Shown here piece by piece: positions 1 through 64,000 of a DNA stretch of 64,000 nucleotides. Source of the stretch: Anaerolineales bacterium. GTDB lineage: Bacteria > Chloroflexota > Anaerolineae > Anaerolineales > Villigracilaceae. Both the position numbers and the translations under genes were made by a program. Every line of letters starts with the position of its first letter. The first letter of the stretch is position 1. Location: contig JABTTV010000001.1 of assembly GCA_015075725.1 (NCBI GenBank), positions 4,579,223 to 4,643,222 of the forward strand. Reading direction: 5' to 3'. The notes beneath the pieces were generated by a model. The model searched no databases and was not told the origin of the DNA. It was given only the letters and a program-made list of their open reading frames with translations.

Positions 1-3000
1 ATAGTTGAAGCCGTAGGTGAACTGGGCGTAGCCGCCCGCCAGCAGGACGGGGTTGATGCGCGTGCGCGTCAGGCTGTTGTGACCGCCCGCGCGCTTGCCT
101 TTGCGAATCTGCGACTTGGGGATGAAGACCGTGCGCTCGACCGCGTGATAGTACAGGCACGTCCCAGGCTGGACGCGGGCGCTGACCGCCGCGCGTGTCA
201 CGACCACGCCGTTGTCGTTGTGGACTTCGACCCAGTCGTTATCCACAATGCCGACGCTTTCGGCTTCCTTGTCGTTCAACCAGACGGGATCCATGCCGCG
301 CGAGAGGGTCAACATGCGGTGGTTGTCCTTGTAGGTCGAGTGGATGTTCCACTTGCCGTGCGGCGTGATGTAGTTCAGGATCAGGCTCTTATCGTCCACG
401 GGGCTGTTCACGATGTCGCCGATCTTCTTCCAGTCGCCAGGCTTCGAGACCAGTTTGGGTTTGAACGTCGGCAGGTTTTCGCCGAAGTCCATGTAATACG
501 GATGGTCAATGTAGAAGTGCTGGCGTCCCGTCAACGTGCGCCAGGGGACGCGCCGCTCCACGCTCAGGCACCAGGCGGAATACGCGCGCCCGTCGTTGAC
601 TATGCCCGACCAGCACGGGCTGATGAGCGTGCGGCGCACCTGTCGCGTCAGATCGTAGAAGGTCATGCGCACGTCGCGCACGCCTTCGGCGAGATCCGCC
701 AGCGGCATTCCGACTCGTTCTTCCTCATGCTTGAACGCCGCGTAGGAGACTTCTCCGTTCGTTTCGGGCGCAAGGAAGAGCAGGACGTTTGCCGCGTCAA
801 GCGCGTCTTCCACCGACGGATATTTGTTCCCGCCCCATTCCACGCATCGCATGTGACGCGGGTCGGGCGAACCGCCGACGGGATTCTTCAGCAGGTCGTC
901 GTAGAACTTCGCCACGTGGATTTGCACGCCGTTGCCGTTGATTCCGTCCGTGCGGATGTTGGGTCCCAGCGAGATGAACTTGTTGTAGAGGTTGGCGTAA
1001 TCGCGCTCCACCACGCGGATGTGCGGCATGGTCTTGCCTGGAATCGGTTCGCACTCGCCCGTTCGCCAGTCCAACACTTCGGCTTGCGAAAGTTCGTCGG
1101 GCGTGTCGTGCATGAGCGGACCCGTCACCACGTCCTTGAGCGGAGTCGGGAAGATATCGGGCGCCATTTCGCTGACTTTCCTGGCGAAGGCTTTGAAGAT
1201 TTCCCAGTCCGTCTTTGACTCCCACACGGGCGGCACAGCCTGCCCGAGCGGATGGACGAAGGAATGAAGGTCGGTGGTGTTCAGGTCGTTCTTCTCGTAC
1301 CAGAACGCGGCGGGCAGGACGATGTCCGAATACAACGCGGACGAGTCCATGCGGAAGTTGAGGTCAACCACGAGATCCATTTTGCCGCGCGGCGCGGGTT
1401 CGCGGAACTTGACGGTCTTGACCTTGTCCCTGGCGTGTTCCTCCGCGATGATGTTATCGTGCGTGCCGAGATAGTGACGCAGGAAGAACTCGTGTCCCTT
1501 CGCGCTGGATTGAATGGCGTTGCCGCGCCAGATGACCCACACCCGTGGCCAGTTCTCTTCCGCGTCGGGGTCGTCCACCGAGAATTCGAGTTTGCCGTCC
1601 TTGAGTTGTTGCGCCGTCCACTTGGAGAAATCTTCGGCGGTCTTCGCGCCCGCGGCTTCGGCGCCCTTCGCCACTTCAAACGAGTTGGTCTTGAACTGCG
1701 GGAAGTACGGCATCCAGCCCATGCGGACAGCCATCGCTTCCAAGTCCATCGCGTGACCCTTCGCCCATTTCGTCTTGGGCGGGATGGGCGCGTAATCGGT
1801 GAAGTCGCCTTCGTAGCGCCACTGGTCGCTGTTGACGTAATGCCACGTGGGGGATTGCTGTCGGCGCGGCGGCTTCTGCCAGTCGAGCGCGAACGCGAGA
1901 CTCGACCACGGCGCGACCAGAGTCAGTTTTTCCTGACCGACGTAATGGTTCATCCCGCCGCCGTTGACTCCGCAACAGCCGCACAGGATCAACGCGTATA
2001 TCGGCGCGCGATAAACGAGATTGTTGTTGTACCAGTGATTGATACTCGCGCCGATGATGATCATGGACTTGCCGTTTGTCGCTTCGGCGTTGGAGGCGAA
2101 CTCGCGCGCCAGGCGGATGATCGTGTCGCGCCCAATGCCCGTGTAGGATTCCTGCCACGCGGGCGTATACGCGCCGACTTCGTCGTAACTCTGCGGGTAA
2201 TCGCCAGGCAGTCCGCGGCTCACGCCAAACTGGGCGGCGACCAGATCGAAGACGGTCGTGACGAGTTTCTTCCCGCCTTCGGTCTCGATGTATTTCGCGG
2301 GGACGCCGCGCATGGCGGTGACTTTCTCCGCGAACTCGTAGAACGCGACGTTGACCGTCTCATCCTGCGAACCGAGAAATGAAAGCGTCGGCTCGATGGG
2401 CTGGTCATCCAACCCGTCTTCCATCTTGATATTCCACTTGCCTTGTTCCTTGCTCCAGCGGTCGCCCACCGCGCCTTTCGGCATTCGCGGCGCGTTCGCC
2501 TTCGCGTCGTGGACAAGGAATTTCCAATCGCCGTTCTCCACGTCCTTGTAACGCTTGACCGTGTTGGCGCGGATGTAACGTCCCGCCTTGTAGCCGTCGC
2601 CGTCCTTCTCCAATTCGATCAGGAACGGCATGTCGGTGTTTTCTTTCAAGTAGTTGATGAAGTACGGGACTTGCCGATCCGTGTAATATTCCTTGATGAT
2701 GACGTGATTGACCGCCATCCAGATCGCCGTATCCTGCCCCGCCTTGACGGGGATCCACCAATCGGAATATTTCGCCACCTGAGAGAAGTCTGGCGCGATG
2801 ACGACGAACTTCGCGCCCTCATGCCGCGCTTCTGAAACAAAGTGAACGTCGGGCGTGCGCGTCATGTTCAGGTTCGCGCCCATCGAGACGATGTACTTGC
2901 TGTTGTACCAGTCCGCGCTTTCGCACACGTCGGTCTGGTCGCCCCAGATTTCGGGGAAGGCGTTCGGCAGGTCGGCGTACCAGTCGTAGAAACTCATGTT

Positions 3001-3588
3001 CACGCCGCCGAACAGTTGCAGGAAGCGCGAGCCTGCTCCGTACGAAAGATACGACATCGCGGGAATCGGCGAGAAGCCGAAGACGCGGTCGGGACCGTAC
3101 TTCCGCGCGGTGTAGATCATCGAAGCGGCGACGATCTCCAATACTTCGTCCCAGTTCGTGCGGCGGAATCCGCCTTTGCCGCGCGCCTTCTGGATGCGCT
3201 TGCGCTTCGACTCGTCTTCCATGATGGAAGCGTACGCGTCCACGGGATGAAGATGTTTCTGCTTCGCTTCGCGCCAGTAGTCCAGCAACACGCCGCGCGC
3301 GTACGGATACTTGACGCGGATCGGGCTGTAGACGTACCACGACGCCGAAATCCCGCGCTGACATCCGCGCGGCTCGTAGGGCGGCAGACCGTCCTGCAAC
3401 AGCGGATAATCCACCTGTTGCATTTCCCAGGTGATAATGCCGTCCTTGACATAAACCTGCCACGAACATCCGCCCGTGCAGTTCACCCCATGCGTACTGC
3501 GGACGATGTTATCGTGCTGCCAGCGGTTGCGATAGAACTCCTCCCACTGGCGGGCTTGCGGGTTGACCAAATCCTGAATCCAACTCAT
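1..3588 (-). CDS. narG: Respiratory nitrate reductase alpha subunit, 3' end beyond window
   Basis: Catalytic molybdenum subunit that reduces nitrate to nitrite. 1196 codons are visible, open to the left edge with no stop. The N-terminus carries the Nar-type 4Fe-4S signature [11 protein letters not shown] (His, Cys, Cys at about residues 34-42), followed by EPRGCQRG. The Mo-ligand region reads [18 protein letters not shown], with the expected Asp after Tyr-Ala. A later block reads [19 protein letters not shown], and the last visible residues ([12 protein letters not shown]) match the normal C-terminal region, so only a few dozen residues are missing. There is no obvious twin-arginine signal, so a cytoplasm-facing enzyme is likely. 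narHJI would be expected beyond position 1. The nitrite-oxidising NxrA form of the same family cannot be excluded from sequence alone, but the neighbouring NO reductase genes favour nitrate reduction. Confidence 0.95.
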
Positions 3589-3608
3589 GTTAGGTGCCTC
3601 CGTTGTTG

Positions 3609-3684
3609 CCCTCATCCCCAGCCCTTCCCCCGAAGGGGGAAGGGAGTTCCCCTCTCCCTTTGGGAGAGGGGTTAGGGGTGAGGG
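3609..3684. repeat. Three-way palindromic repeat between cytochrome c gene and narG
   Basis: Two perfect 10-bp hairpins lie side by side: 3622-3631 with 3635-3644 (loop GAA) and 3649-3658 with 3662-3671 (loop TTT). They are enclosed by an imperfect outer stem (about 3610-3621 with 3673-3684), giving a cloverleaf-like fold. It fills most of the 102-bp gap between the cytochrome c stop and the narG start. It looks like a dispersed palindromic element rather than a terminator because no U-run follows. It may act as an mRNA stability or attenuation structure. Confidence 0.8.
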
Positions 3685-3690
3685 AATGTA

Positions 3691-4548
3691 TTATTTCTTC
3701 GCCAACGTCCGTTCGATCATCGGTACTCTCACGCCCTTCGAGCGTTTGCCCCAGGTCAACTGCGCGAGGAAGATCAATACCGCCGCGCCGACCGCGCTCA
3801 ACAAAGCGATCTGCAACAACGCGCTCGGCTCGCGCTTCGTCACCGAAGCCTTGCTCAGGAAGGCGTACAAATCCGCCTGCTCCTGCGCCGTCAGCGGAGT
3901 CTTCACCCAGATCGCGCCCATCGTCTGCGTGGACGGCGCGCCCATGAACGCCGCGAATGCCGCATCCGATTGGACAAAGCCGCTCGTCGTCAGGTCGGGA
4001 CCCAAATTGCCGCCGCCGAGAGAACCGAGTCCCGCCACGCTGTGACAGGACATGCACTGCGGACCGCCGTTCTCGAAGCGTTTATCGCCCACAAAGTAGG
4101 CTTTGCCCGAGGTCGCGTCCCCCGCTGGAAGTCCCGCCGAAGAGCCGCCCGACGTCGCGCCGCCGCCCAAATACGCGATCAACGCCGCCACCTCATCGGG
4201 CTTCAATCCCAAATTCGGCATCGGGACGTTGTTATATTGCGCCAGCATCGCCTGGGCGTCGGGGTCGCTTGTCAACATCTGGTCGGGCGCGGTCAACCAC
4301 TGGGTCAGCCATTCCTCCGTGCGGCGTTCAGTCACGCCCGCAAGGTCGGGACCCACCAAATCGCCGCCGCCGATCGTGTGACAGGCGTTACACCCCTTCG
4401 CCGTGAACAATGCCTCCCCGTCCGTCTGAAGCGGCGGCATGGCGGAGGCAACGCTGAACGTGGTTGCAATGAAAATCAACGCCGCCCCCAACATCAAAGG
4501 CAGGGAAAAACGCCTGAGCATGGCGGCAGGCTTTCTGTTATCGCTCAT
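3691..4548 (-). CDS. Membrane-anchored diheme cytochrome c (NarC-like)
   Basis: Electron-transfer protein, 285 aa. The N-terminal signal/anchor helix spans about residues 14-36. The first cytochrome c domain has CNACH (C53, C56, H57) and a likely axial Met in NVPMPNLGL (M110). The second has CMSCH (C165, C168, H169). A C-terminal helix at about 241-265 is followed by a basic tail, so both domains should be outside the cell and tethered. In Thermus-type nar operons a diheme cytochrome (NarC) precedes narG, and this gene order is the same. It starts 3 bp after the stop of the upstream receiver gene, so the two are almost certainly cotranscribed. The electron partner is inferred, not shown. Confidence 0.88.
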   Translation of the reverse strand: MSDNRKPAAMLRRFSLPLMLGAALIFIATTFSVASAMPPLQTDGEALFTAKGCNACHTIGGGDLVGPDLAGVTERRTEEWLTQWLTAPDQMLTSDPDAQAMLAQYNNVPMPNLGLKPDEVAALIAYLGGGATSGGSSAGLPAGDATSGKAYFVGDKRFENGGPQCMSCHSVAGLGSLGGGNLGPDLTTSGFVQSDAAFAAFMGAPSTQTMGAIWVKTPLTAQEQADLYAFLSKASVTKREPSALLQIALLSAVGAAVLIFLAQLTWGKRSKGVRVPMIERTLAKK

Positions 4549-4551
4549 TGC

Positions 4552-4935
4552 TTATTTGCTCCTCTCGTCGGATGATTTGCCCGCTGAAATGGCAGGCAGG
4601 TTTCGGATTGTTTCGAGCAGGTCGGCGCCGCTGGCGGGCAGGATGTGCGTGGAGTGGACCCGGACGACATTCTCAGCCAGTCTCGCGCGGATGATGGGCA
4701 GGTTCGGATTCCTCTCCATGATGGCGGATGTCAAACTTGCCGCCGCCTCGCTTTGAGAATCGTCGTCCGCAATCAAGACCACATCGGGGCTTGCCTCGGT
4801 TATCCTCGAGCAGACCTCCTCCCCCAAGCCCCACGGACCGACCAACTCCACGTCCGCTTCGGCGCGCAAAATCTTCTCCATGCTCTCGCCGAAAAGATGT
4901 TGCGAACATATCAACAGGACGCGATGTTTTGGCAT
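4552..4935 (-). CDS. Degenerate response-regulator receiver protein
   Basis: 127 aa, a single receiver-like fold without an output domain. It begins VLLICSQHLFGESMEKIL, like a REC beta1-alpha1. The segment that normally holds the phosphoacceptor reads PDVVLIADDDSQ, where the conserved Asp position is occupied by Ala and followed by three Asp. The conserved Lys near the C-terminus is not evident. It is therefore probably not phosphorylated in the usual way and may act as a protein-interaction module. It is the first gene of the cytochrome c-narG transcription unit and lies 210 bp after the NarL-like regulator, separated by a strong hairpin. Function unknown. Confidence 0.75.
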   Translation of the reverse strand: MPKHRVLLICSQHLFGESMEKILRAEADVELVGPWGLGEEVCSRITEASPDVVLIADDDSQSEAAASLTSAIMERNPNLPIIRARLAENVVRVHSTHILPASGADLLETIRNLPAISAGKSSDERSK

Positions 4936-5090
4936 GATTGTTTCTACAGCGTAGAAGACGTTCTCTAGTCGTTGCTGCGATGCACAAACATCGTTGGGAT
5001 ACGCAAGAGAACGCTAATTGTGAACAGTATTTCTTCAAGCGTACTGGAAAACACGGTGCAATCGAATCCCTCGCTATCCCGCGTTGGGAA

Positions 5091-5126
5091 TGAAAAAAGA
5101 GTGATTGTCACATCACTCTTTTTTCA
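5091..5126 (-). terminator. Perfect 15-bp hairpin with A/T-rich arms, bidirectional terminator
   Basis: Positions 5091-5105 and 5112-5126 are exact inverted complements around a 6-nt loop; the outer arms contain runs of six A and six T. On the minus strand it lies about 20 bp after the regulator stop codon, so it should end the oxidase/kinase/regulator transcript before the receiver-cytochrome-narG unit. Confidence 0.85.
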
Positions 5127-5146
5127 AAAAGGATTAGTTCCAGACC

Positions 5147-5803
5147 TCACACCAGCCCCTTGCTCTTCGCCACCTTTGCCGCTTCCCTTCTCGACGAGAC
5201 CTGCAATTTGGAGAGGATGTTCCGTATGTGCGTCTTGACCGTGTTCAGGCTGATGGTCAATGCCTCTGCGATCTCCTTGTCGGTCGCGCCCTCCGCCACC
5301 TTCAACAAGACCTGCTGCTCGCGTTCGGTCAAGCCGCTGTCGTCATCCGTGTTCACAATCCCATGTTTGCTCAGGCGGCGGAACTCTCCCAGCACGCGCC
5401 CAGCCAAAGCAGGGGAAAGAGCCGCCTCGTTCTGCATCGCGCCGCGCAGCATTGCCAGCATTTCCTGAGAACGAATCTCTTTGAGCAAATATCCCTGCGC
5501 GCCGTTCTTCAAGGCCTCGAAGAGTTTTTCATCGTCGTCCCGCACCGTCAGCATGACGATGGTCGTCTCGGGCAAAACCTGCTTGATCTGACGCGCCGCA
5601 TCCAAGCCGTCCGTGCCTGGCATTTGCACATCCATCAGGATCAAATCGGGTTTGAGTTCCTGCGCCTTGACAAACGCCTCCAGCCCGTCGTTCGCCTCGC
5701 CCACCACTTCCATGTCGGGCTGCGAAGCGATGATCCCCGCCAGCCCCTCGCGGAACAGGGCATGATCATCCGCCAGCATAACGCGCATTCGACCCATTCT
5801 CAT
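5147..5803 (-). CDS. NarL/LuxR-family response regulator
   Basis: 218 aa. Receiver domain at about 6-125 with the acidic pair ADDH (11-13), phosphoacceptor D58 in LILMDVQMPG and the conserved Lys in YLLKE. A LuxR-type helix-turn-helix lies at about 150-212 (LTEREQQVLLKVAEGATDKE, then LNTVKTHIRNILSKL). The start was chosen at 5803 because its ATG overlaps the stop of the kinase gene in an ATGA arrangement, which implies translational coupling. In-frame ATGs at 5797 and 5788 are alternatives. Next to a NarX-like kinase and nitrate/NO respiration genes, it probably activates these operons in response to nitrate or nitrite. Confidence 0.93.
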   Translation of the reverse strand: MRMGRMRVMLADDHALFREGLAGIIASQPDMEVVGEANDGLEAFVKAQELKPDLILMDVQMPGTDGLDAARQIKQVLPETTIVMLTVRDDDEKLFEALKNGAQGYLLKEIRSQEMLAMLRGAMQNEAALSPALAGRVLGEFRRLSKHGIVNTDDDSGLTEREQQVLLKVAEGATDKEIAEALTISLNTVKTHIRNILSKLQVSSRREAAKVAKSKGLV

Positions 5804-7716
5804 TCTCTCGTTTCCATTGCCCACGTCAACGTGACGCGCGTTCCGCGTCCCTGTTCCGATTCGACTTTCACTTGTCCGCCAATGTGTTCCGCGCGCGCCT
5901 GCATGATCTTCAAACCGAAATGCCCGTTCGGTTCGGGCTGTGATGTATCGAAGCCTTTGCCATCGTCCTCGACCGCGACAAAATAATGACCGTCGTTCTT
6001 TCCCATCCGCACGACAGCCTGACTTGCATCGGCGTGATGGGCGATATTCTTCAACGCCTCGCGCGCGACCTTCAGTACCTGCTCTGCGACCTGGCGCGAA
6101 CACCTGGGCGACGCCTCCGCGTTCCACGCAACACGCAAACGACCCTTCCCGAATTCATTCACCGAGGACTGCAATTTCCCGCGCAAATCAATCTCGGACG
6201 GTGACGTTTCGTCAATCAGGTTGTTGATGGCGTGCCTCACGTCGCCCGCCGCCTTTTCGATCGTCTCGCGAGTCTTGCGCAAACGTTCGAGCGCGGTCTC
6301 ATCCTGCCCGCCCGATAAGAACTCCATCGTCTGGTCGGTCATCAAACCGAGATAGCTGAGCGTCTGTCCCAGCCCGTCGTGCATCTCCGCCGCCACACGC
6401 TGGCGTTCCTCCAGCGTAGCCACGCGCTCCGCCTGCGCGTACAGTTGCGCATTTTGCAGGGCGATGGCGGCGGTGTTGGCTAACTTCGTCAGCATGTCCG
6501 CCGACTCGCTTGTGAAATGATCCGTTGTGGAACTGCTCACGCACAACGCGCCGATCACCCTGTCGCCGATTCGCAATGGCGCAACCGCGTGGCTGGCGGC
6601 GTGCGTTTCCGTCAGCAAGCCGCACCCGCCGACGCATTGCGCATTACTGCAAATCAACGCTCGCGGACTGGTCAACACCGCGCTGGCTTGGTTCACCGTG
6701 GACATGCGATCCGTCGTTTCGATGGAGGGAATGCCGCTGATGGATTTGAGCAATAAATCTTGTTTTGTTTCATCCAACAGGCAAAGCATGGCAGAGTCTC
6801 CGTTCAATAACATGCGCGCTTTATCGGTCACGGAATTCAGCACATACTTCACATCCAATTGAGAGGCGATCTCGCGGCTGACTTCGTTCAGCGCGTCGAG
6901 TTCGCGCGTGCGCTGCGCGACGCGCTCCTCGAGCGTGGACAGCACCTCCAGCAATTCGGATCGCGACGCGCGCAGGCTTTTCCGCATCGAATCGAACGAC
7001 TCAGACAACCTCCGCATCTCTTCTGGACCTTCGACCTGCACCGCGCTATCGAGATCGTTTTCCCCCAAGCGGTTCGCCGCCCGCGACAATTCCCTCAACG
7101 GTTCCAGCGCGGATTTGCGCGTGACCCAAGCCCCGACGCCCAGCAAAACCAACGCGCCGATAAAAAAGCCGATCTGTATCACTCGCAGGCGATTGATCTT
7201 CGCAGTGGAGTCTGCTTCATATAAACGAACCACTTCGTCGGCTTGCGCAACGAGCGTGGAAGATTTTTCTTCTATGGATTGGAGGGTTGAATCAAACGAT
7301 GGATCGTCGCGCGGGGTTTGTTGCAGCATATCGAGCGCGGCGCGGAATTCGCTCCAGGTGAGATCAACTTCATTCAACGCGGAACGAATCCCAGGGTCGC
7401 GTGTGAGCGGGAGGGCGGCATCCGCATCGGAGAGATAGGGAGCCGTTCCGCCATCCAACAGGGCGCGCAGGGTTTGCTCGAAGGTCTGTTCCACTTCCTG
7501 TAACGAAGCATTGATCGTATCTTCCCCCGCGCTCACCTCAAAGGCAAGCCGCGCCATCTGTTGGGTCAACATTCGCTGGCGCCCCGCCAGGTTGATCACC
7601 AGCGCGTCCTGCCTTTGCGTCTCCAACCCCCACATCGTCGCGCCGACCGAAACCAGCACGAGCAGGACAAACGCCGTGAAGAGAAGGGTTAACTTCGATT
7701 GCAGGCTCTTGAACAT
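5800..7716 (-). CDS. NarX-like nitrate-sensing histidine kinase
   Basis: 638 aa from the Met at 7716; an upstream in-frame start at 7782 would add 22 residues without hydrophobic character. Order: first TM helix; extracytoplasmic four-helix sensor with a P-box-like segment (INLAGRQRMLTQQMARL), the region that contacts nitrate in NarX/PilJ-type sensors; second TM; HAMP; coiled coil; GAF domain; HisKA_3 (EERQRVAAEMHDGLGQTLSYLG, phospho-acceptor His in EMHD); HATPase_c (DDGKGFD, GHFGLKIMQARAE). The GAF part contains a Cys cluster, ICSNAQCVGGCG, which could bind a metal or sense redox. The stop overlaps the regulator start. The family and context support nitrate/nitrite sensing; the signal itself is inferred. 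Confidence 0.9.
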   Translation of the reverse strand: MFKSLQSKLTLLFTAFVLLVLVSVGATMWGLETQRQDALVINLAGRQRMLTQQMARLAFEVSAGEDTINASLQEVEQTFEQTLRALLDGGTAPYLSDADAALPLTRDPGIRSALNEVDLTWSEFRAALDMLQQTPRDDPSFDSTLQSIEEKSSTLVAQADEVVRLYEADSTAKINRLRVIQIGFFIGALVLLGVGAWVTRKSALEPLRELSRAANRLGENDLDSAVQVEGPEEMRRLSESFDSMRKSLRASRSELLEVLSTLEERVAQRTRELDALNEVSREIASQLDVKYVLNSVTDKARMLLNGDSAMLCLLDETKQDLLLKSISGIPSIETTDRMSTVNQASAVLTSPRALICSNAQCVGGCGLLTETHAASHAVAPLRIGDRVIGALCVSSSTTDHFTSESADMLTKLANTAAIALQNAQLYAQAERVATLEERQRVAAEMHDGLGQTLSYLGLMTDQTMEFLSGGQDETALERLRKTRETIEKAAGDVRHAINNLIDETSPSEIDLRGKLQSSVNEFGKGRLRVAWNAEASPRCSRQVAEQVLKVAREALKNIAHHADASQAVVRMGKNDGHYFVAVEDDGKGFDTSQPEPNGHFGLKIMQARAEHIGGQVKVESEQGRGTRVTLTWAMETRE

Positions 7717-7791
7717 GTTCAACCATCGTTTGCGGTTTGGACTTGCAGCCGCATGTCCATTATATACCGCGTGTGGTCGCATATTGCGGTT

Positions 7792-8457
7792 TTACCAGAA
7801 CATAAACGATCCCAACATCAAATGATCCACCCATCCCAACCCGGCGAATCCGCGCATGGCGAACTGAAAGCCGAAGGTCATCATTATAAGTGCAGCGAGT
7901 CCGCGCGACCAGAGGCGGGAGATGGATTTTGCCGCCAGCCATTTGACGGCGACGAGGCTGGGGAGGGTGGCGATGCCGAAGACCAGCATGGTCAACCCGC
8001 CGAGCAGCGCGAATTTGGAAGCAGCCGCGGTAATGAGGGCGGTCAGGACCAAGCCGCAGGGTAGCAGTCCCCAAAGGAGGCCGAGCAGGTACGGGCTTAG
8101 GAGCGAAGCGGGTTTATATCCGCGTATCCATTTTCCCCAAAGTTGAATCCAGTTCGAAAACAGAAGTTCGGGAGAGGGAGTTAATCCGATGAATGCGGAT
8201 GCCATGTAGAAGGCGAGGATCGCGAAAAGGATGGAAAGCATCGCTTGCAGGTTTCCATACGACCAGAGGGTCTGACCGAACAGGCCGAAAACCATGCCAA
8301 GCGCGGAATAAGTCGTAAGACGACCCAGATGAGCAAGGAACCACGCAAATTTATTCTGAAAGGCGGGCTGCCGGTCGAAGAGAAAAACGATCGCGGAACA
8401 CATCCCCACACAGTGACCGAGACTGCCGAGCAAACCAAGAAGAAAGGATGCGATCAT
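7792..8457 (-). CDS. Sulfite exporter TauE/SafE-family (DsbD_2-like) membrane protein
   Basis: About 221 aa, six predicted TM helices, beginning MIASFLLGLLGSLGHCVGMC. The GHCxGMC motif in helix 1 and the LPCGLV motif in a later helix are the paired Cys motifs of this family, members of which are often found beside heme-copper oxidase genes and are linked to copper or cytochrome maturation. An in-frame Met at 8562 would overlap the oxidase gene and place the 8477-8508 hairpin inside the coding region; 8457 follows a GGTGAG and is preferred, but the start is uncertain. Likely role: maturation of the upstream oxidase-like complex, inferred from context. Confidence 0.8.
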   Translation of the reverse strand: MIASFLLGLLGSLGHCVGMCSAIVFLFDRQPAFQNKFAWFLAHLGRLTTYSALGMVFGLFGQTLWSYGNLQAMLSILFAILAFYMASAFIGLTPSPELLFSNWIQLWGKWIRGYKPASLLSPYLLGLLWGLLPCGLVLTALITAAASKFALLGGLTMLVFGIATLPSLVAVKWLAAKSISRLWSRGLAALIMMTFGFQFAMRGFAGLGWVDHLMLGSFMFW

Positions 8458-8476
8458 CTCACCGGTAAATTTTTTT

Positions 8477-8508
8477 GGACTTCGTCCCGTTTTGGCAGGA
8501 CGAAGTCC
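8477..8508. repeat. Perfect 11-bp inverted repeat
   Basis: GGACTTCGTCC at 8477-8487 is mirrored at 8498-8508 around a 10-nt loop, in the gap between the oxidase subunit I stop and the SafE-like start. On the coding strand it is followed by A-rich rather than U-rich sequence, so it is not a classical terminator. It may be a dispersed palindrome or a processing site that sets different expression of the two genes. Confidence 0.7.
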
Positions 8509-8528
8509 TTTCAAAAGGAGAAACGCCG

Positions 8529-10256
8529 TTAGCGAATAAACCAGGTGCGGCCCAAAAGCCACCAGTTCGTGAGGTAATAAACTGCGAACCAGACGAGGAA
8601 GGCGAAGACGAGAACCAATGTGCCTTTGGGTTGGTTTTGTTTGTCTTCCATCTGATGGTCGGTGAGTTTGGTGGATTCGAGCAGAGGATTGTCGTTACCA
8701 GCCACGAGAAGCATATTGGTGGCTTCTTTGCGCTCACCGGTGAGAATGGAGACCAGCACGATGGTTACGTACATGATGCCGCCGGTTACCGCGATCAACG
8801 CGCCGATGCCGAAAATGGCAAGCGTGAGGTCTACCGTGCCAGGAACGACCCCCGCGAAAGTGATATCCCAATTGCGGCGGGACACGCCCTGCAAGCCGCT
8901 GGTGATCATGCCCAAAGAAACGAGAGCCGAGCCGACGCCATATACATAGGGCTGCCAGACCGCCCATTTCTTAAGTTTGAGTTCTTTGCGGAAGATGAGC
9001 GGGATGACATAGTACGTGAATGCCATGAACGCTGTGGTGGTACCGCCGACAACCGTGGCATGGAAATGACCGGGCAGGCGCAGCGTGTTGTGCGCAAGCA
9101 TATTGATCTGTTCGGTGCCGATGGTCACACCGGTGACGCCGCCGATCCAGCCGAAGAGGATCATGGACACGACCAAGCCGGAAAAGCCCGGCTCATTCCA
9201 CGGACCGTTGCGGAGCCAGCCAAACAAACCTTTATTGTGCCCCTTGGCGCGCAGGGCAATTTCCATCGCGGCGGGAATCGAGAAGGCGTGCATCATGGAA
9301 CCGAGAACGGCGAGATACATGGCATAGGATGTGTTTACAGCCTTCCACGCAAAGGAAAGGCCGGGGTCAACCAGGAGGTGATGAGCCGAACCAAGATTGA
9401 TGAAGAACAGATACAGGATAAAGGCGAGGCGCGAGAATTTCTCATTCACCGGGCGGATGCCGACGGTCATTTGCGCGAGCATGTACCAGATGGCGACCAT
9501 CGCCGCAAGATTAACCTGCTGGGCGGGATGCCCAAATCCCCAGAAGAAGTTGCGGTAAATGCCGGGGTCGTAGACGGGGAACACGTCGAGCGACCATAAA
9601 AAGGCGGGCACGATCGCGACCGCGCCTTCGAGTAGGGTATAGACGGCAAGAATCGCAGCGGTCATCAAACCGAATACAGCCAGCGGCAGGGAACCTTCGA
9701 AACGCTTTTCGCGTTTTGCAACGACGAGGTTGATGAAAAAGGTGATGACCTGGATCAACGCGCCAACGGCGAAGAGGATGTAACTCAGGTAGAACAAGGG
9801 ATGCGCCTTGAGCGGCACATAGGCGGTGAACGTAACAGTGGATTTCGGGTCGAACAGCACGACGCCATTGGCAAGCAAACCGCCGATAGTCATCAGACCC
9901 CAGCCGAACCAGGCAAGTTTGGGGGCGGCGTGGCGCGCATTCAATAACGCGGTGGAACCGAACGCCAGCCCGGCCATTTCAAAGAAGACGATCCATGCCA
10001 CGAGCATATCAATGCCGTGCAGGGTCAATAAACGGTAGAACCAGGTCGCATCCAGCAGGTGGACGGCCTGCCAGCGTGTGAGGGCGATCAAAAGCGCAGC
10101 GATGCCGCCGAGGACGAGACAGACGACAGCCATCACCGCGTTGGCGATGATAAGGCGTTCGGCATGCATATCCACTTTGAGGGTGGTGACGCCGCAGACC
10201 CGGTAATCGTCCTTTGTGCCAGCCATCCATGGATTTGTGGGAGCAAGTGCGGTCAT
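8529..10256 (-). CDS. Heme-copper oxidase-superfamily subunit I lacking active-site Tyr; probable nitric oxide reductase
   Basis: 575 aa, about 13-14 TM helices. Ligands visible: low-spin heme H80 (LHGIDMLVAW) and H399; high-spin heme H397 (LPGHFHATVVGG); CuB H243, H292 and H293 (GHPAQQVN; SAHHLLVDPG). In oxygen reductases of the B (ba3) family the CuB-His is followed four residues later by the cross-linked Tyr (GHPxVY). Here that position is Gln247 and no Tyr replaces it. The rest aligns well with ba3-type enzymes (HHLLVDPG, HNTxRLPGHFH, GVSRRNW). Loss of this Tyr is a hallmark of NO reductases in the superfamily; the so-called eNOR clade, related to the B family and reported from Chloroflexota, has a CuA subunit II and fits best. 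Cotranscribed with subunit II (10-bp gap). Confidence 0.88.
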   Translation of the reverse strand: MTALAPTNPWMAGTKDDYRVCGVTTLKVDMHAERLIIANAVMAVVCLVLGGIAALLIALTRWQAVHLLDATWFYRLLTLHGIDMLVAWIVFFEMAGLAFGSTALLNARHAAPKLAWFGWGLMTIGGLLANGVVLFDPKSTVTFTAYVPLKAHPLFYLSYILFAVGALIQVITFFINLVVAKREKRFEGSLPLAVFGLMTAAILAVYTLLEGAVAIVPAFLWSLDVFPVYDPGIYRNFFWGFGHPAQQVNLAAMVAIWYMLAQMTVGIRPVNEKFSRLAFILYLFFINLGSAHHLLVDPGLSFAWKAVNTSYAMYLAVLGSMMHAFSIPAAMEIALRAKGHNKGLFGWLRNGPWNEPGFSGLVVSMILFGWIGGVTGVTIGTEQINMLAHNTLRLPGHFHATVVGGTTTAFMAFTYYVIPLIFRKELKLKKWAVWQPYVYGVGSALVSLGMITSGLQGVSRRNWDITFAGVVPGTVDLTLAIFGIGALIAVTGGIMYVTIVLVSILTGERKEATNMLLVAGNDNPLLESTKLTDHQMEDKQNQPKGTLVLVFAFLVWFAVYYLTNWWLLGRTWFIR

Positions 10257-10266
10257 TTCATATCTC

Positions 10267-10797
10267 CTATTTCACGATAATCTTGCCAATCATGGTGTGA
10301 TGGCCGAGCGAGCAGAATTCATTGCAGACGATTGTGAATTCACCCGTCGTGGTCGGAACGATGGTCGCCACGTAATCGTAGCCGGGCAGGATCTGCAAGT
10401 TGATGTTGACCGGCTGGAGCGAGAAACCGTGTTGAAGATCCATTGAGGATATATGCAGGCGGTAGGTTTCGCCTTTTTGGAATTGTAAAATGGGGTACCA
10501 CTGCCAGGTGCTGGCGCGCAGATACACGTCACTGCCGGGAGGCGCTTCTACAACGGGCAGGGTCACGCCGTTGACGGTCTCCTCACCCACTTTGTATTGT
10601 TCGGTGAAGGCAAGCATGGTCTCATTGAATTGCGCAGGCGTGGTTCGATAAGTTTCAGTGGGCACGTTCTGCTTGCCCATGAAATACCAGAGCGGCATCA
10701 TCACAGTAAGGAACACGCACCAAACGAACGCGACGGTAAGCCAGGTCTTTTCATGGCGACCCATGGGTTTCCACCAGAGTTTTTCGGGGGCTAACAT
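10267..10797 (-). CDS. Oxidase/NO reductase subunit II with intact CuA site
   Basis: 176 aa. One N-terminal TM helix (about 19-40) then an extracytoplasmic cupredoxin domain. The CuA ligands are complete: His in MDLQHGFSLQP, then CNEFCSLGHHTMIG giving Cys, backbone-ligand Glu, Cys, His and Met in the canonical C-x3-C-x3-H-x2-M spacing. It should therefore accept electrons from a soluble cytochrome c or a cupredoxin, as in oxidases, rather than contain a cytochrome c domain as in cNOR. The start has an AAGGAG Shine-Dalgarno about 9 nt upstream. Second gene of the operon. Confidence 0.93.
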   Translation of the reverse strand: MLAPEKLWWKPMGRHEKTWLTVAFVWCVFLTVMMPLWYFMGKQNVPTETYRTTPAQFNETMLAFTEQYKVGEETVNGVTLPVVEAPPGSDVYLRASTWQWYPILQFQKGETYRLHISSMDLQHGFSLQPVNINLQILPGYDYVATIVPTTTGEFTIVCNEFCSLGHHTMIGKIIVK

Positions 10798-10816
10798 TGG
10801 TTATCTTCTCCTTTAC

Positions 10817-10975
10817 CTATGGCGCAGGGGGAACGTTCATAAGGTCAATGATTCCCCAGGCATTGTAGATGACCCCGCTGATCAACAGCGAGAGCAGGAA
10901 CAACAGCCAGATGTTGTCGAACACAGCCTGCCATTTGAAGGCTTCTTTCTCTTCCGGGTTTTCTTTCTGGGTCAT
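10817..10975 (-). CDS. Small single-helix subunit of the oxidase/NO reductase
   Basis: 52 aa with one TM helix (IWLLFLLSLLISGVIYNAWG) and a charged N-terminus. The start at 10975 has a strong AAGGAG 6 nt upstream; a longer reading from 11008 is less likely. Size and position as first gene of the operon recall the one-helix subunit IIa of ba3-type oxidases, but the sequence is too short to assign by motif. First cistron of the transcription unit running at least to 7792. Confidence 0.8.
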   Translation of the reverse strand: MTQKENPEEKEAFKWQAVFDNIWLLFLLSLLISGVIYNAWGIIDLMNVPPAP

Positions 10976-10993
10976 GGCATTCTCCTTTTGTAA

Positions 10994-11009
10994 TGTGTCT
11001 ATTTTCACA
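10994..11009. promoter_or_regulatory. Candidate Crp/Fnr-family operator upstream of the NO reductase operon
   Basis: TGTG (10994-10997), 8 bp, CACA (11006-11009): the core symmetry of Crp/Fnr/DNR-family operators. It lies 19-34 bp upstream of the first start codon of the operon. Two Crp/Fnr-type regulators are encoded in the window. I see no convincing -35/-10 pair to fix its position relative to the transcription start. Confidence 0.4.
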
Positions 11010-11220
11010 ATGATTATCGGAATATGTACTTATTATTGCATACGGAGAAATTACACGCTGTGATTTTTGTTACATATCTGGGATGATCTTCCTTACTATT
11101 TCCCCCAATTAAGACCGGATTTATCGCCTCGACCCCGCTCATGCCTATCCCTCCCCATTTGATTCTTCCTTCGCCTCGACCTTTTACACATCCCTCAATG
11201 CAAGAATAAGAGCAAACATA
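11010..11220. other. Intergenic region, no gene seen
   Basis: Upstream region of the NO reductase operon and downstream region of tRNA-Gln. A/T-rich near the operon (ATAATAAGTACATATT-like stretch at about 11015-11040, a plausible promoter area). No coding potential, repeat or RNA recognised. Confidence 0.6.
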
Positions 11221-11250
11221 AAGCGCCTCGAGAAAATCTCAAGGCGCTTG
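11221..11250 (-). terminator. Hairpin downstream of tRNA-Gln
   Basis: 12-bp arms (11221-11232 and 11239-11250) with one mismatch, immediately after the tRNA on the minus strand, followed by a moderately T-rich tract. Likely terminator of the tRNA transcript. Confidence 0.65.
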
Positions 11251-11257
11251 CATTGTG

Positions 11258-11328
11258 CTGGGGATCAAGGATTTGAACCTCAAATTTCGCGTCCAGAGCG
11301 CGACGTGATGCCATTTCACCAATCCCCA
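11258..11328 (-). tRNA. tRNA-Gln (anticodon CUG)
   Basis: 71 nt. The acceptor arm TGGGGAT (11328-11322) pairs with ATCCCCA (11265-11259), discriminator G at 11258. The anticodon arm is TCGCG-CTCTGGA-CGCGA, which places CUG at 34-36. The T-arm has GGTTCAAATCC. CCA is not encoded. It lies about 580 bp from glnS, the synthetase that charges it, on the opposite strand. Confidence 0.95.
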
Positions 11329-11409
11329 AAGACCTTACTTTATCCGTCCAGCGGGCGGAATTCTATCACGCCCACCCACCCCGCGCAAGTGAAGGCATCG
11401 GCGAACCCG

Positions 11410-11745
11410 TCAGCTTGAACGGGAAGATCGTCGGGCGCTCTCCTCGATTTCCATCAGGATGAGCAGTCCGTTTTCGACGAATTTCAAACCGAAGAAATAG
11501 ACCACGCCGGGAATTGACTGCATGAGATATGGGGTGAAGAAACCGAGCAGGTCAAAGATAGACATCCCCTTCTGGTAGAAAACACCGGTCACAAATTGCG
11601 TCATGAATTGAGCGAACGAGATGGAGGAGGTGAGCAAATAGACCACCAAAACCACCCAGGCAATAATGCCTGCCCACCGGGAAATTTTGAGGACAACGCT
11701 TTTGTCAAAAAATACGGCATAGTTATTTTTAAGTCTTTCTTCCAT
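11410..11745 (-). CDS. Small conserved membrane protein, unknown function
   Basis: 111 aa. Charged N-terminus, two TM helices (about 24-46 and 63-95) and a basic Ser/Arg-rich tail. No catalytic motif. It reads away from glnS; the region between their starts contains a TATAAT at 11788-11793. I do not recognise the family. Confidence 0.6.
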   Translation of the reverse strand: MEERLKNNYAVFFDKSVVLKISRWAGIIAWVVLVVYLLTSSISFAQFMTQFVTGVFYQKGMSIFDLLGFFTPYLMQSIPGVVYFFGLKFVENGLLILMEIEESARRSSRSS

Positions 11746-11908
11746 GAATTATGCTCCTGTTGGTATATGATGTTAATTATACTTTGTTATAATTTGCATC
11801 ACCGACGCCTTCCGCGAGGAAAAAGTTCCTGGAACGCCGGCAGGCAAAAGGTCGAGTAAGAAGCGGATTTTCGTCCGCTATAAATTACCCCGAAGGTTGT
11901 GTCATAGA

Positions 11909-13582
11909 ATGAGTCCGGAAGAGAACAAGCCCACCGATTTCATCCGCGAAGCCGTGGCGGAGGATTTGAAAAGCGGACGCTACACTTACGTGCGCACGCG
12001 ACTGCCCCCCGAACCCAATGGTTATCTGCATATCGGGCATGTCAAGGCGTTCATGATCGATTATCTCATCGCGAAGGAAAACAATGGCGAGTTGATCCTG
12101 CGTTTCGACGACACCAACCCGACCAAGGAAGAGACCGAGTTTGTGGAAGCCATCGAAGAAGATGCGCGCTGGCTCGGCATTGAATGGGTGAAAGTGACGT
12201 ATGCGTCTGATTATTTCGATGAGTTGTATGAATGGGCAAAGAAGCTGATCTTGATGGGGAAAGCCTATGTGGATGACCAGACACCTGAGGAAGTTAGCAA
12301 GAACCGCGGGACCCTGACCGAACCCGGTGTGAATTCGCCATACCGTGACCGGGATGTTGAAGAAAATATGGATCTGCTTGAACGCATGAAGAACGGCGAG
12401 TTCCCTGATGGGTCTCGTATTTTGCGCGCAAAGATAGACATGGCGCATCCGAATATCAACATGCGCGATCCAGCGATGTACCGCATCATCCATAACCCGC
12501 CGCATCATCGAACCGGCGATAAGTGGAAGATCTATCCGATGTACGATTGGTCTCACGGGCAGAACGATTCAATGGAAGGCATCACCCATTCATTGTGTTC
12601 GCTTGAATACGAAAATCACCGTCCGCTGTACGAATGGTTCCTCGATCAGTTGGGCGTGTTCAAGCCGCGTCAGATCGAGTTTGCGCGTCTAAACATGAAC
12701 TACACCGTGATGAGCAAGCGTAAATTGCGCCGCCTTGTTGAGGAGAATCGTGTCAATGGCTGGGATGACCCGCGCATGCCGACGCTGAGGGGAATGCGCC
12801 GCCGCGGCTACACCGCCGAAGCCATTTTGGATTTCATCCGCCGGGTGGGGGTGGCGAAAAATTACAGTGTCAGTGATGTGGCATTACTCGAAGAGTGTGT
12901 GCGCGACGACCTGAACAAACGAGCCCTGCGCCGCATGGCGGTCATCCGCCCGCTGAAAGTTGTCATAGACAATTATCCCGACGATCTCGTGGAAGAAATG
13001 GAAGCAGTCAACAATCCCGAAGACCCTTCATCCGGCAGGCGCAAAGTTCCTTTCTCGGGGGTCATTTATATCGAGCAGGATGACTTCCGCGAAGTGCCGC
13101 CTCCGAAATATCATCGTCTGTTCCCCGGCAACGAAGTCCGATTACGCTATGCATATTTCATTAAGTGTACCGAGGTGGTGAAAGATGCAAATGGCAATGT
13201 CATCGAGATCCATGCCACGTACGACCCGGCAACGCGAGGCGGTGATGCACAGGACGGGCGCAAGGTCAAATCCACGATCCATTGGATTTCAGCAAAACAC
13301 GCCAAAGAAGTGGAAGTCCGCATGTATGACCGGCTCTTCAACAAGGAAAACCCCGAGGAAGGCGAGGAAGGATTCCTCAACTGCCTGAATCCCAACTCGT
13401 TGGAAATCCTTAGCGGATATGCGGAACCGGCTCTTGCATCGCCGACGGTTGGATCACGCTACCAGTTCGAGCGCCTCGGCTATTTCTGCGTTGATCCAGA
13501 CTCCCTGCCGGAGAAGCCTGTTTTCAACCAGACAGTCAATCTCAAAGATACGTGGGCGAAAATGGAAAAGAAAGGTAAATAG
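11909..13582 (+). CDS. glnS: Glutaminyl-tRNA synthetase
   Basis: 557 aa. Class I synthetase that charges tRNA-Gln directly. Signatures: [12 protein letters not shown] near the N-terminus (HIGH motif), RFDDTNP, and VMSKR for KMSKS; then the C-terminal anticodon-binding beta-barrels. ATG at 11909 was preferred; an in-frame ATG at 11897 would add four residues. A TATAAT-like -10 lies at 11788-11793. GlnRS is present in only part of the bacteria; its presence implies that the GluRS at 33424 need not misacylate tRNA-Gln. The adjacent tRNA-Gln(CUG) is notable. Confidence 0.97.
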
Positions 13583-13590
13583 GCAGCAAA

Positions 13591-14091
13591 GTGAAAAGAA
13601 CTGGATTACAGGTTCGACAAATTATGACGGTTCTGCTTGTCAGCATTGTGCTCTCCGCCTGTGCCCCACAATCGTCCGCTCCCACGGTGGATGTCGTCAG
13701 CACGGTTGCAGCGCAACTTGCGGCCGATATGTTGACACAGACCGCCGGAGCCGCGACAGTCACCCCGTCGCTGCCGACAGAAACGCCGACTCCCGCATTC
13801 ACAGACACCCCGACGCCGACATTTCCACCATCACAGATCAACCCGCCTCGGTTGATTGCCCAGACCGGTTGTTGGACGGGTCCCGGTGATACCTACACTT
13901 TGATCAGCAACATCGAACTTAATGCCAAGGGCAGAAAGAACGTCATCATCCTGGGAATCGGATCTGTACCAGGCTGGGTTGTGATCCGCAACCCGTATTT
14001 CAATAACCCCTGCTGGGTCCCGCTGACAGCCATGGAGATCGACCCGAACATGGACATGACCCAATTCCCCGTCATGACACCCGGACCGTGA
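13591..14091 (+). CDS. Secreted lipoprotein with Thr/Pro linker and SH3-like tail
   Basis: 166 aa. Signal peptide with lipobox LSAC (cleavage before C24), then a Thr/Pro-rich low-complexity linker (about 58-85) and a compact C-terminal domain with paired Cys (TGCWTGPGDTY, NPCWVPL) that resembles bacterial SH3-like domains. Starts 8 bp after the glnS stop, so probably read through from it. A cell-surface anchored protein of unknown ligand. Confidence 0.75.
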   Translation: MKRTGLQVRQIMTVLLVSIVLSACAPQSSAPTVDVVSTVAAQLAADMLTQTAGAATVTPSLPTETPTPAFTDTPTPTFPPSQINPPRLIAQTGCWTGPGDTYTLISNIELNAKGRKNVIILGIGSVPGWVVIRNPYFNNPCWVPLTAMEIDPNMDMTQFPVMTPGP

Positions 14092-14132
14092 ATTTCCCCG
14101 GTGCTATAATTATCATGTATAAGGAGTAGCCC

Positions 14133-14348
14133 ATGAGCGAAGCAAAACGCAAATCGATGAAGGACAAACTTCCGCCCGAGGCGCTGGAACATATGAAAGC
14201 CGCGCGGGAGGAGATGCGTAAGAGCGTGGAGACCATCCTGCCGCCCGGATTTTTGGAGCATCGCCGCGCGGCGCGCAGGGAGATGCTTCTCGCCTTTCGC
14301 AGTCTTATCGACGCCGCAATCAAACGGACGGAAGAAAAATCCTCATAA
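14133..14348 (+). CDS. Small charged protein, unknown function
   Basis: 71 aa, highly charged and mostly helical, with an internal repeat-like pattern (LPPEALEHMKAAREEMRKS and LPPGFLEHRRAARREM). Start supported by AAGGAG 6 nt upstream and a TATAAT at 14105-14110. A strong terminator follows 8 bp after the stop. Function not recognised; the two similar halves suggest a small amphipathic helical hairpin. Confidence 0.75.
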   Translation: MSEAKRKSMKDKLPPEALEHMKAAREEMRKSVETILPPGFLEHRRAARREMLLAFRSLIDAAIKRTEEKSS

Positions 14349-14355
14349 AGTTGAA

Positions 14356-14386
14356 CTCCCGGTCAAATTGACCGGGAGTGTTTTTA
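14356..14386 (+). terminator. Intrinsic terminator
   Basis: 12-bp perfect stem (14356-14367 with 14369-14380; the centre must open as a CAAATTG-type loop) followed by TTTTT at 14382-14386. Ends the unit containing the 71-aa gene. Confidence 0.9.
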
Positions 14387-14398
14387 TTTGTTTTAAAG

Positions 14399-14456
14399 GG
14401 CGGGCTTGTAACCCGCCAAAAGAATGATCGTCAGACTACAAGCCTGACCCTACGAC
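14399..14456. repeat. Dispersed palindromic repeat, copy 1 (GGGCGGGCTTGTAACCCGCC type)
   Basis: Starts with a palindrome around GGCGGGCTTGTAACCCGCC and ends with a second arm CGTCAGACTACAAGCCTGACCCTACG. A clearly related copy lies at 23948-24020. It occupies the gap before the UbiB-like gene and looks like a REP/MITE-type intergenic element. Confidence 0.75.
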
Positions 14457-14460
14457 ACAT

Positions 14461-16149
14461 CTACCGAAACGGGCGTTTTCCGCGCGCAAGGAAGATGGTG
14501 TAAAACAATGCAACACCCGCCCCACCGAACAACCCCCGTGCTATCAATGCGTTGGCATCGTACAAGATCGCGCCTGCCACCAGCAGACCCAAGAACACGA
14601 TACCGCCCGTCAACCGGTTCAGGGAACGCTCGAGGTAACTGATCTGCAGGTTTACCAGGGGTATCTGCACGTTCAACTCACCCCGCTCGATACGCCCAAG
14701 AACACGTTCCGCCCGGCCGGGGATGGCGATCAGGGTCTTGAAGAATTGTTCCGCCTCATCGAAAAAGACATCCAATGGGGATCCATCCTCGCCCTCCGTG
14801 AGTTTACGCGCATACGGTGCAAGCTGGAGCCAAAGATTGAACTCAGGATTCAAGCCTGTACACATCCCGGACAAAATCCCCATCGTCCTTCCGAGAAGCA
14901 AAAGGTTCTCGGGCAATTGAAACGGCATGGTCAACATCAGGTCGCGGAACTGCAAGCCGAATTTCATCATCTCGGCGTGACGGATGCTGCGCAATTCGTT
15001 CATGCTCATGCCCCAGAAACGATCAAAGACCTGGGCGCTGGCTTCCTCCAAAAGTTTTACATTTGCAGTTGGAAGCAGGACCCCCAAAGTTTGATACGCC
15101 CTTATCAGACGCGGCGCATCCTGCAAACCGATGGAAATCGCCGCCTCTCGAAGCCCCTCGACGAGCGTGCCCGGCATTCTCCCCACCATGCCAAAGTCGA
15201 TGAAGGTCAGGCGGAATCGGGTCGAGCCGTCTTCGTTTTTCTCGGGCAGAGGCAGCACGAACAAATTCCCCGGATGCGGGTCGGCATGAAAAAAACCGTC
15301 TTCGAAAATTTGTTTTAAATACGCCGCAAGCAGTCGCTCCGCAACAACCGCCCGACTGATGCCCGCATTCGTGATGGCATCGTAATCGGTGATCTTTATG
15401 GCAGTGACATCTTCAAGTGTAAGGATGCGCCGCGTGGTTCGGCTCCACACCACACGCGGGACATGGACGCCTCCATCGTCATTGAAGTTGGCAGCAAAAA
15501 CCTCGGCATTCTTTCCCTCCGACAAATAATCCAGTTCCGCCTTCAAGATCGCGTCAAATTCCCCAACAATTGCCATAACATCGGCCCGCTCGCTGACGGG
15601 GCGATATCGTTTCAACCAGCTGCCCACAACCCGTATTGCGGACATATCCACTTCCACGATCTGTTCGATGTTCGGGCGCAGGATCTTCACCACGACATTT
15701 TCAAAGCCCATTGCTTCGGCGTCGTTTGAAAATAACCTTGCGCAATGGACTTGTCCCAATGATGCGGCGGCTACCGGCTCTTTTTCAAAGGAAAGAAAGA
15801 CCTCATCGATGGGAGACCCAAACTCCCGTTCCGCCTGGATGCGGATCGGGTCATATTCCTCCGGCGGGACTTCATCCTGTAAACCCGCCAATTCGTCGGT
15901 AATCTCCGAAGGCAGCACATCCAGCCGGGCTGAGAGGAATTGCCCCACTTTGATCATCACCCCGCCAAGGCGAATCGCGAGCGCGCGAAAGCGGACCGCG
16001 ATCTGGCGCAACCGCCGCGGACGTGTGGCACGGGAAAGAAAACCCATTCCGATTTGCCGCAATACAATATCCCAAAAAATTATGCTTGTCGTAACGCGGG
16101 CAAAGAACAACACGATCCGCCAGTAACGCACCCGCAGGATTGTTTTCAT
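14461..16149 (-). CDS. ABC1/UbiB-family atypical kinase
   Basis: 562 aa. Motifs of the family: KxGQ (MIKVGQFLSAR, about 64-74), Ala-rich loop (VAAASLGQVH), catalytic-like HADPHPGN and metal-binding IDFGMVGRM. Two C-terminal TM helices (about 505-550). UbiB proteins support quinone biosynthesis or lipid homeostasis in membranes; which applies here is unknown. N-terminal hydrophobic stretch at 8-30. Monocistronic by position. Confidence 0.92.
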   Translation of the reverse strand: MKTILRVRYWRIVLFFARVTTSIIFWDIVLRQIGMGFLSRATRPRRLRQIAVRFRALAIRLGGVMIKVGQFLSARLDVLPSEITDELAGLQDEVPPEEYDPIRIQAEREFGSPIDEVFLSFEKEPVAAASLGQVHCARLFSNDAEAMGFENVVVKILRPNIEQIVEVDMSAIRVVGSWLKRYRPVSERADVMAIVGEFDAILKAELDYLSEGKNAEVFAANFNDDGGVHVPRVVWSRTTRRILTLEDVTAIKITDYDAITNAGISRAVVAERLLAAYLKQIFEDGFFHADPHPGNLFVLPLPEKNEDGSTRFRLTFIDFGMVGRMPGTLVEGLREAAISIGLQDAPRLIRAYQTLGVLLPTANVKLLEEASAQVFDRFWGMSMNELRSIRHAEMMKFGLQFRDLMLTMPFQLPENLLLLGRTMGILSGMCTGLNPEFNLWLQLAPYARKLTEGEDGSPLDVFFDEAEQFFKTLIAIPGRAERVLGRIERGELNVQIPLVNLQISYLERSLNRLTGGIVFLGLLVAGAILYDANALIARGLFGGAGVALFYTIFLARGKRPFR

Positions 16150-16202
16150 GAAGTCTCCACGGATGCAATTGTAGCCTTTTTATGGTTTTGATGGAAACAA
16201 TA

Positions 16203-16234
16203 AAAATTCCGGCGCATTAATACACCGGAATTTT
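16203..16234 (-). terminator. Intrinsic terminator of the Crp-cupin-b561 operon
   Basis: 10-bp perfect stem (16203-16212 with 16225-16234) whose outer arms give a T-rich 3' tail on the minus strand; 20 bp after the stop of the 12-TM gene. Confidence 0.8.
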
Positions 16235-16254
16235 CAGTCATGCCGTAAATATTT

Positions 16255-17433
16255 TCACGCAGGTTCGTATTTTTTCAAACCGGATTGGACGATAACGAAA
16301 AGTTCCTTCAATGGCGGAATCAATGCCAGGGCGTAGAAAGCGAAGCCAACTCCGTAGATCAGTCCTCTTGCCGGGATGATAAAAATACTCACCCAAACGA
16401 GGATACTGCCAACCGTCGCAGAAACCAGACTCAGCCACGAGCCGCCCAGCGCGGGATTCGCGTCCTTAAGGAAGAATCGCCGTGCAATGTATGGGATGAG
16501 CGCGATGCCAAATTGCAGAACCCAGCCATAAATCAAAGCTTGCGGCGCGGTCGATTCGACAGGTCCGCCCTCGATGACGTGAAGAAGGATCAAAGGGGCG
16601 ATCATGACCGGGAGCAATATCCATAGGTAAGACAAGACCAGATGCCATCCGCCTGCGAGATTCAATTTTCCGCTTTCTCTCAGCGCGCGAATCATCAAGA
16701 CCACCAGCCAGATCGTGGACGAAAGATGGAGGACCAATCCTGTTACCGTTGGAGGCAGGCTGCCGCCGAGCCAGGGTCCCAGGACGAGCCCGAACGCACC
16801 GAGGGCCATGCCCCAAAAGATGTAATTGATCGCAGATTTTCCGCCCAGCGGTTTGCCTGTGATCATCGGGATGAAATCCACGAGAAGGCCGGCGAACACG
16901 AGCGACATGAAACCCCACGAATTTGCATGAATATGAGCTTCGAGCGGCACTTTTATGTAAAGGGCTTCACTCCAGTTGAGGAACAAACCTGTCCCGATGA
17001 TGATGCCTACGAGCAAATAGAAAATACCCGTAATGTAGAATTTTAGGCTTGCAGGCGCATCGCCACCCCGAATCCTCCACAATTGCAGGAGCAATAACAA
17101 CGCGGCGATGAAGATGAGCGTTCCGCCTGTAAAGATAATGGGGTGATTCATCCCGGCAAAACCTGCGACCAGCGCGATCAGACCTGCATTGAGGGTCAGC
17201 CATATGTCCCAACGCATGGCGGGTTTTTCCTTATTTGAAAGCGACGCAACGAGAACTGGCAGCAGTCCAAAGATGGCCTGCGAGATAATTCCAAGCGTGA
17301 TGAAGTGGACGCGCACCCAACGCAAAGCCGGAAACGCGCTAAAGACGCTCATACTGACGAGGGAGGCGTCCGCTGCCGCAAACAAGGCGACAAAAATGTA
17401 GAGCAAAACAGTGAGTAAATACGGGATTGGCAT
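16255..17433 (-). CDS. Polytopic membrane protein with His-rich helices, heme-copper-oxidase-like fold suspected
   Basis: 392 aa, about 12 TM helices. The start at 17433 has AAAGGAG 6 nt upstream. Histidines sit at helix ends in RVHFITLGIISQ, EAHIHANSWGFMSLVFAG, VLHLSSTIW and LLHVIEGG. Such a pattern (H near the start of a helix followed by an aromatic/small-residue run, plus HxH) recalls b-type heme-binding helices of oxidase subunit I-like or NnrS-like proteins, but I cannot place it in a named family. It is the last gene of an operon with cytochrome b561 and a Crp/Fnr regulator, which fits a role in electron transfer or NO/heme handling. Confidence 0.7.
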   Translation of the reverse strand: MPIPYLLTVLLYIFVALFAAADASLVSMSVFSAFPALRWVRVHFITLGIISQAIFGLLPVLVASLSNKEKPAMRWDIWLTLNAGLIALVAGFAGMNHPIIFTGGTLIFIAALLLLLQLWRIRGGDAPASLKFYITGIFYLLVGIIIGTGLFLNWSEALYIKVPLEAHIHANSWGFMSLVFAGLLVDFIPMITGKPLGGKSAINYIFWGMALGAFGLVLGPWLGGSLPPTVTGLVLHLSSTIWLVVLMIRALRESGKLNLAGGWHLVLSYLWILLPVMIAPLILLHVIEGGPVESTAPQALIYGWVLQFGIALIPYIARRFFLKDANPALGGSWLSLVSATVGSILVWVSIFIIPARGLIYGVGFAFYALALIPPLKELFVIVQSGLKKYEPA

Positions 17434-17444
17434 TTGTACTCCTT

Positions 17445-17981
17445 TTATTTTCCATACCACATGCGGTTGAAAATGTTATCCTTCAATAGAAACTGATGAT
17501 AGAACGCCGCGCCGACATGCAAAAGCACAAGCAGGAGGAGGGCGGGCGCAATAAAACCATGCAGGAGGCGTGCTGTAAAATTGTAAAAGTCCGCGGGCAG
17601 GGATGCGCCTGAACCGCCAAAAACAATCGGGGGAAGCCCGGCTTGCATGGATAGCGAAAGGCCACTGATGGCAATCAGGAAGACCATCAGGTAAAGCGCA
17701 TAATGCACGAATTTTCCGATCCAATCGAAAACCGCATTCCCCGCCGTGACATGATGCGGTTTGGGCAGTTTTGCCCGCGCCACAAATCGGGCGACAATGA
17801 CCATGAGTGTCAGGATGCCGACAGTCATATGAAAAGCCAATGGGGCAATTTTCGACACATCGTCATTGGGCAGACGGCTCATAAACTTGCCTAGGATGAA
17901 TGCCGTGAGTACGAGCATCACGGTAAGCCAGTGAAATGTAACTTGCAATGGATGGTAACGAACAGCAGTGACTTTTTCCAT
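17445..17981 (-). CDS. Cytochrome b561 family protein
   Basis: 178 aa, four TM helices. His candidates for two b hemes: FHWLTV (H17), FHMTVG (H50), KFVHYALY and LLHVGAAFYH. Bacterial b561 proteins move electrons between quinones and other acceptors or reduce superoxide. The gap to the next gene is only 11 bp, so the two are cotranscribed. Confidence 0.9.
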   Translation of the reverse strand: MEKVTAVRYHPLQVTFHWLTVMLVLTAFILGKFMSRLPNDDVSKIAPLAFHMTVGILTLMVIVARFVARAKLPKPHHVTAGNAVFDWIGKFVHYALYLMVFLIAISGLSLSMQAGLPPIVFGGSGASLPADFYNFTARLLHGFIAPALLLLVLLHVGAAFYHQFLLKDNIFNRMWYGK

Positions 17982-18027
17982 GAGGTAACTCCTTGGGTAG
18001 GGGTCCGATAAAGAACAATTAATCGTC

Positions 18028-18372
18028 CTAGCGTTTGAACATTATTAACGCGAGGACGATCAACCAGATGACCACGCGAAACGACATCGCGCCAATACTT
18101 TGGACCGCGACCCCGCCACGGAAGATTGTCAGCAAGAGGAGGAGCACAACTGTGTGAATTGAGAATGTGCCGAGCGAAACGACAAGTGCATAACGGTTTT
18201 TGAACCACAGCAGAACAGCAGGCACAAGCGTCAACAACCCTACGGCGAAGTTATAAACCGGCAGCCAGGACAGAACCGAGTAACCCGGCCTCCAGCCTTT
18301 TATGACCATCCCGCCCGCCACGATGGACATTGCTCCGACTGCAAACGCAAGAAAGGCGGCAGGTTTGTACAC
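18028..18372 (-). CDS. Four-helix membrane protein, unknown
   Basis: 114 aa with four predicted TM helices (about 7-25, 38-58, 65-86, 93-111). No motif. Its start is directly after the cupin stop (18374), so the two are cotranscribed. Function not recognised. Confidence 0.75.
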   Translation of the reverse strand: MYKPAAFLAFAVGAMSIVAGGMVIKGWRPGYSVLSWLPVYNFAVGLLTLVPAVLLWFKNRYALVVSLGTFSIHTVVLLLLLTIFRGGVAVQSIGAMSFRVVIWLIVLALIMFKR

Positions 18373-18373
18373 G

Positions 18374-18694
18374 TCATTCTCCTCCTTTCGCGCCGAGAAA
18401 AATCACGCGTGTCCTCGCGTTCATGCCGCGTCTCGCTCCGGCAGGCGCGATGACAGTCACGCCGGGCTTGATATCGAACGCTTCATCCTCGACCGTGATC
18501 AATCCCGCACCTTCGATAAAGTAATACAACGCCGCCTCACCGGCATGCATGGGGATTTGCCCGCCAGCTTCAAGTCCGACCACCAGGGTCTTGAACTTGG
18601 GCGTATCGATCAAAAACTGCGGCTTGGGACCATCCGCTGAAAATACGGCATTGGATTTTATATCTGCAAAATAGATTTGATGTGGCTCTGGCAT
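18374..18694 (-). CDS. Small cupin-domain protein
   Basis: 106 aa, a single cupin barrel. Motif 1 region reads IPMHAGEAALYYFIEGAG; motif 2 lies in PGVTVIAPAGARRGMNA. Only one of the usual metal-binding His is obvious (H51 in PMHAGE), so metal binding may be partial. Between a Crp/Fnr regulator and membrane redox genes; substrate unknown. Confidence 0.8.
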   Translation of the reverse strand: MPEPHQIYFADIKSNAVFSADGPKPQFLIDTPKFKTLVVGLEAGGQIPMHAGEAALYYFIEGAGLITVEDEAFDIKPGVTVIAPAGARRGMNARTRVIFLGAKGGE

Positions 18695-18793
18695 ATCGTG
18701 ATCTTTCTGATGCGCCTGACTCTAAACCAATCCCCCGCCTCCCGCCACGACTTTTGTCGCTTTTTTACAACCAAACTTTGTACTCGCTGATGC

Positions 18794-19465
18794 TTAAGCC
18801 CGATCCATCAACCCCGCCCGGTCCAGAATTCGGATCTGCTGTTTATTCATTTCGATCAATCCTGCCTTGGTCAATTCGCGGATAACCCGGCCGAGCACAT
18901 CTGGAACGGTTCCGAGGCGGGCCGCAAGTTCGGTCTGATTCGTCCATCGTCGGCGCTCGATCAAATCCCCTTCGGCTTGATCCAGCAGCAACTGGATGAA
19001 CCGTGCTTCCACGCTCTTCAAGGATAGGTCCGCTGCGAGGGTCACCAGGCTGATGATCTTATCAGCCATGTTCTCGATGATCTGCAAAGCTGAACCTGGA
19101 TGCGCCAGAATTACTTCTTCCAGGGCATGGCGCGGAATCAGCCAGACACCTGACTCTTCCAGGGCAATCGCAGTGGCGGGATTTGCCTTTTTCGCAAGCA
19201 CGCCCACTTCATTGAATATCTCCCCTTCAGTAATAAATCTCAGTACCTGCTCGCGCCCGTCGGGCGATGCTTTCAACACTTTCAATGAGCCGTATTGCAG
19301 ATAAAACAGGTTCGACTCGACCTCTCCCTCCCAAAAAAGAACCTCATTAGGGGCGTAAACCTTCCAGGTGGAGCTCTCTGCCAGCCTTTTCAGGGTCTCG
19401 AAATCCAGACCGCGCAGGAAATCGAAACTTTGCAATCTTTTGAATAGAATCGCTTTATCTGCCAT
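18794..19465 (-). CDS. Crp/Fnr-family transcription regulator
   Basis: 223 aa. cNMP-binding-type beta-roll (about 18-135) followed by a dimer helix and a winged helix (TNQTELAARLGTVPDVLGRVIRELTKAGLIE). No N-terminal Cys cluster, so not an Fe-S FNR; a DNR/CooA-like heme sensor or ligand-binding type is possible. First gene of the operon with cupin, 4-TM, b561 and 12-TM proteins. Divergent from the ABC exporter leader, with about 40 bp between its start and the -35 of that promoter, so it could also influence it. Confidence 0.9.
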   Translation of the reverse strand: MADKAILFKRLQSFDFLRGLDFETLKRLAESSTWKVYAPNEVLFWEGEVESNLFYLQYGSLKVLKASPDGREQVLRFITEGEIFNEVGVLAKKANPATAIALEESGVWLIPRHALEEVILAHPGSALQIIENMADKIISLVTLAADLSLKSVEARFIQLLLDQAEGDLIERRRWTNQTELAARLGTVPDVLGRVIRELTKAGLIEMNKQQIRILDRAGLMDRA

Positions 19466-19503
19466 GGAGAAAGTTTAACATGAAAGTCGTGACCGTCTGT
19501 ATC

Positions 19504-19533
19504 TTGACAACTCATCATACTCTCATGTAAACT
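19504..19533 (+). promoter_or_regulatory. Promoter of the ABC exporter operon
   Basis: Consensus -35 TTGACA at 19504-19509. Candidate -10 elements are TGTAAA at 19526-19531 (16-bp spacer) or TAAACT at 19528-19533 (18-bp spacer). Predicted start near 19540, giving a leader of about 215 nt before the exporter ATG. Confidence 0.7.
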
Positions 19534-19574
19534 CTGAACGCTATTAAATCTCAAAAGAAAGGAGCGCACTTCAA

Positions 19575-19655
19575 ATGTCGTTGCAATTGCTAAACCTGCG
19601 TAAGAAATCCAACCGAATAACGACTTACCCCGAAGTGCGCCTGTTGACCGTTTAA
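19575..19655 (+). CDS. 26-residue leader peptide upstream of ABC exporter
   Basis: ATG at 19575 with AAAGGAG about 10 nt upstream; reads MSLQLLNLRKKSNRIT then TYPEVRLLTV and TAA at 19653-19655. Too short to be a normal enzyme. The DNA around the start (GCGCACTTC, 19564-19572) is complementary to codons near the end (GAAGTGCGC, 19632-19640). Those codons (19635-19641) are in turn complementary to the left arm of the downstream terminator (19690-19696). This 1:2 versus 2:3 layout is that of a ribosome-controlled attenuator. Expression as peptide is inferred from the RBS and frame. Confidence 0.6.
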   Translation: MSLQLLNLRKKSNRITTYPEVRLLTV

Positions 19656-19682
19656 CCACGGCTCGATTTCCTGTGTCTTTCC

Positions 19683-19713
19683 AAAACACGGCGCACCCGC
19701 GCCGTGTTTTTTT
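19683..19713 (+). terminator. Intrinsic terminator/attenuator before the ABC exporter
   Basis: 12-bp perfect GC-rich stem (19683-19694 with 19699-19710, loop ACCC) followed by a run of seven T ending at 19713. It lies 28 nt after the leader ORF stop and 43 nt before the exporter start, on the same strand and behind the same promoter. Without antitermination it would block the operon. Confidence 0.85.
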
Positions 19714-19755
19714 GTCCGTTTTTTCCGTGAATCCGTTAGAAAGTCCGTTTACAAC

Positions 19756-21501
19756 ATGAACCTCTCATTCAAATCCTACTGGAACCTGCTCGCCGAACAC
19801 ATCCGCCCCCAGCGCGGACGGTTCATCCTGCTCGCCATGATGTTGTTCAGCAGCATCGGGTTAAAAATCTTCGCCCCGCAGATCATGCGTCTCTTTATCG
19901 ACGACGCGCTGGCAGGCGAAGCCCTTTCCACGCTGATGTGGACAGCCGCCGCATTCATCGGTATCGCGCTGTTACAGCAAGGCGTTCACATCGGCGTGAC
20001 CTACCTCGGCGAAAACGTGGCATGGACAGCCACCAACGCCCTGCGCGCCGAACTCGCCGAACACGCGCTCAAACTCGGCATGAAGTTCCACAACGACCAC
20101 ACGCCCGGCGAGTTGATCGAACGCATCGACGGTGACGTGACCGAGTTGGCAACCTTCTTCTCGCAGTTCGCGCTCAACCTCATCGCGAACGGACTTTTGC
20201 TCATCGGCATCCTCGTCACGCTTGCCATCGAAGATTGGCGCGTGGGCTTGGCATTCGCAGTTTACTCAGCGTTGACCATCGGCATCCTCGGCAGGCTCAA
20301 AGACATTGCCGTGCCACACCAGAAAGCAAGACGCGAAGCCGAAGGTCAGATGTACGGCTTTATTGAAGAACAACTGGCAGGCACCGAAGACATCCGCTCG
20401 AGCGGCGCGGTCGGCTTCTCCATCCGCGAACTCTTCCGCCATCAAGCCGAGATTCTCACGCATAATCGCCGCGCCCACTTCAAGCGCTGGATCATCGAAA
20501 ACGCGATGGGTCTCGCGCTCACCACTGGTACGCTGCTCGCCATCACCAGCGGATACTGGCTCTTCACCGCAGGCGTCGTCACCATCGGCACGGTTTATCT
20601 TTTCGTCCATTACCTCAATCTGCTCGAAGAACCGTTCTGGGCGATGACGCACGAGATCGAAAGTTTCCAGACGATTGGCGCCTGTGTGGAACGTTTGACC
20701 GAATTCAAGCAGTTCCAACCTGAAACCAAAAATGAGACCGGCAAAGTGATCGACACACATCCGCTCGCGTTGGAATTCAAGGATGTATCCTTTTCTTATA
20801 ACGGTGAAGACTCCGTCATCAAACGCCTCTCACTGGACCTCAAGCCTGCTTCTGTTTTGGGACTGCTTGGTCGCACCGGAAGCGGAAAGACCACCCTCGG
20901 ACGCTTGATCTTCAACCTGTATTCCGTCAACGAAGGCAGCATCAAAATCAACGGCGAAGACTTGCAGGACATTCAACTAGACTCGCTTCGTCAAAACATC
21001 GCCATTGTGACGCAAGATGTGCAACTCTTCCGCGCATCCATCCGCGAGAACCTGACCTTCTTCGACCGCTCGATCCCCGATGACAAGATCATCGCCACAC
21101 TTGAAGACCTCGAACTGGGCGACTGGTTCCGAACCCTCCCCAATGGTCTGGACACTCAACTGGAAACAGGATCAAGGTCGCTGTCCGCGGGTGAGGCGCA
21201 ATTGCTGGCGTTCACGCGAGTCTTCCTGCGGAATCCTGGTCTGGTCATCCTCGACGAAGCCTCATCCCGCCTTGACCCTGCCACCGAGCAGAAACTCGAA
21301 CACGCGATAGACAAACTGCTGCAAGGACGCACTGCCATCATCATCGCTCATCGGCTTGATACCCTGCACCGCGCCGATGACGTGCTCATCCTTGATAACG
21401 GCTCCGTGCTCGAATACGGCAACCGCAAAGAACTGGCATCCAACCCGAACGCAAGGTTTTATCAATTGCTGCAAACTGGCTTGGAAGAAGTTCTGGCGTA
21501 A
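19756..21501 (+). CDS. ABC exporter half-transporter, subunit 1 (catalytic Glu, altered signature)
   Basis: 581 aa. Six-TM type I exporter domain (about 15-310) then an ATPase domain. Walker A GRTGSGKTT, Q-loop VTQDVQ, signature LSAGE instead of LSGGQ, Walker B LVILDEAS with the catalytic Glu, switch HRLD. Together with the next gene it forms a heterodimer. This subunit contributes the complete Walker B to the active site and the altered signature to the degenerate site, as known for BmrC/D-like multidrug exporters. Substrate not predictable; multidrug or lipid export is likely. Confidence 0.95.
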   Translation: MNLSFKSYWNLLAEHIRPQRGRFILLAMMLFSSIGLKIFAPQIMRLFIDDALAGEALSTLMWTAAAFIGIALLQQGVHIGVTYLGENVAWTATNALRAELAEHALKLGMKFHNDHTPGELIERIDGDVTELATFFSQFALNLIANGLLLIGILVTLAIEDWRVGLAFAVYSALTIGILGRLKDIAVPHQKARREAEGQMYGFIEEQLAGTEDIRSSGAVGFSIRELFRHQAEILTHNRRAHFKRWIIENAMGLALTTGTLLAITSGYWLFTAGVVTIGTVYLFVHYLNLLEEPFWAMTHEIESFQTIGACVERLTEFKQFQPETKNETGKVIDTHPLALEFKDVSFSYNGEDSVIKRLSLDLKPASVLGLLGRTGSGKTTLGRLIFNLYSVNEGSIKINGEDLQDIQLDSLRQNIAIVTQDVQLFRASIRENLTFFDRSIPDDKIIATLEDLELGDWFRTLPNGLDTQLETGSRSLSAGEAQLLAFTRVFLRNPGLVILDEASSRLDPATEQKLEHAIDKLLQGRTAIIIAHRLDTLHRADDVLILDNGSVLEYGNRKELASNPNARFYQLLQTGLEEVLA

Positions 21502-21509
21502 GAGCAAAA

Positions 21510-21606
21510 ACCACAAAGGAGACAAAGAGGCACAAAGGTTTGCCCTGAGCCTGTCAAAGGGAAACCCGTCAAAAAACCTTTGTGTACCTTTGTGACCCTT
21601 CGTGGT
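21510..21606. repeat. Interrupted palindrome of ACCACAAAGG / CCTTCGTGGT type, copy 1
   Basis: The left arm 21510-21540 (ACCACAAAGG...CACAAAGG) and right arm 21575-21606 (CCTTTGTGTACCTTTGTGACCC then TTCGTGGT) are imperfect complements. Between them lies TGCCCTGAGCCTGTCAAAGGG (21541-21561), a separate palindrome-like motif. A second copy is at 23433-23504. It lies between the two exporter genes without breaking either. Confidence 0.85.
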
Positions 21607-21622
21607 AAGGAAAGAATTTACA

Positions 21623-23434
21623 ATGACCGAAACAACCCTCAACCCAAAAGACCTCAACATCCCCGCCCTGCCCGCGTGGAAAGTTGTGCTCGAACTCATC
21701 CGCTTTCGCCCCTGGCTGTGGATTGTTGACCTCGTTAGCGTCGCGCTCATTCGCTTCTGCTGGCAGGTTGCACCCGCACTCATCATCAAAGCCTTCTTCG
21801 ATATGTTAACCGGTGAAGCGCCACTAACCTTTGGCATTTGGGCAGTCGTCGCTTTCCTCGCCGCCACCTGGCTTGGACGTGTCCTCGCCAGTTACGGGTT
21901 TTATTATGCCGACGTGCCCATCTTCGCAGATATGGGCACGCTCCTGCGAAAGAATTTGCTGACGCACATTCTCAAACGCCCTGGCGCGTCGCAACTGCCC
22001 GACTCAGCGGGTGAAGCCGTCAGCCGCTTCAAAAACGATGTGCAGGAATTGCCGCTCTTCGTCATCCTTGTCAACGATGTGATGGTTGGCTTGGCGATCA
22101 TCGCCGTTTCCATCGTATTGATGACGCAGATCAGCCCTTCGGTCACGGTGATGGCGCTGATTCCATTGGTCATCGTCGGCATCGTTGCCAACATCGCCAC
22201 CAAACGCATCGAACATTATCGCAGCGCGTCGCGTCAATCTGCGGGCAAAGTGACAGGCTTCATCGGTGAATTCTTTGGCGCAGTGCAAGCCGTGAAGATC
22301 GCCACCGCTGAAAAGAATATCATCAATCATTTTCACAGCATCAACGATGAACGACGCAAGTTAACCGTCCGCGAAAAACTTTTCGACGAAGTACTCGGCT
22401 CGCTTTACCGCAACACCTCCACACTGGGCACGGGTGTCATCCTGATCCTCGTCGGTCAGTCCATGCGCACTGGCAACTTCACCCTCGGCGACTTTTCGCT
22501 CTTCGTCTACCTCCTGCAAAGCATGGGCGACCTCACCACCTTCGGCGGCATGCTGTGGGCGCGTTACAAACAAATGGACGTCTCCGTCAAACGCATGTAC
22601 CGCCTGATGGAAAATGCCTCGCTGGATGCGCTCGTTGAACATGCACAAATAGATCTGGATGGCGACTTGCCCGAAGTGACCTACCCGACCAAAACCGCCT
22701 CAGACCGACTGAATGAACTGGTCGCTGACCATCTGACCTTTCACTACCCGAACTCGGTCAACGGCATCGCAGACATTTCGCTCAAAATCAAACGCGGCTC
22801 GCTGACGGTCATCACAGGTCGCATCGGTTCCGGCAAGACGACACTGCTCCGCACATTGCTGGGTTTGCTCCCCGCCGATTCAGGCGAAATTCGCTGGAAC
22901 GGACAAGTCATCACCGACGCTGGCAATTTCTTCGTCCCGCCACGTGTGGCTTATACCGCGCAAGTACCGCGTTTGTTCAGCAACACCCTGCGGAACAACA
23001 TCCTGCTCGGCTTGAACCGTAGTGATGACGATATCTACAAAGCGACCAAACTCGCCGTCATGGACAGAGACTTGGAAATCCTCGATGACGACCTCGAAAC
23101 AATGGTCGGCTCACGTGGAGTCAAACTCTCTGGCGGACAAGCCCAACGCACCGCCGCCGCCCGCATGTTCATCCGCGACACGGAATTGGTCGTCTTCGAT
23201 GACCTTTCCAGCGCACTGGACGTGGAAACCGAACGTCAACTCTGGGAGCGCATCTTTGAATCAGGCAACGAATTAACTTGTCTCGTCGTCTCCCATCGCC
23301 GTCCACTTTTGAGGCGCGCAGACCACATCATCGTCCTCAAAGACGGCAAAGTCGAATCCGAGGGCACACTCGACGAACTCCTGGAGAGGAGCCCGGAAAT
23401 GCGCGAACTTTGGAAATTGGAAGAACAACAATAA
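21623..23434 (+). CDS. ABC exporter half-transporter, subunit 2 (degenerate Walker B)
   Basis: 603 aa. The start at 21623 has GGAAAG about 10 nt upstream; the in-frame GTG at 21602 lies in the repeat. Six TM helices then ATPase domain: Walker [10 protein letters not shown], canonical signature LSGGQ, Walker B LVVFDDLS, where the catalytic Glu is Asp, and HRR in the switch position in place of the usual HRL. This is the complement of subunit 1, giving one consensus and one degenerate ATP site, the standard arrangement in heterodimeric exporters. Confidence 0.95.
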
Positions 23435-23504
23435 CCACAAAGGAATGAAGGGTCACAAAGGAAAACCATAAAACCTTTGTGTACCTTTGTGACCCTTCGT
23501 GGTT
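23433..23504. repeat. ACCACAAAGG / CCTTCGTGGT palindromic repeat, copy 2
   Basis: Arms 23433-23461 and 23471-23504. The right arm is nearly identical to that of the copy at 21575-21606 over 32 bp. Without the central insertion seen in copy 1. It fills the gap between the second exporter gene and the SnoaL-like gene. Confidence 0.85.
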
Positions 23505-23519
23505 GAGAAGGAGAATCTC

Positions 23520-23951
23520 ATGCCCCAATCAACAACCGACCTAATCCACGCCGCACGCGAAGCCTTCAACCGCGCCATCGCCGAAAAAGACGCCAAACGC
23601 ATCCGCCCATTGCTGGCAGCGAGTTATCATCTGATCACCGGTCGCAGCGACCAATTCCACGGAGCCGACGAGGAAGAAATACGTTGGGCTGAGCTTTTCA
23701 AACAAGACCCAACCGCCGTTTATCGTCGAACCCCGCGCGAGATCACCGCCAACGAACGTTGGGGCATCGCTGAAGAACTCGGCAACTGGCAGGGCGAGTA
23801 CACTATAAAAGGTGAACTCGTACGCGCTTCAGGTGTCTACGCCGCCAAATGGCAGCGCACCACACAAGGTAACTGGGTATTGCAGGCAGAGGTTTTTACT
23901 ACCATCAATTTTGATGAAGCCTGCGTACCACCTGACCCAATCGATTCGTAG
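23520..23951 (+). CDS. SnoaL/NTF2-like (DUF4440-type) protein
   Basis: 143 aa, single cone-shaped alpha+beta fold of the NTF2-like superfamily: helices AAREAFNRAIAEKDAKRIRPLL, then ITGRSDQFHG, and C-terminal strands ending GNWVLQAEVFTTI. Start supported by AAGGAG 6 nt upstream of the ATG at 23520. Members bind small molecules or are isomerases/accessory domains; no specific role can be given. Probably in the exporter transcription unit. Confidence 0.8.
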   Translation: MPQSTTDLIHAAREAFNRAIAEKDAKRIRPLLAASYHLITGRSDQFHGADEEEIRWAELFKQDPTAVYRRTPREITANERWGIAEELGNWQGEYTIKGELVRASGVYAAKWQRTTQGNWVLQAEVFTTINFDEACVPPDPIDS

Positions 23952-24020
23952 GGCGGGCTTGTAGCCCGCCAATAAAGTTCGTCAGGCTAAAGACCCTACG
24001 GGTACATAGCCTGACCTACA
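23948..24020. repeat. Dispersed palindromic repeat, copy 2 (GGGCGGGCTTGTAGCCCGCC type)
   Basis: Related to 14399-14456: a GGCGGGCTTGTAGCCCGCC palindrome, then TTCGTCAGGCTAAAGACCC and a closing AGCCTGACC arm. It begins at the stop codon of the SnoaL-like gene. Confidence 0.8.
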
Positions 24021-24033
24021 GAAAGACAACCTC

Positions 24034-25455
24034 ATGGACATCATCACAGGAAAGATCCTGAAACTCAACAACTGGCAAGATGGAAAAAGTATCGGACTTG
24101 CAAAAGAAGCCGGAAACAAAATGATCGCTAACGGCATGGAACGCGACGCGGCTCTTGCTCAACTCGAAGCTGTTCGCGCCAACCCAGGCAATTACCTCGC
24201 TGACAGTTTACTTGCCGACCTTGCCCGCGAGATTCTGCGCAAGAATAAAAACAACGAAGCCTCTGTCGAAGAACTTCGCGAATCGCCTCTGCCTTTCCCC
24301 ATTTGGGGCGCAGAACAGATTGAACAGGGCGCAATTCAGCAGATGGAAAACGCCATGCGCCTGCCTGTGACTGTCACTGGCGCGCTCATGCCGGATGCGC
24401 ACGTCGGTTATGGTCTGCCCATTGGCGGTGTACTGGCGACCGAGAATGTCGTCATCCCCTACGCCGTCGGTGTGGACATCGCCTGCCGTATGCGCCTGTC
24501 GTTATATGAGGTCTCACCGATCCTTATCGGACAGAAGAAGGGCATGTTCGAGGAATCCTTGTGGAATGAAACCGCCTTCGGTATGGGCGCTTCATGGAAA
24601 GGCAGTAAACGCGCCCAACATCAAGTGCTTGACGATGAAGCATGGCTGGCAACCAAGCAACTACGGACGTTGAAAGACACCGCCATGAATCAAATTGGCA
24701 CCAGCGGCACGGGCAATCACTTTGTGGAATGGGGCTCGTTTCGCCTGCATGAACCGATGTTTGGATTACAGCCCGGCGAATATCTCGCCTTGCTCTCGCA
24801 CAGCGGCTCGCGCGGAGTCGGCGCGAAGATCGCAGACCGCTTCAGTAAACTGGCAATGGAGAAACACCCCGACCTCGATAAGAGTGTCCGCCATTTGGCT
24901 TGGCTCACTCTGGATTCAGAAGATGGTCAGGAATACTGGCTTTCGATGGAATTGGCAGGTCGATTCGCCTCGGCGAATCACTACATCATCCACAAACGCG
25001 TGGCTGCAACTGTTGGGCTGAAGGAAGTGGCGGTGGTTGAAAATCACCACAACTTTGCCTGGCGCGAAACACTGCCCGATGGGCGTGAAGTCATCGTCCA
25101 TCGCAAGGGAGCTACGCCTGCGGGTGTGGGAGTTCTCGGCGTGATCCCCGGCTCGATGGGAGATGCAGGCTACGTCGTCCGTGGAAGAGGCGTGAGCGAG
25201 TCGCTTGAGTCCGCTTCGCATGGAGCCGGTCGCAGAATGAGCCGGAAGGCTGCCATCAATTCCATCAGCAAGCGCGAACGGGACGACTACCTCAAAGAGC
25301 GCGGAGTAACCTTGCTTGGCGGCGGTATCGATGAAAGTCCGCAGGCATACAAAGCGATCGATGAGGTCATCACCGCCCAGCACGACTTGGTGGAGGTGAT
25401 CGGAAAGTTCACCCCGCGCATCGTCCGCATGGCGGATGAGCCGGGCGATATTTAG
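24034..25455 (+). CDS. rtcB: RtcB RNA-splicing ligase
   Basis: 473 aa. Joins 2',3'-cyclic phosphate or 3'-phosphate and 5'-OH RNA ends using GTP and Mn2+. Signatures: GVDIACRM with the Mn-binding Asp and Cys, GTSGTGNHFVEWG, SHSGSRGVG, the guanylylated His in SHGAGRRMSR, and the C-terminal GGGIDESPQAYK. Length is normal. Bacterial RtcB usually functions in RNA repair after damage by ribotoxins. No archease or RtcA gene is adjacent. Confidence 0.96.
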   Translation: MDIITGKILKLNNWQDGKSIGLAKEAGNKMIANGMERDAALAQLEAVRANPGNYLADSLLADLAREILRKNKNNEASVEELRESPLPFPIWGAEQIEQGAIQQMENAMRLPVTVTGALMPDAHVGYGLPIGGVLATENVVIPYAVGVDIACRMRLSLYEVSPILIGQKKGMFEESLWNETAFGMGASWKGSKRAQHQVLDDEAWLATKQLRTLKDTAMNQIGTSGTGNHFVEWGSFRLHEPMFGLQPGEYLALLSHSGSRGVGAKIADRFSKLAMEKHPDLDKSVRHLAWLTLDSEDGQEYWLSMELAGRFASANHYIIHKRVAATVGLKEVAVVENHHNFAWRETLPDGREVIVHRKGATPAGVGVLGVIPGSMGDAGYVVRGRGVSESLESASHGAGRRMSRKAAINSISKRERDDYLKERGVTLLGGGIDESPQAYKAIDEVITAQHDLVEVIGKFTPRIVRMADEPGDI

Positions 25456-25492
25456 AAGGGACAGGCACACCAAAAAGTGTGCCTGTCCCTTC
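25455..25492 (+). terminator. 16-bp perfect hairpin after rtcB
   Basis: Arms 25455-25470 and 25477-25492 with loop CAAAAA. It begins on the last base of the rtcB stop. Only CTTGCT follows instead of a T-run, so termination may be weak; the stem is very stable. Confidence 0.6.
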
Positions 25493-25656
25493 CTTGCTAA
25501 TATGATATTAAGGTGAGAAAATATCCGAAATCGCTCCTTCCCTGGGTTATTAACTTTCCAATAAAGCGCAATCCCCACCCTGTGAACTATCAGACGACCC
25601 GACTCTGTGGTCGGATTTTTCAGCGAAGTATTTTTATTAATCAGAGAGGATTTTAT

Positions 25657-27462
25657 ATGATGAAGTTACCATATTTTCACTGCCCTGTTCACAAGTTTGG
25701 CGATGAAGATTACGAATTCAAGCGTTACCAGTACGCCACGACATCGCAACCCAGGAAATGGATGTCTCCGGCGGCCATCATCTATCCCAAACATCCTGAA
25801 GCGGATCGCGACGTCGAGACAGCAATCCGCTTCGCCAGGGAGAATAACCTTGGTATAGCTGTGCGTACAGGCGGTCACGCCTATTCAGGCACCTCGTCAA
25901 CATCCGACAAGAATATCCAACTCGATTTGAGCGAGGCATATACAGATTGGGGAGATTACGACACGGAAACCGGCTTGCTCCGTGTTGGTATTAGCCACTC
26001 ACTGCTGGAATTCAACACAAAGTTGAAAGACAAGGGGCTTTTTATGCCGACCGGCCAATGCTACGATGTGCATGTCGGCGGCCATGCGCAAACGGGCGGG
26101 TACGGTCAGTTATCCCGCGCCTTTGGTCTTTTCAGCGACCATATTGTGTCCTTTGAGATATTCCTGGCAGATGGCACAAAGAGAACCATCGCCGTTGACA
26201 GCCCGGATCAAGAGGACAAGGATCTCTTTTTCGCCGTTCTCGGTGGCGGCCCCGGCAACTATGGCATTGTGACCCACATCACCCTCCGCCCGCTGAAGGA
26301 TTCGGACCATAAATACGCTCGTGCTTTAAAGCAAGTCATTCCCTACGATCCAGCGCTCGATCACAACGTTTTAGTGCAGATGTTCGACCTTGTACAGGAG
26401 TGGGAGGATGCTCCGGGTGACTATGATTTCTGTTTCACGGTGGCGGCAGGCGAGGAAGACTATATCGCAAATCAACTTGGACGTGCTTCGAAAGATGACT
26501 TCATGATCAAGCATTTTGGAGATAAAAACGGTTCCTCTCCATTCACCGTCCTGGTGGTCTACTTCCAATACTCGAACCTGGATAACAAACCCGACACATA
26601 TGACCCGAAGTGGTGCAATAAGATCGAGGCGATCCTCAAAACTGCAAACCATGGTGGCTCGTGGTGGGAGCGGTTAAAGATGTGGTTTGAACAGAAGATC
26701 CTCAATCTTATCGTGAAGCGTGACAACAGCAAAATTACGAAGATCTCGGAAAGTATTACGCAGCTATGGACCTTCGAGGGGACCCGCGAGTTCAACTACC
26801 CCTTCCTGAAGTATGGTCAGGTCACGGACAAAGTTGCGTCCCCCGGTTGGTCAGAGTGGGCAGCGTCGCGGATCGACGAGATGAGCGGGCGCAGTGATGA
26901 AGGTCTCATGGTGTTTGTCCAATGTCAGAATTTCGGCGGCAAGGACTCAGCCGTGACCAAGAACGGCAGGCGCAGGCAGACCTCATATGCATGGCGCAAC
27001 ACAACTGTCGGTTACAACCTTGACATTTTCTTTAATGGCAAAGTACCCGGGGCTCAAGAGTATGCGTGGCAATGGCACAAACGCAACCTTGAGGAGGGTG
27101 TTGGTCAATCTGGCATGTTCTCTACAACGGATCATCGCTGGTTTTGGGCAAGTCACGACAACACCGATATGCACGTGGTGTGGCCATATTACTACTCCTG
27201 GGAAGATTATGACAGGTGCCGCAGCGTCAAAAAGCAGGTGGATCCCACAGGCGTCTTCACCTCCAATTCGTTCGTTGTCGGATATACACCCGATAGCGCG
27301 CCAGCGCACGCCGCTTTGCCCGGTGCGCTGGATAAGGGATCAACCATTCCTGGCCGGTTCGAAGGGGAATTGGACGACGAGGTCTTCACTGAGGGGCATG
27401 CCGACCGCGCAAAACAACGCGCCCAAGCGAAAGGAATCAATACAGATAATATATTCCGATGA
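25657..27462 (+). CDS. FAD-binding oxidoreductase, berberine-bridge-enzyme type
   Basis: 601 aa from the ATG at 25657 (AGAGAGGA upstream); a longer reading from 25513 has no RBS. N-terminal FAD-binding PCMH domain with RTGGHAYSG (H74) and PTGQCYDVHVGGHAQTGGYG (C135): the two sites at which BBE-like flavoproteins attach FAD covalently. GGGPGNYGIVT follows. The C-terminal BBE motif is DPTGVFTSNSFVVGY. No signal peptide. These enzymes oxidise sugars, alcohols or aromatic alkaloids with O2 or another acceptor; substrate unknown. The stop overlaps the start of the cyclase gene in an ATGA, indicating coupling. Confidence 0.9.
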   Translation: MMKLPYFHCPVHKFGDEDYEFKRYQYATTSQPRKWMSPAAIIYPKHPEADRDVETAIRFARENNLGIAVRTGGHAYSGTSSTSDKNIQLDLSEAYTDWGDYDTETGLLRVGISHSLLEFNTKLKDKGLFMPTGQCYDVHVGGHAQTGGYGQLSRAFGLFSDHIVSFEIFLADGTKRTIAVDSPDQEDKDLFFAVLGGGPGNYGIVTHITLRPLKDSDHKYARALKQVIPYDPALDHNVLVQMFDLVQEWEDAPGDYDFCFTVAAGEEDYIANQLGRASKDDFMIKHFGDKNGSSPFTVLVVYFQYSNLDNKPDTYDPKWCNKIEAILKTANHGGSWWERLKMWFEQKILNLIVKRDNSKITKISESITQLWTFEGTREFNYPFLKYGQVTDKVASPGWSEWAASRIDEMSGRSDEGLMVFVQCQNFGGKDSAVTKNGRRRQTSYAWRNTTVGYNLDIFFNGKVPGAQEYAWQWHKRNLEEGVGQSGMFSTTDHRWFWASHDNTDMHVVWPYYYSWEDYDRCRSVKKQVDPTGVFTSNSFVVGYTPDSAPAHAALPGALDKGSTIPGRFEGELDDEVFTEGHADRAKQRAQAKGINTDNIFR

Positions 27463-30400
27463 AGTCTAAGAGAACAGATATGACGCTGGATATTTATCTG
27501 CCACAAGATCGATTACAGGCGATCGCGAATGGGGCATCCCTGCCGGACCGTTCTTCAGGTACGGTGATGTTCGCGGATATTAGTGGCTTTACGGCGTTGA
27601 CCGAATCTCTGCGAGAGACACTCGGTTCCCGCAAGGGCGCAGAGGAACTCACCAAAAGATTAGACGACGCCTTTACCGCTCTCATCGCCAGCCTGGAGCG
27701 TTATGGCGGAAGCGTGATCGGCTTTGCAGGTGATGCTATCACCTGCTGGTATGACGGCGAGGATGGCGCAGTTCGGGCGATCCATGCCGGGATTGAGATG
27801 CAGAAAGCCATCACAGATTTCCCGGATCTGTTCTTGAAGGTATCCATCGCCTCGGGAGAGGCGCGGCGATTTGTCGTGGGAGATCCATCCATTCAGCTCA
27901 TCGATGTCCTGGCTGGGAGAACTGTCTCCCGCTCGGCTCTGGGTGAACGCTTGGCAGGCAAGGGCCAAGTATTGGTAGACGAAGCCACTGTCCAAACGCT
28001 GGGAGCTTCGTTGGAGGTGGATGAATGGCAGCTGGTGGACGGCGAAAAGTTCGCCGTGATTAAAAATATGGAGCAGAAAGCGGGAGAGCAAAAAACAACG
28101 CTTAAATCTCTTGACCCATCTTCCCTGAACCAGTGGGCATTGCCACATTTGCAAGGCAGGCAGGATTTTTTCAGTGAGTTCCGCCCATGTGTTGCAATGT
28201 TCATCCGCTTCTCAGGCATCGATTTTGAAGGCGACAACGCGCAATCTCTATTGGATGTGTTTGTGAAGGAGATGCAGAAATCCGCCGCCAGATACGATGG
28301 CGTCTTATTGCAGGTGACCATCGGCGATAAAGGCAGTTATGCTTACATCAATTTTGGCGCAGTGAATGCGCACGAAGACAATCCTCAGCGTGCATTGAAG
28401 GCGGCTCTGGAGCTCCGGAACAAAACCGAACTCCATCTGCAGATAGGCATCACACAAGGATTAATGCTGGTGGGAGCCTACGGCGGAGAAACCCGAAAGA
28501 CATTCGGCGCCTTGGGCGATGATGTCAATCTCGCAGCAAGACTCATGATCACCGCCAGGGAAAGTGAAATATTGGTAAGCAGTCACATATACAAGGCTGT
28601 CAATGAATATTTCACTTTTGAAGCGCGCCCCGCGGTGATGGTAAAAGGGAAATCCAAGCCTATTCCTTTATATCAATTAATGGGCGAAACCCGGCGGCGA
28701 GCCGTACGCTTGCAGGAGCCGAACTACTCTCTGCCGATGGTGGGTCGGCAGGCTGAGTTGAGAAACATCGAAGAGAAGCTCGATCTGGCAAAAGAAGGGA
28801 AGAGCCAGGTGATCGGAATCGTGGCAGAGGCAGGCTTGGGCAAGTCCCGACTCGTGGCGGAGGTAATCCGCAGCGCGAGAAGAAAAGGATTCGCGGGCTT
28901 CGGCGGTTCGTGCCAATCTGACGGGTTGACGTCCCCTTATCTCACATGGAAGACGATATGGACTGCGCTATTCGATATCGATCCCGATGCCCCCCTGGAG
29001 AAACAGATCCGCATATTGGAAGGGAAACTAAAGGAGCATAACTCCGACCGGGTGGAAGCCCTGCCCCTGCTTGGACCGATATTGAACCTCGATATTCCCG
29101 ATAACGACTTTACGCGCAACCTCGAACCTGAGCAGCGCAAGAACGTATTAACCACTCTGTTACAGAATTGCCTGGTCGCCGCCTCCAGGTCCGAACCGAT
29201 CCTGATCGTGATGGAAGACCTGCACTGGATAGACGCGCTATCGCACGACCTGCTGGAAGCATTGGCAAAGGCGCTGGCAGATTGCTCCGTTTGTTTTGTG
29301 CTGGCATATCGCCCGCCCGAGTTGATGCGCCTGCAGGCGCCGCGAATCGAAGCCTTGCCATACTTTACAAATATAAAATTGGATGAATTTACCTCTGCCG
29401 AAGGAGAGCAGGCTGTCCGTGCAAAACTCGCGCAGTTGTATCCCTCGCAAAGCGGGGCTGCGCCGTCTCTGCTGGTGGAAAAATTGATGCATCGTTCACA
29501 GGGCAATCCGTTTTATCTCGAGGAATTGCTCAACTATTTACGTGACCGTGGCCTCGACCCGCGCGATTCAGCGGGACTGGATAAGATCGAACTCCCTGAT
29601 AGTTTGCATACACTCGTCTTGAGCCGCATCGACCAATTAAGCGAACGTGAAAAAAATACATTGCGCGCGGCCAGCATTGTCGGGCGTTTCTTCCGCGCCG
29701 CCTGGTTGACGGGGTACTACCCCGCCCTTGGTGACCTGACACATGTCAAAACAGATCTGGATAAACTGGATACGCTGGACATCACCCCCCTGGATTCGGA
29801 ACCGGAACTGACGTATCTGTTCAAACATATCGTCACGCATGAAGTGACGTACGAAAGCCTGCCCTTCGCCTTGCGGGCGCAATTGCACGAACAGTTGGCA
29901 GTGTACCTTGAAAGCATCGGTGCGCCTGTGGAGATGATCGCCCAGCATTACGGGCGCAGCAATAACCAGGGCAAACAGCGCGAATATTGGCACAAGGCTG
30001 GGGATGCCGCGAGGGAGGCATTTAACAATGAAGCCGCGCTGGATTACTACGAGCGGCTTTATCCCCTGATAAGCGAACCAGGGGAACAAGCCCGCTTATG
30101 TCTCAAGCGGGCGGAAGTCTACTATGGCCGGGGGCGGCTCGCGGAGGCGCGGGAAAATCTAACATTGGGTTTGAACTTGATCGGTCGGCCATTGCCGGCG
30201 ACTGCTTTGCAGATACGAATCGGGCTGTCTGGGCAAGCCTTGAAGCAGGTTTGGCATCGGCTTTGGTTTTCAATCAACCCCATCCCGGATGATGCGGGGT
30301 CGGAGGCAGAGATCAACGACGATGATTTGGATTTACTGCGCGCATATGAACTCCTTATATTTATTGACACACTGGCAAACAAGATAGGTCCCATTGATTA

Positions 30401-31484
30401 TTATCTGGGTATGAAAATTCTCAATATGGCGGAGTCAGCGCGGCATAAATCGCCGATATTGGCAAGGGCGTATGCCATCCTGGCTCTGGGTTTCGGCGTG
30501 ATGCCGATCCCCATGCATGCTCTGGCACTGTCTTATTTTCGCCGGGCACGTGCCACATTGACCGGGCTCGATCATTTGTATACTCAGGCTTTTGTCTTGT
30601 GGAGGGAAGGTCAATATGCCCTCAATAACGGAAAATGGGAAGATGGTGAAAAAGCCTACCAACTGGCGCTGGAAATCAGCGATCGGCTGGGGGATCGTCG
30701 CAATTGGGCTTTTGCGCTCGTAAATCAGGGGAGACTTGCTCATTTTCGAGGCCAATTTGATCTGTCCATCAAGCGGTGCGCGGACGTTTATCAAAGCGGA
30801 CAGGCAAGGAATCATTTGGAACATCAGGCATGGGGGTTGAACGGTCAAGCTGTGAGTTTGCTCCACCTCGGGAAAATAACCCAGGCTGCCGAACTGCTGG
30901 AAAAAGCTTTGGCGTTATATGCCTTGATCGCAGATTCGGGGACGGCAGAGCAATCAACCCTGGGAACACTCGCCGCTGTTTATTTCCAAAAAGGTGAACT
31001 TGAGAAAGCCCGGGACGCCGCCGATAAAACCGCCCGATTGCTGAAACAGGCTTCTGTTCGTATCGCTCCATCCTTCGATTCTTATAGTAATGTTGCACAT
31101 GTATATTTGGCGTTGTGGGAAAAATCTGGAACCCAACGCGAAAAATCGGAGATGAAGACGCTCGCGGGGCGGGCCTGCCTTGCATTGCGTAAATTTGCGA
31201 GGACATATCCCATCGCCAAAGCCCGGGCATTAATGTGGCAGGGACTGTACGATTGGCTGGACGGAAAACCGCGCAACGCACAAAAGAACTGGCACAAAAG
31301 TTTGGCGGCGGCGCAGAAAATGTCCATGCCGTATGATGAAGCGCTGGTTTATCGCGAGATGGGGCGGCACGCCGCCGGTTCGGAACGGGACCTCAATCTG
31401 GCTCACGCCAACGAAATCTTTGGTCGGCTGGGAGTCGCTTTGGATGCCGACATGGATGCCGCGCCAATGATGGTTACACGTTGA
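27459..31484 (+). CDS. Tandem class III cyclase-AAA ATPase-TPR protein (soluble adenylyl cyclase-like)
   Basis: 1341 aa. First cyclase domain about 30-200 with metal-binding Asp in FADISGFT (D40) and GFAGDAI (D92). The second cyclase domain, about 240-405, is degenerate: MFIRFSGIDFEGD replaces the first metal site and IGDKGSYAYINFG remains. A P-loop ATPase follows with Walker A AEAGLGKSRLV and Walker B-like ILIVMEDLHWIDA (about 445-700). The C-terminal half consists of TPR-like helical repeats. The order C1-C2-ATPase-repeats is that of eukaryotic soluble adenylyl cyclase (ADCY10), whose C2 is also partly degenerate. Likely makes cAMP under control of a ligand sensed by the ATPase/TPR part. 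Coupled to the flavoprotein gene. Confidence 0.88.
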   Translation: MKSKRTDMTLDIYLPQDRLQAIANGASLPDRSSGTVMFADISGFTALTESLRETLGSRKGAEELTKRLDDAFTALIASLERYGGSVIGFAGDAITCWYDGEDGAVRAIHAGIEMQKAITDFPDLFLKVSIASGEARRFVVGDPSIQLIDVLAGRTVSRSALGERLAGKGQVLVDEATVQTLGASLEVDEWQLVDGEKFAVIKNMEQKAGEQKTTLKSLDPSSLNQWALPHLQGRQDFFSEFRPCVAMFIRFSGIDFEGDNAQSLLDVFVKEMQKSAARYDGVLLQVTIGDKGSYAYINFGAVNAHEDNPQRALKAALELRNKTELHLQIGITQGLMLVGAYGGETRKTFGALGDDVNLAARLMITARESEILVSSHIYKAVNEYFTFEARPAVMVKGKSKPIPLYQLMGETRRRAVRLQEPNYSLPMVGRQAELRNIEEKLDLAKEGKSQVIGIVAEAGLGKSRLVAEVIRSARRKGFAGFGGSCQSDGLTSPYLTWKTIWTALFDIDPDAPLEKQIRILEGKLKEHNSDRVEALPLLGPILNLDIPDNDFTRNLEPEQRKNVLTTLLQNCLVAASRSEPILIVMEDLHWIDALSHDLLEALAKALADCSVCFVLAYRPPELMRLQAPRIEALPYFTNIKLDEFTSAEGEQAVRAKLAQLYPSQSGAAPSLLVEKLMHRSQGNPFYLEELLNYLRDRGLDPRDSAGLDKIELPDSLHTLVLSRIDQLSEREKNTLRAASIVGRFFRAAWLTGYYPALGDLTHVKTDLDKLDTLDITPLDSEPELTYLFKHIVTHEVTYESLPFALRAQLHEQLAVYLESIGAPVEMIAQHYGRSNNQGKQREYWHKAGDAAREAFNNEAALDYYERLYPLISEPGEQARLCLKRAEVYYGRGRLAEARENLTLGLNLIGRPLPATALQIRIGLSGQALKQVWHRLWFSINPIPDDAGSEAEINDDDLDLLRAYELLIFIDTLANKIGPIDYYLGMKILNMAESARHKSPILARAYAILALGFGVMPIPMHALALSYFRRARATLTGLDHLYTQAFVLWREGQYALNNGKWEDGEKAYQLALEISDRLGDRRNWAFALVNQGRLAHFRGQFDLSIKRCADVYQSGQARNHLEHQAWGLNGQAVSLLHLGKITQAAELLEKALALYALIADSGTAEQSTLGTLAAVYFQKGELEKARDAADKTARLLKQASVRIAPSFDSYSNVAHVYLALWEKSGTQREKSEMKTLAGRACLALRKFARTYPIAKARALMWQGLYDWLDGKPRNAQKNWHKSLAAAQKMSMPYDEALVYREMGRHAAGSERDLNLAHANEIFGRLGVALDADMDAAPMMVTR

Positions 31485-31497
31485 CAAGCCCCCTTAC

Positions 31498-31644
31498 TTA
31501 TTGATGTCCGAGCGTCCTGAAGTTACCACAGGGATCATACGTGTGCTTACCCGCCCTCTGCAAAACCGGGTGAACGACATCTCGCTCGTGAATGAATGTA
31601 TCAAGGAACCTGAAAGCGCTCGATAGGAAAACTCCGTCGGGAGA
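31498..31644 (-). pseudogene. Possible C-terminal relic of a lost oxidoreductase gene
   Basis: On the minus strand a 48-codon open stretch without start codon ends in TAA at 31498-31500. It reads ...HPVLQRAGKHTYDPCGNF and a short tail. The YDP-x-G-x-F pattern near a C-terminus resembles the end of BBE-type flavoproteins (compare DPTGVF in the neighbouring gene). Only the tail is left, bounded upstream by a stop. The match is weak and short. Confidence 0.3.
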
Positions 31645-31683
31645 TTACCGGCATTTCCGTGACCTTTTCGTTATAATTACCTC

Positions 31684-32340
31684 ATGCAGATCCAACCAAA
31701 AGATCCCCTCCTTCAGGAAACCCTGCTGAACTACTCACAGGAATCTGACCCGGTGAAACGCAAGCAGCTGGAGGATATTATCTGGCAGAAATATGGGAGT
31801 GAAAATACCGCCTTCGTTTTGGATATGTCCGGTTTCTCGCTCCTGACCCGCAAGTACGGGATCATCCATTATCTCTCCATGATCCGGCGCATGCAGCTGA
31901 CCGTCGAGCCGATCATCGCGAACTACGGCGGGCGCATCATCAAATTCGAAGCGGATAATTGTTTTGCCGTCTTTCCCGATCCAGCCTCGGCGGCGCGGAC
32001 TGCCATTACCATCCAGCATGCAATCGCCGCCGCGAACCTTCTCACCAGCGAAGAGATGGATATTCACGTCACCATCGGCATCGATTACGGAAGGATTCTT
32101 ATTCTCAATGAGGACGACATGTATGGCGACGCCGTCAACCGCGCCTGTAAGATGGGAGAGGACCTGGGCAAGGCGGATGAAATCCTCATCACCAAGGAAG
32201 CCATGGATATGATTCCCGAGGAGGCGCAGATCGAAGGGAAACTCATTGAGGTTAGTATCGGAGGGATGAACACACCCGCCTACCAGATCATCTACCGGAC
32301 GGATATGGAAGAAGAACAACAATGGGTGAATTTAGATTAG
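31684..32340 (+). CDS. Stand-alone class III adenylate/guanylate cyclase domain protein
   Basis: 218 aa, one cyclase homology domain at about 40-200 with a short N-terminal helical lead. First metal Asp in FVLDMSGFSLLT; second metal region GGRIIKFEADNCFAVF, where Glu-Ala-Asp replaces the usual Gly-Asp but the Asp is kept. VTIGIDYGRIL and GDAVNRACKM are present. Probably active as a homodimer. It follows the large tandem cyclase by 199 bp on the same strand. Its 3' end overlaps that of the convergent membrane-protein gene by 9 bp. Confidence 0.85.
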   Translation: MQIQPKDPLLQETLLNYSQESDPVKRKQLEDIIWQKYGSENTAFVLDMSGFSLLTRKYGIIHYLSMIRRMQLTVEPIIANYGGRIIKFEADNCFAVFPDPASAARTAITIQHAIAAANLLTSEEMDIHVTIGIDYGRILILNEDDMYGDAVNRACKMGEDLGKADEILITKEAMDMIPEEAQIEGKLIEVSIGGMNTPAYQIIYRTDMEEEQQWVNLD

Positions 32341-33393
32341 TAGATCCAGAAGCACGCTTAACCCGGTCATGAGGAACGGGAAGAAGATCGCCGCGAGTAC
32401 GCGGTAGAAATCCCAGTTTTCAAAAGGCCAGGTGGGGGCTTTTTCAGTCATTTCGAGCATGGAACGCAGCGCCACGATTTGGCTGTTTTGGTTTATATCG
32501 TTCTCCGCTTCCAGGTCCTTCAGCAATCGGTCGTATTCATCCTGAAGTGAGTTCGAAATATGACGGATGGCATTCAAGCGCGCAAGCCGCATGCTTCGAT
32601 GTGCCTGCCAGAATGGAAGAGAAAAAGCAAGGGGGATGAGAAGCAGGTACAGAACCAGATAGATTGCATCCTCGGGAAAGAGCGGATTCCCCCAAAAGAA
32701 ACGCATCGCGATAAACATTCCCAACACACCGCCGAACCCGGCAAACCACAGACCATACCTGGTGACAGCCTCAAAGGATTCGCTGTATCTGGACTGACCG
32801 ATCAGAACCGGGAGCGTGACGTGCCGGTAAATACGATTGAGGTTGAATGCCATCATCAGATGCCTTACCAGGGCAAGGAGGATAAGATAGAACAGGATGA
32901 ACCGCGAAAATTGAAGGATGACCGCCATCAGCCAATTGTAGCTATACCAGCGCAGTCCGATATATTGGGAAACGTACAAAAAACCAAGAACCATCACCCC
33001 CGCGCCGACAAACACCCCAAGCAGCCACATACGCGATGTGGCATGCAAGATTCGCGATGCGCGCAAGGCTCCGCCGTGCATCCTATCGGACAGAAGGGGC
33101 AGGACTTTGCCATACACTCCGGCGATCGCTTCCGATTGCCAAACATAGAAATACATCACAACAGGATGGATGAACAAAAACCCAACCATGTTGACCCTGT
33201 CCGCGATGCTGCTGCGATCCAGTCCCTCGCGAGGGAGGAGCGTGCCGAAAATTGCCGGCAGTGCAAACATATAGACAGCAAAAGCCGAAAAGCTCAGCAG
33301 GGCTGCCTGCCAGGGTTTGAACTTCAAGCCAAAGAGGAAGCGCCCAAATGGATCCCTGCCAATCACATCTCGAGAAGTAATCGTAGTTTCCAT
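32332..33393 (-). CDS. Polytopic membrane protein, unknown
   Basis: 353 aa, about eight TM helices with a cytoplasmic coiled-coil-like segment (LNAIRHISNSLQDEYDRLLKD, about 275-325) before the last helix. No catalytic motif seen. It reads in the same direction as gltX and starts 30 bp after the gltX stop, so it may be the end of that transcription unit. Not recognised. Confidence 0.75.
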   Translation of the reverse strand: METTITSRDVIGRDPFGRFLFGLKFKPWQAALLSFSAFAVYMFALPAIFGTLLPREGLDRSSIADRVNMVGFLFIHPVVMYFYVWQSEAIAGVYGKVLPLLSDRMHGGALRASRILHATSRMWLLGVFVGAGVMVLGFLYVSQYIGLRWYSYNWLMAVILQFSRFILFYLILLALVRHLMMAFNLNRIYRHVTLPVLIGQSRYSESFEAVTRYGLWFAGFGGVLGMFIAMRFFWGNPLFPEDAIYLVLYLLLIPLAFSLPFWQAHRSMRLARLNAIRHISNSLQDEYDRLLKDLEAENDINQNSQIVALRSMLEMTEKAPTWPFENWDFYRVLAAIFFPFLMTGLSVLLDLLI

Positions 33394-33423
33394 ACGCGCT
33401 TCCTCCGTCTATTTTCAACTTTT

Positions 33424-34911
33424 CTATGCCGGGAGTTTTTCCAGGATGCCGATGGCGTTCTCGATCCGCCGCAGGCAGACATCCCGCCCGATGACCTCCA
33501 TGCTTTCAAACAAGGGCGGGCTGACCTTTTGACCAGTCACTGCGACTCGCAGAATGCCGAAAACCTGATTGGCGCTGAATCCGCTCTCTTCGACATATGC
33601 CCGCAGGGACGGTTCGCATCGTTCGTGACTGATGTCTGGTTGCGCTCCCAAAATTTGATACGCCCTTCGAGCGATCTCTGCTGATTGTTTCGCGTCCAAT
33701 CCCTTTGCAATGAGGTCTTCGTGGTTGGGAGTCACTTCGTCCTTGAAAAAGAATGCGCCAAATGAAATGCAATCGTCCAGGGTGGTGAGACGCTCGCGGA
33801 TGAGTGGAATTATCTTTAGCAGCACATCCTCTTTGACATTGAGTCCTTCACGGGTAAAGTAAGGTTTGAGGCAGGCTGCCAGGTCTTCGATCGTCAGGAG
33901 GCGGATGTGAGTCGCATTGAAGTGATCCAGTTTTTGGAAATTAATCGCGGCAGGAGAGGGGGTCAACGAGTCGATGGTGAAGCGGTCGATCATCTGCTCA
34001 ACGGTCATCACGTCATCTTCGGCGACGCCCCACCCCATGAGCGCAGACCAATTCAAAACACCTTCGGGGGTAAAGCCAAGGTCTTGCATGTCCTTGATGA
34101 AGATGGAATAGCCGTCTTTCATAGCCTCTGCCGCCTCACGCTTGGACATTTTGCCCTTACCGCTCGGTTTCAAGAAAACGGAAAGGTGAATCCAGACAGG
34201 CTCCTCCCACCCGAATGCGCGGACGATGTTTACATGAAGCGGAAAAGTTCCCAGCCATTCCGAACCGCGCATGACGTGCGTGATCTGCATTTCATGGTCA
34301 TCAACAATCGCGGCAAGATGATAGGTCGGCAATCCATCGGTCTTGAGGATGACTTGATCGTTCAATTGTTTGTTTTCGGTGGTGATATCTCCGCGGAGGT
34401 GGTCATGCGCAACAGTCGCACCTTCATGCGGGATTTTGAAACGAACGGTGTGGGCTTCGCCGCTGGCAACACGTTTGGCTGCCTCCTCAGGTGGAATGAC
34501 GCGGCAGGTGCCGTCGTAGCGGGGATTTTCCTTTCGTCTCATTTGTTCCTGGCGGACTTTTTCAAGCCGCTCAGGTGTGCAGAAACAAGGGTAGGCATGT
34601 CCTTTATCCACGAGAATTCTGGCGTGCGCCTGATAAATATCGCGCCGCTCCGTTTGACGGTATGGACCGAACGGACCGCCAATATCTGGACCTTCATCAT
34701 ATTGCAATCCAAGCCAGCGCAAGCCGTCCATAATCTCCTGCTCGGCGCCGGGCACGGTGCGTTTCAGGTCCGTATCCTCAATGCGAAGGACAAACTGACC
34801 GCCGGTCTTTTTGGCAAGCAGATAATCATACAATGCGACTCGTGCCGTGCCGAGATGCATGTGACCTGTCGGCGAAGGCGCGATACGGGTGCGGGCGGGT
34901 TCGATGGACAA
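33424..34911 (-). CDS. gltX: Glutamyl-tRNA synthetase
   Basis: 495 aa. Class I synthetase: APSPTGHMHLGTARVALYDYLL with the HIGH-equivalent HLGT, RIEDTD, and GKMSKREAAEAM for KMSKS, then the alpha-helical C-terminal anticodon domain. Zn-like CFCTPE with downstream Cys in YDGTCR. With glnS in the same window it probably charges only tRNA-Glu. Lies 52 bp after rodA. Confidence 0.96.
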   Translation of the reverse strand: MSIEPARTRIAPSPTGHMHLGTARVALYDYLLAKKTGGQFVLRIEDTDLKRTVPGAEQEIMDGLRWLGLQYDEGPDIGGPFGPYRQTERRDIYQAHARILVDKGHAYPCFCTPERLEKVRQEQMRRKENPRYDGTCRVIPPEEAAKRVASGEAHTVRFKIPHEGATVAHDHLRGDITTENKQLNDQVILKTDGLPTYHLAAIVDDHEMQITHVMRGSEWLGTFPLHVNIVRAFGWEEPVWIHLSVFLKPSGKGKMSKREAAEAMKDGYSIFIKDMQDLGFTPEGVLNWSALMGWGVAEDDVMTVEQMIDRFTIDSLTPSPAAINFQKLDHFNATHIRLLTIEDLAACLKPYFTREGLNVKEDVLLKIIPLIRERLTTLDDCISFGAFFFKDEVTPNHEDLIAKGLDAKQSAEIARRAYQILGAQPDISHERCEPSLRAYVEESGFSANQVFGILRVAVTGQKVSPPLFESMEVIGRDVCLRRIENAIGILEKLPA

Positions 34912-34963
34912 AGATGCGACTCCTGATCGTCGATGGACAGCAACCCATCGTCTCTGGACTTTT

Positions 34964-36091
34964 TTAGAATTCTAGCTCTTTCTGGCGCATGACGACGGAT
35001 TGTACCAAACCGATGCCGATCATGAGCGCGGTGAGGCCGCTGCCGCCATAACTGATGAAAGGCAGGGGCAGCCCGGAAACAGGCAACAGATTCAAATTCA
35101 TGCCGATATTCACCGCCCCCTGGAAAAAGATCAATGTAGCCACACCGATGGCCAGCATGGCGCCCGATACATCCCTTGCCTTTTGCGCCGCGCGGATGCA
35201 GCGCCAGACAACCAGTCCAAGCGTGATAATGATCAGCAACCCACCCGCCATGCCGAACTCTTCAGAGGCTGCCGCAAAAATAAAATCGGTGTGACGGACC
35301 TTCAAGAAACGGAGCTGGGTTTGCGATCCATAACCATATCCCTGACCGGACACCCCCCCCGACCCGACCGCAATTAACGCCTGTTGAACGTTGTAACGAT
35401 TCCCGAAGGTGTCGTTTGGATTTGGCACGACGAAATTGACAATGCGTTCCTGCTGGTAAGCCTGCATGCCGGGGATCTGGACTCCCAGGACCGAAAGGGT
35501 TATCACAGTTCCCAACAACAGAAAACCCAGCAAGGCGGCAATCACCACCTGTCTGACCTGAATTCCATTGACCCAGAGCATGACCGCAAGGATCACAGAC
35601 AACACCATGACGTTGCTCAGGTTGGGCTGCAGGAGAATCAAACCGATGATCCAGATCGCGCGAAAAAACGCGCCCGCCATCCAACGCAAATCGCGAGGTT
35701 GATCGCGTGTGACTTCGAAGTACCGCGCCAAGACAATAAGAGCGACGATCTTCGCGAATTCAGTAGGCTGAAGGAACAATACCCCCACCTGGAACCAGCG
35801 CTGCGCGCCAAACGCCTCCTGCCCAAAACCAGTGAGCGTGAGGAGAAAACCGATGATGACAAGGTGGATCGGCCGGTAGAGCGAGATCCAATAGCGATAG
35901 TCGATGGAGGCGAGCAGGAAGATCAACACCACGCCCAAAATGGCGAAATATACCTGGCGTGAAATGAGCGGCTGAAGGACTTCATTCCCCGCGATCGCCG
36001 AGCGAATCATCACGGTGCCAAAGGCGGAAGCCAGCACCACCGCGCCTAAAAGCAGAAAATCGAAATTTCTCCAGGAGAGTCCACGTTCCAT
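34964..36091 (-). CDS. rodA: RodA, SEDS-family peptidoglycan glycosyltransferase
   Basis: 375 aa, about ten TM helices. Polymerises lipid II during elongation together with PBP2. Signatures: GAQRWFQVGVLFLQPTEFAK near the middle and the C-terminal LPLPFISYGGSGLTALMIGIGLVQS. The partner transpeptidase (pbp2) lies in the same gene block, 1.9 kb upstream. Confidence 0.95.
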   Translation of the reverse strand: MERGLSWRNFDFLLLGAVVLASAFGTVMIRSAIAGNEVLQPLISRQVYFAILGVVLIFLLASIDYRYWISLYRPIHLVIIGFLLTLTGFGQEAFGAQRWFQVGVLFLQPTEFAKIVALIVLARYFEVTRDQPRDLRWMAGAFFRAIWIIGLILLQPNLSNVMVLSVILAVMLWVNGIQVRQVVIAALLGFLLLGTVITLSVLGVQIPGMQAYQQERIVNFVVPNPNDTFGNRYNVQQALIAVGSGGVSGQGYGYGSQTQLRFLKVRHTDFIFAAASEEFGMAGGLLIIITLGLVVWRCIRAAQKARDVSGAMLAIGVATLIFFQGAVNIGMNLNLLPVSGLPLPFISYGGSGLTALMIGIGLVQSVVMRQKELEF

Positions 36092-36151
36092 GATAAAAAC
36101 ATGAATGCACCCGATATCTCACAGGTTCATCCATGTCCGTGTTCTGAAGGA

Positions 36152-36403
36152 TCAACCTGTGCGATGACGCGACGAACTTTTTAAGGGGATATCAGCGACC
36201 AAACGCTGTTCACGTCCGTCCCGTTCCAATTCGATGCGAACAGCTTCAGGGTCGATCTCGATATATTGCGAGATTGCCTTGAGCAGATCGTCCTTTAACG
36301 ATTCCAATTGACCGGGAGTCAGGTCGGTGCGGTCATGCACAAGAACCAATTGCAGACGTTCCTTGGCGCTTGCCGCGCTTCGTTTGCGGGTGAAAAATTT
36401 CAT
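36152..36403 (-). CDS. minE: Cell division topological factor MinE
   Basis: 83 aa. Typical MinE: N-terminal MKFFTRKRSAASAKERLQLV with the MinD-activating segment (AKERLQLVLVHDR) and a C-terminal topological domain (IEIDPEAVRIELERDG). The start codon is 1 nt beyond the minD stop. Together with MinC and MinD it places the division site. MinE implies the oscillating or gradient-type Min system rather than DivIVA. Confidence 0.93.
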   Translation of the reverse strand: MKFFTRKRSAASAKERLQLVLVHDRTDLTPGQLESLKDDLLKAISQYIEIDPEAVRIELERDGREQRLVADIPLKSSSRHRTG

Positions 36404-36404
36404 T

Positions 36405-37202
36405 TCACTTCCTTCCCGCCAGGCGTTGAATGGCGTTCCATAACCCGCTTTGCGGAGCGAGGTCGAGGAAAGGCACATCCTCTCCTTGCAGGCGTTTGGC
36501 AATATTCCGGAATGCCGTCCCGGCCCTGCTCTTCCCGTCGGTGACGACAGGCGCACCCCTGTTCGAGCCGATGATCACAGTCTCATCCTCAGGCACGATG
36601 CCAATCAGGCGAATCCCCAACAGGTCGAGCACATCCTCTGCCGAGAGCATGTCGTTATTCTTGACAAGTGTTGGATTGAGCCGGTTGATGATCAGGGACG
36701 GGTTGCCTTTCTCCTCTGCTTCGAGGATTCCCACCACCCGATCCGCATCGCGCACCGCGCTGACCTCGGGATTCGTCACCACGATGACGCTGTCAGCTGC
36801 GGCTATCGCGTTTCGGAATCCGCGTTCGATGCCCGCAGGCGAATCGATGATCACGAAGTCGGCATCTGCTCTTAGGTCTTTACAGATGCGCACCATATCC
36901 GATGGGGAAACTGCGTTCTTGTCCCGGGTTTGCGCAGCTGGCAAAAGATACATTTCGGGATAATGCTTATCCCGGATCATCGCCTGCTTAAGTTTGCAGC
37001 GCCCCTCGATCACATCCACAATATCGTACACGATGCGGTTTTCGAGCCCCATCACCACATCAAGGTTGCGCAAACCGATATCGCCGTCGATACAAACAAC
37101 GCGTTTACCGTCCATGGCGAGCGCCGTGGCGAGGTTGGCGACCGCGGTGGTCTTACCCACGCCGCCCTTGCCGGAAGTAATCGTAAATACTTGAGCGGTC
37201 AT
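36405..37202 (-). CDS. minD: Septum-site determining ATPase MinD
   Basis: 265 aa from the Met at 37202 (AGGAAA upstream); deviant Walker A SGKGGVGKTT, switch I/II motifs (CIDGDIGLRNLDVVMGLENR; DFVIIDSPAGIERG), and a C-terminal amphipathic tail (FRNIAKRLQG...). A longer reading from 37262 overlaps minC and is not preferred. The start is within 2 nt of the minC stop. Confidence 0.96.
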   Translation of the reverse strand: MTAQVFTITSGKGGVGKTTAVANLATALAMDGKRVVCIDGDIGLRNLDVVMGLENRIVYDIVDVIEGRCKLKQAMIRDKHYPEMYLLPAAQTRDKNAVSPSDMVRICKDLRADADFVIIDSPAGIERGFRNAIAAADSVIVVTNPEVSAVRDADRVVGILEAEEKGNPSLIINRLNPTLVKNNDMLSAEDVLDLLGIRLIGIVPEDETVIIGSNRGAPVVTDGKSRAGTAFRNIAKRLQGEDVPFLDLAPQSGLWNAIQRLAGRK

Positions 37203-37203
37203 A

Positions 37204-37914
37204 TCATTTCCTAGTTGTGGTTTCGCCGGGCGACCAGAGTTCGGCTTGCAGTTTGCCTTCATGGTTGATACTTGCGACCTCGGGTCTCGGGTCCTTCTGC
37301 GGCTTCAGCATGGCAGACACTTCGTCTGCGATGCGCAATTGGTTGGCAGAGAGATCAAGCGCGCAGATGAATGCTTCGCGGTTGCCTTTTGCCCCGGCAT
37401 GGATCACGCCTCGCACCCGTCCCCAAACGATGACGTTCCCTTCTGCGATGATCTCCGCGCCGGGGTTGACATCACCGTAAACTACGACATGTCCGGGGTA
37501 TTCGATTCGTGTGCCAGATCGGACGGTTTTCGCAACAAAGAGCGCAGAATCCTCGGGGATGGATTCAAGGACATGCCTGGCTTCTTCGGGTCTCGGTTTG
37601 GAAATTCGCGTGGCAAGGCCAAGCAATTGGGCGGTGGTTTCCGTCGTGGGCGATTCGCTGACAACCGCCCAGAGAGTGATGTTACGTTCCGAAAGCCAGT
37701 CTCTCAGGTCCACAAGGTCATTCACTTTCAGAACCTGCGACCCGACATCCATGGCAAGCCTCGCCCCCTGGAAGAATGTGGAGCGCTCGGTGATCTGAAG
37801 CATGAGCGCGTCACGCTGATCGCCCCAGTCAGCATCCGCAAAAGTCGCCAACAGGCCGTCGCGGATTCCCTTGATCTGTACGATAGAAGAAGTCGATTCC
37901 ATAAATGCGTTCAT
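37204..37914 (-). CDS. minC: Septum-site determining inhibitor MinC
   Basis: 236 aa. N-terminal FtsZ-binding domain, variable linker, and C-terminal right-handed beta-helix (GTRIEYPGHVVVYGDVNPGAEI, VIVWGRVRGVIHAGAKG) that binds MinD. An alternative start is the Met at residue 5. Part of the minC-minD-minE unit placed directly after pbp2. Confidence 0.93.
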   Translation of the reverse strand: MNAFMESTSSIVQIKGIRDGLLATFADADWGDQRDALMLQITERSTFFQGARLAMDVGSQVLKVNDLVDLRDWLSERNITLWAVVSESPTTETTAQLLGLATRISKPRPEEARHVLESIPEDSALFVAKTVRSGTRIEYPGHVVVYGDVNPGAEIIAEGNVIVWGRVRGVIHAGAKGNREAFICALDLSANQLRIADEVSAMLKPQKDPRPEVASINHEGKLQAELWSPGETTTRK

Positions 37915-37956
37915 TCAGGCATTGATGGGCAATTATACCTGATGAAATTATGGAAA

Positions 37957-40143
37957 TTACGGCGGCGGCGCGCCTTGCGCGATATCCAATGCCTTGATTT
38001 CGAAATATGCTTTGATGACACGTGCGACCATGGGGCCTGCGACGCTCGCTCCCTCTCCCCCATTGTAGGCGAAAGCGATCACTGCAATTTCCGGATCCTC
38101 GAAGGGAGCGTAGGCCACCGTCCACGAATGTGTGGGCCAGGCGCCGAATTGGCAGCGGTCCGCTGCGCGGGCGACGTCATCGCAATACTCCGCCGTCCCC
38201 GTCTTTCCCGCCACTGCAATGGGGAAATCCGTGAAAAGATCGCTCAGGGTGCCGAAGGTGGTATCGGTTACTGTCCGTCTCGTACCCGCACGGACAGCCT
38301 GGACCGTTTCAGGCTCGACTATCTTGAAATCATCCGTCAACGTGCAATACGGACCGTCGCATGAATATTCCTGAATCAGGGGTTCAACGGTAATATCCCA
38401 TTTCATGTTGGGCGTGAAGGGAGATATTTGATAACTGCCCGGCGTTTCGAATTCGGTGGCGGTAAAGTCCTGCGGATTGAACCACACTTCTACAACATTG
38501 CCATCGCCGTCCGTCACCTGCCGGACGATGGTAGGCTGCATTACCTTGCCGTTGTTGGCAATCGTCGCACCTGACATCAGGACCTGTAATGGCGTAGCCA
38601 GCACATATCCCTGACCGACGCTGGCAATATAGGTGTCACCCGTCGACCAGTTCTCACCGGTGTTGATGCGCTTCCACTGCGGGTCGGGAATCAACCCATC
38701 CTGTTCACCCGGTAACTGAATACCCGAAGCGGCATCATACCCGATGGCACGTGCGTATTGTTGAAGGCGTTCGATCCCCAATCCTTGCGGGATTTCGTTC
38801 TCGAATCCGCCGCCCAATTTGTAGAAACAAACATTGCTCGAGTAAGCGATACATTGCAGAAAGGTCAATGGACCGAAACCTTCAGGACGCTGATCGAAAA
38901 TATAATCGACAAATGGGCGGGTGTTGCGATCCGTGCAGGGATCGTTCGGGTTGAACCGCTCACACAAAAGCAACTGGCCCGGCGCCTGGACGATATCATC
39001 CAGATCGACAACACCTTCGTTGAATGCGCCAGTGGCTGTCGATAGTTTAAAGGTCGAGCCAGGCGGATACTCAGCCGATATGGCATTGTTCAACAGGGGT
39101 TTGCGCGGGTCCTGACTCAGTTGTTCATAGTAATACGCAGGAATGAAGCGGCTTAACCGGTTATTTTCATACGTAGGATAGGAAACCATCGCAAGGATCT
39201 CGCCTGTCTTCGGATTGATGGCGATGATCACTCCACTTGAAATACGCACACGTCCAAAATATGTATTCCAAAACCGAATTTCCTCTTCCAATGTTGCCTG
39301 TGCAGCCGCCTGCAACCGCGTGTCGATGGTCAGATAAACATTGTGTCCCGGCACAGGCGCGATGGGCGGTTCGAGGTTCCGAATCTCCTGCCCGGCGACA
39401 TCCACCTGGACGACGCGCAAACCATTTCTGCCAGCCAGAATATCCTGCAGTGAAGTTTCCACGCCTGCATACCCGATCTTGTCGCGGTTGGGGATGAATC
39501 CCTTCGCGCGCAATTCCTCCTCTTGAGAAGCGGGGATCGGACCCAAAAAGCCAATGACATGCGAGGTCAAAGATCCGGTCGGGTAATCGCGGATCGGCTC
39601 GATCTCCACGCTCACACCGGGCCAGTCCACTTTTTTCTCCTCAACAATACGGGCGACCTCCTCGGACACATTACATTGAATCTTCACGGGGCTGTATGGT
39701 GCAAGAGTATCCTGCAATGCAACCAGCTGGGAAATACCCGGTCCGGGCACACAGGGAGCAAAAAGTTTTGCCTCTTCCAACGATTCGTCGGTTACCGGTC
39801 CGCCCACCGGGACGTCCACAAGTTCGGAAAGTTCCCGATAGATTCGCTGGATATCCGAGTCGTCCACCGGCAGGTTGGCGGGAGTCACAACCACGTTATA
39901 GGATGCGACGTTTCGCGCCAATATATATCCGTTGCGGTCGTAAATGATCCCGCGCGCGGCAGGGATGCTGACCTCGGTGGTGTAATTGTCCACTGCGCGG
40001 GTATGATACAGATCGCTGTTGAATAGCTGCAGGTTGATCAGACGCAGAATGAACCCCGTCAGGGTGATTCCAACCACGAAATAGATCACCCCGAGACGCC
40101 ACGCCTCGAATCGGACTGGTCTTGATTCTGAACCGGTGCTCAT
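37957..40143 (-). CDS. mrdA: Penicillin-binding protein 2 (elongation transpeptidase)
   Basis: 728 aa from the ATG at 40143, which overlaps the mreD stop (ATGA) and has GAGGAG upstream. The in-frame extension to 40485 lies inside mreD and is rejected. One N-terminal TM helix, PBP dimer/pedestal domain, then transpeptidase: SxxK in PPGSTFKLS (active Ser), SxN in AYSSNVCFYK, KTG in VAGKTGTAEYC. Cross-links peptidoglycan with RodA and MreBCD. Four Cys pairs in loops are unusual (for example LLLCERFNPNDPCTD and EYSCDGPYCT) and may form extracellular disulfides. Confidence 0.95.
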   Translation of the reverse strand: MSTGSESRPVRFEAWRLGVIYFVVGITLTGFILRLINLQLFNSDLYHTRAVDNYTTEVSIPAARGIIYDRNGYILARNVASYNVVVTPANLPVDDSDIQRIYRELSELVDVPVGGPVTDESLEEAKLFAPCVPGPGISQLVALQDTLAPYSPVKIQCNVSEEVARIVEEKKVDWPGVSVEIEPIRDYPTGSLTSHVIGFLGPIPASQEEELRAKGFIPNRDKIGYAGVETSLQDILAGRNGLRVVQVDVAGQEIRNLEPPIAPVPGHNVYLTIDTRLQAAAQATLEEEIRFWNTYFGRVRISSGVIIAINPKTGEILAMVSYPTYENNRLSRFIPAYYYEQLSQDPRKPLLNNAISAEYPPGSTFKLSTATGAFNEGVVDLDDIVQAPGQLLLCERFNPNDPCTDRNTRPFVDYIFDQRPEGFGPLTFLQCIAYSSNVCFYKLGGGFENEIPQGLGIERLQQYARAIGYDAASGIQLPGEQDGLIPDPQWKRINTGENWSTGDTYIASVGQGYVLATPLQVLMSGATIANNGKVMQPTIVRQVTDGDGNVVEVWFNPQDFTATEFETPGSYQISPFTPNMKWDITVEPLIQEYSCDGPYCTLTDDFKIVEPETVQAVRAGTRRTVTDTTFGTLSDLFTDFPIAVAGKTGTAEYCDDVARAADRCQFGAWPTHSWTVAYAPFEDPEIAVIAFAYNGGEGASVAGPMVARVIKAYFEIKALDIAQGAPPP

Positions 40144-40640
40144 GCAAACTCCTCGACCGGGTATACCCAATGCGACACGTCGCGCATGAACGGATATATC
40201 GGGATGCACAATAGCATATTCAACAACAAACTTGGCAGGGTTACAAGACCTGCGACGTCTCCGAACGAGAAAGTTGTCCCCAAAAAACGAAGGATGATAA
40301 AAGAGAGTAGATGAAAGAACAGGGTGCCCAGAAATACAACACTGAACATTGCAAGCAGCGGCGCCTGCCACACTCTGCGCTGAAGGATTCGCGCAACGAA
40401 TAAGACTCCGAAATACCCCAATACCATAACAGGAAGCGGCAGGCTGGAGATGAATCCAAGGAAGAGACAGGCAACCGCGCCCCAATGCCAGGCAGATTCG
40501 ACTCTTTCCTGTAACGCCCAGGCGGCAAGAAGCACGAGCGGCAGGTCGGCATATCCATTGAGCAGCCGGATCTGACTGACAATGGAGGATTGGAGAATCA
40601 CAGCCAGCCCCAACAAAGGGAATGCAATTAGATTTCGCAT
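40140..40640 (-). CDS. mreD: Rod shape-determining protein MreD
   Basis: 166 aa, five to six TM helices, beginning MRNLIAFPLLGLAVILQSS. Start at 40640, 7 nt after the mreC stop; the longer frame to 40811 overlaps mreC. The sequence diverges widely in this family, so the call rests on size, topology and its place between mreC and pbp2. Confidence 0.88.
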   Translation of the reverse strand: MRNLIAFPLLGLAVILQSSIVSQIRLLNGYADLPLVLLAAWALQERVESAWHWGAVACLFLGFISSLPLPVMVLGYFGVLFVARILQRRVWQAPLLAMFSVVFLGTLFFHLLSFIILRFLGTTFSFGDVAGLVTLPSLLLNMLLCIPIYPFMRDVSHWVYPVEEFA

Positions 40641-40647
40641 GGAAGGA

Positions 40648-41490
40648 TCAAGGAATAGGAGTGGTCGCCGGTTCGAGGGGCGCAATATCCACCGGGCGGA
40701 AATTGGTGATGACCAACACGATCTCGAGGCGGGAAAAATCCACGGCAGGCTGAACCGTCGCCTGTTGGAACAACTCAAATTCCAGGGCACGAACCGTGAC
40801 GACCTGCCCAATGATAAGATCCGCGGGATAGCCGCCGCCCAATCCGGAGGTCAAAATCAGGTCCCCCGCCTCAACCGTGACATTTTGAGAGATCAAATCG
40901 AGCAAAATATCACCGGTGACCGAACCGTACAAAACTGCGCTCGTATCGGCGTTCTGTAGATACACGTTGACCGATGATGCCGGGTCGGTGACGAGTTGAA
41001 CACGGGCGGCGTCGGCAATGACTGCATCGATACGGCCGACCAGGCCTTGATTCGTCACCACCGGCATGCCGCGGCGGATATCATCGTTGGAACCGCGGTT
41101 GATGATGATGTAATGAAGGAAAGGGCTCGGGTCGCGGCCAATTACGGATGCAGCTTTATACGTGCTTTCGGGATTGGAGCGGGAAAAATCCACGAGCGCG
41201 GCGAGGATCTCCGTTTCGTTCACGCGCTGCTGAAGTTCGATCAATTGCGCCTGTAATTGAGAGACCTGCGCTTCCAGTTCGGCATTGCGCTGTCGCAAAG
41301 TGACGATATCGCGCGGGGCGGTGACAAAATCCTGAAAACCGGTAAATCGTCCGGCGATCCAGGTTTGAATATTGATCAGGGTTGCTGTAAATCCGCGCGA
41401 AGCCGAACCAAGCACGCCGCTAAAGGCAAGCACAAGGATTCCGCCCACGACCAGAAAGATAATGGTTGTTTGTAAGGAACGGGAATTCAT
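40648..41490 (-). CDS. mreC: Rod shape-determining protein MreC
   Basis: 280 aa. N-terminal TM helix (about 8-27), coiled coil (LRQRNAELEAQVSQLQAQLIE..., about 65-95), then two beta-barrel domains with VIGRDPSPFLHYIIINRGSNDD and GLVGRIDAVIADAARV, typical of MreC. Links MreB inside to PBP2 outside. Confidence 0.95.
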   Translation of the reverse strand: MNSRSLQTTIIFLVVGGILVLAFSGVLGSASRGFTATLINIQTWIAGRFTGFQDFVTAPRDIVTLRQRNAELEAQVSQLQAQLIELQQRVNETEILAALVDFSRSNPESTYKAASVIGRDPSPFLHYIIINRGSNDDIRRGMPVVTNQGLVGRIDAVIADAARVQLVTDPASSVNVYLQNADTSAVLYGSVTGDILLDLISQNVTVEAGDLILTSGLGGGYPADLIIGQVVTVRALEFELFQQATVQPAVDFSRLEIVLVITNFRPVDIAPLEPATTPIP

Positions 41491-41602
41491 TCGAAATTAC
41501 AGTCCAACACGCATCGATATGCTTCGTCCTGAGATTGCACGATGCTGAAAGAATACCATATTAAAATCTTTTTCGATGAGGGGAAAATGAAAAATAACCG
41601 GC

Positions 41603-42670
41603 TCAAATATGCCGCGTACTGCCGCGTTCCAGGCCGATCAGGTACCGGCTGAGACTTTCCAGGTCTTCGAAAATCATTGCCGCGCCACGCGCCACACATG
41701 TCAACGGATCCTCCGCCACCCAGACTCGCAATTTCAACTCGTCGGTGAGCCGGTCTGCCAGCCCCTGAAGAAGTGAGCCGCCTCCCGCCAGACAAATCCC
41801 AATATCCATCAGGTCCGATACGATCTCTGGCGGGATCTCATCGAGCGCATCACGCACGGTATCGATGATGACCTGGACGGATCCCGAAAGCGCTTCACGA
41901 ATTTCAACCGATGATACTTCGACGGTTTCAGGCAGGCCGGTCACAAGGTTTCGCCCGCGAACCTCCATGGTTTTTTCGGGCTGCAAGGGATAGGCGGAAC
42001 CGATCTGCCATTTGATCTGCTCCGCAATGCCCGTGCCGATCAGCAGGTTGTATTTATTGCGCAGATATTGCAGGATATCCTGGTCCATCTCGTCGCCTGC
42101 GACGCGCAAAGACCTTGAAGCCACCACCCCACCGATGGACATGACAGCCACTTCGGTTGTACCGCCTCCGATATCCACCACCATCGATCCGCGGACTTCT
42201 CCAATGGGAAGACCGGCTCCGATCGCAGACGCAATGGGTTCTTCGATCAACAAGGCTTGTCTTGCGCCGGATGCCATGACCGCATCGTATACCGCTCGTT
42301 TTTCCACTTCGGTCACACCGGTGGGCAGCCCAATGATCACTCGCGGGCGCGGCAGCGGGACCACGCTTTGTTCATGCACTTTTCCGATGAAATATTCCAA
42401 CATCACACGGGTGACATCGAATTCGGCAATGACCCCGTCCCGAATGGGACGCACGACCACGACATTTGCTGGCGTACGACCGACCATCTCTTTGGCTTCC
42501 AGCCCGATTGCGAGCGGCTGGCGCAATTTCTTATCCACCGTCACCCAGGATGGTTCGTTGATTACAATGCCCTTCCCGCGGACATGTACAAGCGTATTTG
42601 CGGTGCCAAGATCGATGGCGATATCGAGTGAAAAGAGGCCTAACAGCCAATTGATGGGGTTGAAGGCCAA
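41603..42670 (-). CDS. mreB: Rod shape-determining actin homologue MreB
   Basis: 355 aa. Actin-fold motifs: phosphate 1 DIAIDLGTANTLVHVRGKG, phosphate 2 VVDIGGGTTEVAVMS, adenosine motif LAGGGSLLQGL. N-terminal hydrophobic segment (MAFNPINWLLGLF) for membrane contact. First gene of a run mreB-mreC-mreD-pbp2-minC-minD-minE-rodA; 112 bp separate it from mreC. The run merges elongation and division-site genes. Confidence 0.97.
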   Translation of the reverse strand: MAFNPINWLLGLFSLDIAIDLGTANTLVHVRGKGIVINEPSWVTVDKKLRQPLAIGLEAKEMVGRTPANVVVVRPIRDGVIAEFDVTRVMLEYFIGKVHEQSVVPLPRPRVIIGLPTGVTEVEKRAVYDAVMASGARQALLIEEPIASAIGAGLPIGEVRGSMVVDIGGGTTEVAVMSIGGVVASRSLRVAGDEMDQDILQYLRNKYNLLIGTGIAEQIKWQIGSAYPLQPEKTMEVRGRNLVTGLPETVEVSSVEIREALSGSVQVIIDTVRDALDEIPPEIVSDLMDIGICLAGGGSLLQGLADRLTDELKLRVWVAEDPLTCVARGAAMIFEDLESLSRYLIGLERGSTRHI

Positions 42671-42809
42671 AATCGGCTCCTATGATACGGGGATGGGTTC
42701 GGGTGGAACTTTCGAGGAATTATACCATGAGGGGGAATCTTAGATTTTTTCAGCCAGCCTCCATTAACACGGTAGAATCGGGAAATAATTTTTGTAATCG
42801 GAGGAAGCC

Positions 42810-43661
42810 ATGTCCAAATTTGCGATCGTCACCGACAGCACCGCCTACATCCCGCCGGAATTGACAAAGAAATACGGTATCCACGTCGCGCCGCAAGTCC
42901 TCATTTGGGAGGAAAAAACCTATCGCGACGGGGTAGATATCCAGCCTTCCGAGTTTTATTCCAGGCTAAAGACCGCCAAAGCCATGCCGTCCACATCGCA
43001 GGTCTCGCCGGCGATCATGCAGGAAATATTTCAGGGCATCGTCGATAACGGGTTGTCCGTGCTGGGTATTTTCATATCCTCTAAATTATCAGGCACCCTT
43101 CAATCTGCGATTCAAGCGAAAGACCTGATGGGCAGCGCCGGGGAGAAAGTATATCTTGTCGACAGCCAAGCCACCGCGATGGCGCTCGGGTTTCAAGTGC
43201 TTGCCGCTGCACGCGCGATGGAATCCGGGGCAAATCTCCAGGAATGTACCGCGCTTGTGGAAAAATCCCGCGAACGAACTGGCGTGTACTTTGCCGTGGA
43301 TACGCTGGAATTCTTACATCGCGGCGGCAGGATCGGCGGCGCGCAGCGGTTCATCGGTTCGGCGCTGAACCTCAAACCGATCCTTGCTCTTAAAGAGGGA
43401 AAGGTCGAAGGCATGGACCGCATCCGCACCAAGACCAAAGCGCACGACCGTGTGCTGGAATTGGTGACGGAAAAGGTGAAAGGCAAACCCAATATCCGCC
43501 TCGCCACTCTGCATGCGGATGCGGCGGATGACGCAAAAAAACTTCTCGACCGCGCGAATGTCGAGCTTTCACCTGTCGAAAGCCTGTTCACAGAGGTCAG
43601 CCCTGTTGTTGGCACTCATGCAGGACCCGGAACAGTAGGGCTGGCATACATGTTCGATTGA
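42810..43661 (+). CDS. DegV family fatty-acid-binding protein
   Basis: 283 aa. Starts FAIVTDSTAYIPPEL, with TSQVSPAIMQEIF and SSKLSGTLQSA motifs that hold a fatty acid carboxylate; C-terminal THAGPGTVGLAY. Proteins of this family (FakB) present fatty acids to the kinase FakA; no FakA is in the window. GGAGG lies 8 nt upstream. The stop overlaps the next ATG (TGATG). Confidence 0.92.
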   Translation: MSKFAIVTDSTAYIPPELTKKYGIHVAPQVLIWEEKTYRDGVDIQPSEFYSRLKTAKAMPSTSQVSPAIMQEIFQGIVDNGLSVLGIFISSKLSGTLQSAIQAKDLMGSAGEKVYLVDSQATAMALGFQVLAAARAMESGANLQECTALVEKSRERTGVYFAVDTLEFLHRGGRIGGAQRFIGSALNLKPILALKEGKVEGMDRIRTKTKAHDRVLELVTEKVKGKPNIRLATLHADAADDAKKLLDRANVELSPVESLFTEVSPVVGTHAGPGTVGLAYMFD

Positions 43662-44335
43662 TGATGGATAATTTCCAATTCGAGCGCATCGCCAAAACGA
43701 TGCCATTCCTCAATAACGCAGATCCGGAACTTGTCAGGGAGTTCCGGAAATCTGCGTTCCTGGCGCGGATTCCCTCCGGACGGGATATTTTCCTGGAGGG
43801 TGACACAGTCGAATCAATCGCGTTGCTCATCTCAGGCGTTGTGCGGGTGTACAAGATCGGCGAGACCGGACGCGAGATAACGCTTTACCGTTTCGGCAAC
43901 GGCTCATCGTGCATATTGAGCGCCAATGCGATCCTCAGTTATAAGACCTTTCCGGCCATTGCCACGGTCGAAGAAGAGGCGGAGGCAGTCATGATTCCCG
44001 CCGACGTTTTCCGCGGCTGGGTCAAAAAATTCGATTTCTGGCGCGACTTTGTTTTCGACCTGCTGTCGCAAAGGTTATCGACCGTCATGCAGGTCGTGGA
44101 TCAGGTTGTCTTTCAACGCATGGACCGCCGCGTGGCGGCTCTACTGCTCCAACGCGGGCGAAGCGAGAATCCCATTCGCGTCACCCACCAGGAGATCGCT
44201 TCAGAATTGGGAAGTTCCCGCGAAGTGATCAGCCGCCTGCTCGAAGATTTCATCGCCGAAGGCAGTATCCGTTCGGGCAGGGGATTCATCGAAGTGCTGG
44301 ATTTTGAGCCGCTGGAAACCCGCTCGAATATGTGA
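43661..44335 (+). CDS. Crp/Fnr-family transcription regulator
   Basis: 224 aa from the ATG at 43661, which overlaps the DegV stop. Effector domain about 20-135 then winged helix (THQEIASELGSSREVISRLLEDFIAEGSIRSG). Cys appears once in SSCILSANAI (the sensing segment of the ArcR/YeiL-like group), and no N-terminal cluster is present. A perfect TGTGACA-T-TGTCACA palindrome overlaps its stop codon and sits at about -41 of a promoter for the next genes, which it very probably controls. Those genes (DUF2892, thioredoxin) suggest a redox or sulfur/nitrosative signal. Confidence 0.92.
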   Translation: MMDNFQFERIAKTMPFLNNADPELVREFRKSAFLARIPSGRDIFLEGDTVESIALLISGVVRVYKIGETGREITLYRFGNGSSCILSANAILSYKTFPAIATVEEEAEAVMIPADVFRGWVKKFDFWRDFVFDLLSQRLSTVMQVVDQVVFQRMDRRVAALLLQRGRSENPIRVTHQEIASELGSSREVISRLLEDFIAEGSIRSGRGFIEVLDFEPLETRSNM

Positions 44336-44345
44336 CATTGTCACA
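44331..44345 (+). promoter_or_regulatory. Crp/Fnr operator, perfect 15-bp palindrome
   Basis: TGTGACATTGTCACA. Centre at 44338; a -10 TATACT lies at 44367-44372, so the start is near 44379 and the operator is centred near -41, the class II activator position. No -35 consensus is present, as expected for an activator-dependent promoter. Confidence 0.75.
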
Positions 44346-44366
44346 GACAGGGACGAGGGACTCTCC

Positions 44367-44372
44367 TATACT
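44367..44372 (+). promoter_or_regulatory. -10 box of the DUF2892/thioredoxin promoter
   Basis: TATACT, 35 bp upstream of the DUF2892 start codon, paired with the upstream Crp/Fnr palindrome instead of a -35 box. Confidence 0.6.
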
Positions 44373-44407
44373 GGGGGCATCAAACAAAACTAAAGGAGAT
44401 TTTTCCA

Positions 44408-44608
44408 ATGAAACGCAATATGTCCAACGCCGATCGCATCATCCGCCTCGTGATTTCCGCCTTGTTCGTCTACCTTTACTTCGGCGGGATCGTCACCGGA
44501 ACTTTCGGCATCGTCCTGCTCGCGCTCGCCGGGGTTTTCACCCTCACTTCGATCGTCGCGTTCTGCCCGCTCTACGCGCCGTTCAAGTTCAGCACCTATA
44601 AGGCTTAA
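44408..44608 (+). CDS. DUF2892 small membrane protein (YgaP-like)
   Basis: 66 aa, two TM helices. Starts MKRNMSNADRIIRLVISALF and contains TSIVAFCPLYAPF, the conserved Cys-Pro-Leu-Tyr segment of the DUF2892/YgaP membrane domain. AAAGGAG lies 8 nt upstream. These domains often occur with rhodanese or thioredoxin, as in the next gene. Role unclear; linked to persulfide or redox handling. Confidence 0.88.
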   Translation: MKRNMSNADRIIRLVISALFVYLYFGGIVTGTFGIVLLALAGVFTLTSIVAFCPLYAPFKFSTYKA

Positions 44609-44654
44609 CCTGCCGAGGAGCGGATGGTTCGCCATCCGCTCCATTCTTAAAGCC

Positions 44655-45155
44655 ATGAACTTACAGGAATTTCAACACAAAATCGACACAGCCGGGAAAC
44701 CCGTCATCGTGGATTTTTGGGCTGGCTGGTGTGCCCCGTGTATGATGACAAAACCGGTTCTCGAGACACTCGGGCAGGAATACGCTAAAGAGGTGGCGTT
44801 TCTGCCCGTCAATGCCGATACCGCCCGGGAACTGCTCCAGCAATACCGGGTCTTTAGCATTCCCACTGTGCTCGCCTTTCAGGACGGTCGTGAAGTCGCC
44901 CGGTTGACAGGGGCGCAGAACGAAGCGGGATATCGTACCGTCTTCGAATCCCTGGCGAAAGGGAAAGAAATCAAGATTCCGATGAACATTTTCGACCGGT
45001 TGCTCAGGCTGGGTTCCGGCGGTCTGCTCATCGTTCTGGGCGTCATGAACGGTAACTGGCTCCTCCTGGGACTCGGTGCAGTGCTCGCCTTTTTAGGCGT
45101 GTATGACCGTTGCCCGATTTGGAGGGCACTGACAGGAATACTGAAGAGGAATTAA
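44655..45155 (+). CDS. Thioredoxin fused to a C-terminal DUF2892 membrane domain
   Basis: 166 aa. Residues 1-105 are a thioredoxin fold with active site WCAPC and the cis-Pro segment FSIPTVLAFQDG. Residues about 112-166 (MNIFDRLLRLGSGGLLIVLG, then GVYDRCPIWRALTG) are a second DUF2892 domain with two TM helices and the conserved Cys-Pro. This tethers the reductase to the membrane. Cotranscribed with the preceding DUF2892 gene under the Crp/Fnr operator. Confidence 0.9.
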   Translation: MNLQEFQHKIDTAGKPVIVDFWAGWCAPCMMTKPVLETLGQEYAKEVAFLPVNADTARELLQQYRVFSIPTVLAFQDGREVARLTGAQNEAGYRTVFESLAKGKEIKIPMNIFDRLLRLGSGGLLIVLGVMNGNWLLLGLGAVLAFLGVYDRCPIWRALTGILKRN

Positions 45156-45172
45156 TTGCCTCAGGTAGGAGT

Positions 45173-45206
45173 AACGGCTCAGGGTCACGCCTGAGCCGTT
45201 TTGTTT
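45173..45206 (+). terminator. Intrinsic terminator
   Basis: 11-bp perfect stem (45173-45183 with 45190-45200) followed by TTTTGTTT. Ends the thioredoxin unit. Confidence 0.88.
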
Positions 45207-45241
45207 CCATGCGAAACGCCCCGACGGGTATAATCCAGTTC

Positions 45242-45865
45242 ATGACGCAGAAAATCCCATTGGTGATCGGAATCGCAGGCGGGTCAGGTTCGGGAAAGAC
45301 CACCGTTGCCCAGGAGATCCTGCGAAGAGTTGGCGCAGATAGCATCGCATTTCTCCAACACGATTCGTATTATAAAGACCTGCGGACGATGAAAGCCTCC
45401 CAGCACTCCGATGTGAATTTCGACCACCCGGACGCGCTCGAAACAGAACTTCTGATCAAGCACATCATCGCGCTTAGGGATTTCAAACCCGTGCAAGTGC
45501 CGATCTATGATTTTGCGAACGACACGCGCAAGCCCGAGACATTCACCGTCGAGCCGAAAAACGTGATCCTCGTGGAAGGGATTCTCCTTTACGTGGAACC
45601 CGACCTGCGGAAGTTGTTCGATGTCAAGCTCTTTGTCGATACGGATGCCGACATTCGTTTCATCCGGCGCTTGCAGCGGGATCTCTCCGAACGCGGCCGC
45701 ACCACCGCATCTGTGATCGAACAATATTTTGCGAGCGTGCGCCCGGCGCATCTCGAATTCGTCGAACCGTCCAAACGATACGCGGATGTCATCATCCCGG
45801 AGGGCGGATACAACACCGCCGCGCTCGACATGGTCACCGCAAGGATCGAAAATTTACTCAAATAA
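45242..45865 (+). CDS. udk: Uridine kinase
   Basis: 207 aa from the ATG at 45242. P-loop GIAGGSGSGKTT, HDSYYKDL, FDHPDALETELL, and GRTTASVIEQYFASVRPAHLEFVEPSKRYAD lid region. Phosphorylates uridine/cytidine in pyrimidine salvage. The in-frame extension upstream overlaps the terminator and is rejected. Confidence 0.93.
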   Translation: MTQKIPLVIGIAGGSGSGKTTVAQEILRRVGADSIAFLQHDSYYKDLRTMKASQHSDVNFDHPDALETELLIKHIIALRDFKPVQVPIYDFANDTRKPETFTVEPKNVILVEGILLYVEPDLRKLFDVKLFVDTDADIRFIRRLQRDLSERGRTTASVIEQYFASVRPAHLEFVEPSKRYADVIIPEGGYNTAALDMVTARIENLLK

Positions 45866-45883
45866 ATCACAAAGGAGAACTAC

Positions 45884-46393
45884 ATGGCAAAACAATGGAG
45901 CAAGCCCCCCGAAATGCAGATCGACCCGAAAAAGAACTACCGCGCGCGCATGGAAACCGACAACGGCACGATCGTGCTCGAACTTTTTGCGGATAAAACC
46001 CCCGTGACGGTGAACAACTTCGTTTTCCTTTCGCGCGAAGGCTACTACGACGGAGTGGTCTTTCACCGCGTGATCGCAAATTTCATGGCGCAGGGCGGCG
46101 ACCCGACCGGGACCGGTAGAGGCGGACCCGGCTATCGCTTCCAGGACGAGTTTCACCCGAGCCTGAAACACAACAAGCGTGGAATCCTTTCGATGGCGAA
46201 TGCGGGACCGGGGACGAACGGCTCGCAATTCTTCATAACGCACGTGCCCACGCCGCATCTCGATAACCGTCATACTGTCTTCGGGCAGGTCGTGGAGGGC
46301 GAGGATGTTTTGATGTCGATCCCGGAGCGCGACCCGAGCAACGTCAACGCCCCGGCAGTGAAAATTCTCCGTGTCACCATCGAAGAAAGTTAG
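45884..46393 (+). CDS. Cyclophilin-type peptidyl-prolyl isomerase
   Basis: 169 aa, no signal peptide. Core motifs [20 protein letters not shown], with catalytic Arg after FH, and [17 protein letters not shown]. Catalyses Xaa-Pro isomerisation in the cytoplasm. AAGGAG at a good distance from the ATG. Its last 23 bp overlap the next gene. Confidence 0.95.
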
Positions 46394-47072
46394 ACCGGCA
46401 AAAAAAGGTTCAAAGACCGGCAAGTCGAAGAGTTCAAAGGCTATTAGCGGCGGAGGAAAAGGAAAAAAGAAGAAAGAAGATATTTCGCCTGACACTCATC
46501 GTGTTGACCTTCCGGTTTCAAAACCTGAAAACAAACTCCTGACGACCATCCTGCGAATCCTCGCGGTGCTGGCAGTGGCCGGGATCACCGTCTATGTATA
46601 CAGCATCCGCGACCGTGTGGAGGAATTTGCTCAGCTGGGTTATTTCGGCGCATTTCTCATTGCGCTGATCGCCAACGCGACCGTGATCCTGCCCGCGCCG
46701 GGCGTGGCGGTGGTTTTCGGGATGGGTGCAGTGATCAACCCGGCGGGCGTTGGATTTGCAGCCGGGGCAGGCGGCGCGCTTGGCGAATTAACCGGTTATC
46801 TTGCCGGTTATGGGGGCCAGGCTGCGGTTGAAAATTCGCAAACATATAACCGCATCCTGCCCTGGGTTCAAAAACACGGCGCATGGATGATTCTCTTGTT
46901 ATCCGCCATCCCCAACCCATTTTTCGATGTGGCGGGAATCGCCGCCGGGATCTCGAAAATCCCGCTATGGAAGTTCCTGCTCGCCTGCTGGGCTGGCGTG
47001 ACGATCAAGATGCTGATCTTTGCCTTTGCCGGAGCCTACTCGATAGATTGGATCGCAAGTTTCTATGAATAA
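46371..47072 (+). CDS. VTT-domain membrane protein with Lys-rich N-terminus
   Basis: 233 aa, GTG start inside the 3' end of the cyclophilin gene. Residues 1-45 are very Lys/Ser-rich and probably cytoplasmic. A VTT (SNARE-associated/DedA-related) domain with five to six TM helices follows: [35 protein letters not shown], and [18 protein letters not shown]. DedA/VTT proteins are phospholipid flippases or transport-related; function here is not known. A start further downstream is possible. Confidence 0.8.
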
Positions 47073-47076
47073 CATG

Positions 47077-47115
47077 GACCTGAAAGGTTTCGAAGCCTTT
47101 CAGGTCTGATTTTTC
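47077..47115 (+). terminator. Intrinsic terminator
   Basis: 11-bp perfect stem (47077-47087 with 47096-47106) followed by TGATTTTT. Ends the udk-cyclophilin-VTT unit. Confidence 0.85.
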
Positions 47116-47130
47116 AAAAAGGAGCTAATC

Positions 47131-48489
47131 ATGAGCAACTACGAAAAGATTGACGCTTTTATCGACAAAAACCTGAACCAAAGCCTCGATGAACTCAAAC
47201 GGTATGCCGCCCAGCCGAGCATCAGCGCGCAAAACCTTGGACTGAAGGAATGCGCGCTGATCGTGAAGGAAATGCTCGAAAAGCGCGGATTCAAATCACA
47301 GATCATGGATACCGACGGCGCGCCGGTCGTGTTCGGTGAGAGAAAAGGCAAGAGCGATAAGACGCTTCTGATCTACAATCATTACGACGTCCAACCGCCC
47401 GAACCGCTGGAATTATGGGACAGCCCGCCGTTCGAGCCGCAGATTCGCGATGGGATCATGTACGGGCGCGGCGTGAGCGACGACAAGGGACATCTCACCT
47501 CCCGTTTGCACGCCATTGACGCATTCCTCGCGGAGGAAGGCGAACTTCCCTGCAATATCAAGTTCATCATCGAAGGCGAAGAGGAAACCTCCAGCGTTCA
47601 CCTGCACGATTTTATTTCTCAAAATCTCGACCTGCTCAAAGCCGATGCCTGCATTTGGGAGTTCGGCGGCGTGGACCACCGCGGACGCCCCCAACAGTAT
47701 CTGGGCTTGCGCGGGATTTGCTATGTGGAGCTATCCGTGACTTCGTTATCGACGGATGTCCACTCGGGTCTGGGCGGGAGCATCCTGCCGAACGCAGCCT
47801 GGAGGCTGGTCTGGGCCTTGAACACCCTCAAGGGCAAAGACGAACGAATCCGCATCCCCGGCTTTTACGATGATTGTGTCCAGCCCACCGACCGCGACCG
47901 CGAGTTCATGGAGAAATTGCCGGACATGGCCGATGAATACAAACGACGATTTGGAGCAAAGAATTTCATCAAAGGTCTTACCGGCGGCATGGATTTGAAA
48001 CTTGAAGAAGTTTTCGTCCCGACCTGCACGATCTGCGGCCTCACCAGCGGATACCAGGGACCCGGCTCGAAGACCGTCCAGCCGGCATTTGCTTCCGCCA
48101 AAGTGGACTTCCGCCTTGTGCCGAACCAGATGCCGCAGGATATTCTAAAAAAACTGCGCGCCCATTTGGATGCCGAAGGCTTCAGCGACGTCCAAATCAA
48201 TTTCCTCGGAGGGGAACCCGCGGCGCGGACCGATCCGGATCATCCCTTCGTCAAACTGGTGGTCGATACGGCGGAGGAAATCTACGACGCGAAGATGGAC
48301 ATTGTCCCAATGATCGGCGGCTCGGGACCGAACTATCCCTTCGTCCACAAACTTGGACTCCCGGTGGTGACAATGGGAATCGGTTACCCGGACACAAAAG
48401 CCCACGCCCCCAACGAAAACTTCCGCCTCGACCTGTATGCCCAGCACGCAAAACACACGGCAAGGGTCATAAAGGAGTTTGCAGCGTAA
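47131..48489 (+). CDS. M20-family metallopeptidase (dipeptidase)
   Basis: 452 aa. Two-zinc amidohydrolase fold: NHYDVQPPEPLELWDSPPF (first Zn His and Asp), YGRGVSDDKGHL (bridging Asp), EGEEETSS (catalytic Glu pair) and a lid domain with DVHSGLGGSILPNAAWRL. C-terminal His in KAHAPNENFRL. Closest to M20 dipeptidases/carnosinase-like CNDP enzymes; exact peptide unknown. Cytoplasmic. AAGGAG upstream. Confidence 0.93.
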   Translation: MSNYEKIDAFIDKNLNQSLDELKRYAAQPSISAQNLGLKECALIVKEMLEKRGFKSQIMDTDGAPVVFGERKGKSDKTLLIYNHYDVQPPEPLELWDSPPFEPQIRDGIMYGRGVSDDKGHLTSRLHAIDAFLAEEGELPCNIKFIIEGEEETSSVHLHDFISQNLDLLKADACIWEFGGVDHRGRPQQYLGLRGICYVELSVTSLSTDVHSGLGGSILPNAAWRLVWALNTLKGKDERIRIPGFYDDCVQPTDRDREFMEKLPDMADEYKRRFGAKNFIKGLTGGMDLKLEEVFVPTCTICGLTSGYQGPGSKTVQPAFASAKVDFRLVPNQMPQDILKKLRAHLDAEGFSDVQINFLGGEPAARTDPDHPFVKLVVDTAEEIYDAKMDIVPMIGGSGPNYPFVHKLGLPVVTMGIGYPDTKAHAPNENFRLDLYAQHAKHTARVIKEFAA

Positions 48490-48502
48490 ACGCAAGACCG
48501 AA

Positions 48503-48544
48503 GACAATGGACGGTAGCCGATGATCTATTGACCGTCCATTGTC
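48503..48544. repeat. 13-bp inverted repeat of GACAATGGACGGT type
   Basis: 48503-48515 and 48532-48544 are perfect complements with a 16-nt loop. TGTCCATCC and ACCGTCC follow. It resembles short palindromic intergenic repeats built on GGACAATGGACGG and lies just after the M20 gene; no T-run, so not a clear terminator. Confidence 0.7.
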
Positions 48545-48614
48545 CATCCTCCACCGTCCGCTAAAGTGACCTTTTTCACTCCGATTTCATGACTTTCTTT
48601 TTACTAAAATTGTA

Positions 48615-48620
48615 TATAAT
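48615..48620 (+). promoter_or_regulatory. -10 TATAAT upstream of CBS-ACT gene
   Basis: Perfect TATAAT 47 bp upstream of the start codon, in an A/T-rich tract. A -35 is not clear. GGAGG at 48658-48662 is the ribosome-binding site. Confidence 0.5.
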
Positions 48621-48667
48621 ATGTTTGTAACAAATTTCACAATATTACGCTACGTTTGGAGGAACCC

Positions 48668-49309
48668 ATGTTCGTAGGCGAAAGAATGTCTCACCCTGTT
48701 ATCACCGTCACGCCGGAAACCCCGGTGCATGACGCACTTGCCATGTTCAGAAACGAACGCATCCGCCGCGCGCCCGTCGTCAAGGACGGGAAAATGCTCG
48801 GCATAGTTGCCGAAAGGGACCTGCTCAACGCGTCTCCCTCCCCCGTCACCAGCTTGAGTGTGTGGGAAATGAACTACCTGATCAGCAAAGTTACGGTCAA
48901 ACAAGTGATGAGCAAAAAAGTGATCACAGTGGATTTCGACACCCCCATCGAGGAAGCGGCGCGCATCATGGCTGATAAAAAGATCGGCGGCCTGCCCGTC
49001 ATGCGGTCTGGCAAAATGGTCGGCATCATTACGGAAACCGATCTGTTCAAGATCCTGCTTGAGTTGATGGGCGCCCGTACGAAAGCCATCCGGGTCACCG
49101 CCGAGATCGCCGACGCCCCCGGAACCCTTGCCAAGGTCACAAAGGCGGTGGCGGAAGCGGGCGGGAATTTCATCTCCTTCGGTTTCTTTTCCGGCGAGGA
49201 CACCAGCAGCAAGATCCTCACCTTCAAGGTGGCAGGCCTGAAAAAGGACGAGATCACCAAAATCCTGAGCAAAGCGGTCAAAAAGTTTTGGGATATCCGT
49301 CAAAGTTAG
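48668..49309 (+). CDS. CBS-pair/ACT-domain protein
   Basis: 213 aa. Two CBS motifs (about 1-55 and 75-130: MSHPVITVTPETPVHDAL; MSKKVITVDFDTPIEEAARI) and a C-terminal ACT domain (RVTAEIADAPGTLAKVTKAVAEAGGNFIS). CBS binds adenine nucleotides and ACT binds amino acids, so it is an AcuB-like ligand sensor, partner unknown. Start at 48668 chosen for the GGAGG 5 nt upstream. Confidence 0.9.
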   Translation: MFVGERMSHPVITVTPETPVHDALAMFRNERIRRAPVVKDGKMLGIVAERDLLNASPSPVTSLSVWEMNYLISKVTVKQVMSKKVITVDFDTPIEEAARIMADKKIGGLPVMRSGKMVGIITETDLFKILLELMGARTKAIRVTAEIADAPGTLAKVTKAVAEAGGNFISFGFFSGEDTSSKILTFKVAGLKKDEITKILSKAVKKFWDIRQS

Positions 49310-49322
49310 CGCATCATACGGC

Positions 49323-49354
49323 GAGCGCGCGGAGTTTCTCCGCGCGCTCTTTTT
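49323..49354 (+). terminator. Intrinsic terminator
   Basis: 12-bp GC-rich stem (49323-49334 with 49338-49349), loop TTT, then TTTTT. Lies at the convergent junction between the CBS-ACT gene and the DUF1786 gene. Confidence 0.92.
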
Positions 49355-49357
49355 ATT

Positions 49358-50527
49358 TCATGGATTTGCATCCCACGGCGCGACCCCCCGCCCGCGCCCG
49401 CCTCTCAATGAACCGATGATGGGCTCAGCCAACCCGGGCAGAATCTCCGCCGTTGCCGCGAGCAGACCGAAACAACCCGCGATCATCATGTCGCCGAAGG
49501 GGACGGCAAAGTATGGTTGGAGGAATTTACTATTTTCGATTTCAGATTGACGATTGAAGAGACTTCTACGGGGACCCGTCACCACTACATCAAAGTCAGC
49601 CCTCCCAAATTCAAAGACCTCATCCGAATACATCAGGGCGCCGTGACCCATGTCGTCAAAGACATCTTCATGTTTGAGGGAGCCGTCTGCCAGTTTGCGA
49701 ATCAGGTTTTCGAGTTTCGCCAGGTCGATCTCGCCGGTATGATGCTCGAACACGCCTTCGATCCCCTTTTCACCCAAACGAAACGCCAGGGTATGAAAAT
49801 TACCGACATTGCAAACGATCTTGTTTTCGCGATTTGCAACAGCCGGATCAAAATCCGCGCCCAGGACCGCAGCCGGTGCAGTATCCATCACCACAAGCGG
49901 ACAGGGCAGATCGCCAGCCGAATCCGCGACCGAACGCAGGCGGGTCATGATTTGCGGAATCTTGTCGGAAGGATAGGCAAACGCCGAAAGCGAATTCCTC
50001 TCCCGAATGCGGTCATCCAAATAATCGAAGCGGAATTGCCGGTCAGAGACGCCGGGCGGCGCATTGCCGTGATCGAAGACGGCAACCGCTACCGCCGCAA
50101 GATCGCTCAACGAAATGCCGTAATCGGAGAACGTCCTGGAGATCGATTCGAAATCAAAATCCTTCAACTCAATACGGTGGACCGTGGAAGACAGCCGGTT
50201 GGCTTCGTCTTCCGAAATGATCATGATCCCCAGCGCTTCCACCTTATCCAATTCGTCGTTCAAGGTCGTCGCGGCGGACGCGGTCATGTAAACGGGAATC
50301 CCTGCGCGGGCAACTTCTTCGATCGCCCAGGCTGAGGGGCCGCCCCCCATTTGGTGACCGGTGAGCAGGATCGGGGTCCGCGAATGAAGCGATTGTTTGA
50401 GACGGCGATGAACCATCATGGTGGGCGAAGGCAGGACGAGTTTGAATCCGTTCTCGATGTCGAGATTCGAATCATAGAGAAAAATATCCTGCGTGCCTGT
50501 GCCGATATCTACTGCTAAAATCTTCAT
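49358..50527 (-). CDS. DUF1786 family protein (ASKHA-like fold)
   Basis: 389 aa. N-terminus MKILAVDIGTGTQDIFLYD and LVLPSPTMMVHRRL, typical of DUF1786, with an actin/hexokinase-like phosphate loop (DIGTGT). ILLTGHQMGGGPSAWAIEE follows. Annotated in the past as putative pyruvate formate-lyase activating enzyme without Cys evidence; real role unknown. Residues around RSLFNRQSEIENSKFLQ come from an intergenic-type repeat that appears to have entered the coding sequence in frame (49529-49563). Confidence 0.82.
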   Translation of the reverse strand: MKILAVDIGTGTQDIFLYDSNLDIENGFKLVLPSPTMMVHRRLKQSLHSRTPILLTGHQMGGGPSAWAIEEVARAGIPVYMTASAATTLNDELDKVEALGIMIISEDEANRLSSTVHRIELKDFDFESISRTFSDYGISLSDLAAVAVAVFDHGNAPPGVSDRQFRFDYLDDRIRERNSLSAFAYPSDKIPQIMTRLRSVADSAGDLPCPLVVMDTAPAAVLGADFDPAVANRENKIVCNVGNFHTLAFRLGEKGIEGVFEHHTGEIDLAKLENLIRKLADGSLKHEDVFDDMGHGALMYSDEVFEFGRADFDVVVTGPRRSLFNRQSEIENSKFLQPYFAVPFGDMMIAGCFGLLAATAEILPGLAEPIIGSLRGGRGRGVAPWDANP

Positions 50528-50545
50528 GCCTGAAAGTCCCTCGCT

Positions 50546-51421
50546 TTAAACCTCGATGCCCAACCACAAACGGATGAAATAACCGATGACGAACGAGAAC
50601 AATGCCACGCCGAGGCTCAAGCCCGCCATCTCTAAAAAGCGTTCGCGGAACGACTCGCCCTTCGCCACCGAAATGTAATAATTGAACACCGCGATGATGA
50701 CAACGGCGGTCGAGAGGGCGATGACAAGGTCGAGGATGTAATTGTCGAAGAGCAGGTACGGCAGGACGAGAAGCGCAACCGTCACGATATAGGCGATGCC
50801 GGTGTAGACCGCCGCGCGCACGGGATGCTTGGATGTGTTCTCGGAACGGGTCGAAAGATATTCGCTCGCCGCCATCGACAGCGACGCGGCGATGCCGGTG
50901 ATCAGACCCGACAACGCAATGAGTTTTACGTTCTGAAGCGCGAGGGTAAGTCCGGCCAGGGCGCCGGTCAACTCGACAAGCGCATCGTTCAAGCCGAGCA
51001 CCACCGAGCCCGCATACTGCAATCGTTCTTCATCCAGCATATCGATCAGTTCCCTTTCGTGCTCGTCCTCTTCGTGCTGGAATTTTGCGGCTTCGGGGAT
51101 CTCCTCCATGACCGACGCGTAATTCTTCTGAGCCGTCTCTTCCCCGCGTTCCATGAGTTTTACCCCGAAGGTGAAGCCGAAGAGCAGGCTGAGCGCCGTA
51201 TAAAACCAGACATTGAGCCAGCGCGGGCTGACCTCTTCGCCCGAGTATTTTTTCCACTCGTTGTAATGTCGCAGCTCGTCCTCCGCGATGCGGTCGAGGA
51301 GCGCGGAATTTTCCGTTGATTTTACGCGCTTTGCGAGTCGTTTATAGATATGGTATTCGGTGATCTCGGTCCGCTGGAAAAGCAATACCTTTCTGCGGAT
51401 ATCTTCGCTCAGTGCCTGCAT
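50546..51421 (-). CDS. Rubrerythrin-like domain fused to VIT1/CCC1 metal transporter
   Basis: 291 aa. Ferritin-like N-terminal domain (about 1-90) with E-x-x-E-Y and E-D-E-L-R-H-Y-N-E iron-binding residues, then a VIT1/Nramp-like domain (about 135-291) with five TM helices: GSVVLGLNDALVELTGALAGL and SMAASEYLSTRSENT. A His/Glu-rich linker (FQHEEDEHERELID) joins them. Fusions of this kind (MbfA-like) export ferrous iron or manganese and protect against iron and peroxide stress. Starts about 19 bp before the DUF1786 gene in the same direction. Confidence 0.9.
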   Translation of the reverse strand: MQALSEDIRRKVLLFQRTEITEYHIYKRLAKRVKSTENSALLDRIAEDELRHYNEWKKYSGEEVSPRWLNVWFYTALSLLFGFTFGVKLMERGEETAQKNYASVMEEIPEAAKFQHEEDEHERELIDMLDEERLQYAGSVVLGLNDALVELTGALAGLTLALQNVKLIALSGLITGIAASLSMAASEYLSTRSENTSKHPVRAAVYTGIAYIVTVALLVLPYLLFDNYILDLVIALSTAVVIIAVFNYYISVAKGESFRERFLEMAGLSLGVALFSFVIGYFIRLWLGIEV

Positions 51422-51471
51422 ATCGTCTCCTTGTACATGAATGCGGATATTTTACGCCATAATCGCAAACA

Positions 51472-51499
51472 AAAACACGCGCCGCCTGGCGCGTGTTTT
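51472..51499 (-). terminator. Intrinsic terminator of the methyltransferase gene
   Basis: 12-bp perfect stem (51472-51483 with 51488-51499) with A/T-rich ends, 13 bp after the methyltransferase stop on the minus strand; T-rich tail on both sides. Confidence 0.88.
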
Positions 51500-51512
51500 A
51501 TCGGAAACCGTC

Positions 51513-52316
51513 TTATATTTTTTGCAGGACGAAATACCAATAACGCCGCCGCTCCAAATGCGGCGCAGACTTGGGGGAATCGATATCGAGACCCGCGAAA
51601 TGATAGAACTGCTTGCGCAGGATGGGCGGGATGTATGTGTTGACCAGGTGAATACGCCGTTCGCGGTCCTGTTCCATGGCTTTGAGGACGTTATCGGTGA
51701 TGTCCTCCTCGTGGACGACCTTCAGACCCATGGCGTGGATTTGTCCGTGCCATTCCGCGACCTTTTCTTCATAACGCAGGTCGGTATACAAAAAATGACC
51801 GCCGGGCTTCAATACCCGCCGCACGTGCTGAAAAAATTTCTGGATGTTGGGATAATACAGGGACGCTTCCACATTGACGACCAAATCGAAGGAGGCGTCG
51901 GGGAATTTCAGGTCCTCGGCGTTGCCGTGCTCGAAGCGCAAGCCATCCATTTGATGATGTTCGCGGCAGAATTCGACGGCGTTGGCGGAGAAATCGACGC
52001 CGGTGTAAGATTTTGGCTTGAAGTGACGCACGATGAACGCCGCGCCTCCGCCCCGCCCCGAGCTGACCTCGAGCGCGTCGGCGTTCGCCCAATCCGCATG
52101 TTTTGCCACGTGATGATACAACTGCAGGGGGTACCGGTGAATCTCGTCGTCGGGGTCGAGCGCCAGAGGTTCATGCCCCAGGTGATGGGCGGTATAACCG
52201 AAATTCATGAAGAGCACATCGCGTTTGAGGTTCAACGCCGAAATGAACTCGTATTGCAGGCGGGTGAGCAGGCTCTTCAGCGTGATGAAGCGATGGAAAA
52301 GCAGTTTATTGAACAT
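51513..52316 (-). CDS. SAM-dependent class I methyltransferase
   Basis: 267 aa. Rossmann methyltransferase: motif I ALEVSSGRGGGAAFI, motif II YTGVDFSANAVEFC, FEHGNAEDLKFPDASFDLVVNVEASLYY for motifs III-IV. The N-terminal helical lead (residues 1-55) and the EASLYYPN segment are like the methyltransferases that modify phthiotriol-type or fatty-acyl products, but the substrate cannot be assigned. Monocistronic by terminators. Confidence 0.87.
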   Translation of the reverse strand: MFNKLLFHRFITLKSLLTRLQYEFISALNLKRDVLFMNFGYTAHHLGHEPLALDPDDEIHRYPLQLYHHVAKHADWANADALEVSSGRGGGAAFIVRHFKPKSYTGVDFSANAVEFCREHHQMDGLRFEHGNAEDLKFPDASFDLVVNVEASLYYPNIQKFFQHVRRVLKPGGHFLYTDLRYEEKVAEWHGQIHAMGLKVVHEEDITDNVLKAMEQDRERRIHLVNTYIPPILRKQFYHFAGLDIDSPKSAPHLERRRYWYFVLQKI

Positions 52317-52457
52317 ATCCTCTCTCCTGTGACGAAAATTACAAAGACGTCCCTACGCCTTTGTAAAAGATGCGGGTTATAACACAGCGCGCCTTATGAA
52401 GATGCACCGCTTTCAAAAATGCAGAGAGTCATCCACCCGCTACCCGCAGCGGAAATG

Positions 52458-52883
52458 TTATTCCGCGACCACGATCGTAAATTCTTTATCCAGGGTCTGC
52501 CCGCTGACCTGGGTCCCAAAACACCATACGGACAGGGTGAATGAATACGTCCCCGCCTCGGTCGGCACTCCGCTGATGACGCCAGAATCTTCGCCCTCCA
52601 TGAAGACCAGTTCCAGCCCGGCGGGGAGGGTTCCGCTCGAAATGAACATGTCACCGACAGGAGTCACATTTTGGGTGATGCGCACCAGGACTTCGTATTT
52701 CTCGCCGATCTTCGCATCCGGCAGGGACTCGGGTTCGATGACCAGCGGATCGGTGACGGGTTCGAAGTCGGGTTCCGGCTCTTCCGTCTGTATCCCTCCC
52801 GAGCCGCCTGTGAAGAGGGAACAAGCCAGGGCGGCAGCCGACAGCAGCAGAAGAGGAAAGACCGGCAATAATCTATTCTTCAT
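52458..52883 (-). CDS. Lipoprotein with immunoglobulin-like putative domain
   Basis: 141 aa from the ATG at 52883 (AAAGGAG upstream). Signal peptide with lipobox ALAC, acidic Pro-rich linker (TEEPEPDFEPVTDPL), then one He_PIG/cadherin-like Ig fold (LPDAKIGEKYEVLVRI ... GTLPAGLELV ... GVPTEAGTYSFTLSV). Surface-anchored, ligand unknown. Confidence 0.82.
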   Translation of the reverse strand: MKNRLLPVFPLLLLSAAALACSLFTGGSGGIQTEEPEPDFEPVTDPLVIEPESLPDAKIGEKYEVLVRITQNVTPVGDMFISSGTLPAGLELVFMEGEDSGVISGVPTEAGTYSFTLSVWCFGTQVSGQTLDKEFTIVVAE

Positions 52884-52971
52884 GATTTCTCCTTTGGGTA
52901 TGTCATCGAAAATATGCCGCATGATTCACGGCGCATTGACCTTCGCCATCATCTTTTATATATCCAAACAT

Positions 52972-53280
52972 CTAGGCAGCGCTTTCATGAAAAAGGACCG
53001 ACCACGCATGCTCATTGCCTGCCAGCAGACTTAACCCCGCCCGCACAGGTTTTGGACAAGGCTGCGCATCGAAGGCTGTTGCCACATCAACGGCGGCGGG
53101 CGAAAAATAAGCAATGACCTCACAATGCAGGCGGCCCTCCGATTCAGAGCGAATAAATACAGCCATGGAACTCGGCTTCCCCGCGGCATTGAATGAACGT
53201 TGAAATCGGTCTTCGATCTCAGCGGAGGGAGTCGCCGCCATGATCCCATCTCCAAGGCTGACAGAATACCAGTTATTCAT
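52972..53280 (-). CDS. Small conserved-looking protein, unknown
   Basis: 102 aa. Starts MNNWYSVSLGDGIMA; single alpha/beta domain, three Cys/His residues, no signal. Weak RBS. It may be cotranscribed with the acyltransferase gene, whose stop is 25 bp upstream. Function not recognised. Confidence 0.65.
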   Translation of the reverse strand: MNNWYSVSLGDGIMAATPSAEIEDRFQRSFNAAGKPSSMAVFIRSESEGRLHCEVIAYFSPAAVDVATAFDAQPCPKPVRAGLSLLAGNEHAWSVLFHESAA

Positions 53281-53304
53281 CAACTAAAATCCCGTATGGG
53301 CTGC

Positions 53305-54120
53305 CTAGCCTTCACCATGGCCGCGTTCTCCTGTTATGAATTCTTCCACGCCATAGCCGCTCTCGATTAATTCTTTGAGGCGCTGAGTAAACCGCGCGGC
53401 AGGCGCTCCGTCAATAATGTCATGGTCGAAGCTGATGGTCATGCACAGGTATTCGCGAATCTCGATGCGGCCGTCCACCACGCCGGGTTTCTCGGCAATA
53501 CCGCCAAGCGCAATATCAAGCGTATGCAGGCCAAATGGAATGGCCCAGCCACTGCCCTTTCCAAACATTCCAACCGAGGTCATACCGACCGTGCCGAAAC
53601 TCTTTTTTAACCAGTGTGGGTTCTTGAAAATAAACCAGAAGAAAATGTCCCAGGCAAATGCGGGCAGGAGACCCAGCCACTGAACCCCAAACTCGCGGGT
53701 TTGTTCCGGTCTTGCTTTGGTTGCGCGGATCTCATTATGAATATCTCTTAACGTGCGCTTGTTTGCCGCGCGGACCCAATGGGGCACGACTCTTTTTCTT
53801 CCACCTGCTTCAACCTCAACCATCGTATTCACATCCACCTCATCAAAGATGATGAGCCTGTTCCGCCAATCACGGTAGGCGTGCATCCTCTTGTTCCGGT
53901 CTATGGCTTTGACGAGACAGGCGATGACGAACGCAGTAAAAGAGAGCGCCTCGCCGGTGCGCGTTCTATGTTCGTGGATCATGCGGCGCGCCCGGGTCAC
54001 GTCCACTTCGATCAGGGCATGGATCGTGTGTTTCCGCGATGCGAGCCGGCCGCCCTGGACCGTCACCTGCCGTTCCATGGGGAAGGGCAGCGCTTCATAT
54101 TTCACTTGATTCATGGTCAT
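53305..54120 (-). CDS. Stand-alone 2-oxoacid dehydrogenase E2-like acyltransferase domain
   Basis: 271 aa, chloramphenicol-acetyltransferase fold. Catalytic motif HDIIDGAPAARF matches HxxxDG of E2 enzymes; FTAFVIACLVKAIDRNKRMHAYRD is the usual front segment. There is no lipoyl or E3-binding domain, so it is not part of a normal dehydrogenase complex. A hydrophobic stretch (LLPAFAWDIFFWFIF) in the middle is atypical and could touch the membrane. Acyl acceptor unknown. Confidence 0.85.
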   Translation of the reverse strand: MTMNQVKYEALPFPMERQVTVQGGRLASRKHTIHALIEVDVTRARRMIHEHRTRTGEALSFTAFVIACLVKAIDRNKRMHAYRDWRNRLIIFDEVDVNTMVEVEAGGRKRVVPHWVRAANKRTLRDIHNEIRATKARPEQTREFGVQWLGLLPAFAWDIFFWFIFKNPHWLKKSFGTVGMTSVGMFGKGSGWAIPFGLHTLDIALGGIAEKPGVVDGRIEIREYLCMTISFDHDIIDGAPAARFTQRLKELIESGYGVEEFITGERGHGEG

Positions 54121-54161
54121 AATTCACCTTTGTATGCGCCCATATCCCCCCCTATAAAGGA

Positions 54162-54479
54162 CTACTGCTGCATCGAGGTTGCAAAAATCGTGGCGAAAAA
54201 GCCAAAATACAAAATGGCGCAACACAGCGATACGACGATCAACCCGGCGTGGACCCAGCCCAGGACGATCCCTGCCGTTGCCAGTCCATCGCCGCCTGCC
54301 TTTGGCGGATTGGACCTGGTCTCTTTACGAGCCTCATAGCCGGTCCAAATGGCAACAATCGCGCCAATGACCGGCAGCATGACAAAACTTAATATCCCTG
54401 AAACCAGGCTGACGATTGCCAGCGTACTGGTGGGCAACATCGGGTACCCTGTGTTCTGTGTGTAATTTTGTTGATTCAT
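54162..54479 (-). CDS. DUF4190-type small membrane protein
   Basis: 105 aa, start at 54479 (second ATG, 7 nt after AAAGGAG). Two TM segments: LAIVSLVSGILSFVMLPVIGAIVAIWTG and LATAGIVLGWVHAGLIVVSLCC, the repeated GIxxG pattern of DUF4190. Last intact gene before the decayed restriction locus. Confidence 0.85.
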   Translation of the reverse strand: MNQQNYTQNTGYPMLPTSTLAIVSLVSGILSFVMLPVIGAIVAIWTGYEARKETRSNPPKAGGDGLATAGIVLGWVHAGLIVVSLCCAILYFGFFATIFATSMQQ

Positions 54480-54498
54480 CTTCATTCTCCTTTATTGT

Positions 54499-54590
54499 CT
54501 ATTGCGACCATCCGGTTAACTCCTCCCCGCCCTTGACTTGCAACTCCCGCAGCATGATGGTTTTCGTGATTGCGTTGGATTTCAAAACGC
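54499..54590 (-). pseudogene. HsdS C-terminal relic A
   Basis: Minus-strand reading gives MLRELQVKGGEELTGWSQ and a stop (TAG at 54499-54501). The LRELQVKGGEEL part matches the coiled-coil end of type I restriction specificity subunits seen three more times in this locus (relics B, C and D). The final SALMPSVLDRAFKGEL is lost. It lies directly after the PIN-HNH gene. Confidence 0.65.
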
Positions 54591-55526
54591 TGATTAACCT
54601 AGAATATTTGGAGTTGCTCACTAGTGCTGCCATACTGATCAAGAAGTTTGTTATAAAAATTCAAAATATAATTCTTTCGGTCTAAATGGGTCTCACCTAA
54701 TTGCTCAATTAATAATTGGCTAGCGGAATCTCCCTTTTCAATGACTTTTTCGTGAAGATTGATGAGTCTCTCTATATGTTCTGAATTTGGCAACCGTCCT
54801 CCTTTGCGGATATTGCAATTAGGGTCAGCCAATACGATGTTCCAAAGAAGATTTGGTCCACCCATGCTTATCGGAAAGACATGATCGATATAAGTCAAGT
54901 CATCATCCAACACAGAATTGCAGTAAAAGCAACGTCCTTCTTGAGGCGCGTATAATGCTGATTTGGCAATACTCCGCAAATTGGAATTAGCACGATTTAA
55001 CAGCTTGGTTTCTTTAACTTGATCGATTGATTTAGTTTTAATTCTTATTTTCAAGTATTTCTTTGCATATTCAAGAAACTTCTCCGAGTTGTACATATAG
55101 AAAAGCTTTACTTCTGCAACAGTACATATTTCATCGATGAGTTCAGGTCGTGGACCTATTGTCTTCTTCCCCATAGAATTTATGCTCCACCACCAGTCCT
55201 CTTTTTCATCGTCTGTTATGAAGATTACATATTTAGCAGAAATGCGTTTGCATTCTTCAATTAACTCTCGCCATAAAATCAGGTCACCATATATTCGTTT
55301 AAAGGCAAGATTCTTGTGGATATAAGTGTCGCGTTTTTTGTTTTCTTCTTTGTCTTCTTGAGATTTATTAGAATCGCTATATCCAGGTGGCTGTTTACGG
55401 TCATATCTAACTTTGCCATCTGAATATATTTCCTCAAGTTGTTTTGCCGTAGGCTGTGGTCCAATTTTGCCGTCAACGAGTTCTTCAATCTTGTCTCTTA
55501 TAGGATCATTGTTGCTAGAACTCATC

Positions 55527-55964
55527 TCAAAAATAGGTTCTGACAAAAATAACAATGCAAGCCAGATGAACGAAAGCGAGGTAATTCTCAAGAAAACGAT
55601 CATAGCGAACCAGAATGCGGCGGTAGTTTTGCAGCCAAGCAAACAAACGTTCCACTTTCCATCGCCTTCGATAGCGGCGTAACTCACGACCATCTTGGGT
55701 CTTTGGCTTCTTGCGATTGGATTTGTGCGGTGCAATCAACAAGACGCCCTGTTCAGCTAACTTCTCATCCAAAGGGTCACTATCGTACGCTCGATCTCCA
55801 ATCAATCGTTCAGGGTTCTCATCCACCAATCGGTCATTCAAGGTCTTCTCGACTAGCTTGACCTCATGCGGCGAAGCACTTCCAACGGATATGGCGACAG
55901 GAAAACCAGCGCCATCTGCCACTGCCATGAGCTTTGTACCCTTGCCCCGCTTGGTTTTTCCCAC
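55527..55964 (-). CDS. IS5-family transposase, frame B
   Basis: 145 aa in the -1 frame relative to frame A. Contains [16 protein letters not shown], the second catalytic Asp in [15 protein letters not shown] and the Y-R-E region [21 protein letters not shown] with the catalytic Glu. A frameshift (programmed or by transcript slippage on the A6 run) would give the complete DDE enzyme of about 260 aa. All three acidic residues are present across both frames, so the element may still be mobile. Confidence 0.85.
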
Positions 55965-56299
55965 CCCTGAGCCCCTTTTTTAGCCATGACAAAGGTGCCA
56001 TCGATGAAACATTCTGTCAGATCTAAGTCGCCTCGTTCTTTCACATCCTGTACCAGTTTCCTGAGAATAGTCTCAAATGTGCCTGTTTTGACCCATTCCT
56101 GGAACCGTCTGTGGCAGGTTTGGTACGGTGGGTACCGATTGGGCATATCGTGCCAAGGAGCACCAGTTCGCATGACCCAAAGGACACCGTTCAAGATAGC
56201 ACGGTTATCTACCCTTGGTCTGCCTTTTCCATCTGCCCGTTTTACAGGTTTGGGTAACAAAGGTTCTACAACTTCCCATTGCTCATCTGTAAGGTCCAT
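55853..56299 (-). CDS. IS5-family transposase, frame A
   Basis: 148 aa. DDE-type transposase N-terminal part: [35 protein letters not shown] and the first catalytic Asp in [13 protein letters not shown]. It runs into AAAAAAG at about 55972-55982, after which the -1 frame continues as frame B. The residues after AKKGAQG are out-of-frame and not conserved. Confidence 0.88.
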
Positions 56300-56862
56300 T
56301 GGCTCGCTCCCAACTCGGGTTTGAGCGCCAGTTTACCATTTTTGAGATAACTTCTATTAATGTCGATCTGTTTTTTCTGAAACTTATCAAGGTCCTCTAG
56401 GTATTCATCAAAGGCTTGCTGCACTATGGTAGTTAAGTTATCAGGATTTATATACGCATGCCGTTTTCGAAGTTGCAAATTATTTAATTCATTTTCAAGA
56501 TTCTTTTGTATGTTTTGAATAAGACTTTTGACATCATTAAATTTCTTGATTTGCTCAGCAATAACTGTCAGACGATTTTCTTGATATTCTAGTGCTACTT
56601 GATGAGGTATCCAAAGTCTGTCTCTAACTCGGTCTAAGGCTCGTATTAGATCATCACGTGCTTCTGAAGGAAAGCGATAGAGATTTAGCAAGATATTTGT
56701 ATCTAAAACGAAAATGCAGTTCTTCCAAAGCTCGGCAAATTCGTCATTGCTAAGTCGATAATAATTTCGAAATATCTGCTTCATTGATTCTCCTGTTCTT
56801 AATAGCGCTCTCTAACCATCTCAGCATCAAATCGTACCTACCTCAATAAATCCTTTTAGAAA

Positions 56863-57087
56863 TCACAACTCTCCCTTGAACGTCCTATCCAGCACGGACG
56901 CCATCAACGTCCGACTTCGTCGCAACTCCTCCCCGCCCTTGACCTGCAACCGCCCTGAAGAACGGGCAGGCAACGCATTGACCTTCGCCATCCGAGACCA
57001 TCCACGAATAGACAATGAATGCACGAATGCACCGTCCTCCATTCGCGTATTCGTGAAAGGTTTTGTTCGTGGACGGTTTCTTGCCAT
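56863..57087 (-). pseudogene. HsdS C-terminal relic B, with repeat-derived N-terminus
   Basis: 74-codon ORF. It starts at an ATG overlapping the stop of relic C (TGATG). The first 30 codons read ARNRPRTKPFTNTRMEDGAF, sequence with the look of an intergenic ATTCGTGG-type repeat. The rest reads MAKVNAL, LQVKGGEEL and MASVLDRTFKGEL, a diverged copy of the HsdS tail with two short insertions. Ends 78 bp before the PIN-HNH start. Confidence 0.7.
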
Positions 57088-57197
57088 CACAGTTCACCTT
57101 TGAACGCCCTATCCAGCACGGACGGCATCAACGCGGACAATTCCTCCCCGCCCTTGACCTGCGCCTCCCGCAACGCATTGACCTTTACCACAATCAC
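57087..57197 (-). pseudogene. HsdS C-terminal relic C
   Basis: 36 aa: VIVVKVNALREAQVKGG then EELSALMPSVLDRAFKGEL and TGA. This is the typical end of a type I restriction-modification specificity subunit (coiled-coil plus LxPAxLxxAFxGEL). It begins with a GTG that overlaps the stop of the DUF6155-like gene (GTGA) and its own TGA overlaps the next ATG (TGATG). No target-recognition domains remain. Confidence 0.75.
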
Positions 57198-57745
57198 CGA
57201 ACCGCTCCCAGCAATTCTTCCAACTCACCAACAGTTTCTTGAATGAAGTCACCGTATCCCCAACCAATATCAGAGTTTTTTCTGATCGCCATTAATCGCG
57301 GTCTGAATTGTTCGTATAACTCATATTTGGCGGGGCTTCGACGCAGTTCTATCGCAAAGTGTTCCAGCATGTTGATGAGTTTATCGTAAAACGGTTCGTC
57401 AATATCGCCGAAATCAAGGGTGAACTCATGCCCACGTTCCAAATAAGTAAGCATCAGGTCAAGCGTCCCGCGTAAATCACTAGTGGATTTGCGATACTCG
57501 CTGATAATCTTCTTCGCCTCCCGAAAACGTGGCATGGAAGGTATTCCTTTGGTTTCCTTGTAAACGTAATTGGCAACTTTGCGGCGGCAATCTTCAAGAT
57601 ATTTTGTGTCTTGCGCTACTGGCAACAGTTTTGCCCGCAACCAGGCTTTATTTTGTGGGGACAAGTCGTGCAAACCTTTTACCAACTTGATAACATCATC
57701 TACAGAAAGTTCCCTCAAGCGTTTTTCAATTTCCATCCATGACAT
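57194..57745 (-). CDS. DUF6155-like protein in the decayed restriction locus
   Basis: 183 aa, mostly helical. Begins MSWMEIEKRLRELSVDDVIK and continues LHDLSPQNKAWLRAKLLP, like DUF6155 proteins (LSxxxLIxLI then NKxxLxxRL). Its ATG overlaps the stop of the short HsdS-tail ORF upstream (TGATG) and its stop overlaps the GTG of relic C, so translation is coupled on both sides. Possibly an accessory gene of a type I restriction locus. Function unknown. Confidence 0.75.
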   Translation of the reverse strand: MSWMEIEKRLRELSVDDVIKLVKGLHDLSPQNKAWLRAKLLPVAQDTKYLEDCRRKVANYVYKETKGIPSMPRFREAKKIISEYRKSTSDLRGTLDLMLTYLERGHEFTLDFGDIDEPFYDKLINMLEHFAIELRRSPAKYELYEQFRPRLMAIRKNSDIGWGYGDFIQETVGELEELLGAVR

Positions 57746-57864
57746 CACAACTCTCCTCTAAACGCCCTATCCAGCACGGACGGCAGCAGCGCGGACAACT
57801 CATCCCCGCTTATGGAATGTAAATTTAGAATTATTAATCGGATAGTATCCGCTTCTGTAGGCAT
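57745..57864 (-). pseudogene. HsdS C-terminal relic D, intact mini-ORF
   Basis: 39 aa from an ATG with GGGGAG 3 nt before it: MPTEADTIRLIILNLHSISG then DELSALLPSVLDRAFRGEL and TGA. The C-terminal half is the HsdS tail; the N-terminal half is unrelated. The TGA overlaps the start of the DUF6155-like gene, so the fragment may now serve as a translational lead-in for it. Confidence 0.7.
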
Positions 57865-58072
57865 GGGTCTCCCCATTGCCCTTATTTTACATGATATGCC
57901 AGCCTCCGAGCCGGAATCATTTGGCTACCCGCAAGAAATTCCTCTGCCTGCCGCCCGGTCATCCTTCGGTCATCCTTCGACCATCCTTCGATTACCCATT
58001 TTCCGTCCCTTTTCCCCTCCCCCGCACGAAATTTCCCTATTCCTCTCCTCCCGCCAGCTGACCACCCAAACC
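57865..58072. other. Intergenic region with short tandem repeat
   Basis: Contains three tandem 11-bp units of TCATCCTTCGG type at about 57960-57993 (last unit diverged) and pyrimidine-rich sequence. Possible promoter area for the relic D/DUF6155 unit (TAAAAT on the minus strand near 57885). No gene seen. Confidence 0.5.
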
Positions 58073-58100
58073 AAAAAGCCCCGCAGGTCTCACCGCGGGG
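58073..58100 (-). terminator. Intrinsic terminator
   Basis: CCCCGC (58079-58084) with GCGGGG (58095-58100), extended by GGT/ACC across a bulged A; TTTTT follows on the minus strand. Ends the 58134-58640 gene. Confidence 0.85.
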
Positions 58101-58133
58101 ATCACGTAAAGTCAAATCGATTTTGGAAGGTAT

Positions 58134-58640
58134 TTATCGCCGTCTTAATAACACCAGGGTGAGGACAATGATCAAAATATCCACCACCATCAAGACCTGA
58201 TCCTCCAGGGGAAACCCCGTCCTGAGCCACGCGACGAATATCGCGAGGACCTGGGTACCAATGAATATTCCCCGCGATGCAAACAACGAAAGGGAACCGA
58301 AGAAGGGGATCTTGCTTCCCGGATGATTATTGTGTTCCCATCCCTGATCGTTGCCCGCCAAGACTTCCTCGATATGGAAATGAATATGAAATGCAATGCG
58401 CCGAATCCAGAAATCACTTTGCGACCATGCAGACGCCAAAAACATCGCCAGTATGGGATAGATCAGAATGATGGTGGCGGAATCGAATTGAATCCCCACT
58501 GAAAGGAAGGTCCCCGCCGCAATCAATGCCAAAGAGATCATTTGATGTTGAAGTTCGATCCGCTTTAGCAATTCAGCCCGCAATGCTGAATATTCGGCAA
58601 GCAAGAATGACTTTGTTGTTTCCGATTGTCTCGCTTTCAT
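58134..58640 (-). CDS. Membrane protein with N-terminal helical domain, unknown
   Basis: 168 aa from the ATG at 58640 (GAGGTG upstream). N-terminal amphipathic helix with SFLLAEYSALRAELLKRIE, then four TM helices (about 30-50, 55-75, 105-128, 140-160). The EYxALRxE start is shared by many small membrane proteins of unknown role. Between the restriction relic locus and gcvPB. Confidence 0.75.
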   Translation of the reverse strand: MKARQSETTKSFLLAEYSALRAELLKRIELQHQMISLALIAAGTFLSVGIQFDSATIILIYPILAMFLASAWSQSDFWIRRIAFHIHFHIEEVLAGNDQGWEHNNHPGSKIPFFGSLSLFASRGIFIGTQVLAIFVAWLRTGFPLEDQVLMVVDILIIVLTLVLLRRR

Positions 58641-58711
58641 AGACACCTCGTACAAACCCTGTTGCTGATATTTATTTGCAGAAGGCAATTATAGCAGCGT
58701 GATTATGTATC

Positions 58712-58741
58712 AAAAAGCCCCGCGGATTCTCCACGAGGCTT
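58712..58741 (-). terminator. Intrinsic terminator of the gcv operon
   Basis: On the minus strand AAGCCTCGTGG pairs with CCGCGGGGCTT (two G-U pairs), followed by TTTTT. Lies 34 bp after the gcvPB stop. Confidence 0.85.
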
Positions 58742-58750
58742 CCTTCTTAC

Positions 58751-58778
58751 TATTCACTATTCACTATTCACTATTCAC
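58751..58778. repeat. Four tandem copies of a 7-bp unit (TATTCAC)
   Basis: 58751-58757, 58758-58764, 58765-58771 and 58772-58778. It begins inside the gcvPB stop codon region and extends toward the terminator. A slippage-type microsatellite. Confidence 0.9.
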
Positions 58779-60259
58779 CCCTCACTATAATTTTCAGGCA
58801 GCCAGCAGCAGAGCACCAACTCCCTTGCCGCTTTGACCTCGTCCATGCGGCCGAACTGCGTGGTGCTTGGCGCATTGTGGAGCAGATCCGGCTGGGATTT
58901 GGCTTCCTCCGCGATCTTGATCAGCGCATTGGCAAACCGGTCGAGCGTGTCCTTGTTCTCGGTCTCGGTCGGCTCGATCATCAATGCTTCGGGGACGATG
59001 AGCGGGAAGTAGTTCGTCGGCGGGTGGAAGTCGTAATCCATCAGGCGTTTGGAGATATCCAGCGCGCGCACGTCCGAGCCTTCGAAATGCCCTTCCATTA
59101 CGAACTCATGCATGCAAATGCGGTCGTAAGGGATGTGATATGTCCCGCGCAATCTCGCCTGCAGGTAATTCGCATTGAGGACGGCATATTGGGCGATATC
59201 CTTCAAACCGTCCGGTCCGTGCATGAGGATGTAGGTGTACGAGCGGACAAGACCGCCTCCAAAATGACCGTGGAAGGCTTTCATGCGCCCGATGCTGTTC
59301 TTCGGGTTGACGAAGCCATAGAGCGGAGCGGTTTCGTCATCACCTTCTTCGATGATGCCGACCAGCGGCGAAGGCAGGAAGTCCACGAGTCGCTGGCTGA
59401 CGCCGACGGGACCCGATCCCGGTCCGCCGCCTCCGTGCGGGACGGAGAAGGTCTTGTGCAAGTTGAAATGCATCACATCGAAGCCCAGGTCGCCCGGGCG
59501 GACGATTCCAAGCAGGGCATTGAGGTTTGCGCCGTCGCCGTACATCAAGCCGCCGCAGCCCTGCACCAACTTGATGACCTTCTCGATGTTCTCATCGAAC
59601 ATGCCGAGCGTGTTCGGGTTGGTGAGCATCATGCCGACGACGGTATCGTCGCAGGCGGCTTCGAGGGCTTTGAGGTCCACGTTCCCGCGCGAATCGGATG
59701 GGATGGTGACGACGCTCATGCCGAGCATGCCGACCGAAGCCGGGTTCGTGCCATGCGCCGCATCGGGGATGAGCATCCTGGTGCGTTTCGTGTCGCCGCG
59801 CGATTTGTGATATGCCGCCATCATCAACACGCCGGTGAATTCGCCGTGCGCGCCCGCGGCGGGCTGGAGGGTCACACCGGCAAAGCCGCTGATCTCCTTG
59901 AGCCAGTCCTGCATTTCGTACATCAACGCAAGATTTCCCTGCACGGTCTCGATGGGCTGCAACGGATGCGTGAATAAAAATCCCGGCAGGCGGCAAGTAT
60001 CTTCGTTGATCTTCGGGTTGTATTTCATTGTGCAGGAGCCGAGCGGATAAAACCCGCCGTCCACCGAGTAGTTGAAACTGGAGAGTTTCATGTAGTGCCG
60101 CACCACGTCCACTTCGGCGAGCTCGGGCAGGGGCAGTTCGGAGCGAAGCAAATCTTTGGAAGGCAGATCAACTGTCGGCACGTCGGAGGCGGGCATGGTC
60201 ACACCGCGCCGCCCCGGGGAGGAGAGTTCGAAAATGGTGGGTTCGATTATCGCAGCCAT
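58775..60259 (-). CDS. gcvPB: Glycine dehydrogenase (decarboxylating) subunit 2
   Basis: 494 aa. PLP-containing C-terminal half of the P-protein in the two-subunit form. PLP Lys in HFNLHKTFSVPHGGGGPG; GAHGEFTGVLMMAAYH and IPDAAHGTNPAS motifs. Works with GcvPA, GcvH, GcvT and Lpd to break glycine into CO2, ammonia and methylene-THF. The start is 1 bp after the gcvPA stop. The stop codon lies in a 7-bp tandem repeat. Confidence 0.97.
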   Translation of the reverse strand: MAAIIEPTIFELSSPGRRGVTMPASDVPTVDLPSKDLLRSELPLPELAEVDVVRHYMKLSSFNYSVDGGFYPLGSCTMKYNPKINEDTCRLPGFLFTHPLQPIETVQGNLALMYEMQDWLKEISGFAGVTLQPAAGAHGEFTGVLMMAAYHKSRGDTKRTRMLIPDAAHGTNPASVGMLGMSVVTIPSDSRGNVDLKALEAACDDTVVGMMLTNPNTLGMFDENIEKVIKLVQGCGGLMYGDGANLNALLGIVRPGDLGFDVMHFNLHKTFSVPHGGGGPGSGPVGVSQRLVDFLPSPLVGIIEEGDDETAPLYGFVNPKNSIGRMKAFHGHFGGGLVRSYTYILMHGPDGLKDIAQYAVLNANYLQARLRGTYHIPYDRICMHEFVMEGHFEGSDVRALDISKRLMDYDFHPPTNYFPLIVPEALMIEPTETENKDTLDRFANALIKIAEEAKSQPDLLHNAPSTTQFGRMDEVKAARELVLCCWLPENYSEG

Positions 60260-60260
60260 C

Positions 60261-61604
60261 TCACATCTCCTTCAACAAAGCGACGAGCGTATCGATCTCA
60301 TCCCTGCTGTTCATTTCGGTGACAGCCACGAGGAGATGATTCTTCATGTCGGGATAATCCGCGCCCAGGTCGTAACCGCCAAGAACGCCGTGATCGAGCA
60401 GATATTGGTTGACCTCGCCCGCGGGCTTTGGCGTGCAAAGCACAAATTCGTGGAAGAACGGTTCGGGATGGCATAGACCGAAGCCGTCGATCTTGCTGAG
60501 TTCGGCGGCGGCATAATGCGCCTTTTGATAACAAAGGTTCGCGACCTCCTGCAAACCCTGCCTGCCAAGCACGGACATGTAGACCGAACAACCCAACGCA
60601 AGCAAGCCCTGGTTGGTGCAGATATTCGACGTGGCGCGTTCGCGCTTGATATGTTGTTCGCGCGCGGTCAATGTCAGCACGTACGAACGGTTGCCGCGCA
60701 CATCCACGGTTTCGCCGACGAGACGTCCAGCCATTTTGTGGACGTATGATTTCTTCGTGGTGAAGAAACCGAGGTAGGGTCCGCCGTACCAGAGCGGGAT
60801 GCCGAACGGCTGCGCCTCGCCCACGACGATATCCGCGCCCATTTCGCCGGGGGTCTTGAGCATGATCAACGCGGTGGGATTCGCAACCACACAGACCAGC
60901 GCGCCCTTTTCATGCGCGGTATCGATGAGTTTCTTATAGTCGTAAATACGCCCGAAGAAATCGGGGTATTGCACAACGACGAGCATGGTCGCTTCATCGA
61001 TAAGGGATATCAACGCCTCGGGACCGTCCTCGTGGTTGCCGGCGTCGTCCCCGACCTCGGTCAAGCCCATGCCTTGTGAATATGTGCGGATGACCGCGCG
61101 ATACTGCGGGTTGACCGAAGGCGACATGACGATCTTTTTGCGTTTGCCGCGGTATTGAGCATATGCAAGGTTGACCGCTTCTGCCGTGGCCGTTGCGCCA
61201 TCGTAGTGCGACGCGTTCGATACTTCCATGCCGGTCAGGTTGGTCATCAGGGATTGGTATTCGAAGATGGCTTGCAATGTGCCCTGGGAAATTTCCGGCT
61301 GGTAGGGTGTGTACGCGGTGTAGAACTCGCCGCGCCTGAGCATGTGGTCGACCACGCTTGGGACGTAATGGTTGTACGCGCCAGCGCCGAGGAAGGAGAT
61401 CAAATCCTGCCGCACGTTCTCGTTGCTGGAGGCCATGTCCGCAAGGTGCGCGGCGGCTTCCATTTCGGTGAGCGCGGGGGGAAGGTCGAGTTTTGGGAAG
61501 CGGTGTTTGGCGGGGATCGCTTCGAAGAGATCATCGAGCGTTTTCACCCCGACGGTCTTCAACATCGCATCCCGTTCTTGCGGGGAAATGGGGATGTAGG
61601 TCAT
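60261..61604 (-). CDS. gcvPA: Glycine dehydrogenase (decarboxylating) subunit 1
   Basis: 447 aa. N-terminal-type P-protein subunit: FLGAGAYNHYVPSVVDHMLRR, YTPYQPEISQGTLQAIFEYQ and LTGMEVSNASHYDGATATAEA. Pairs with GcvPB. CAGGAG lies 7 nt before the start. Three small stem-loops precede it in the gap from gcvH. Confidence 0.97.
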   Translation of the reverse strand: MTYIPISPQERDAMLKTVGVKTLDDLFEAIPAKHRFPKLDLPPALTEMEAAAHLADMASSNENVRQDLISFLGAGAYNHYVPSVVDHMLRRGEFYTAYTPYQPEISQGTLQAIFEYQSLMTNLTGMEVSNASHYDGATATAEAVNLAYAQYRGKRKKIVMSPSVNPQYRAVIRTYSQGMGLTEVGDDAGNHEDGPEALISLIDEATMLVVVQYPDFFGRIYDYKKLIDTAHEKGALVCVVANPTALIMLKTPGEMGADIVVGEAQPFGIPLWYGGPYLGFFTTKKSYVHKMAGRLVGETVDVRGNRSYVLTLTAREQHIKRERATSNICTNQGLLALGCSVYMSVLGRQGLQEVANLCYQKAHYAAAELSKIDGFGLCHPEPFFHEFVLCTPKPAGEVNQYLLDHGVLGGYDLGADYPDMKNHLLVAVTEMNSRDEIDTLVALLKEM

Positions 61605-61621
61605 GGTTTACTCCTGGCGTA

Positions 61622-61678
61622 ATGTGCGCTCTCTTGCGCACATCGGCGTTTGAGAACGCCTATTACGCATTAATGCGT
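61622..61678 (-). other. Three adjacent stem-loops between gcvH and gcvPA
   Basis: ATGTGCGC/GCGCACAT (61623-61643), GGCGTT/AACGCC (61645-61660) and ACGCATTAATGCGT (61665-61678, over the gcvH stop). No T-runs. Such clusters can stabilise the upstream part of an mRNA or separate expression of GcvH from the P-protein. Confidence 0.6.
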
Positions 61679-62047
61679 CCTTCCCTCGCAGTACTTTTCG
61701 TACTCGGCGGAGTCCATCACCTCGCCCGCCGCGCCGCCTTCGATCTTGATCATCCAGGCTGCGCCGTAAGGATCGGAGTTCAATGTTTCGGGCTTCTCGG
61801 AAAGTCCCTTGTTGACAGCCGAGACTTTCCCAGCGGCGGGAGCGTAAATTTCCGCCGACGCCTTCACCGACTCGACCGAGGCGATGGCTTTGCCGACGGT
61901 CACTTCCTCGCCTTCATCCACCAGGATTTCGACGAAGACGATATCGGAGAGCTGGTTTTGGGCATAATCGGTTATTCCCGCCGCACCACTGGCAGGGTCG
62001 AACCATTCATCAGATTTGGTGTACTTGAGATTGGAAGGGGCGTTCAT
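61670..62047 (-). CDS. gcvH: Glycine cleavage system H protein
   Basis: 125 aa. Lipoyl carrier: EWFDPASGAAGITDYAQNQL, lipoylated Lys in IASVESVKASAEIYAP, PYGAAWMIKIE. TAGGAG 8 nt upstream. First gene after the glycine riboswitch. No gcvT is found in the operon or elsewhere in the window. Confidence 0.97.
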   Translation of the reverse strand: MNAPSNLKYTKSDEWFDPASGAAGITDYAQNQLSDIVFVEILVDEGEEVTVGKAIASVESVKASAEIYAPAAGKVSAVNKGLSEKPETLNSDPYGAAWMIKIEGGAAGEVMDSAEYEKYCEGRTH

Positions 62048-62089
62048 GTTTTAACTCCTATCAGATTGTGAGAGATGGGCGAATCAAGA

Positions 62090-62312
62090 GAGGACGCACG
62101 ATTCTATAATCATGCGTCCTCTGTAATGGAACCTGAGAGATTATCCCTTGGGGGATTTACACCGTCGGTGTCTCATGGAATGAGACTTTCCAGAGTTATA
62201 CAGCAGCAGGGTCCTTTTGCCTGAGAGTTTCATCCGGTTTCGCCTTGTTCCCGGATTTGCACCTTCGGCGTCCCGCCAGGGCGGGATCTCTTCCCTGTAA
62301 ACTGTTAGGTTA
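62090..62312 (-). promoter_or_regulatory. Tandem glycine riboswitch with expression platform
   Basis: On the minus strand, two GcvT-type aptamers in series: the 5' one carries GACGCCGAAGGTGCAAATCC and ACTCTCAGGCAAAAGGACC, the 3' one carries GACACCGACGGTGTAAATCCC and ATCTCTCAGGTTCC. A 14-bp near-perfect hairpin follows (62090-62103 with 62108-62121), the likely on/off element, then gcvH 42 nt later. Glycine binding turns on the glycine cleavage genes in known examples. Confidence 0.95.
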
Positions 62313-62319
62313 TACGCCC

Positions 62320-62348
62320 ATTTTATGGGCGAGAAGGACGTAAGTCAA
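62320..62348 (-). promoter_or_regulatory. Sigma-70-type promoter of the gcv operon
   Basis: TTGACT at 62348-62343, 17-bp spacer, TAAAAT at 62325-62320 on the minus strand. Places the start at about 62313, exactly before the first aptamer. Confidence 0.85.
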
Positions 62349-62375
62349 GGAAAAAAGGGTGGAATCTGTAAAATA

Positions 62376-63140
62376 TTACTTTCGTCGTACCGCTGGTTTT
62401 GGGCGCGGTTTCCTTTCCTTCGCCGGAACGCCCTTCCCCATCAATGCATTCACCTCATCCCCGGTCAGATGCCTCCACTCGCGCGGCTTTAGGTCGCCCA
62501 GTTTGAGCGTCCCAATCCTTGTACGAATGATGCGCACGACGGGCAAGCCAAGCAACTTCCCCACCTCGCGGATCTGCCGCTTCTTCCCTTCGCCCATCAC
62601 CACCCGGATCCACGCGCCTTTTCCGCTCGTCGAAAGAAAATTGACGAAAGCGGGCTGCGTCCTGTCGCCATCGGTTAGAACAACGCCCCTTCGCCACGCC
62701 GCAAGTTGTTCACTATCCGGGCGGCGCGCCAGCAGCACGCGATATTCCTTCTCGTGCCCATACCGCGGATGCGTGAGTTTGTTGGTCAACTCTCCATCGT
62801 TCGTCATGAGGATCAACCCCTCGGAGTCGAAGTCGAGCCGCCCCACCGGGTAGAGATGACCTTCCACGGGAATCAAATCCCGGACGGTCTTGCGGTCATC
62901 CTGCCCTTCCGCCGCGGAAAGGACATTGCGCGGTTTGTACAAGGCGATGTAAACCAGCGCCTCGCGCTTCGCCAGAGCCTTGCCGTCCAATGTGATCGTA
63001 TCCACTGCCGGATCGGCCTTCTGACCAAGAACGGCGGCTTTCCCATTGACCGAGACGCGCCCCGTGATGATGAACTCCTCGCACGCACGCCGGGAACCGT
63101 ACCCGGCTTGCGCGAGGATCTTTTGTAATCGTTCCTGCAT
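62376..63140 (-). CDS. Ribosomal large subunit pseudouridine synthase B-type
   Basis: 254 aa. N-terminal S4 RNA-binding domain (MQERLQKILAQAGYGSRRACEEFI), then the RsuA/RluB fold with catalytic Asp in VGRLDFDSEGLILMTNDG and LTHPRYGHEKEYRVLL, plus GEGKKRQIREVGKLLG. Pro/Lys/Arg-rich C-terminal tail. RluB-, RluE- or RsuA-type specificity cannot be told with certainty. Lies upstream of the gcv promoter in the same direction. Confidence 0.92.
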   Translation of the reverse strand: MQERLQKILAQAGYGSRRACEEFIITGRVSVNGKAAVLGQKADPAVDTITLDGKALAKREALVYIALYKPRNVLSAAEGQDDRKTVRDLIPVEGHLYPVGRLDFDSEGLILMTNDGELTNKLTHPRYGHEKEYRVLLARRPDSEQLAAWRRGVVLTDGDRTQPAFVNFLSTSGKGAWIRVVMGEGKKRQIREVGKLLGLPVVRIIRTRIGTLKLGDLKPREWRHLTGDEVNALMGKGVPAKERKPRPKPAVRRK

Positions 63141-63221
63141 GGACGGGTTTATACCAGAGATGGTAATGGATGGATAGAGTCAGGCGATAAACTTTCACTC
63201 ATCGAAGAAATTTCTAGTGCA

Positions 63222-64000
63222 TCACCCGACCCCACCTTTGTAGGGGAATTCTGCGTTATTGGGCAGCCTGGGATCGATATGCTTACGCATGGCGGCATCG
63301 CAAACGGCATACCCCCAATTTTTCAAGCGTTCCTGGGTTTCGTTTGGAAACTGCCACAATCGGGTGGGGAGCCTTGCCAGTTTCAGCGTACTCGCATGCG
63401 GACAGGGAAGGGCGGTCTTGAGATCGTAATCCGCAATATTGGTAAAAGTGCCCCAATACGTTTCCCTGCGGGAGACGCGCTTCAGGAGCGTCTCGTCTTT
63501 CGAAAGCTTGTGTTTGCGCATGTAATCGAGCATGGCGGTCCGCGATTTGAAAGAATCGATGATGTCCCGCTTTCGAAGGCTGCGCACCTGATTATCCATG
63601 ATCATCAAAGCCCGGTAGGCTTGGAAACCCCAAAAGTGTTTCGGGCGGGGCTCGAGTTCGAAGGCGCCTCCCGCATCGCTGATCAAAACCGTGTCATATT
63701 TCTTGATGACCGGCTCCAATCCGAGATTATCGTAAACCCCGCCGTCCATAAGGAAAACCCTCGTCGTATATGGCGGTTTTTGAAGCGGTAAACTTTTATT
63801 CGGCGAGAATGCCTTGTCCCCGAGATTCAACATGACCGGAGAAAAAAATGGCGGGAACGCCGACGAGGCGGCGACCGCAATCGCCAATTCGATTTTTGGA
63901 TTCTTAATCTCACCGATCTTGTAGTCTGCCGCCGCTTTCCTGGAAAATCGGAATAGCGCACCGGTCTGGGCGTTGGAGGCGGTGATGACGAATTCAGGCG
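63222..64000 (-). CDS. Patatin-like phospholipase, 5' part beyond window
   Basis: About 258 residues visible, open to the right edge. TASNAQTGALFRF and AVAASSAFPPFF are typical of the middle of the patatin domain, and the catalytic Asp of the Ser-Asp dyad is in FLMDGGVYDNLG. The GxSxG Ser lies beyond the edge. C-terminal part is basic with two Cys. Hydrolyses lipid acyl chains; can be a defence or housekeeping enzyme, not decidable here. Confidence 0.85.
   Translation of the reverse strand, partial: PEFVITASNAQTGALFRFSRKAAADYKIGEIKNPKIELAIAVAASSAFPPFFSPVMLNLGDKAFSPNKSLPLQKPPYTTRVFLMDGGVYDNLGLEPVIKKYDTVLISDAGGAFELEPRPKHFWGFQAYRALMIMDNQVRSLRKRDIIDSFKSRTAMLDYMRKHKLSKDETLLKRVSRRETYWGTFTNIADYDLKTALPCPHASTLKLARLPTRLWQFPNETQERLKNWGYAVCDAAMRKHIDPRLPNNAEFPYKGGVG

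Follow-up and report, generated by a model that had tools for sequence, protein, structure and literature searches.

A probable eNOR-type, CuA-containing nitric oxide reductase operon close to nitrate reductase genes in an Anaerolineales genome

Organization of the locus

The stretch of DNA analysed here (the window; 64 kb) comes from a 4.79 Mb Chloroflexota genome assembled in four contigs (G000), and the genes of interest are all encoded on its minus strand. An initial sequence-only reading had located a heme-copper oxidase operon at positions 8529–10975, and these coordinates are correct, although the range also holds an additional ORF of 52 codons. This ORF (10820–10975) is the first gene of the operon and encodes a single-helix membrane peptide that resembles the small subunit of ba3-type operons; a homologue lies 5′ of subunit II in nearly all of the Anaerolineales loci. 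It is followed by the gene for the 176-residue subunit II, with an intact CuA site (10267–10797), and immediately afterwards by that for subunit I (8529–10256), a 575-residue protein of eNOR type marked by six metal-ligand histidines, Gln247 and His323. Next is a gene encoding a DsbD_2-family membrane protein (7792–8562; PF13386, E-value 1.8e-37), for which the GTG start given in the ORF list probably lies upstream of the real one. Homologues of this protein are present at 43 of the loci scanned, and its role is probably in assembling the oxidase-like complex or in its copper/redox maturation.

The same strand continues with a NarX/NarQ-type nitrate/nitrite sensor kinase containing PilJ, HAMP, GAF and HisKA_3 domains (5800–7782) and a NarL-type response regulator (5147–5809), which scores 175 bits against the NarL model, below the curated cut-off of 250, and which starts near 5809 within an ORF that reaches 6127. 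Beyond these come a small ORF that resembles a receiver domain, a c-type cytochrome that is anchored in the membrane and has two CxxCH sites (3691–4548; PF00034) and narG, encoding the nitrate reductase catalytic subunit (1–3615; TIGR01580, 1480 bits, cut-off 1084), all co-directional. The association of the operon with nitrate reductase and a NarX/NarL pair, which had been claimed at the outset, is thus borne out. The cytochrome is a candidate for the electron donor to CuA or for a part of the Nar complex. narG extends 72 nt past the left edge of the window (full gene, L048:13152–16838) and narH is situated further left; a 1077-residue secreted NHL-repeat-like protein (L048:9244–12477) is inserted between narG and narH in this nar cluster.

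A putative CRP/FNR-type palindrome, TGTGATTTTTGTTACA, is present at 11059–11074, some 85 nt before the first gene of the operon. It is one of four matches to TGT[GA]A-N6-T[CT]ACA in the 64 kb, the others being at 4377, 48626 and 52328. Boxes of similar form are found upstream of the eNOR operon in most relatives, a recurrence that may be due in part to the relatedness of the upstream regions themselves.

We also note a 401-residue multi-helix membrane protein (16255–17460, minus strand) that contains the motif LEAHIHANSWGF and has no match in Pfam or NCBIfam. Its neighbours are a cytochrome b561 (17445–17981), a cupin-like ORF (18374–18694) and a CRP/FNR regulator (18794–19465), and homologues of the membrane protein, the b561 and the regulator are found near the eNOR operon at locus L005. 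An identification as NnrS was ruled out, there being no match to PF05940 even at an E-value of 10.

Subunits I and II

Subunit I matches Pfam COX1 with an E-value of 5e-63, and its best sequence matches among solved structures are the ba3 chains in the PDB. An AlphaFold model (pLDDT 83, pTM 0.86) has the heme-copper oxidase fold, with Z scores near 36 against enzymes of the A and B families (35–36 for ba3). The residues H80, H243, H292, H293, H397 and H399 align one by one with H72, H233, H282, H283, H384 and H386 of ba3, so that all six metal ligands named in the initial reading are accounted for; the sequence provides for a bis-His low-spin heme, a high-spin heme and a three-His CuB.

The departure from the oxygen reductases lies in helix VI. 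B-family oxygen reductases carry a cross-linked tyrosine here, in the motif GHPxVY, whereas the window protein has GHPAQQ, and Gln247 occupies the position of Tyr237, the cross-linked tyrosine of the Thermus enzyme. This is the correspondence that the sequence-only reading had predicted and had proposed be checked by alignment. A tyrosine hidden by misalignment is ruled out, since the alignment of helix VI contains no gaps and its neighbouring residues change together. Compared with ba3, the changes seen throughout the group of glutamine-bearing proteins are Val236 to Gln246, Tyr237 to Gln247, Trp239 to Asn249, Thr312 to His323 and Tyr244 to Val or Ile (Val254 in the window protein). Retained from the B-family K-path are Tyr258 (ba3 Tyr248), Ser320 (ba3 Ser309), Ser326 and Glu16 of subunit II, the last at the position taken as E15 of ba3 subunit II, and these residual K-path residues are nearly invariant within the group.

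The CuA site of subunit II, described from the start as intact and unlike the situation in cNOR, has its full set of ligands (H123, C158, E160, C162, H166 and M169). Five of these are invariant in 21 subunit II sequences, and E160 is nearly so.

Homologues and phylogeny

When homologues were collected from 84,980 species genomes, 400 Chloroflexota genomes and plasmids, those with approximately 45–95 % identity to subunit I over most of its length all had glutamine at the helix VI position, and the next group, near 30 % identity, consisted of ba3 oxidases with tyrosine. Among 87 aligned sequences the residue is glutamine in all 61 homologues and tyrosine in all 26 ba3 oxidases, with no intermediates. 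The glutamine homologues span several phyla; the close relatives are 79–95 % identical over the full length, the nearest named one (95 %) being from a Candidatus Villigracilaceae metagenome-assembled genome. Since all 61 homologues have it and come from independent assemblies, Gln247 is neither a chance substitution nor a sequencing error.

In a tree of 60 sequences, which took in no Rhodothermus or Natronomonas eNOR references and no published, biochemically characterised eNOR, the window protein and 33 other glutamine sequences, that of L125 among them, form a single clade apart from the oxygen reductases with support of 100/100, in line with the initial reading. A haloarchaeal eNOR reference was sought among the plasmids, and the five haloarchaeal matches examined there all have tyrosine. 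Two Thermus thermophilus plasmids encode eNOR-like subunits I (L102:8983–10668 and L103:6025–7707) with GHFK in place of GHFH in helix X, such that lysine replaces the second ligand of the low-spin heme (ba3 H386, H399 in the window); these are the sole exceptions among the 61.

Assignment to the eNOR family

The eNOR family was reportedly described by Hemp and Gennis in 2008. Other nitric oxide reductases of the superfamily can be set aside by their active-site residues. gNOR has aspartate at the tyrosine position and is ruled out by Gln247. cNOR and qNOR likewise reduce NO at a heme/non-heme metal site within a heme-copper-superfamily fold, but they have an active-site glutamate, a heme c or fused quinol subunit and no CuA, and are ruled out both by the residue and by the CuA subunit II. 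bNOR/CuANOR of Bacillus azotoformans is, like the enzyme proposed here, a CuA-type NO reductase derived from the B family, but it and sNOR have asparagine at this position (PMC8756737, Table A4) and are similarly ruled out.

The eNOR enzymes are defined by glutamine in place of the tyrosine and have been reported in Anaerolineales, where their genes are often misannotated as cytochrome oxidase (PMC8756737); in a passage of PMC11388526 that cites Murali et al. 2024 they are counted among the biochemically characterised NORs. The window operon shares with them the glutamine, a B-family-like subunit I with its six histidines, a CuA cupredoxin subunit II encoded immediately upstream and its occurrence in Anaerolineales, and it may also have the single proton path that is predicted for them. 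We found no defining difference from eNOR in general, the feature particular to this locus being the co-directional narG and NarXL-type pair. The ba3 enzymes, both that of Thermus thermophilus and that encoded elsewhere in the same genome, have in common with it the fold, the six ligands, the CuA site and much of the K-path. Taken with the single glutamine clade and the nitrite reductase associations described below, the replacement of Tyr237 by Gln247 favours the original assignment: the operon very probably encodes an eNOR, that is, a nitric oxide reductase that contains CuA and descends from the oxygen reductases of the B family, with an NO reductase activity predicted from sequence. As eNOR in Anaerolineales has already been published, the operon is an unremarkable representative of a family that is known and under-annotated.

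Gene neighbourhoods and nitrogen oxide metabolism

In most Anaerolineales relatives the usual order is small subunit, subunit II, subunit I, DsbD_2, P-type ATPase and cytochrome b/ferredoxin. A NarXL pair is directly upstream of the enzyme at four loci (L020, L023, L024 and L026). Among the loci scanned, narG is beside the enzyme only in the window's own genome and its linkage to eNOR is therefore local. More distant members of the clade have nirK directly upstream (L125) or nirS adjacent (L042), and the former arrangement fits that of Ardenticatena maritima, in which eNOR is in an operon with nirK (PMC4653789). On plasmid L102 the enzyme lies beside genes for a NirK-like multicopper oxidase, Rrf2 and RIC/ScdA_N, and at L100 beside a hemerythrin gene.

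The glutamine enzyme is carried by 29 of the 400 Chloroflexota genomes. nirK or nirS is present in 22 of these carriers and in 42 of the 371 non-carriers (Fisher p 7e-14, from counts that ignore relatedness), and 12 of the 15 carrier genera have a nir gene; seven carriers show neither nirK nor nirS. As a control, nir genes were found in 7 of the 31 genomes that have ba3 without the glutamine enzyme.

G000 itself encodes three COX1 proteins only, namely an aa3 (C1:2868674), a ba3 with the motif GHPLVY (C1:552824), adjoined by bd-type genes, and the window eNOR; no cNOR/qNOR (NorB-like) protein was found among the three. Both the aa3 and the ba3 keep the tyrosine, so O2 reduction is covered by other enzymes. 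Elsewhere the genome also has, next to each other, nirK (317 bits, curated cut-off 296) and nirS (415 bits), the latter with two cytochrome c parts, and no G000 protein reached the cut-off for NosZ. From the presence of Nar, NirK, NirS and eNOR we infer a capacity to reduce nitrate as far as N2O.

At L128:6233–10235, one strand carries adjacent nirK and nirS genes. The nirK product has 593 aa and includes a cupredoxin part at its N terminus, the nirS product has 677 aa and includes cytochrome c parts, and the L128 genome thus holds both NO-forming nitrite reductases. In G000, two stretches of contig C1 (approximately 2546800–2568300 and 3383800–3405200), 837 kb apart, give paired CuA- and NirK-like matches with partly identical scores, which suggests either a large duplication or a repeat in the assembly.

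Alternative explanations

The cbb3 oxidases obtain their active-site tyrosine from helix VII, and an oxygen reductase that has lost the helix VI tyrosine and draws its radical from another one must be considered. The sequence-only reading saw no substitute tyrosine. Tyr311 in helix VIII, which is invariant in the 61 glutamine-clade sequences and is not conserved in the ba3 clade, may be a functional substitute judging from this pattern, and the fold and ligands match those of oxygen reductases. Yet the top of the K-path (Tyr244, Thr312) has also been rebuilt in the glutamine clade, the association with nirK and nirS is strong and is far weaker for ba3, the genome is already equipped with oxidases of the aa3, ba3 and bd types, and the family is reported as NO reductases in the passage already cited (PMC11388526). 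We regard an oxygen reductase as very improbable. An error of sequencing or assembly, or a decayed oxidase, merits practically no weight: nothing was found in its favour, the frame is open, close relatives maintain their similarity over the full length, and the invariance of the glutamine in all 61 independently assembled homologues rules it out.

The function of an eNOR could differ from that of a respiratory enzyme, in that it might detoxify NO without conserving energy. The NO-stress genes adjoining the enzyme in some relatives (Rrf2, RIC/ScdA_N and hemerythrin) and the altered K-path residues would fit such a role, but here the operon runs in the same direction as the nar genes and those of a nitrate sensor pair, a cytochrome b gene is nearby in most relatives and what remains of the K-path is nearly invariant, and we consider pure detoxification unlikely.

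Proposed reaction and significance

In an eNOR of this kind, electrons would leave the quinol pool through a cytochrome b complex, reach CuA by way of a c-type cytochrome and continue over the low-spin heme to the site formed by heme and CuB. There two NO, two electrons and two protons would yield N2O and H2O. Oxygen reductases split O2 with the help of a tyrosyl radical, and an enzyme with no helix VI tyrosine radical is therefore expected to split O2 poorly. The protons would probably come from the cytoplasm through the modified K-path, in which case the reaction would be electrogenic. A further and rather tentative proposal, one that we think could well be wrong, is that this eNOR lineage conserves energy from NO reduction through a rebuilt K-path with an invariant histidine, His323, in place of the threonine of B-family oxidases, being electrogenic or proton-pumping and tied to nitrate respiration by the nar/NarXL block.

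Standard annotation labels these genes as cytochrome c oxidase, and for this reason the part of Chloroflexota in reducing NO and producing N2O goes unnoticed in wastewater, groundwater and lakes. The combination of Gln246–Gln247, Asn249 and His323 offers a simple rule for separating eNOR from ba3 in genome surveys. NO is toxic and N2O is a greenhouse gas; the genome described here reads as that of a nitrate-to-N2O denitrifier without nosZ, and the organism is a potential source of N2O.

Follow-up and report, generated by a model that had tools for sequence, protein, structure and literature searches.

How is the expression of a pair of ABC exporter genes controlled by the leader that precedes them, and to what signal would this leader respond? 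The locus lies in a 64,000-nucleotide stretch of the genome of an Anaerolineales bacterium (GenBank assembly GCA_015075725.1, contig JABTTV010000001.1, positions 4,579,223 to 4,643,222), hereafter the window, with coordinates counted from its first nucleotide. A previous sequence-only reading proposed that the leader (19504-19755) contains, in this order, a promoter with a consensus -35 element, a ribosome-binding site, a 26-codon open reading frame (ORF) and a strong intrinsic terminator, and that it acts as a ribosome-dependent attenuator.

The leader and the exporter genes

Re-reading of the window sequence located every element at the position where it had been placed:

19504-19533, + strand: sigma-70-type promoter (TTGACA at 19504-19509, 18-nt spacer, TAAACT at 19528-19533; 10/12 matches)
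19557-19564, + strand: Shine-Dalgarno (SD) sequence of the leader ORF, GAAAGGAG; its last G doubles as base 1 of segment 1
19564-19572, + strand: segment 1, GCGCACTTC, putative left arm of an anti-antiterminator; 9 bp with 19632-19640, with covariation
19575-19655, + strand: leader ORF MSLQLLNLRKKSNRITTYPEVRLLTV, 26 codons (ATG, 19575; TAA, 19655); segment 2 lies outside the usual RSAP frame
19632-19641, + strand: segment 2; in folding, its partner is segment 1 or segment 3
19684-19713, + strand: intrinsic terminator (stem 19684-19694 with 19699-19709; T-run 19707-19713)
19690-19696, + strand: segment 3 (GGCGCAC), within the left arm and loop of the terminator
19756-21501, + strand: ABC exporter half 1 (ABC_membrane and ABC_tran); catalytic Glu kept, signature LSAGE (motifs by eye)
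21602-23434, + strand: ABC exporter half 2 (ABC_membrane and ABC_tran); catalytic Glu replaced by Asp (FDDLSS), signature LSGGQ (motifs by eye)

Segment 1 and segment 2 (GAAGTGCGC at 19632-19640) are perfectly complementary over 9 bp, and part of segment 2 (GTGCGCC, 19635-19641) is perfectly complementary over 7 bp to segment 3, which extends from the terminator left arm into the loop; both pairings had been correctly called. The terminator sits between the leader ORF and the exporter gene, and the gap to the exporter ATG is short, as claimed, although the count from 19713 to 19756 is 42 nt rather than 43. The 221-nt leader has a predicted folding energy of -55.3 kcal/mol, compared with -44.9 kcal/mol for shuffled sequences (z = -2.53; 2 of 200 shuffles were as good). 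A consensus terminator scanner did not list the window terminator, though the hairpin is plain in the predicted fold.

Heterodimeric exporters typically retain the catalytic Glu in one ABC half and lack it in the other. The motifs of the two adjacent halves identify the window exporter as heterodimeric, with one degenerate ATP site, in agreement with the earlier assignment. Among the neighboring genes, an RtcB-type RNA ligase is encoded 3' of the exporter (24034-25455), and relatives of this ligase also lie 3' of the same exporter at several other loci; at locus L159, a leader precedes an RtcB-like gene. A divergent gene for a Crp/Fnr-type regulator (18794-19465, minus strand) adjoins the leader, and a glycine riboswitch (RF00504, 56.4 bits) is located at 62199-62305 on the minus strand.

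Relatives of the leader in Anaerolineae

A blastn search with the window leader revealed two further copies in the same genome, the second, which first showed as two collinear partial matches, before another heterodimeric ABC exporter pair, and the third before GNAT acetyltransferase genes. Four other blastn matches (C1:2382052, C1:114159, C1:3985227 and C1:2841526) were rejected by eye as containing no such leader. The pattern GGAGCGCACN{45,75}GTGCGCC was present in 70 of the 150 family genomes; the reversed control pattern was far rarer, with 10 matches spread over 9 of these genomes, so the leader pattern reflects more than chance. About 100 pattern sites were inspected by eye and 79 judged real, including the 3 in the window's own genome; 60 of the other 76 were fetched, which together with the own-genome copies makes up a set of 63 leaders. 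These share a common order, namely, an SD sequence merging into GCGCAC, a start codon, 22-32 codons, AGTGCGCC or a near variant close to the ORF end, and a terminator, the left part of which contains GGCGCAC or a near variant in all 63. A promoter-like site, with a -10 element that is mostly TAAACT, precedes 59 of the 63 leaders, compared with 28 of 310 control windows.

A covariance model (R1) was built from an alignment of 61 of these 63 leaders (A1; L059 and L102 omitted), in which AAAGGAG of the SD region is invariant, and was run with a cut-off of E <= 0.01. It matched 182 of 301 genomes of the order (119 of the 175 good ones), 71 of 298 genomes of the class, where some matches near E 0.001-0.01 may be due to chance, and 22 of 301 genomes in the phylum sample, with none outside the class among the matches listed. 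The matching relatives listed include Anaerolineales, Candidatus Villigracilaceae and other Chloroflexi MAGs. A search that started from the proteins, in 61 family genomes, yielded 12 relatives of exporter half 1, with a leader directly upstream in all 10 of those with at least 68% identity and in neither of the 2 with at most 50%; the second exporter was found in 52 of the 61 genomes, and for the best 30 of the 52 loci, a leader is present upstream in 30 of 30. Sequence comparison thus identifies the window leader as a member of a homologous RNA family that is class-wide in Anaerolineae, which makes the observation far larger than the single leader noticed before.

Outside Chloroflexota, R1 matched two Clostridia MAGs (L278:1455-1608, 44.5 bits; L292:4745-4897, 27.7 bits), in both cases before MFS genes; these matches may stem from common ancestry, from transfer or from convergence. 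The GGAGGGCGCAC-ATG...AGTGCGCC design also characterizes leaders in the Oscillospirales genera Faecalibacterium, Gemmiger and Fournierella (L240, L258, L270, L276, L283 and L291). In L240, L258, L270 and L283, the next gene encodes an efflux-like MFS protein and a hairpin overlaps its SD sequence; the L240 protein gives TetA(P)-like scores with NCBIfam, weak only.

Covariation and conservation of the pairing segments

The sequence-only reading had named covariation among related leaders as a check on the pairing. Across relatives, segments 1 and 2 (1:2) and the terminator arms (3:4) covary, and the complementarity of segments 2 and 3 (2:3) is kept, as the following alignments indicate. In A1, the pair 17-99, which extends the 1:2 helix, is CG in 18 leaders, AU in 15, UA in 13, GU in 2, UG in 1 and another combination in 11 (n = 60), and both sides change at 8 of 11 terminator pair positions; A1 was found by an exact pattern, so that its fixed cores prove nothing on pairing. 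A fairer set consists of the 39 leaders found through their proteins (A5; an apparent duplicate, L388, omitted). Here, columns 20-93 contain CG 14, AU 7, UA 6, UG 5 and others 7, columns 17-96 contain AU 31, GC 4 and GU 4, and over the whole 1:2 and terminator structure 93.7% of the cells are paired, compared with 84.1% when the partners are shuffled. In the divergent set of 86 leaders (A2), which was found by the R1 model and aligned by fitting to it, both sides change at 7 of 9 pairs of the main 1:2 helix. Individual compensations are apparent by eye, such as GGCACAC/GUGUGCC in L209 and GGCGCAA/UUGCGCC in L181.

For 2:3, 97.0% of the cells are paired in A1 and 95.2% in A5, and the shuffle control gave 500/500 and 23/500, respectively; these tests have little power because segment 2 hardly varies, and 2:3 slid by 2 still pairs 63-79% of the cells because of the GCGC repeat. 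Better evidence for 2:3 comes from the loop: across the family, segment 2 stays complementary to the terminator left arm and, partly, to the loop, and in A1, the two bases of segment 3 that lie beyond the stem have a pairing partner in segment 2 in 61 and 57 of the 61 leaders. Among the divergent leaders, 16 have a loop of 8 nt or more; the longest stretch of these loops that is complementary to segment 2 has a mean length of 5.56, compared with 3.50 for shuffled loops, the excess being absent in 4 of the 16.

Predicted folding and the proposed switch

When only the left arm of the window terminator is present, the free RNA is predicted to form 1:2 (P = 0.99), and masking 19560-19590, as by a ribosome at the AUG, moves segment 2 to the terminator left arm (2:3, P = 0.99), much as had been anticipated for a ribosome held at the leader start. 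With a ribosome at the stop codon, no 2:3 is predicted and 1:2 forms only in part. The anti-antiterminator and antiterminator are mutually exclusive in the predicted structures, and comparison across the class shows a conserved architecture in which segment 2 can pair with segment 1 or with the terminator left arm but not with both. Once the whole terminator is present, 3:4 dominates the equilibrium whatever the ribosome state (P = 0.99). The finished terminator thus always wins at equilibrium, so in the folding model, antitermination must be kinetic, that is, a matter of timing.

Throughout the family, a ribosome at the start is predicted to allow 2:3 of at least 5 bp in 139 of 146 leaders, compared with 65 of 146 with shuffled arms; without a ribosome, 2:3 of this length forms before the right arm appears in 69 of 146, so that 1:2 is not always dominant. 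When the ribosome is moved along the ORF, 2:3 is predicted in 142 of 146 leaders at codon 3, in about half by codons 5-8 (A1), and in none of the 61 A1 leaders from codon 20 onwards. For the window leader, 2:3 is predicted to be favored also when the ribosome stalls at codons 12-14 or 16, and the point of sensing is thus poorly defined.

These comparisons and folding models make it very probable, in our estimation, that the leader is a ribosome-dependent switch composed of an anti-antiterminator, an antiterminator and a terminator, turned on by ribosomes held within the first four or so codons. The promoter and ORF would yield a short constitutive transcript. During normal translation, the ribosome would either quit segment 1 fast, such that 1:2 forms, or cover segment 2 near the stop codon; by either route, the terminator would form and the exporter would stay off. 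A ribosome halted at the start or by about the fourth codon, as might happen when a drug arrests initiation or early elongation, would cover segment 1, segment 2 would then catch the emerging terminator left arm, and the polymerase would read into the exporter genes. The inducer would probably be a translation-blocking drug, and the codon scan predicts the best inducers to be drugs that stall ribosomes on the start codon or immediately beyond it.

Genes downstream of the leaders and the nature of the signal

The pattern-found and divergent sets together make 149 leaders (63 + 86), which do not sample the family independently. Their first classified gene encodes an ABC exporter half in 90 cases, a GNAT acetyltransferase in 33, a DrrA-like ABC ATPase in 9, a HAD protein in 3, a RIO kinase in 3, RsgA in 2, an ABC-2 permease in 1 and an MFS protein in 1, with none in 7. 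The RsgA gene is preceded by a leader in both family genomes that have it (2 of 12 genomes); a leader lies directly upstream of the RIO kinase gene in 3 of 9 relatives, with the match at L395, about 1 kb from the gene, left out of the count. The efflux proteins and drug-modifying enzymes fit antibiotic sensing, and the copies before the RsgA GTPase and RIO kinase genes suggest a broader connection with disturbed ribosomes.

The attenuator might therefore work as proposed and yet respond to generally slow translation or to trouble in ribosome assembly, rather than to antibiotics. The copies before RsgA and RIO kinase genes speak for such a signal, as does the free variation of leader codons 2-12, but most copies precede efflux pumps and acetyltransferases, which would be useless against general slow translation, and we consider this reading possible but the less likely one. 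The homologous copies would place many efflux and acetyltransferase genes and some ribosome-maintenance genes under the same control. Antibiotic-sensing attenuators are known mostly as single loci, usually in Firmicutes or Actinobacteria. Anaerolineae could possess a dispersed cis-regulon for translation stress, in which one homologous attenuator RNA was copied before genes for efflux pumps, acetyltransferases, the ribosome-assembly factors RsgA and RIO kinase, and perhaps RNA repair (RtcB). Every operon would then sense ribosomes for itself rather than depend on a single master regulator like WhiB7; we hold the chances of this scenario to be about even. A single RNA family here serves resistance genes and ribosome-care genes that are unrelated to one another, in a phylum of which few members have been cultured, and the presence of a family member in a genome would flag genes that answer to stuck ribosomes and may reveal unrecognized resistance factors.

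The leader ORF and its peptide

Of 147 leaders taken, 145 could be framed. In 135 of the 145 leaders, segment 2 is read in one shared frame that gives ...RSAP..R-stop (131 by script and, after the script had misplaced segment 2, 4 by eye: L157, L158, L166 and L219); together with the SD sequence and the start codon, this suggests that the leader ORF may be translated. The other 10 have another frame over segment 2 or a stop there (the window, L073, L184, L123, L212, L227, L170, L179, L222 and L226). All 10 keep the nucleotides of segment 2. The window leader and L073 read EVRLLTV, and a pattern-found leader of genome G100 groups with them in a window clade with the changed frame. Because the 10 leaders span several families of the class, we infer that the frame changed more than once. 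These natural frame changes are a built-in test of RNA against peptide, and they indicate that the RNA, not the peptide end, is what is conserved, the RSAP..R end being usually conserved because the RNA is. The expectation of a non-conserved peptide thus holds for the variable part, which is under weak constraint (pN/pS of 0.54-0.88 across the four length classes that offer 8 or more compared pairs), and fails for the end.

The conserved peptide end, PSRSAPVDR-stop, might alternatively be an arrest peptide through which a ligand or a stress is sensed where the leader ends, with RNA conservation secondary. The occurrence of RSAP..R in nearly all leaders, the use of TCT for some Ser codons in one leader and AGC in another, and the tail pN/pS of 0.32-0.77 (four larger length classes) could be read this way. 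Against this stand the 10 of 145 leaders, the window included, that change frame or stop at segment 2; moreover, Ser-Ala-Pro within segment 2 is almost always encoded by AGT GCG CC, the codon before AGT specifies Arg, Trp, Cys, Leu or Gln, as pairing with the variable segment-1 ends predicts, and in the scan, a ribosome stalled at the tail covers segment 2 and the terminator is kept. We therefore rejected the RSAP arrest peptide as improbable.

Less probable still is a ligand-binding riboswitch with an incidental ORF. The leader is terminator-controlled and its 1:2 stem is conserved, as would be expected of a riboswitch, but strong conservation is confined to the three pairing segments, the SD sequence and the start codon, and the stretch between varies in length by whole codons, its frame staying open. 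Rfam gave no match to the leader element at the gathering score in the window and 12 related loci, and no credible match to the leader at E up to 1; Chloroflexi-1 (RF01698, listed in PMC2864571) does not match the leader either. A riboswitch or other known RNA family was rejected on the basis of the Rfam results. Amino-acid-starvation attenuation of the trp or ilv type, which shares the leader ORF, terminator and alternative pairing, is the least credible of all because none of the codons forms a run or is in strong excess over 144 leaders (the highest amino acid, Asn, reaches only 2.5-fold) and the downstream genes are not biosynthetic.

Most exporter leaders also contain a small GACC...GGTC hairpin over the stop codon (19643-19660 in the window, and equivalents), possibly a polymerase pause hairpin. 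It is absent from the GNAT leaders examined and was dismissed as a general part of the switch.

Comparison with known systems

The comparisons below draw on the consulted passages of the cited papers. Listings from the open-licence literature contained no description of such an attenuator for Chloroflexi or Chloroflexota, and neither Chloroflex nor Anaerolinea occurs in the passages from PMC11109978 and PMC8632094, both surveys of newly found bacterial RNAs; erm leaders from Chloroflexota are marked in a figure legend of PMC11264731. In the toiL uORF before topAI of E. coli, several antibiotic classes are sensed, with tetracycline and retapamulin acting at the start codon, where they hold ribosomes; that system operates mainly through Rho and the unmasking of the ribosome-binding site of the gene (PMC12121999), whereas the window leader would use an intrinsic terminator.

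By analogy, the switch logic proposed for the window equals that of bmrCD, hflXr and vmlR. The lincomycin-inducible bmrCD genes of Bacillus subtilis, with which the sequence-only reading had compared the locus, likewise encode a heterodimeric ABC exporter preceded by a leader ORF (bmrB) and a terminator (PMC4191407). The likeness is one of logic: the bmrB terminator is inside a 53-codon ORF, but the window ORF ends at 19655 and the terminator starts at 19684, 28 nt past the end of the 26 codons and hence outside the ORF, so that we rejected a BmrB-type leader, the relation to bmrB at the sequence level being judged through Rfam alone. In hflXr (rli80) of Listeria monocytogenes, a short ORF also overlaps the anti-antiterminator, mutation of the start codon blocks induction, and the regulated gene acts on ribosomes; unlike the window leader, this is a single locus with a 14-aa peptide that carries an RLR macrolide motif (PMC6310831).

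In vmlR of Bacillus subtilis, too, the order is anti-antiterminator, antiterminator and terminator, the uORF starts in the first hairpin, the antiterminator becomes available when a ribosome is held at the start, and variants of the uORF sequence still work; unlike the window leader, vmlR has a three-codon uORF, an ABC-F gene and an extra hairpin that hides the SD sequence of the gene (PMC9226507). The vmlR switch is described for one gene in Bacilli (PMC9226507), whereas the leaders analyzed here form a family that precedes unrelated genes.
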